21,847 nt of DNA from a virus, in IMG/VR virus record IMGVR_UViG_3300017763_000240, positions 1 to 21,847 of that record; one strand, given 5' to 3'. Within the stretch, counting starts at the first letter, position 1; every line of letters starts with the position of its first letter. Shown in pieces: positions 1 through 21,847 of this stretch. The notes under the pieces are model-generated. The model worked only from the letters and a program-made list of their open reading frames with translations, made no database searches and had not been told where the DNA came from. The translations under genes and the position numbers were made by a program.

Positions 1-164
1 CCCGCTATAGCTTGAAAAGCAGGGGATAGTGGTATACATTTTTGTTCCTTAAATTTGACATTTTTATTTAAACCTTTAGACGATTTAAATTTATTTAAAT
101 CAAATTTTGCCTTAATCTCGGCAGACACTGCTGCCGAGAGAGACTTTGATACTTTTTTTGCCAT
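1..164 (-). CDS. uvsX: Probable UvsX/RecA-like recombinase, N-terminal part only
   Basis: Partial gene, cut by the left edge of the window; only about 54 codons are visible. It starts at an ATG (164-162), two bases after the gp32 stop codon, so it is probably co-translated with gp32. The visible peptide begins MAKKVSKSLSAAVSAEIKAK, is Lys-rich, and continues with KFKEQKCIPLSPAFQAIA. A 'KxQxxIPLSPAFQ' stretch lies just before the Walker A region in RecA-like recombinases of T4-type phages; that ATP-binding motif itself would lie outside the window. A UvsX-type protein would form filaments on single-stranded DNA during recombination-dependent replication and would work with the neighbouring gp32-like protein and polymerase. 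Assignment rests on the short N-terminus and on gene context, so it is moderate. Confidence 0.55.
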   Translation of the reverse strand, partial: MAKKVSKSLSAAVSAEIKAKFDLNKFKSSKGLNKNVKFKEQKCIPLSPAFQAIA

Positions 165-166
165 AT

Positions 167-997
167 TTAGAAAGGTAGATCATCAACTTTATTACTACTA
201 GCTTTATCATCAAACATTGTATCAAAAGCATCTGCTTTATTTTGTTTAACTTTAGTAGTATCTAAACTAAAATTAGTAGCAGGTTTTGCTGCAACCGGAG
301 CTGCAACTGCTTCTTCTGCTTCATCTTCAGGTGATAACCATTGTTCTAATGCTGATTTCATTTCATCAAATGAATAACGCTTAAACAAACCATCTGTTGG
401 GTTTGGTTGCTCGCTTGTCCATTTTTCTACTAATGTAGCATCTTCACTAAGTGGTGAAGTTTTTAATCTAACACGTACTGATGATTTATTATAAGGAGTA
501 CCTGTTGATTCTGGTCCTACAGTTTCTACTGTAATATCTCTACCACCAACAATGTCTGTATAATCTCCAATTTCATCATCTACTGCAAGTGCAAGTAATT
601 CTTCATATACTTGTTTTCCAAATTGCCATAATCTAGTACCTTTATCTTCTTCTCCACGTACTACAACGGGAACAAAAGTACGTGTTTTAGCATCTAGCTT
701 TTTAGCAAGTACATAATTTTCTTTATTATACTCGCCTTCACGAAGTTTTTGTGCAAATAATGCAATAGGATCTTTTTCACCAAAATTAGTAGGTGAAATC
801 ATAACCTTATTTGTAATACCATAATAGAACTTAAGTTCTGTAAATGGGTTTGAGGGATTATACGCAGATGGTACAATTCTAATTTGTTGTTTACCTACTG
901 TAGGTCTCCAAAAAATGGTTGTGTAATCGGTCTTTTGACCACCCTGTGGTTTTGATTGGAGGGTATCCAATTTCTGTTTAAGCATTGATAAATCCAT
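167..997 (-). CDS. 32: gp32-like single-stranded DNA binding protein
   Basis: 276 aa, close to T4 gp32 (301 aa). It should coat single-stranded DNA at phage replication forks and recruit replication and recombination proteins. The order fits gp32: a short basic N-terminal arm (residues 1-25), a core starting at IFWRPTVGKQQIRIVP (28-43), then an Ala/Glu-rich linker and acidic C-terminal tail (222-276). Two points are unusual. The protein contains no cysteine, so the zinc ribbon of T4 gp32 (three Cys and one His) is missing. It ends in VDDLPF, like the DDxPF tip of bacterial SSB rather than the T4 tail. The ATG at 997 is preceded by an A/T-rich leader with no Shine-Dalgarno sequence and, further up, by a possible Bacteroidota-type promoter. 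It is followed after two bases by the putative uvsX. Confidence 0.78.
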   Translation of the reverse strand: MDLSMLKQKLDTLQSKPQGGQKTDYTTIFWRPTVGKQQIRIVPSAYNPSNPFTELKFYYGITNKVMISPTNFGEKDPIALFAQKLREGEYNKENYVLAKKLDAKTRTFVPVVVRGEEDKGTRLWQFGKQVYEELLALAVDDEIGDYTDIVGGRDITVETVGPESTGTPYNKSSVRVRLKTSPLSEDATLVEKWTSEQPNPTDGLFKRYSFDEMKSALEQWLSPEDEAEEAVAAPVAAKPATNFSLDTTKVKQNKADAFDTMFDDKASSNKVDDLPF

Positions 998-1038
998 AAA
1001 TGTAACTTATTTTTAATTATAACTGTTTATATGTAACT

Positions 1039-1070
1039 CTAATATACGAAGTAAAATTTGGGAGTCCAAA
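1039..1070 (-). promoter_or_regulatory. Candidate Bacteroidota-type promoter upstream of gp32
   Basis: On the minus strand TTTG (1070-1067) is followed after exactly 20 bases by TATATTAG (1046-1039). The known Bacteroides consensus is TTTG, about 19-21 bases, then TAnnTTTG; the second box has one mismatch. It lies about 40 bases upstream of the gp32 start, in the 73-base gap after the 155-aa gene. The late-type motif ATATTTATAA is absent here, which fits a replication gene expressed earlier than the virion genes. The region is AT-rich and chance matches are possible. Confidence 0.35.
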
Positions 1071-1538
1071 CTATACTTCAATAATTTTGTAAATTTTTGT
1101 GTTTAATTGATTTAACTCATTATGTTGTGTAAGTAAAATACAGTTTCTATAATGTTGCCAATCAATTTTGTATGAAGTATCTACCACTCCACCATTAAGC
1201 TTTTTAATCAATTCATTTAAAGCATTAATAGTATATAAAGTATTTGACTCTTTTTTTCTATGAACTAAGATAGTATGTTCAGGAATAGTACTAAGGTTGG
1301 TTTGGTCAACGTTATAAGTAACAACAAATTCATCTTTGCCTACTATTTCTAAAACAAAAAGCTTGTTATAAATAATACTATACTTAGCTTTAATATCTTC
1401 AATAAGAATGTCTAATCCCTCAAGATTAGTAAAAGTACAAAATAATTTATTATTCAAATCACTTAAATTTTGAATGTTAGTTATAACATCATATTCCGTA
1501 TTATACGTATTAGGCGATTTCTCCAAAGTTGTAATCAT
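1071..1538 (-). CDS. Conserved-looking phage protein of unknown function, 155 aa
   Basis: I do not recognise this protein. The start is fixed, because the only methionine in the frame is the first codon at 1538. That start lies inside the end of the DNA polymerase gene, giving a 29-base overlap in another frame, so it is probably translationally coupled to the polymerase. The sequence alternates hydrophobic strand-like segments (LFVLEIV at about 60-66, FVVTYNV, HTILVH) with a helix-like ALNELIKKLNGG. It looks like a small alpha/beta soluble protein with no signal peptide or membrane segment. Its position between the polymerase and gp32 suggests a role in DNA replication, but nothing in the sequence shows an enzymatic motif. 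Confidence 0.7.
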   Translation of the reverse strand: MITTLEKSPNTYNTEYDVITNIQNLSDLNNKLFCTFTNLEGLDILIEDIKAKYSIIYNKLFVLEIVGKDEFVVTYNVDQTNLSTIPEHTILVHRKKESNTLYTINALNELIKKLNGGVVDTSYKIDWQHYRNCILLTQHNELNQLNTKIYKIIEV

Positions 1539-2787
1539 ATCCTTCTATTTCTTTTATATTTAAACTAAATTCTTTAAAAATATTTCTAATGTTTTCAAGT
1601 ACTGTTGGTTCACTTTCATCATAATCGAATAAAAACGAATCATATGTGTATAATACTAATTTTGTCTTATATCCCCTTAATATACAAAGTATCTTCCATA
1701 AAATCAACACATTAGTAGAGGTTTCTAAATTTTGTAAAACATAATTAAATAATTTTTGGGGATTCATATTATCTAATTTTTCTTTTTCATATCTATAATT
1801 TGAAATTTTACATTCAATAAACCCATCGCTTTGAAATTTATCCCAAGTTTTTCCTACGTATTCTTCTATTTTTTTAAAGAATTCCAGGCTTCGGTAATTT
1901 TCAAAAACGCCTCCATAGAGCTGCTTGAAGGTAAGTTCCTTCGATTTTTTATAATCCACTCCATATAAGGACGCAAAATGAGCGTGAATATCAACCCCGG
2001 CAAAATCATAATCAATGAGCCGAGCAGCCAAACTAGGATGGAAAGCACTAATATCGATTTCCACAAACCTATTATTACGTGGTACAAAACTTTTTCTACA
2101 TCCATTTTCTTTATTAAGTGCTGCATAATTTACATTATTAAATTTATTACTAGGTCTAGTAGTTGTTGTTTTTAAGTTGAACTGAGTGTATGTGTGTTCC
2201 CCGTTAATAGGGTGGAAGAATTGCTCGAAGGTAGGTACGTGTACACGTAATCCACTTCGTTCGATAGCGTTGAATACCAATGATACTCTACTGTTATAAA
2301 ATTGTCCATATTCTGTTTTTTTATTATTAATATTTGCTTTTAGATCTCTAAAAATAGTTTCACACAATTCAAAATGTTTTACTATTGGGATAATTAAATT
2401 TAATTCTTTATTATCTTTATATTTTCTGTAGTATAAATCGTGTGTATTTGTTGTAGGTCGTATATACGTAGTAGGTGGTAAATTTATGTCATAAAGAGTT
2501 TTGATTGGAAAATAGTGTAATATCTCTTTTTTATCTCTACAATATAATACTTCAAACTTATTTAGTAAATCGTTTATACGCGTGTTTAAACCATTTAAAG
2601 CTTCGCTATGCACAATGCATATCATATAGCCTTTACTTGATTTAATTGGTCTAATATACACCAAAGACACGTGGTTTTGTACGGGGTGTATTGTGTCATT
2701 ATAAGGTATTACCTCAATGAAAGCCTTTTTATAACCACTATTTATTAAAACATTTAACTGTTCCTCGTCTTCTACAAGCCAGTACAT
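1510..2787 (-). CDS. Family A (Pol I-like) DNA polymerase, small form with degenerate exonuclease region
   Basis: 425 aa, much shorter than E. coli Pol I (928) or T7 polymerase (704). The polymerase signatures are present in order: a TTTTRPSN segment (207-214, matching TATGRLSS in Pol I), RKSFVPR (231-237), motif A FVEIDISAFHPSLAARL (241-257, with catalytic D245), motif B K283-x3-F287-x3-Y291-G292 (the spacing of the Pol I O-helix), and motif C YTYDSF (380-385, with D383). Motif C reads YDS where Pol I has HDE. The N-terminal part (about 20-110) resembles the strand order of a 3'-5' exonuclease domain, but I see no acidic DxE, so proofreading is probably lost. It is the likely replicative polymerase. 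That is unusual for a T4-type phage, since T4 gp43 is family B; family A is inferred here from the motifs. The ATG at 2787 follows the 249-aa gene after 23 bases. Confidence 0.82.
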   Translation of the reverse strand: MYWLVEDEEQLNVLINSGYKKAFIEVIPYNDTIHPVQNHVSLVYIRPIKSSKGYMICIVHSEALNGLNTRINDLLNKFEVLYCRDKKEILHYFPIKTLYDINLPPTTYIRPTTNTHDLYYRKYKDNKELNLIIPIVKHFELCETIFRDLKANINNKKTEYGQFYNSRVSLVFNAIERSGLRVHVPTFEQFFHPINGEHTYTQFNLKTTTTRPSNKFNNVNYAALNKENGCRKSFVPRNNRFVEIDISAFHPSLAARLIDYDFAGVDIHAHFASLYGVDYKKSKELTFKQLYGGVFENYRSLEFFKKIEEYVGKTWDKFQSDGFIECKISNYRYEKEKLDNMNPQKLFNYVLQNLETSTNVLILWKILCILRGYKTKLVLYTYDSFLFDYDESEPTVLENIRNIFKEFSLNIKEIEGYDYNFGEIA

Positions 2788-2810
2788 ATAACCTATTTAT
2801 TTCCCCCATA

Positions 2811-3560
2811 TTAATAACCTCCTTTACCATATCCAAATGATTCTGTTCTTGTTGTTGATGGAGTTATAGAGCCTGTTCTTTCAATTGTAACAAGATCTGA
2901 TTGGGTTGGTTCATTGTTTAATTTACAATATTGGGAATATTTCCCTTTAAAATAATTAACTAATCCTTTTATATTAAGTGAAGTTTCTGTTAGCTTAAGA
3001 GTATTTAAGTTAACATTACCTACTTTATTTTTATTATCACCTTTTATTACCCATGTAAATGAAATAGGTTGATATAGATCGTATTGAACTTGGGGGTCCT
3101 TTTCTAGGTATCTTTGATAATCTTTAAATCGTTGTTCTTTATATAAAACTCCATTTGTTTTCTTTAAAAAATATCTTACATATTGTCCTATTTGATAATC
3201 TTTGTCTGTTGGGAGAATTACACGATTTAAAGGAGCAATTAAATTATTACTATATTTAGTTTTGTTAGCTAATATATAATCCATATCTAAATTATATGTT
3301 ACTTCAATTTCTTCATTTTTTTCTCTAAATATAGGTGTTATTGGGGTTTTTGGGTTTGAAGGGTTATAATTGGAATTTTCGTAAGCTCTATTACGAATTA
3401 AACTTTCTTCTGTTGGGTTATTAGGAAACTTCCCACTATAATATTTACCATCAGATGTTTTATAATAATAACCGATGTAATTTTTACGGTCAGATTCAGT
3501 TACTAATTCTTTACCTTTAGTATATAAATTTCCTTGTATTTGTGATTTTGGATAATACAT
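2811..3560 (-). CDS. Last gene of the baseplate operon, 249 aa, function unknown
   Basis: I cannot name this protein. It starts three bases after the stop of the 1315-aa hub gene and closes the tight baseplate operon, so a virion or tail-assembly role is likely. The N-terminus is Tyr-rich and strand-like: YIGYYYKTSDGKYYSGK at about 29-45. An Asn/Pro-rich stretch follows (about 60-80), then mixed alpha/beta sequence (about 85-210) including VRYFLKKTNGVLYKEQRF and ISFTWVIKGD. The tail is Ser/Thr/Gly-rich and ends GYGKGGY. There is no signal peptide, membrane segment or coiled coil. It could be a spike, adaptor or tail-fibre attachment protein next to the hub; that is inference from position only. 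Confidence 0.72.
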   Translation of the reverse strand: MYYPKSQIQGNLYTKGKELVTESDRKNYIGYYYKTSDGKYYSGKFPNNPTEESLIRNRAYENSNYNPSNPKTPITPIFREKNEEIEVTYNLDMDYILANKTKYSNNLIAPLNRVILPTDKDYQIGQYVRYFLKKTNGVLYKEQRFKDYQRYLEKDPQVQYDLYQPISFTWVIKGDNKNKVGNVNLNTLKLTETSLNIKGLVNYFKGKYSQYCKLNNEPTQSDLVTIERTGSITPSTTRTESFGYGKGGY

Positions 3561-3563
3561 ATC

Positions 3564-6500
3564 TTATACTGTTACATATGATGGAATAAAGTCTGGTACT
3601 TTTTTGGAATATTTTATTCTTGATTCTATCATTTTTTGTACTGCTGTTCTTACATCTGTTTTAGATGTTGATGGGTTTATTCCGTCTCCCCCATAATACG
3701 CCGATTTACCTGTTCCTGCTACTACATTTCCAACTTTGTTTTTATTTTTTGCTGTTTTTGATACAACGGGCATACTAGCCCATTCTTGACCTAAACCATC
3801 AATTGCTCTTTCTAAATCTCTTATAGATCCTGCATTATCACCATTTAAATATTTTCCTATTTGAGATCTTCTCTTTTTTAAGAGTAAATAATCACATACT
3901 ATTTCTTGACTTTCAGGATTAAATAATGCCGACCTTTCAATAATACCTTTTTTTACTGCTCCATTTAGAACTGTAGGTATTACTTGGTATCTACCCATAG
4001 CAAAAACAGCAGATGAACCTTTAGCATCAGCAAAAGTTGTTGATTTATTGTCTAATAAATCTGATATTGTGTTTTGTGTAATATCTGTTGAGGAAATTTT
4101 ATATCCCCCTTGCTTACCTTGGTTTGCTATACTGTATTTACCTCTAGATTCAAATTCAGCTATTAAATCTTTTATAGGCTGTAAGTCATTATTTGTGCCT
4201 TTAAATTTATTAGATAAAGGTGGTCTTGCAGGAGGGAATCCAGGGTCGGGTGCTTCATAATTCCTATTATATCTTTGTGTTCTAACATTTAAATTAGATG
4301 TTGATAAAGTTTCTAAATTAGTTGTCCACCCCATATTATCAATTTTATGGTTTAATCCTTTTACTAAAAACTCTAATGCTTCACTATAATTTGAAGGTAA
4401 TATTCTTTGATCAATATTTACTTTGTTATAAATTTTAAACCCTGAAATTCCATCTAGTTCTATATCAAATTCTACAGGAATAAAACCTGATTGGTTACTA
4501 GCACCTCCTCCTCCTTCTCCACTATTATATTGTTCGTTTGTATAATGTGATAACCACATTTTATAAGAATTTTTCCCTGCAGATGAAAAATCAGTACCAT
4601 TATATTGTACTGTATATTTTGCTTCATCACGATCAATATAAGAAATATTAATACCTATATTTCCAGCCTGTTCATTTGTAATTCTTGGCTTACCCCCAAA
4701 CATTGAAGCCAAATAAGCAGTGTAATTTACATCTGATACTGCCGCTCTCTTTTCTGCTCTTTTCTTTCTTTGGCTATCTACATCTGGGGATGTTTGGTCG
4801 TTTAAAGAATCACTAGCTGACCAGAAACCATTATCTGAAAATTCAAAATTAGGTTCTTGAACTTTATATGCTTTAGCTAGTGCTTTACATATTTCTTTAT
4901 ATAATTTTTGAGCCAAATTTTGAGCTGATTGAGTTGCACTTCTATTTTCACCCCCACCCGCAAACCAAGTACTATTTACACTTTTATTAAATATTTGTTG
5001 TAATGAATTATTCTGGAACCCAGTTAACTGTATTGTCTTGTCTTTATTTTCTTTAAAGGATCCATATTGTCTAAATAATTTAACCTTAATTTGAACGTCT
5101 CCAATTATTGCTCCGGTTTCATTATCAATAGTAAATTCAACTTTAGGGTTTTTTGATACAATTGTATATTGTTTAGAAAAATCTGTTACAGTGTCGTTAC
5201 CATGATTAAAAACATAATCAGAGTCTACATAACTAATTTTTGTAGTTTTTTGAGTTGTTACGGATTCACTACCTATTACAGATTGTACCTTAGTTCCCCC
5301 ACGAAATTTAATTAAATCATAATCTTGTTTTTGAGTATTAGTCAGATTACTTGTATCTGTATCCTCATCTCCTGGTTCTTCTATTACTTGGTTAAATCTA
5401 TCTAACATTCCTTTATTCCAATTAGAATATCCAGTTGCATCTTCTCCTACTGCTGTCCCTGATGCCGTTGCCCCAATGGCTAATTGATTTGAAATTTTAG
5501 GTGAGATTTTAGTATTAAAAGATAAAGATTTTACAAAAGTACCTTCACCTTTAGTTTTATTAAAACCAAATACTTCTATATTAGCTGTTTCAGAATGGTT
5601 AAATCCTGCTATAAGTTCTTTTAAACTTTTAGAACCACCCTGGATTGGTTTTTGGTCCATAAAAGTTATTACTTTATCATCTTTTATAATAGGTTCTATA
5701 TCTAATATATTAGCAAATGAAGAATTTATTTCATCACAAATCCCAACTAAAAATTTAAATAAAGTTAAAGCTCCTTTTTTATCTACTGTTTCTTTTAATA
5801 ATTTAAATATTATATCATAATTAAGATATATATTGTGTATTTCCCCCCATATAAGTGTACCTTTGCTTATTGTATCTAATGGTTTAATTTCTTTAATTTC
5901 TTCTAACTTACCAAATACTGTAACACCCATAAGCTTTGTTGCTTTATCTGATTTTTTTAAAATAATAGGATTACCATCTATATCTTTAAGTATCCCCAAT
6001 TTTATTCTCATATTTACTAGGGATTCAGAAAGATTTTTTACTCTAACTTTTCTTTCGGATTTAGTTTGTTTATTAATAATTGTTATTTCAGATATCCCTG
6101 CTAAATCCTCCTTTATAGAAGTTCTAATAAAAGGTTTCATTTTTTCTGTATAGTCTGGTGTTAATATGCCGCTCATACCTGTTTGGTTAAAAGCATACCC
6201 ATCGTCCATTTTTATCATACAAACTCTAGGGTCATAAGATATTAAATTAGGTGTATAACTACATATTGTATGAGTAGAATCTAAATCTATTTCTAAATGT
6301 TTAAAAGTACTATCATTAACATTAGGTAATATTTGTGTGTGTATAAGTCTTAATAATTCCCCAAAACTAACATAATAACAATACCTTTTATTTAAAGAAT
6401 TTTCTCCAACAGAAGGGGAAGATGAATCTTTTTTATAAGTAGAAATACCACCATAATTATCTGATGATGCTATAGCATGGTGTAAATTAAAATAATTTTT

Positions 6501-7511
6501 ATCTCCATCTGCTTTCCATAATGAATTTTGGGCTAATTTTTCATATAATAAAGCTCCCAGTTGGGTTGAAGATTTTTCAGAGGATATAATACTTCCTTCT
6601 TTTTTAAGATATTTTAATCTATTATTACCATTAGATGAAACTGCTTCATTTTCTAATCCTGATACCTTATCATGTAGTTTTTTATTTGGAGTAGTATTAA
6701 TTTTAAAGGATTCCATTACATCTCCTAAACTAGCTAATTTAATTGTAATTTTATAGGTACCATCATCTTCAAAGCTCCAATTAAAATTAGTTACTCTACC
6801 AAAATATCCATCATAATTTCCATTATAAATTGATCGAAAGCTTATAATTGATTGTAAAATATCATCCTGGTTATTAGTCCCAAAAAATGATGTTTCTGTT
6901 ACAGTATTCCCTACATTTTCAATTTTATTAGTTTCATGATTTATATACTTATCCCACCCCCATTCTATTAATAAAGTAAAACCAAGTCTTAAATATAAAG
7001 CTTCTATAATTTCAAACTGAAATTTATTAAAAGCTGTTAAAGTAATAGTAGCAGTTCTAATTGATCCTCTATTTTTATTAGTAATATTAACAGTTTCAAT
7101 ACCAGGCATGGGTTGAAAACCTTGTTCTGTCCCTCCTAATCCATATACTGAGTTGTTAAATACTTTACTATTCCCAGGACCATTGCCCGCTAAATTTGCG
7201 CCTTGTCTTTGGGTTGTTACTCCAGCTACTAAGGAAGATAAACCATTAAATAATAAAGCTTTTTTTGCTAGCCCATTCTGTTTAAATAAATTTAATTGGG
7301 TATTAGGGATTGATTTAGGTAATTTTGCACCAGGATCCGTAACACTTGCTCCTGATGCTACTTTTATCCAAGCATTTCTATTATTCATGTATATAGCCTG
7401 ATCCGTGGTTCTTGCTTTACCATCAGATCCTGCTCCATAAATTTTTTGCCTAAGCTTGACTTCTTTAGCAACAAATCCTTCCGTTGGTTCTCCTATTATA
7501 TTACCTGTCAT
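3564..7511 (-). CDS. Baseplate hub protein (gp27-like) with C-terminal peptidoglycan-cleaving domain
   Basis: 1315 aa, the largest gene here. The N-terminal third looks like a phage hub: IETVNITNKNRGSIRTATI (about 139-157), then LYLRLGFTLLIEWGWD, a segment typical of gp27-type hub domains in T4-like and related phages. The middle (about 300-1085) is long, strand-rich and low in recognisable motifs. The C-terminus (about 1110-1275) matches a lambda-R-like lytic transglycosylase: a candidate catalytic Glu at E1121 in EFESRGKYSIAN, then FAMGRYQVIP (G1173-R-Y-Q1176), FNPESQEIV and ERAIDGLGQEWASMP. Lambda R carries GAGRYQLL, FSPKSQDAV and QAIDRCSNIWASLP in the same order. It probably opens the cell wall locally during DNA injection, the job done by the lysozyme domain of T4 gp5. 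It lies between the LysM protein and the 249-aa gene, with 3-base gaps. Confidence 0.8.
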   Translation of the reverse strand: MTGNIIGEPTEGFVAKEVKLRQKIYGAGSDGKARTTDQAIYMNNRNAWIKVASGASVTDPGAKLPKSIPNTQLNLFKQNGLAKKALLFNGLSSLVAGVTTQRQGANLAGNGPGNSKVFNNSVYGLGGTEQGFQPMPGIETVNITNKNRGSIRTATITLTAFNKFQFEIIEALYLRLGFTLLIEWGWDKYINHETNKIENVGNTVTETSFFGTNNQDDILQSIISFRSIYNGNYDGYFGRVTNFNWSFEDDGTYKITIKLASLGDVMESFKINTTPNKKLHDKVSGLENEAVSSNGNNRLKYLKKEGSIISSEKSSTQLGALLYEKLAQNSLWKADGDKNYFNLHHAIASSDNYGGISTYKKDSSSPSVGENSLNKRYCYYVSFGELLRLIHTQILPNVNDSTFKHLEIDLDSTHTICSYTPNLISYDPRVCMIKMDDGYAFNQTGMSGILTPDYTEKMKPFIRTSIKEDLAGISEITIINKQTKSERKVRVKNLSESLVNMRIKLGILKDIDGNPIILKKSDKATKLMGVTVFGKLEEIKEIKPLDTISKGTLIWGEIHNIYLNYDIIFKLLKETVDKKGALTLFKFLVGICDEINSSFANILDIEPIIKDDKVITFMDQKPIQGGSKSLKELIAGFNHSETANIEVFGFNKTKGEGTFVKSLSFNTKISPKISNQLAIGATASGTAVGEDATGYSNWNKGMLDRFNQVIEEPGDEDTDTSNLTNTQKQDYDLIKFRGGTKVQSVIGSESVTTQKTTKISYVDSDYVFNHGNDTVTDFSKQYTIVSKNPKVEFTIDNETGAIIGDVQIKVKLFRQYGSFKENKDKTIQLTGFQNNSLQQIFNKSVNSTWFAGGGENRSATQSAQNLAQKLYKEICKALAKAYKVQEPNFEFSDNGFWSASDSLNDQTSPDVDSQRKKRAEKRAAVSDVNYTAYLASMFGGKPRITNEQAGNIGINISYIDRDEAKYTVQYNGTDFSSAGKNSYKMWLSHYTNEQYNSGEGGGGASNQSGFIPVEFDIELDGISGFKIYNKVNIDQRILPSNYSEALEFLVKGLNHKIDNMGWTTNLETLSTSNLNVRTQRYNRNYEAPDPGFPPARPPLSNKFKGTNNDLQPIKDLIAEFESRGKYSIANQGKQGGYKISSTDITQNTISDLLDNKSTTFADAKGSSAVFAMGRYQVIPTVLNGAVKKGIIERSALFNPESQEIVCDYLLLKKRRSQIGKYLNGDNAGSIRDLERAIDGLGQEWASMPVVSKTAKNKNKVGNVVAGTGKSAYYGGDGINPSTSKTDVRTAVQKMIESRIKYSKKVPDFIPSYVTV

Positions 7512-7514
7512 AAC

Positions 7515-7796
7515 TTATAATGAATTTAATCCTTTATATCTTTGAATAACATCTTCGGGGTTAGAGGGAATTCTTAATTGAGTTCCCGGGGTTATATTAT
7601 ATGAATTTTGTTCTAATTGTGGGTTTGCAGTTGATATAATCCACCACAAACTAGGGTCTTGGTAAAATTGTTGAGCTAAAATATCAAACCTATCACCCTC
7701 TGTTGATACTACATAAGTATCATTAAAAGATAAAGGTATATCTGGGTATTTTGGTGGATTCCCTGTAATTCCCCTTAATTGATCGTATCTATTCAT
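7515..7796 (-). CDS. 53: LysM-type baseplate protein (gp53 / P2 gpX-like)
   Basis: 93 aa. Residues 27-77 form a LysM-like module: TYVVSTEGDRFDILAQQFYQ, then a short helix with LWWIISTANP (50-59) and GTQLRIP (71-77). This pattern is common in small tail proteins that link hub and wedges, such as T4 gp53 (larger, with a LysM domain) and P2 gpX. In phage baseplates the LysM fold acts as a structural joint and need not bind peptidoglycan. The start at 7796 lies two bases after the stop of the 607-aa gene, and the stop is three bases before the hub gene, so these genes are surely co-transcribed. The role is well supported; the exact equivalence to gp53 is inference. Confidence 0.78.
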   Translation of the reverse strand: MNRYDQLRGITGNPPKYPDIPLSFNDTYVVSTEGDRFDILAQQFYQDPSLWWIISTANPQLEQNSYNITPGTQLRIPSNPEDVIQRYKGLNSL

Positions 7797-7798
7797 AA

Positions 7799-9622
7799 TT
7801 AAAAGAATGAAGTGTTTGAAAGATTATTTAAAGCTTCTCGTCCTTGTGGAGTGTCATTAAAAAATTTAGATGCTTCATTTTCATCTTTTATGTTTCCTAT
7901 ACCAATGTAATTATCATTTCCATCATACACACTTCCATCTAATGACCCATAATTATCAGCTAAAACTCCAGATTCACCTTCGCCTCCTGCTGATAGTTGA
8001 ATGTATCTTTCTTTACCAAATCCTGATATCCATTTTCCATCAATAGCTTTGCTATTAGTTCCTGGTACTGCATCACCTTCGTATACATTCTTTTGAATTT
8101 GTGGTAAAAATCTTTCTATTGGGGTAAATTTAAACCCTGTTACTTTAATCATATGTGGCATTTCTTTAACACTTTTATCATTTAAACCACCTCCAGCAGG
8201 AATAGCAATTTCCCAAGGTGATTCCTGTGGTACACTATAATTAATTCCTTCTATAAATCCAACCTGTTCGAAAAACCATCCACCTACTGTTAAAGTTATT
8301 AAGTTGCCTCTCATATATCCTGTATTTGAATAATCAGGTGCTATTGATGAAGCTAAATAATTTAGTTTTTGATACATAGGAATTAGTTCATCTTTAGATT
8401 GAGCTACTACTGTCCAAGCCAAACTCACAGACCTATTAAATCCGCCATATCTATATAATTCTTCTCCTCTACCTACAAATTTATTACTGCTCCATTGTGA
8501 ACTATAGCTATCATCTAATGAATCTATAAAAGCTCTAAAATGAATATAAGTTTTGTATGAGGGATCATCATTATCAATAATTCCTATCCTAAATTTAACT
8601 AAATCATTTTTATCATCATCTTGAATTACTCCTGTTGATCTATATAAAGGTAAAGCTGTAATTTTGTCTAAAGGTTTAGATTTATTGTCCCCAGGAAGTA
8701 TTTTACCTTTTGAAAAATCTGATTTGTCTCCTCTTGCACCTGGGTTTCCTCTATTAGTTCTTTCATCAATATTTTGCCCTTTTCCTGTTTGATAAGATTT
8801 ATTTTTATCTACTCCAGGTAAATTTGAAATGTTAGTATTAGGGGGTGTTAAATTAATTCTAAAATCTTCAGTGATTTGTGGAACAAATTTGCTTGATGTT
8901 TTATCAATATATATTCCTTCTTTATTTTTTGGAATAGCTACGTTTGCACTTGCATACATAGCACCACTTTTATAATCATCTAATGCAATTCTAGTATTAG
9001 AAAATCTACCAATTTTTGTTTTTCCTACCCCTAATATAGATCCAGGTCCTCCACTATAGCTTAATAATTCTGAGGGGTTGTTTGATGGGATTAATAATTT
9101 TTCATTTCTTAGTCTTAATAATCTATTAGTAGCAGGATTTATAATTTCACTATTATTGTCTTTAGCAAAATTAATATATTGAGGTTGTACTAGAATACCT
9201 TTTTTGGCTAATAACCCTGTTGGGTCTATACCTTGTTTATTTAAATGAATTCCTAAAGCATTAACCCCAGATTGAAGTATTGTAGAAGTAGGTAAATAAA
9301 AACCGGCATTAAGGGCTATTGGACTTGCCTGTGTTCTTTGACTTGTTCTTGATAATAAAAGTTGCTTTCCTGTAAACAGTAAACCATTTAAAGATTTAGT
9401 ATCAAGGAACATTTTTGTTAATCTTGATACATCATCAATAGTTTTATTAATAACTAAAGAACCCCCCCTTAACAGAAAGTCTGGTCCTCCTGTTTTATTA
9501 AGATCACTTGCATCGGATGGTATAGATTTAGTTATATAAGGTTGTCCGCTATTGCCCCCTCCTAATCTATCTTTTCCAAATTTTAGTGATTTAAGATCTG
9601 TACTTAAATCTACTAATCCCAT
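7799..9622 (-). CDS. Baseplate protein, probable tail-tube initiator (gp48/gp54-like role)
   Basis: 607 aa. The N-terminal half (1-310) is Gly/Ser/Asn-rich with few motifs. The C-terminal half (about 320-510) is strand-rich and tube-protein-like: LVKFRIGIIDND, FRAFIDSLDDSYSSQW, a basic and aromatic RGEELYRYGGFNR, VSLAWTVVAQSKDELIPMYQ, then GNLITLTVGGWFFEQVGFIEGI. Such domains occur in baseplate proteins that cap the hub and nucleate tube polymerisation, the job of T4 gp48 and gp54. Its place directly after the tape measure and before the LysM and hub genes supports this. It is longer than T4 gp48 (364) or gp54 (320). The first codon at 9622 lies two bases after the 53-aa mini-gene. The baseplate role is confident; the specific T4 equivalent is not. 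Confidence 0.62.
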   Translation of the reverse strand: MGLVDLSTDLKSLKFGKDRLGGGNSGQPYITKSIPSDASDLNKTGGPDFLLRGGSLVINKTIDDVSRLTKMFLDTKSLNGLLFTGKQLLLSRTSQRTQASPIALNAGFYLPTSTILQSGVNALGIHLNKQGIDPTGLLAKKGILVQPQYINFAKDNNSEIINPATNRLLRLRNEKLLIPSNNPSELLSYSGGPGSILGVGKTKIGRFSNTRIALDDYKSGAMYASANVAIPKNKEGIYIDKTSSKFVPQITEDFRINLTPPNTNISNLPGVDKNKSYQTGKGQNIDERTNRGNPGARGDKSDFSKGKILPGDNKSKPLDKITALPLYRSTGVIQDDDKNDLVKFRIGIIDNDDPSYKTYIHFRAFIDSLDDSYSSQWSSNKFVGRGEELYRYGGFNRSVSLAWTVVAQSKDELIPMYQKLNYLASSIAPDYSNTGYMRGNLITLTVGGWFFEQVGFIEGINYSVPQESPWEIAIPAGGGLNDKSVKEMPHMIKVTGFKFTPIERFLPQIQKNVYEGDAVPGTNSKAIDGKWISGFGKERYIQLSAGGEGESGVLADNYGSLDGSVYDGNDNYIGIGNIKDENEASKFFNDTPQGREALNNLSNTSFF

Positions 9623-9624
9623 AT

Positions 9625-9786
9625 TTAATTAGGTTTATTATCTTCGTACTTTTCAGGAGTATTACCGCTTAACCCTAAATTAGATTCTACGGGTATTACT
9701 TCATCTTTCTGAGTTTGTGGTGGTGTTGCTCCATTTCCTATTGAAAATTTTGAACCAAGTCGTTGTAATTTATTTAAAATGCTCAT
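9625..9786 (-). CDS. 53-aa mini-gene at the head of the baseplate operon
   Basis: A short frame starts at ATG 9786 (MSILNKLQRLGSKFSIGNGA) and ends in YEDNKPN with TAA at 9627-9625. It is accepted as a gene because it fills the gap between tape measure and baseplate genes, ends two bases before the 607-aa gene, and its ATG lies 14 bases downstream of an exact copy of the ATATTTATAA motif. A short amphipathic basic helix (2-14) is followed by a polar, Pro/Thr/Glu-rich, probably disordered tail. No domain is recognisable. It may be a small baseplate part or a leader that couples translation into the baseplate operon. Confidence 0.6.
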   Translation of the reverse strand: MSILNKLQRLGSKFSIGNGATPPQTQKDEVIPVESNLGLSGNTPEKYEDNKPN

Positions 9787-9800
9787 AATTAATTGTTTTA

Positions 9801-9810
9801 TTATAAATAT
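9801..9810 (-). promoter_or_regulatory. Late-promoter-like motif ahead of the baseplate operon
   Basis: The minus strand reads ATATTTATAA followed by TAAAA, 14 bases before the ATG of the 53-aa gene. It is one of eight exact copies found near virion genes in this window. Position and repetition suggest a phage late promoter; the function is inferred. Confidence 0.55.
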
Positions 9811-9814
9811 CTAA

Positions 9815-12241
9815 TTAAGGGGAAACTTCATAAGTATTCATTGATATGGCAGTTCCCATTTTTTCTGCATCAAGTGATACTGTCCCTTGTGTAGTTAAAA
9901 TTTGGTTAAGTAAGGCATTAGTTTGTGCTTGAAGTTCTTCTAATCTTTTACTAGTAGAATTCCCACCAGATAAGGCTGCAGCCGCTCCTGGTGCTGCTAC
10001 TATATCATCATTAGGTGAAAGTTCAAATAAACCACCTTCTCTGGTGGATACCATTGTTTTTCCACCTCCTGCTTGTGACATTAAATCCCCCGCTTTTTGG
10101 GATTTTACTTTAGAAGTTCCCATTGCAATAGCTCCTATTAAAGCACTTACACCTGCTATTGCAAACCCAATACCTAATGGACCAAATTTAGCATTTTCAC
10201 CAAACATTTTTGCAATGGCTTGTATTACAGTTTGTATGGCAATAAAAGCACTTACAGCTTTCATCCCAACTAAAACTCCAATTAACGCCCCCGCTAATAT
10301 TTTTGATTCAGCTAATCCTTTAACTATACCAGTAATAAAAGCAAATACAGGTTCTAATGTGATAGCTACTTTCATAAATGCATCATTAATTTTTTCTGAT
10401 GCTTCATGAAATTGTGTAGCTAATCCCGCTTGATGTTTTAAATCGTCTATTGATTTTTCAGCTAATTCTTTTTTTATTTCTTCTTGAGATAATCCTTTAG
10501 CTTCTAATTCATTAATTTGTTTTTCTCTTATAGCATATTCTTCACCTGAAAGATTACCTATTTGTTCTTGTACAAATAATGTTTTTGCTAATTGTTCTCT
10601 AGTCATTCCTACTGATTCAGCTAATGCCTGTTGTTGTAGGAAGTTTAACTCATTAAAATCTTGTTGGTTTTCTAATTGTTTATTTATTTCAGTTGCAACC
10701 CCTGCTAAATCATTATTTAATGCAAATTGTCTTGCTTTTTCTAAATTAATATTTCTACCTAATAATAATTCAGCTTCTAATTCTTTTTCTATTGATGATT
10801 CAAAATTTAATAAAGATTCAGCTATACCAGCTACATCACCTAATTCCATCCCTAAAGATTTAGCGGTAGCAACAGCATCCGCTATTAATGCTGGGTTTTT
10901 ACCAAATGACATTGTAATTGCTGCTGATACTTTATCTATATCTTTTAATAGTTCTTTTTCATTAAGAACTGCTTTATTTTGGGTAGCTGTAAGTTTAACT
11001 TGAGCCATAAATTCCCCAGTCATTTCTTCAAGATTTCCTCCTGTAGCCAAAGCTAATGAATTTATACCCATTAACTCCTCACTAGTAAAACCAGCAGCAT
11101 TTTGTAATTTTACAAAAGTTTTTAAATTTTCATTATTTAATTTAACTGATGTTCCTAATGCTTTATTTATATCTAGGTTAGCTTTAATTAAAGACTTAGT
11201 ATTTACTTTATAATCTTCAGATTGAATAGCAGCATTATTTAATTCTTTTACAAAACCTTGTGCTTCCGAAACACTCATATTCATGCCCCGAGCTATATCT
11301 TCAATTCCCTTATCTGCATTTTTAATAGCACTAACAAATTTACTTGTTAGAGTACCAACAACCGCCATTGGGTCTACTAAATTTTTAGCTAAATTAGCAC
11401 CTAATGTAGCTGTACCCGCTGATAAAACCTTCATTTGACCCACAAAACCTGTGGCTTCCTTTCCACCTTTAGTAACCTCCTTGGCTACTTTTCTCATTTC
11501 TTTTTGAGCTTCATCTAAACCTAGTCTACCAGCTAAACCGCCAAGCCCCATTTTATCTAAAGCTTTGCCAACTCCTTTAATAGCGGCCCCTCCTAATCCT
11601 AGAGCATCATCAATTTTTTCCTCTTCAGCTAACCTTTGTTTAGCTATTCTAACTAAATCTGCAGATAGACCTTTTCCCTCCTCCATTTCGGCATTACCCG
11701 CCCTTAAGGAATTATTAATTAATACTAGTTCATCTCTGTTCTTTTTTTTCTGAGCTAGTTCTTTGTTTGAATTTCCTAAAGATTTATTTTGTTCAATTAA
11801 TTCTTGTTTACGTTGTTCAAGAATACTTTGATTATCTTTTAACTCTTGTTTCTTTTTACCTAATTTTGTAACTAAACTATTTAAGTCTTTAGTACTAAGT
11901 TCCGCTATGCCTGCTTGATCATTTCTTAATGTCGTAGCAATTTTACTAATATCACTAAAAGTTTTTTTATTGGTATTTAAAGCATTATTAGACTTAGATA
12001 TTTCCTGAACTGTAAGTTTAAAAGCAGAGACAATGTTATCCAATTCTGAATTCATTTCCTCTAATTGCTTGGTCACATCATTAAGACCAGCATTTAATTG
12101 ACCAACAGTTTCGTCAAAATCTTTAGCTTTACTTATATCAAAATTTCTAAAGGGATCTGTTTTGCCCAATTGAGTATAAGAAGAATTTATCTTATCTAAA
12201 AGGGATTGTGCTTGTTTTAATTGATCAGGATTAAGAGCCAT
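9815..12241 (-). CDS. 29: Tail tape measure protein
   Basis: 808 aa. Such proteins fill the tail tube during assembly, set tail length and may take part in DNA delivery. The N-terminal half (about 1-215) is almost all helical and coiled-coil-like, rich in Lys, Glu, Gln and Asn. A Gly-rich link (about 220-245, LGGLAGRLG) follows, then more long helices. A strongly hydrophobic region at about 625-725 (ALIGVLVGMKAVSAFIAI; IGFAIAGVSALIGAI) is typical of tape measures and could enter a membrane. The C-terminus has a coiled-coil LEELQAQTNALLNQILTTQG and ends in TVSLDAEKMGTAISM, a pattern seen at the ends of other phage tape measures. It follows the gp26-like/chaperone pair, the usual position for a tape measure, and has its own upstream motif and preceding terminator. 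It is longer than T4 gp29 (590 aa). Confidence 0.85.
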   Translation of the reverse strand: MALNPDQLKQAQSLLDKINSSYTQLGKTDPFRNFDISKAKDFDETVGQLNAGLNDVTKQLEEMNSELDNIVSAFKLTVQEISKSNNALNTNKKTFSDISKIATTLRNDQAGIAELSTKDLNSLVTKLGKKKQELKDNQSILEQRKQELIEQNKSLGNSNKELAQKKKNRDELVLINNSLRAGNAEMEEGKGLSADLVRIAKQRLAEEEKIDDALGLGGAAIKGVGKALDKMGLGGLAGRLGLDEAQKEMRKVAKEVTKGGKEATGFVGQMKVLSAGTATLGANLAKNLVDPMAVVGTLTSKFVSAIKNADKGIEDIARGMNMSVSEAQGFVKELNNAAIQSEDYKVNTKSLIKANLDINKALGTSVKLNNENLKTFVKLQNAAGFTSEELMGINSLALATGGNLEEMTGEFMAQVKLTATQNKAVLNEKELLKDIDKVSAAITMSFGKNPALIADAVATAKSLGMELGDVAGIAESLLNFESSIEKELEAELLLGRNINLEKARQFALNNDLAGVATEINKQLENQQDFNELNFLQQQALAESVGMTREQLAKTLFVQEQIGNLSGEEYAIREKQINELEAKGLSQEEIKKELAEKSIDDLKHQAGLATQFHEASEKINDAFMKVAITLEPVFAFITGIVKGLAESKILAGALIGVLVGMKAVSAFIAIQTVIQAIAKMFGENAKFGPLGIGFAIAGVSALIGAIAMGTSKVKSQKAGDLMSQAGGGKTMVSTREGGLFELSPNDDIVAAPGAAAALSGGNSTSKRLEELQAQTNALLNQILTTQGTVSLDAEKMGTAISMNTYEVSP

Positions 12242-12262
12242 ATAGAATTATCTATTTATATG

Positions 12263-12272
12263 TTATAAATAT
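12263..12272 (-). promoter_or_regulatory. Late-promoter-like motif ahead of the tape measure gene
   Basis: An exact ATATTTATAA on the minus strand, 21 bases before the tape measure ATG and directly after a hairpin terminator. A T4-late-type octamer TATAAATA also occurs on the minus strand at 12260-12253, 11 bases before the same ATG, so which element drives transcription is unclear. Confidence 0.55.
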
Positions 12273-12273
12273 T

Positions 12274-12302
12274 AAAAAGAGCAACTATTTATAGCTGCTC
12301 TT
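12274..12302 (-). terminator. Hairpin terminator overlapping the stop of the chaperone-like frame
   Basis: The minus strand reads AAGAGCA, G, CTA, loop TAAA, TAG, T, TGCTCTT, and the T run continues to five. That is a 7-bp stem, one mismatch and a 3-bp upper stem. The TAG of the upper stem is the stop codon of the 95-codon frame (12287-12285). It separates the chaperone unit from the tape measure unit. The short T run makes it weaker than the other two terminators here. Confidence 0.6.
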
Positions 12303-12572
12303 CCCTTTATATGGTTTTGATGCTTTAGCAAATTCAGGTACATTTACCTTTCCATCTGTGCTAATCATTGTTTTTTGATTTTTTCCAGTTTTCGCATCTT
12401 CATGTGCTTTTGCTTCCTTTTTAAAATATCTTTCTATTTCTTTAAAAGTAAATCTTCTTAACCAAATGGGCATATTATATAAAGTGTAATAATCATACCC
12501 CCCTTTTCCATGAAATACTATTTCATGTAATTCTTTAAATAAATTTACTCTAATTTGAGAACTATTCTCCAA
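12285..12572 (-). CDS. Tail assembly chaperone-like frame, probably expressed by frameshift from the gp26-like gene
   Basis: 95 codons from TTG (12572) to TAG. The frame has no ATG before residue 35, which lies inside its most conserved-looking stretch (GGYDYYTLYNMPIWLRRF, about 24-41). The frame is also open upstream of the TTG to a TAG at 12599-12597, and overlaps the end of the gp26-like gene. The Y-N-M/L-P-x-x-L-R-x-F pattern resembles small helical proteins next to tape measures in other T4-type phages, which I take to be tail assembly chaperones that hold the tape measure before tube assembly. A Lys-rich tail follows (about 42-95). Two readings are possible: reinitiation at TTG, or a +1 frameshift on the T7 run at 12588-12582 producing a fusion of about 334 aa. 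I favour the frameshift. Confidence 0.68.
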   Translation of the reverse strand: MENSSQIRVNLFKELHEIVFHGKGGYDYYTLYNMPIWLRRFTFKEIERYFKKEAKAHEDAKTGKNQKTMISTDGKVNVPEFAKASKPYKGKSSYK

Positions 12573-13290
12573 AGTCAGGCCAAAAAAAGTCGAGCCCTAT
12601 AGGCACACTTACCTCCTCTCCACTGTCCGTAGATACAGTTAAATTTACGTCTGGTTGTGTCTTTTTTATATGGTCTCTAAATGCCCTAGAATCTCTAGCT
12701 AATAGTTGATTATCTACAAATTCTCTGATTGTTTTTGATTCATTATCACCCCCTACAGAAGTAATAATATATTTTAATCTTGTTGTAAGTGTTGGTGAAT
12801 TATTCGGGTTTATTTTTTTAAGACCCTCTAATTCTCTTTCAATTTTTCTTTCATCACTACCATTTAAAATTTTATAAGTAATTTCAGTGTTAGTAGTTGG
12901 AAGAGTATAACTAAATTCATTTACACCAGGGGTAGCATGTTCAAATGGATTATTTTCTAATTGAGTTAAATCAATATTTTCTTTTTTACCATTATATGTT
13001 ATTTGATATTCTTTTCCATATCCTAAAATACGGGTAGCTATTAAAATTGCATTTTTATCACCAACTACTAAATCATTAATTTTGATTTTTTTATCTATAA
13101 TAACAGACTCTAATAATTTATCTAGTACAACACCTTTTGTAATATATGATTGATTAGATAGAATATCTTCTTCTTTTGCAGTCATATATTTTACTTCAAC
13201 TTTACCGCTTGAAAGAACATGATCTGTAGAGTATAATAATCCTTTAGATGGTAATTCTACTTCTTCGGTTGGGAATTTAAATTCGGCCAT
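12562..13290 (-). CDS. 26: gp26-like baseplate hub / tail assembly protein
   Basis: 242 aa. It begins with FKFPTEEVELPSKGLLY (4-20), then VEVKYMTAKEEDILSN and a helix-rich region (LDKLLESVIIDKKIKINDLV; AILIATRILGYGKEYQI) typical of the gp26-like T4 baseplate protein family, which has relatives across T4-type phages. T4 gp26 is 208 aa. The C-terminus SVPIGLDFFWPDFGE holds a run of seven T at the two Phe codons (F235, F236), which is the candidate frameshift site into the downstream frame. The protein lies directly before the tape measure, like the shorter member of a lambda G/GT-type chaperone pair. The ATG at 13290 has no Shine-Dalgarno sequence; a degenerate late-type motif lies about 30 bases upstream (13330-13321). 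Confidence 0.7.
   Translation of the reverse strand: MAEFKFPTEEVELPSKGLLYSTDHVLSSGKVEVKYMTAKEEDILSNQSYITKGVVLDKLLESVIIDKKIKINDLVVGDKNAILIATRILGYGKEYQITYNGKKENIDLTQLENNPFEHATPGVNEFSYTLPTTNTEITYKILNGSDERKIERELEGLKKINPNNSPTLTTRLKYIITSVGGDNESKTIREFVDNQLLARDSRAFRDHIKKTQPDVNLTVSTDSGEEVSVPIGLDFFWPDFGE
12582..12588 (-). promoter_or_regulatory. Candidate programmed +1 frameshift site
   Basis: The minus-strand codons GAC TTT TTT TGG (D234-F235-F236-W237) contain seven consecutive T. After the second TTT, the Phe tRNA can slip one base forward and keep perfect pairing, and the next codon becomes GGC in the frame of the 95-codon protein. That frame is open from 12596 onwards, so the product is continuous. 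A weak hairpin GAGAA-TAG-TTCTC, with the zero-frame stop in its loop, lies just downstream (12569-12557). A -1 slip would not reach this frame. Confidence 0.5.
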
Positions 13291-13363
13291 AATCTTTATT
13301 TAATTAAAACTTTTTTATCATTAATAAATACTAAAAAGGAAAGTTCTTAAAACGGGTTAGTAA

Positions 13364-13633
13364 TTATTTATTTATTTTATTTTCAAACTTATCAAATCTT
13401 GAATCCATTTGTCTATAAATTTCATCAACTTGATTTTGGTATTCTAATCGTAAATCATTAATATTACTATTAAAATCTTTACCGATTTCATCTATAGCTA
13501 AATAAGCATTATCTACAGATTGGTTAACATCTCTAACTTTGGTTTTTACCTTAAACACTCCTATCGAAGCATACCCTACTAAGAATATACCTACTGTGGA
13601 TAGGACACCTAACATAAATTCTAAATTTTCCAT
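13364..13633 (-). CDS. Small membrane-anchored coiled-coil protein
   Basis: 89 aa. There is one hydrophobic segment at about residues 6-27 (FMLGVLSTVGIFLVGYASIGVF), followed by a charged helical region (28-89) with heptad-like spacing (VRDVNQSVDNAYLAIDEIG; YRQMDSRFDKFENKINK). It looks like a single-pass membrane protein with a cytoplasmic coiled coil; the positive residues after the segment (KVKTKVR) suggest that side faces the cytoplasm. It lies between the tube terminator and the gp26-like gene, so it is in the tail region but is not an obvious virion part. I do not recognise a family. It could be an assembly or lysis accessory protein. The short hydrophobic N-terminus makes a periplasmic or spanin role unlikely but not excluded. 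Confidence 0.68.
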   Translation of the reverse strand: MENLEFMLGVLSTVGIFLVGYASIGVFKVKTKVRDVNQSVDNAYLAIDEIGKDFNSNINDLRLEYQNQVDEIYRQMDSRFDKFENKINK

Positions 13634-13688
13634 ATCTTATTATTTTTAAATGTCAAAGAACTATTCCTTTTAGTATTGACACCAATAT

Positions 13689-13714
13689 AAAAAAAAAGCT
13701 TGGCAAAGCCAAGC
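13689..13714 (-). terminator. Rho-independent terminator after the tail tube gene
   Basis: On the minus strand a perfect 7-bp stem GCTTGGC / GCCAAGC with a TTT loop is followed by nine T. It sits 28 bases past the tail tube stop codon. The plus strand also has a shorter T run after the stem, so it could act in both directions, but there is no plus-strand gene here. Confidence 0.88.
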
Positions 13715-13741
13715 AATTTTTTAAAATAAAAGGTAGGGTGT

Positions 13742-14230
13742 TTAGAAATTTAATACACAATAATCTGGTTGTACAGTCATTGTAATTTCTTGAGCAGCAT
13801 CTGCATTATCCCAATTATAATCTCCAAATGAAGCTTCTGTAATCATAGCTCCTTTAATAACCCATTCAGAAACTACATCACCTACAGGACCTAAAACATT
13901 AAATGTTAAGTCTTTTTTATAGAAATCGGAATATCCATCTCTACCTGTTACTGATTCATGGTGTAATCTTACCCATTCCATTATAGCTTGGGCACCTGAT
14001 GGGGTAATTGGATCAAATAGTGTAAATGAAACTGTGTTCCATACAGTTTTACCTTTTACGTAACGTTGTACGTTTATATGGTTAAGTGCTACACTACCTT
14101 GAGTTAATGATACAGCTCCAACACCTTTTACCATATACGACGGAAATCCGTCCATATACATGATAAACCTATTTTGCTGCTTGGGTTCAAACGCTGTGAA
14201 AAATATTTCGTTAGGATCTAATACTGCCAT
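13742..14230 (-). CDS. 19: Tail tube protein (gp19)
   Basis: 162 aa, almost the same length as T4 gp19 (163). It polymerises as stacked hexameric rings to form the inner tail tube, inside the sheath encoded just upstream. Features include N-terminal NRFIMYMDGFPSYMVKGVGA (20-39), strand-rich KTVWNTVSFTLFDPITPSGA, a helix MEWVRLHHESVTGR, and a C-terminal WVIKGAMITEASFGDYNWDN with ITMTVQPDYCVL. The 'xxG.xPTEASFGDLDW' type ending is common in phage tail tubes, where it forms part of the inner barrel. It has its own late-type motif 17 bases before the ATG and a strong terminator behind it, so it can be made as a short abundant transcript, as expected for a high-copy protein. Confidence 0.88.
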   Translation of the reverse strand: MAVLDPNEIFFTAFEPKQQNRFIMYMDGFPSYMVKGVGAVSLTQGSVALNHINVQRYVKGKTVWNTVSFTLFDPITPSGAQAIMEWVRLHHESVTGRDGYSDFYKKDLTFNVLGPVGDVVSEWVIKGAMITEASFGDYNWDNADAAQEITMTVQPDYCVLNF

Positions 14231-14247
14231 TGTATGTTTTTATTTTA

Positions 14248-14257
14248 TTATAAATAT
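14248..14257 (-). promoter_or_regulatory. Late-promoter-like motif ahead of the tail tube gene
   Basis: An exact ATATTTATAA followed by TAAAA on the minus strand, 17 bases before the tail tube ATG. It lies in the 42-base gap after the sheath stop codon. Confidence 0.58.
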
Positions 14258-14272
14258 TCTATTTTTTAATTT

Positions 14273-16318
14273 TTATGCTGGAAATGTTGCTCCAGTTGGT
14301 AGTACATTGAAATCTAATATAATAAATTCAGCTGTTTTAGTTGGTTGTAGATAAATTTGACCTATCAACTCATTTCTATCAATAACATCTGGTGTATTAT
14401 TACTATCATCCATTACTACTTTAAAAGCAAATAATCCTTGTCTTTGTTGTACTCCTTCTAAATAAGGATTAACTGACGTTAAAAAATTATTTCTTGTAGC
14501 TATAGTATTTTGTTCAAATACTAAGTTATCTGCTACTTGTGAAATAAAACTCTTAAGAGCTATTAACAATCTTCTTACATTTACTCTATCTAAAGCAGAT
14601 GATTTTTTCTGTAATGTTTTTTGTCCAAATACTACAACTCCATTTTGTGGGAAGGTTGCAATTGGGTTAACATTTGCCTCATATAAACTATCTCTATTTC
14701 CAGAAGTTAATTTTCTTTCTGCTTTTAATACTTGACCTAATCCACCTCTTGTTAAACCTGCTGGTGCAAACCATGGGTCTGAAGAAGCGTCTGTAAAGGC
14801 ATATACTCCAGGAATAAATGTTGAAGCTGGAGCCCATACTTGTCTACCTGTGTCTGCATCTAATGATTGTAACCAAGGCCAGTATGTAGCTGCGTATGAA
14901 GTATCAAATCCACTTGCTGCCGCTGTAGCTTGTCCAACTGTTGATCCATATCTTCGTAAATCTATTACCGCTAAACAATCTTGACGATTTTCAGCTACTG
15001 CTATTAGTGAATTTACTTGTGAAGGATGAACTTGGTGAATTAATCCTGGTGCTGATAATAAATTAAATTGATAATTATCTTTATTATTCATTAATGCTAT
15101 TGATGCTGTGTAATCATTAGCCGATATACCCTGAATATCACCAGCTGTAATATTTTCATTGAATTGAGCTGCACTTGCTCCTGGGAATAAACTTCCAGCA
15201 CCATCACCAAATGAACCAGAACCTAAATGAGGTAAACTTCCTGTAAATTCATTTTTAGGAGTACCATTATTATCAAAGTAATTTGGTGTTTTTTTCTGTA
15301 CATGAGAAACATAGACATATCTACTTTTGTTTACATAATTTCCATATTCTGGTAAGTAAGTGTCACCACCCTCTGTTGTTGGGGCTCCACAATAACTATT
15401 ACCTATTGCTGCTTCTATATAATTAGGAGCTAATGGATCTAATGATATATTATTAAAAGTTTCTAAAATAGCCTTTTGATTTTGTTTATCATCACCTCTA
15501 CGAATAGCTAAACTAAATACACCTGATGATGTGTTTGTTGCTGTAATTTCCCATCTTAAGTTATCAGCTGATCCACTATCTAAAGCACCTCCTCCAATTT
15601 CTGAGCCTGTGCTATTCATAAGATCACCTTTTGAAATTGTAGTTAATGTAAATGGTGTTTGTGCTTGTAAGTTAGAATCTTGAATTCTAAGTGTTAAATC
15701 TGTTCCTGGTCCCTTATCTGGGTCTGTAGAAGCACCTAATGATGCTGATGAAAACGTTATAGTATCACCTGCTTCATAATCACTACCTGAATTTGTTACT
15801 ATAATTGAAACTCCTTCTAAAGATGCTGTTTTAGCCAAATCAATAGTAAATTCTGCTCCTGATCCAGCTCCAGCAGTTGATGGAGTTAAACCTGATACAC
15901 TACCTAATCCACTACCAGTGATATTAAAACTACCTATTAGTGTCCAATCAGTTTGACCTGTTGTTGTTTCTTTAAGCCCTTGATGTCCATGTAAAGTATG
16001 TACATCTTTGGATTGAGCACCTGCCCAATTACCTGAAGAAGATACTACTCTAGTTACTAGTAATGAATTACCACCTTGTCTAAAATAATTATTTGCCGCT
16101 ACTTGATTTAAGTATGAGTATTGCTGTGATCCACTTGTTACAGCCCCACCAAAAATTGCTAAATACTCACTATATGAGCTAACTTCTGTTGGTTTTTCTA
16201 CTGGACCTTTAACAGATGGGCCAATAATCGCCGCACCATATTCTCTTGGCCCTTGGGTTATTTGAGATGAATCATTTTCTCTTGCTAATACACCGGGAGA
16301 TATTAAAGTTTCTGCCAT
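14273..16318 (-). CDS. 18: Contractile tail sheath protein (gp18)
   Basis: 681 aa (T4 gp18 has 659). It forms the contractile outer cylinder of the tail. The N-terminus has the sheath signature LISPGVLARENDSSQI (5-20), followed by YGAAIIGPSVKGPVEKPTEV and a YSEYLAIFGG segment. The middle (about 120-300) is a Gly/Ser/Thr-rich strand domain, the variable outer domain in this family. The C-terminal third holds the conserved core: LTRGGLGQVLKAERKLTSGN, GVVVFGQKTL, VNVRRLLIALKSFISQVADN, and a final QPTKTAEFIILDFNVLPTGA. Sheath core residues normally exchange strands between subunits through these termini. The gene stands between a 76-aa small gene and the tube gene and has its own upstream motif 28 bases before the ATG. 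Confidence 0.93.
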   Translation of the reverse strand: MAETLISPGVLARENDSSQITQGPREYGAAIIGPSVKGPVEKPTEVSSYSEYLAIFGGAVTSGSQQYSYLNQVAANNYFRQGGNSLLVTRVVSSSGNWAGAQSKDVHTLHGHQGLKETTTGQTDWTLIGSFNITGSGLGSVSGLTPSTAGAGSGAEFTIDLAKTASLEGVSIIVTNSGSDYEAGDTITFSSASLGASTDPDKGPGTDLTLRIQDSNLQAQTPFTLTTISKGDLMNSTGSEIGGGALDSGSADNLRWEITATNTSSGVFSLAIRRGDDKQNQKAILETFNNISLDPLAPNYIEAAIGNSYCGAPTTEGGDTYLPEYGNYVNKSRYVYVSHVQKKTPNYFDNNGTPKNEFTGSLPHLGSGSFGDGAGSLFPGASAAQFNENITAGDIQGISANDYTASIALMNNKDNYQFNLLSAPGLIHQVHPSQVNSLIAVAENRQDCLAVIDLRRYGSTVGQATAAASGFDTSYAATYWPWLQSLDADTGRQVWAPASTFIPGVYAFTDASSDPWFAPAGLTRGGLGQVLKAERKLTSGNRDSLYEANVNPIATFPQNGVVVFGQKTLQKKSSALDRVNVRRLLIALKSFISQVADNLVFEQNTIATRNNFLTSVNPYLEGVQQRQGLFAFKVVMDDSNNTPDVIDRNELIGQIYLQPTKTAEFIILDFNVLPTGATFPA

Positions 16319-16346
16319 TTTTATGTTTAATTAATATTATTTTTTA

Positions 16347-16356
16347 TTATAAATAT
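16347..16356 (-). promoter_or_regulatory. Late-promoter-like motif ahead of the sheath gene
   Basis: An exact ATATTTATAA followed by TAAAA on the minus strand, 28 bases before the sheath ATG. It lies in the 57-base gap after the 76-aa gene. Confidence 0.55.
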
Positions 16357-16375
16357 TAGAAACTAGTTCAAAAAA

Positions 16376-16606
16376 CTATTCTGATTTTGTAAAAGTACCA
16401 GTTTCTAAGTCAATATTTCCATTTCCATATTTATCTTGAAGTTCTTTACCAAATTTATCTCTTTCTTCACGAGCTTCCTCTAATTGAGGTATTATTGCTA
16501 ATTTTTGAGCTTCAAGGTTTCCTAAGGCAAATATAATTTCGTTTGCTTTAGTTTGAATTTCTTTTAATTTTTGAATTTCTTCTTTTTGTAACTTAATTTT
16601 TTCCAT
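16376..16606 (-). CDS. Small coiled-coil protein, 76 aa, unknown function
   Basis: Residues 1-60 are almost entirely helical and charged (KIKLQKEEIQKLKEIQTKAN; LEEAREERDKFGKELQDKYG), broken by IIFALGNLEAQKLAIIPQ in the middle, so a helical hairpin or coiled coil is likely. The tail NGNIDLETGTFTKSE resembles small phage proteins of unknown role that end in an 'iDlexGei' pattern. It has its own upstream motif 14 bases before the ATG and lies between gp15 and the sheath gene, so it is expressed with virion genes. It could be an assembly chaperone or scaffold-like helper; no enzymatic motif is seen. Confidence 0.7.
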   Translation of the reverse strand: MEKIKLQKEEIQKLKEIQTKANEIIFALGNLEAQKLAIIPQLEEAREERDKFGKELQDKYGNGNIDLETGTFTKSE

Positions 16607-16620
16607 AATAAAACATTTGT

Positions 16621-16630
16621 TTATAAATAT
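16621..16630 (-). promoter_or_regulatory. Late-promoter-like motif ahead of the 76-aa gene
   Basis: An exact ATATTTATAA on the minus strand, 14 bases before the ATG, in the 41-base gap after gp15. Confidence 0.55.
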
Positions 16631-16647
16631 AAAGTTTTTTCTTAAAA

Positions 16648-17571
16648 TTATCTATTTCTACCATCAGAGTTTGGATTTTGTAAATTTGATGGGCTATTTA
16701 CATTATCTATATTAGATACAGTTTCTGATGTTATATTAACTTTTGATTTAGTATTATATTTTTTCATTGAATTTAAATCTTTTTGTATAACATCAGGTAT
16801 TATGTAGCCTCTTAAATCTATATTAAAAGTTCCTTTTACTAATCTATCTCTTCCTGTGGTTAATTCTGTCGCAGTTGAAAAACTATCTATTCTAGCTTTA
16901 AATTTAAATCTTTCGGGATCACCCCAATATGAATCTGATGCATATTCTACTGCTTCTATTACTTTATTTAATTGTTCCATATAATAAGTTTGTATTATAC
17001 AGCTATACGATAATGTTACAAAGTCAGGAACTGCAATAGTTTGGAACTGTTTTACAGGGATTCTATTATTTAAAGCATTAAAATTAGAATATGAATTTTT
17101 AGGGTTATATCCTTTTCCAAAAGTTCCATATAAATTGGGTTGGTTAGAATCTAATTTATTATATGTAGTTCTATCTTTAGTTATAGTATCTCTTTTTAAA
17201 ACTATAATAGGTAACATAACAGCTCCATCTTTATCTCTATAATATCCATCTCTTCTAAAAGATTTCCATCTTTCAGGGCTACCATATATTACTGGTACCG
17301 TTCTTCTTTCACCATTTTGGTATACAAAAGGTTTAATTACATTATTAAAATAATAAAATACTGCTTCATCTAAATCTTGAATGCCAATTGAAAATTGTTT
17401 TGATGGATCATTTTTAGAACTTAATTTAGTAGATCTATTAAATTCTATCCCCGTTTGAGATTTATTAGGGTTTTTAGAAGTATTAGGATTACCCCTCTCT
17501 TTATCAAAAGCAGTTTGTTGAGAAATACTTATGTCTCTTTGTTTTTTAGGATATGGTTTAAAGTTGGCCAT
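16648..17571 (-). CDS. 15: Tail terminator / sheath stabiliser (gp15-like)
   Basis: 307 aa (T4 gp15 has 272). gp15 caps the top of the tail, stabilises the sheath and joins it to the head neck. The best match to T4 gp15 is the segment RTVPVIYGSPERWKSFRRDG (90-109; T4 has IRVPITYASKEHF), followed by a hydrophobic PIIVLKRDTI and, later, VTLSYSCIIQTYYMEQLNKV with a helix before YWGDPERFKFKARI, which corresponds to the T4 segment around YELSIFTRYEDDMFQIVEQI. A FNIDLRGYIIP strand follows. The N-terminal 60 residues and the C-terminal 40 are polar, Asn/Ser-rich and probably disordered. The start overlaps the gp14 stop by one base (TAATG), a sign of coupled translation. Order gp13-gp14-gp15 is as in T4. 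Confidence 0.8.
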   Translation of the reverse strand: MANFKPYPKKQRDISISQQTAFDKERGNPNTSKNPNKSQTGIEFNRSTKLSSKNDPSKQFSIGIQDLDEAVFYYFNNVIKPFVYQNGERRTVPVIYGSPERWKSFRRDGYYRDKDGAVMLPIIVLKRDTITKDRTTYNKLDSNQPNLYGTFGKGYNPKNSYSNFNALNNRIPVKQFQTIAVPDFVTLSYSCIIQTYYMEQLNKVIEAVEYASDSYWGDPERFKFKARIDSFSTATELTTGRDRLVKGTFNIDLRGYIIPDVIQKDLNSMKKYNTKSKVNITSETVSNIDNVNSPSNLQNPNSDGRNR

Positions 17572-18101
17572 TAAAATCTTTCTTTATAAGGTGATATAGC
17601 TACTTTATCAGCAGGTATATAATATGTTTCTAAAATAATAGATAAATTAGCTCCAAAATTTTCTAATCCTGGGTTTAATGGGTTAGGTGTTCCATCTGAA
17701 TTATTATTTGGGTAATCTGGGTTTTTACCTAAGAAATATTGGTTTGAAATGGTTCCGCTTACTCCATAATAATCATTTTGATATAATACTATATCACCAA
17801 CTTCAGGTACTACATTAGCATCCTTTAAATCCGCTCTTAAAAATGAAAATCTAATATTTCTTATATACCCAATACCTAATTCATCTTCGGGATAACTTTG
17901 GGGTTGTCTTAATATCAAACAATTAAATAGAAAAGGACCATCATAATATTTTTCACCAGAAGCTTCTCCATATAAATTAACTGTTGTTTCTTCCAGTTTG
18001 TATTTATATATAGCCGCCTGTTGGGTGATTATATTACCCATTAGTTCACGGTTTATTGTCCTTACTAAGCTTACATCACGTAAGCGCCCAAACATTGCCA
18101 T
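17571..18101 (-). CDS. 14: Neck protein (gp14-like)
   Basis: 176 aa, shorter than T4 gp14 (256). It should form part of the neck collar joining head and tail. Similarity to T4 gp14 is by eye: VNLYGEASGEKYYDGP (41-56), SFLRADLKDANVVPEVGDIV (86-105, like the T4 segment with EPKEGDLIYF), and YQNDYYGVSGTISNQYFLGK (107-126, like T4 [20 protein letters not shown]). A loop rich in Asn, Pro and Gly follows (127-152). The C-terminal T4 extension is absent. The ATG at 18101 lies just after the gp13 stop at 18103, and gp15 follows with a one-base overlap, so gp13-14-15 form one translational unit. Confidence 0.76.
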   Translation of the reverse strand: MAMFGRLRDVSLVRTINRELMGNIITQQAAIYKYKLEETTVNLYGEASGEKYYDGPFLFNCLILRQPQSYPEDELGIGYIRNIRFSFLRADLKDANVVPEVGDIVLYQNDYYGVSGTISNQYFLGKNPDYPNNNSDGTPNPLNPGLENFGANLSIILETYYIPADKVAISPYKERF

Positions 18102-18102
18102 A

Positions 18103-19248
18103 TTATCCGATATAAATTGTATACGGAACTTGTTTTAATTCCGTTTGTTTAAATTCTGTTTCTTGTGCTCTTCTTTCTAATAATGATTTACGAGAAGTTT
18201 CATCAAAATATCCTCTTAATCTTTCTATTAAAGTTGTTTTTTCAGCTGTAGCGGCTGCTATTAAATCAGATTGATTTAAGGTTACTGATGCATCGGGGAT
18301 TGGAATATTACTATATTTTCCTCTAACATATCCTAACATTTCTTTAGCTAATGCTAAAGTATATTCAAAAATCCATTGTCTGCCTACTGAGTTAATAGAT
18401 TTATAACTTGGATTAGTATAAGGAGTATTAGATACATTAGATACTTTTGCTACCGCACTTTCATTACTAGAGTTAATTCTATCATCTAATTTAATGTATT
18501 CAAAATGTAAATGAGCACTACCGCTACCTGGTAGAGGGAATATTCTAACTTTATTGTTTTTAATTTCAAAACTATAATTAGATCTACGAATGCTATCACT
18601 CATTTCTATTTGTTGAATAATTTGCATATCATAATTAAGTGGCATCATTAAGAAATTAATAGCCGGACTCATACCTCCAAATCCAAAACTATCAAACATA
18701 TTCATTGTACCAAACCCAGTACCCACATAAGGATCGTAATACCTTGTAATTGCTGGGGATGATTCATAAAATACTCTTTTTATTTCAATACTACCTGTTA
18801 TACTATTATCTGTTGCCCAGGTTTTTAAATCATAATCTTGTATTGATTCAGTAAGAGGAATTGAGCCACTATAATAAGGTATATTTCCTCCTGTACCAGC
18901 TTCTGCTCCATACTGTTCACTTAATCTTACTATTGAAGCAAAACTTGGTGTAACTATTGATTCATTTAGGTTACTACCTGTAGATAAACCTTCTAATGAT
19001 AATTGATTATCTCTTATTTTATAGGCATATAATTCATTTCCATAAGTAGTTACTGCTTCTTCAAATGCAGTAAAAAATGAACCTGACTGTAATTCTACAT
19101 CTACTAGCGGATAACCTAATCTTTGAGCACAAAATTTTGCTACTTTAACAGCATCTGTTTGAAATTCAGTATCACTGCTATAAAATCCAAAGGGAACAGC
19201 ATCTGCTGACCAGCTAGGATTACCATCATATATGGGGATATTTGCCAT
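18103..19248 (-). CDS. 13: Neck protein (gp13-like)
   Basis: 381 aa (T4 gp13 has 309). It forms the collar beneath the portal with gp14. Two conserved parts are visible: an N-terminal helical segment CAQRLGYPLVDVELQ followed by FFTAFEEAVTTYGNELY (40-74; T4 has LRRLGAPIINVELT and ALELYGEYHF), and a C-terminal helical part RQWIFEYTLALAKEMLGYVR (290-309) then PIPDASVTLNQSDLIAAATA and EKTTLIERLRGYF (T4: RWVKAYATALAKELNGQIL, then [20 protein letters not shown]). The last residues YTIYIG match the T4 ending FGILVG. A Gly/Met/Phe-rich loop sits at 175-205, as in T4. It follows two tandem copies of the late-type motif. This is one of the clearest T4 matches here. Confidence 0.86.
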   Translation of the reverse strand: MANIPIYDGNPSWSADAVPFGFYSSDTEFQTDAVKVAKFCAQRLGYPLVDVELQSGSFFTAFEEAVTTYGNELYAYKIRDNQLSLEGLSTGSNLNESIVTPSFASIVRLSEQYGAEAGTGGNIPYYSGSIPLTESIQDYDLKTWATDNSITGSIEIKRVFYESSPAITRYYDPYVGTGFGTMNMFDSFGFGGMSPAINFLMMPLNYDMQIIQQIEMSDSIRRSNYSFEIKNNKVRIFPLPGSGSAHLHFEYIKLDDRINSSNESAVAKVSNVSNTPYTNPSYKSINSVGRQWIFEYTLALAKEMLGYVRGKYSNIPIPDASVTLNQSDLIAAATAEKTTLIERLRGYFDETSRKSLLERRAQETEFKQTELKQVPYTIYIG

Positions 19249-19261
19249 ACTTATATTTTAT

Positions 19262-19271
19262 TTATAAATAT
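19262..19271 (-). promoter_or_regulatory. Late-promoter-like motif ahead of the gp13-14-15 operon
   Basis: An exact ATATTTATAA on the minus strand, 13 bases before the gp13 ATG. It overlaps a TATAAATA read on the same strand, because the sequence here is nearly palindromic. Confidence 0.58.
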
Positions 19272-19275
19272 TAAA

Positions 19276-20013
19276 TTAGTTCTTATTATTATAAATATAG
19301 GAACCTGATGTAGTGATTGATATGCCTCTATCTACTGCATCTTGGTAATATGCTAACAAATCTTCTACAATTGAATCTCTATGATTAGTGTTTAAAGTAA
19401 TTGCTTCTAAATTTTTTATTTTCCTAGCAGCAGTATATAAAAATTTAAATCCAGAATCTGATTTTTTCTTTAGATCCGTTTGGTTTGAATCACCACATAT
19501 CATCATTTTACTTCTTAAACCTATACGAGAAGTAATCATCTCCATTTGTTCATGAGTAACATTTTGTGCTTCATCCACAATAATCATTGAGTCTAAAAAT
19601 GTTCTACCCCTCATAAATGATACAGGTACTATTTCTATTTTACCATCTTCAATAAGCTTTTCAATTTTAACTTTATCATATAATTGGTAAAAATTTTGGT
19701 ATATAGGTTGAACCCATGGATCCATTTTTTCTCTTAAATCACCAGGTAAAAAACCTATTTCTTCTTTTGATACGGTAGGTCTAGTTATTATAATTTTATC
19801 ATACATTCTTCTTAATAAACCATCAAGAGCAACATTACATGCTAAAAGTGTTTTTCCACTTCCAGCTCCACCACCTAATAAAGTGATTGTATTTTCAAGT
19901 ATAATTGCTTTAGCTTCTTTTTGTTCGGCATTAAGTTGGAGTTTGAACTTAATTGGGTTTTTTGGAATTCTCTTCGGACGGTACACGTCGTCAGTATGCG
20001 GTTTAGACGCCAT
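19276..20013 (-). CDS. phoH: PhoH-like ATPase
   Basis: 245 aa. A P-loop NTPase of the PhoH family, common in marine and other phages; its role in infection is not settled, although the family is related to RNA-acting helicase-type ATPases. Motifs: Walker A GGAGSGKT (48-55, K54), IIITRPTVSKEEIGFLPG (74-91), Walker B IIVDEAQN (144-151, D147 and E148) and ICGDSNQTDL (172-181), a sensor-like segment. The first 30 residues are basic and polar. The start is the ATG at 20013; a longer frame upstream is in another register. The gene sits between the capsid and neck genes, not its usual T4 surroundings. Its last codons contain a copy of the late-type motif. Confidence 0.92.
   Translation of the reverse strand: MASKPHTDDVYRPKRIPKNPIKFKLQLNAEQKEAKAIILENTITLLGGGAGSGKTLLACNVALDGLLRRMYDKIIITRPTVSKEEIGFLPGDLREKMDPWVQPIYQNFYQLYDKVKIEKLIEDGKIEIVPVSFMRGRTFLDSMIIVDEAQNVTHEQMEMITSRIGLRSKMMICGDSNQTDLKKKSDSGFKFLYTAARKIKNLEAITLNTNHRDSIVEDLLAYYQDAVDRGISITTSGSYIYNNKN
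19289..19298 (-). promoter_or_regulatory. Second late-promoter-like motif before gp13, inside the phoH end
   Basis: An exact ATATTTATAA on the minus strand, inside the codons for the last residues of the PhoH-like protein (SYIYNNKN). It lies 27 bases upstream of the other copy, so gp13 has a tandem pair. Coding constraint could explain it, so confidence is lower. Confidence 0.4.
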
Positions 20014-20136
20014 AGATTTCTTAATTTAGGGGTTATACAAATAATTAGAGCAAACAATAATAATACGTTAAAATACGGGTAAATTTTAATATAAAGATAT
20101 AGTGAGATAAGTATAGTTCCCATAAAACGCTGTTGG

Positions 20137-20146
20137 TTATAAATAT
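20137..20146 (-). promoter_or_regulatory. Late-promoter-like motif downstream of the capsid terminator
   Basis: An exact ATATTTATAA on the minus strand, ten bases after the capsid gene terminator. It is 123 bases before the phoH ATG but only 13 before another ATG at 20123. It would restart transcription for phoH and possibly a small upstream frame. Confidence 0.52.
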
Positions 20147-20155
20147 AAAAAGGAT

Positions 20156-20181
20156 AAAAAAACCCGACCAAAGGCCGGGTT
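20156..20181 (-). terminator. Rho-independent terminator after the major capsid gene
   Basis: The minus strand reads AACCCGGCC, loop TTT, GGTCGGGTT, then continues to seven T. That is a 9-bp stem with one G-T wobble. It lies 28 bases after the capsid stop codon and is the strongest hairpin in the window. It would isolate the capsid transcript. Confidence 0.9.
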
Positions 20182-20209
20182 AATTTTAAATGCTATTGAT
20201 AATTACCTA

Positions 20210-21829
20210 TTAGATAAGGTGAAGATCAGAGCAAATGATTTTACCATAAAATTCTGGTCTTACCATTTTCTTAGCATATCTAGTTAATAATCCTTTTCTT
20301 GGTGTGAAAGTATCTGGATCATATACTAGAGGAGTCATAATTAACGGAATATATGGAGCAAACACGGCACCAGCTTCTAGGAACTGAGATCCTCTAAATC
20401 CTAATAGGATTACGTTTTCTTTCATATATGGGTTTTTGTAGACTTTTTGTCTGCTATTTAAAGCACCAACTTTCTGTACGCCAAATGCATAAGAAGCTTT
20501 TGAAGCATCACCATCTGAGTCAGCAGCAAATCCTGGAATTGATTCTAGGACTGTTCCTACTGATGGAGAACATACTAGGAAGTTTGCACCACCTCTTAAT
20601 GTTCTTTGGTGAATTATATTACTTAGCTTTTGGATTTTAGTTCCTAAAGTTTGGAACCACTGTCCTTGGCTATTATAGAATCCTAATGAAGTAGATGTTC
20701 CATTAGCATCATGCTCTCTAGCTGTGTCATTCTTAGCTGACCATACTTCTGTTCCTGCAGCTGCAGAATCCATTAACATGTCAAGAATTTCTAGATCGAT
20801 TTCTAATGAAATGTACTCACTTAAGATAGAAGTCAATTCTGCTTCAGCATCTAGAGCATGGTAAGCGTTAAGATCTTGAGCGAACTCAGGCGTCCAAACT
20901 GCTTTTAATTTTCTAGTTTTAGCTACAATAGCAGATGATTTCATCTGTACATTAATTTCTGGAATTTGGATTGAACTATTTCCACCATTTAATGTTGTGT
21001 TACCATCTTCAAAGTCACCTCTTCGGTCATCAAGTGGTTGTTGTTGGTAAATTGCTTTAAGAGCGTTACCGTCAGTGATCTTATCTCCAGCTGCTTCGTC
21101 TACGATAAAGTTTACGTGAGTTGAAGTTTGAGTAGTGTATGCAGCAATATTAATTGCATCACTACTAGATCCAGTTGCTAATGAAAAAGCTCTAATTCCT
21201 TCGTAGTCAGCATTATTTAGCTTATTTACAGGGAATTTAACTTTTAATAATGTACCAGCAGCCATAGAAGCAGATAATGAATTATCATAATTAACAGCTT
21301 TCCAGTCAGCAGATTCTGATGTTACAGCTGCTACTGATTCTGTGTTGTTAATAGAATATCCAAATCTACCTTCTCCGTATAGTCCACCTGTTGCACCGTT
21401 ACCAAATGGGTTGTTACCATCTGTATCACCGTACATAGAATCTCCTGAACTAAAAGGAGATACATTACTTCCATATTGGAAATCTAGATAAAATACAAGA
21501 CCTGAAGGTAAGTTCATTGGTTGTACTGATACGAATTCTTGAGCAGCTATTTGTCCGAATACCTTTCTTACTAAAGGTAAAGCGATACCTGCCCATTGCT
21601 CACCTACACCTGCAGTGAAGGTAGCTCCTGCTACACCACCACCTGTTTGTGAACTTTCTACTACAAGTTGTTTAGCTTGGTTTTCAAGGATCATTCCCAT
21701 GTTACTTTTGGAAGAACCATTCATACCTTCTAACAAACCTGTTTTTTCCCACTTTTCAGCTAATCGAGCAGCGTCGCTCTGTACTGAGTGATATGGGTTT
21801 GCACTTTCTAATAAAGTTTGTAAACTCAT
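20210..21829 (-). CDS. 23: Major capsid protein (gp23)
   Basis: 539 aa (T4 gp23 has 521). HK97-fold capsid subunit. The N-terminus follows the T4 plan: a helical prohead segment with MILENQAKQLVVESS (46-60; T4 has KIFENQEKD), a Gly-rich stretch, then a helix VGEQWAGIALPLVRKVFGQI and FVSVQPMNLPSGLVFYLDFQYG-type sequence, close to T4 CGVQPMNSPTGQVFALRA. Near the C-terminus are ENVILLGFRGSQFLEAGAVF and YIPLIMTPLVYDPDTFTPRK, also typical of the family. In T4 the prohead protease removes the first 65 residues; here a similar cut after E58 or E49 is plausible. The start is the ATG at 21829 with an A-rich leader and no Shine-Dalgarno sequence. The gene has its own strong terminator, as expected for the most abundant virion protein. 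Confidence 0.95.
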   Translation of the reverse strand: MSLQTLLESANPYHSVQSDAARLAEKWEKTGLLEGMNGSSKSNMGMILENQAKQLVVESSQTGGGVAGATFTAGVGEQWAGIALPLVRKVFGQIAAQEFVSVQPMNLPSGLVFYLDFQYGSNVSPFSSGDSMYGDTDGNNPFGNGATGGLYGEGRFGYSINNTESVAAVTSESADWKAVNYDNSLSASMAAGTLLKVKFPVNKLNNADYEGIRAFSLATGSSSDAINIAAYTTQTSTHVNFIVDEAAGDKITDGNALKAIYQQQPLDDRRGDFEDGNTTLNGGNSSIQIPEINVQMKSSAIVAKTRKLKAVWTPEFAQDLNAYHALDAEAELTSILSEYISLEIDLEILDMLMDSAAAGTEVWSAKNDTAREHDANGTSTSLGFYNSQGQWFQTLGTKIQKLSNIIHQRTLRGGANFLVCSPSVGTVLESIPGFAADSDGDASKASYAFGVQKVGALNSRQKVYKNPYMKENVILLGFRGSQFLEAGAVFAPYIPLIMTPLVYDPDTFTPRKGLLTRYAKKMVRPEFYGKIICSDLHLI

Positions 21830-21847
21830 TGTTTAAGTTTTAATAGG

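Follow-up and report, generated by a model that had tools for sequence, protein, structure and literature searches.

A conserved T-rich site for probable +1 ribosomal frameshifting in the gp26-like putative tail assembly chaperone gene of a large phage group

The virus record IMGVR_UViG_3300017763_000240, analyzed here over positions 1 to 21,847 (the window), stems from a marine phage that very probably uses programmed +1 ribosomal frameshifting to make a pair of tail assembly chaperones from a single gene. A gp26-like gene would yield a short product (TAC-N) and, through a forward slip at a T-rich site, a long form (TAC-NC) carrying an additional C-terminal domain. Comparison with homologous loci strongly supports a shift in the +1 direction. 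At the sequence level, it shows a fixed site, an open homologous +1 frame, the lack of a general alternative start codon, and a swap to a separate ATG where the site is lost. That the shift takes place during infection, how efficient it would be, on which codon the slip falls, and that the products act as chaperones are inferences.

The genes of this region are encoded on the minus strand in the order tail tube, 89-aa ORF, gp26-like gene, +1-frame domain, and a large ORF (Table 1). The same order, with an annotated tape measure, occurs in the Flavobacterium phage immuto, and the place homologous to the 808-aa ORF is an annotated tape measure in both immuto and LIS04. The putative chaperone locus appears to sit between the tail tube and tape measure genes, as is the case for TAC-N/TAC-NC pairs. 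The gp26-like gene ends in the codons GGG CTC GAC TTT TTT TGG CCT GAC TTT GGA GAA TAG, in which the run of seven Ts occupies 12588-12582; TTTTTTTGGCCT occurs only once within the window. Reading in the +1 frame stays open between 12596 and its stop codon at 12287-12285, as a sequence-only reading of this DNA had described for the stretch leading from the T run into a 95-codon protein. Fusion at the second TTT gives a product of 334 aa (...GLDFFGLTLENSSQIRVNLFKELHEIVFHGKGGYDYYTLYNMPIWLRRF...), which is the approximate length that had been proposed.

Table 1. Features of the putative chaperone locus and its neighbors in the window.
Feature	Position	Strand	Basis or remark
gp26-like gene, zero-frame product, proposed short chaperone TAC-N	12562..13290	-	242 aa; ORF, PHROG_150, AlphaFold2 fold match
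Shift site TTT TTT TGG CCT	12577..12588 (read 12588 down to 12577)	-	Conserved block, codon uniformity
Zero-frame stop TAG	12562..12564	-	Distance from slip differs between homologues
+1-frame extension, proposed TAC-C domain	12285..12581	-	98 residues, GGC 12581-12579 to stop 12287-12285
TTG, sole in-frame start candidate before conserved core	12570..12572	-	Not conserved
GAGAA-TAG-TTCTC stem around stop	12557..12569	-	1/80 clusters; judged incidental
808-aa ORF in tape measure position, downstream	9815..12241	-	ORF and position only
Tail tube gene, upstream	13742..14230	-	PHROG_4542, E 9e-24

Conservation of the site was assessed in several sets of loci. When the 95-codon frame was used as the query, each of the best 80 IMG/VR loci had a gp26-like ORF upstream and a homologous downstream frame at +1. 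All 80 share TTT TTT TGG CCT GA, whereas the distance to the zero-frame stop varies and no start codon is common to them. The gp26 proteins from Microcystis phage Mel-JY01 and a megaphage served as queries to add further loci, and 164 sequences (IMG/VR, the window, and two phage records) were reduced to 80 clusters sharing less than 85% amino acid identity. A site of this type and an open +1 frame are kept in 78 of these clusters, as TTT TTT TGG CCT (72), CTT TTT TGG CCT (3), TTT TTT TAC CCT (2), or TTT CTT TGG CCT (1); the remaining two clusters are exceptions. A gp26 alignment search of genome contigs provided 11 more loci, all with the +1 frame open, of which 10 carry TTT TTT TGG CCT and one (L285) carries TTT TTT TTC CCT. 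Three loci that had been scored as -1 from open-frame length (L131, L162, and L172) were reassigned to +1 by homology.

The conservation of the site is far beyond chance. Each column of the 12-nt block is 96-100% identical across the 78 clusters, compared with mostly 30-70% for flanking third positions. The Phe, Phe, and Pro codons of the site rank as the top three for codon uniformity among 68 conserved amino acid columns: one Phe is TTT in 77 of 77 cases, the other is TTT in 75 and TTC in two, and the Pro is CCT in 79 and CCA in one. The next best column reaches 0.89, the median is 0.66, and other conserved Pro columns range from 0.35 to 0.58. Given background codon frequencies of 0.79 for TTT and 0.31 for CCT, a joint probability of about 4e-10 is obtained even when only 13 clusters, formed at 60% identity, are counted; this value treats clusters as independent and serves as a guide only. 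Because the fixed T of the Pro codon preserves a Leu in the +1 frame, dual coding can account for GGCCT, but not for the third base of either TTT codon.

One alternative is separate translation of the downstream protein, begun at the TTG or by ribosomes that re-initiate past the gp26 stop codon, with no fusion made. The TTG is indeed present in the window, where the first ATG of the downstream frame is residue 34. It had been noted earlier that the first ATG comes late, at residue 35 by that count, and that TTG is the only earlier candidate; apart from the residue number, this description holds. Across the clusters, however, no conservation of the TTG position (12572-12570) was found, and the TTG was rejected as the start of the downstream protein. 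The residues directly after the slip (Gly-Leu), which lie upstream of the TTG, are conserved, and in 65 of 78 clusters the stretch from the slip to the conserved core contains no ATG, GTG, or TTG. The expectation that related phages would conserve the T run and overlap rather than a start codon is thereby borne out. Separate translation would also leave the fixed TTT codons unexplained, and we consider it highly improbable.

A separate, ATG-started version of the downstream protein does exist in the two exceptional clusters, L265 (TTC TTG TAT CCT) and L269 (TTC CTT TGG CCA). In both, the downstream protein is not at +1 but starts at a separate ATG located 2-5 nt beyond the gp26 stop codon. Among the 80 clusters, loss of the site and gain of a separate ATG coincide exactly, so that the arrangement named beforehand as speaking against a frameshift, a separate start without a T run, occurs in these two clusters only and as a one-for-one swap. 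L265 and L269 may thus make a separate protein in place of a long chaperone. Pseudomonas phage Cygsa01 has a similar ATG-started version and no T run.

The proposed +1 shift would proceed as follows. The majority of ribosomes would read the gp26-like frame through to its stop codon and produce the 242-aa TAC-N. In a fraction of ribosomes, the Phe-tRNA that occupies the P site, paired to the second UUU while the A site holds UGG, would slip forward by one base, from 12585-12583 to 12584-12582, and re-pair with UUU. Translation would then continue with GGC (12581-12579) and CUG to give the 334-aa TAC-NC. By analogy with lambda gpG and gpGT, the part common to both products would be the one that binds the tape measure protein, and tail tube subunits would be brought in by the extra domain. 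The A-site codon in the compared loci is UGG, rarely UAC or UUC.

Loci with broken T runs bear on the direction of the shift. Those found with LR756508 as the query and grouping with it (n = 15) have TTC TTT TGG CCT, with only four Ts, and keep the +1 frame; L083 itself has TTT CTA TTC CCT. The immuto phages have TTT CTT TGG CCT, with three Ts, and also keep the +1 frame. In Bacillus SP-15-related phages, TTT TTT CAC, TTC TTT CGT, and TTT TTT AGT all lead into the +1 frame. These sites fit a one-base forward move in which the tRNA on UUU (or CUU) re-pairs with UUU or UUC; LIS04 (TTT TTT AGT) would slip on its first UUU. Streptococcus phage GXN1 carries TTC TTT CGT at the +1 site (L085, 5700-5720); UUU CGU is also the shift codon pair of influenza PA-X.

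Two further explanations would give the fused product from the same seven Ts. RNA polymerase might slip on the run, so that a minority of transcripts with one base lost or two gained join the two frames, or ribosomes might shift by -2 rather than +1, adding one Phe, as is known from other tail genes such as those of phage Mu. The T run of the window, taken alone, is compatible with either, and most clusters likewise have at least seven Ts, from which polymerase slippage would be expected to give an identical product. Such slippage calls for an unbroken homopolymer in all members, whereas the +1 frame is kept where the run counts only four Ts (lineage C), three (immuto), or six (CTT TTT TGG). 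The relatives with TTC TTT TGG and TTT CTT TGG would moreover re-pair poorly after a -2 shift, yet their frame is kept. These C-broken runs argue against both mechanisms; polymerase slippage, which the sequence-only reading had put forward as an alternative, does not account for them and is very unlikely, and a -2 shift is the least probable of all the explanations considered.

No known kind of stimulator was recognized around the +1 site. No enrichment of a Shine-Dalgarno-like signal was detected upstream of it (7 of 78 clusters, compared with about 10% background), and no conserved downstream RNA structure was found (mean z of -0.48 over 41 clusters; -1.4 for the window). A hairpin around the zero-frame stop, GAGAA-TAG-TTCTC, had been pointed out before; its stem is present in the window and in none of the 79 other clusters, and it was rejected as a conserved element. 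The prfB shift takes place next to a stop codon and has a Shine-Dalgarno stimulator, and this combination of an upstream Shine-Dalgarno sequence and a stop codon in the A site was not found at the window-group site. In prfB and SPP1 gp17.1, the P-site tRNA re-pairs one base downstream, as proposed for the window, and the immuto site offers CUU U, as in prfB. SPP1 gp17.1 also shifts next to a stop codon (CCC UAA), whereas the window has a sense codon in the A site and no such signal was seen there.

Profile comparisons link the window product to the gp26/gp51 family. The gp26-like protein of the window matches PHROG_150 (baseplate hub; E 9e-8), as do 15 of 16 fusions, and has no significant match in Pfam. 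T4 gp26 and gp51 both match PF12322/PHROG_150, and the C part of gp51 also matches PHROG_634. Alignments of the cyanophage fusions reach T4 gp51 (236 columns, 99.5%) and gp26 (99.5%), and that of the window-group fusion reaches the cyanophage fusion (264 columns, 98.0%). Between the window fusion and the T4 gp51 and gp26 profiles there is no direct match, and the cyanophage group provides the only link. Homology of the C domain with the gp51 C-terminus may likewise be indirect: the values are 95.6% from the window group to the cyanophages and 98.0% from these to T4, compared with 17% for the direct comparison. Through this chain of profiles, T4 appears to encode the same pair as two separate genes, gp26 and gp51. 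The window product fits the long chaperone of a gp26/gp51-type pair, with the TAC-N and TAC-NC functions suggested by position and homology; the earlier assignment to a G/GT-type pair agrees with both.

Structures of the gp26-like protein and the C domain were predicted separately. The AlphaFold2 model of the gp26-like protein is confident (pLDDT 93) and matches the fold of gp26-type proteins from phages, including that of SP-15 (E 2e-17). Searched against the PDB, it gave nothing below E 0.001; the HK97 TAC (2ob9) stood highest in the list with a probability of 0.35, and this predicted resemblance is only a hint. The C-domain model is helical (pLDDT 73), and a fold search with it gave no significant match. 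Used as a query, RAS14 gp26 yielded no relatives in IMG/VR, and SP-15 gp26 yielded only itself.

Elsewhere in the family, the second frame lies at -1. Cyanophage-type loci (L174-L253 and L091) have an open -1 frame in 79 of 81 cases, with T TTT TTC, and the other two end at contig ends. This heptamer is near-invariant at the gp26 end and leads into a small ORF that is annotated as gp51 in P-SSM5. A GAGG-like element lies 15-16 nt before the TTT, and Shine-Dalgarno-like 4-mers are present in 78 of 81 loci, compared with 12% background. The cyanophage gp26 end looks like a -1 frameshift site with a Shine-Dalgarno stimulator. Rhizobium phage LG08, Stenotrophomonas phage RAS14, and LR756511 likewise have an open -1 frame, as do the Straboviridae Cronobacter phage S13, Vibrio phage VmeM-32, and Aeromonas phage phiAS5 (L279, L280, and L281). 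In these last three, it follows T TTT TTC or T TTT TTT, and the annotation at that place is a gap or a 41-codon stub.

Frameshifted chaperone pairs are already known; unusual here are the forward direction and the fixity of a 12-base site in a large group. As proposed for the window, lambda makes two products from one gene directly before the tape measure, the minority product (gpGT) having an extra C domain. In contrast, lambda shifts by -1 and the window would shift by +1, and there is no significant sequence or PDB fold match between the systems, HK97 TAC 2ob9 being weakly similar. The TAC of Vandenendeviridae and Andersonviridae shares a conserved T-rich site at the TAC-N end and a downstream domain missed by annotation, whereas its conserved GTTTTT directs a -1 shift (PMC12846349). 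T4 was treated as an exception to G-T frameshifting in an older review (PMC5009743), and gp26 and gp51 have been listed as hub assembly chaperones (PMC3004832). According to Vladimirov et al. (2022), as cited in PMC12846349 and PMC10885494, T4-like TACs are made by frameshifting, with T4 gp26/gp51 as the two-gene version. These systems share with the window a short protein of the gp26 family (PHROG_150), to which, as proposed here, the long form adds a C domain. Frameshifting is reported in some T4-like groups, and the citing paper describes their poly-T signals as -1; the window has one gene with a probable +1 shift, T4 itself two genes. The TAC of the haloarchaeal myovirus HSTV-2, a contractile-tailed virus, very likely uses +1 (PMC5009743), a likeness drawn from its description only. 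In the literature covered, with Vladimirov et al. (2022) represented by the papers citing it, we found no description of a large gp26 clade that shifts by +1 on sense codons and without a Shine-Dalgarno sequence or RNA structure.

The phages with frameshift-made tail chaperone pairs would thus gain a large group from marine and fresh waters. One homologous family appears to reach the same two-domain output by shifting forward (+1), by shifting back (-1), through a separate gene with its own ATG, or, in T4, through two complete genes, and these four routes make the forces that set frameshift direction testable by comparison. In the annotated immuto, SP-15, LIS04, and GXN1 records examined, the downstream domain is either overlooked or cut short, and these records are open to re-annotation in this respect.

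Most genes of the window start without a Shine-Dalgarno sequence before the ATG and have A/T-rich upstream sequence. Together with the immuto phages (Flavobacterium) and several contigs binned as Bacteroidota, this suggests a Bacteroidota host, although the binning of phage contigs is unreliable. Bacteroidota ribosomes hide their anti-Shine-Dalgarno sequence. The minimal site of the clade, UUU UUU UGG CCU, would need no Shine-Dalgarno sequence, stop codon, or RNA structure, and the homologous cyanophage genes would use -1 with a conserved upstream GAGG. Shift direction may thus have changed with the host translation machinery, for example that of Bacteroidota, a speculative idea that we put forward tentatively and with some doubt.

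In L291 (CP070664.1), a WOR-3 assembly of 2.8 Mb, the shift-site phage tail genes adjoin a run of Ns, and the join there may be chimeric. On the minus strand of the window, a 425-aa ORF at 1510-2787 resembles a DNA polymerase A palm domain by eye (DISAFHPSLAARL..., YDSFLFD) and has no Pfam match, and a very long ORF of 1315 aa at 3564-7511 occupies a hub position, its sole match being to a PHROG at 1122-1247.
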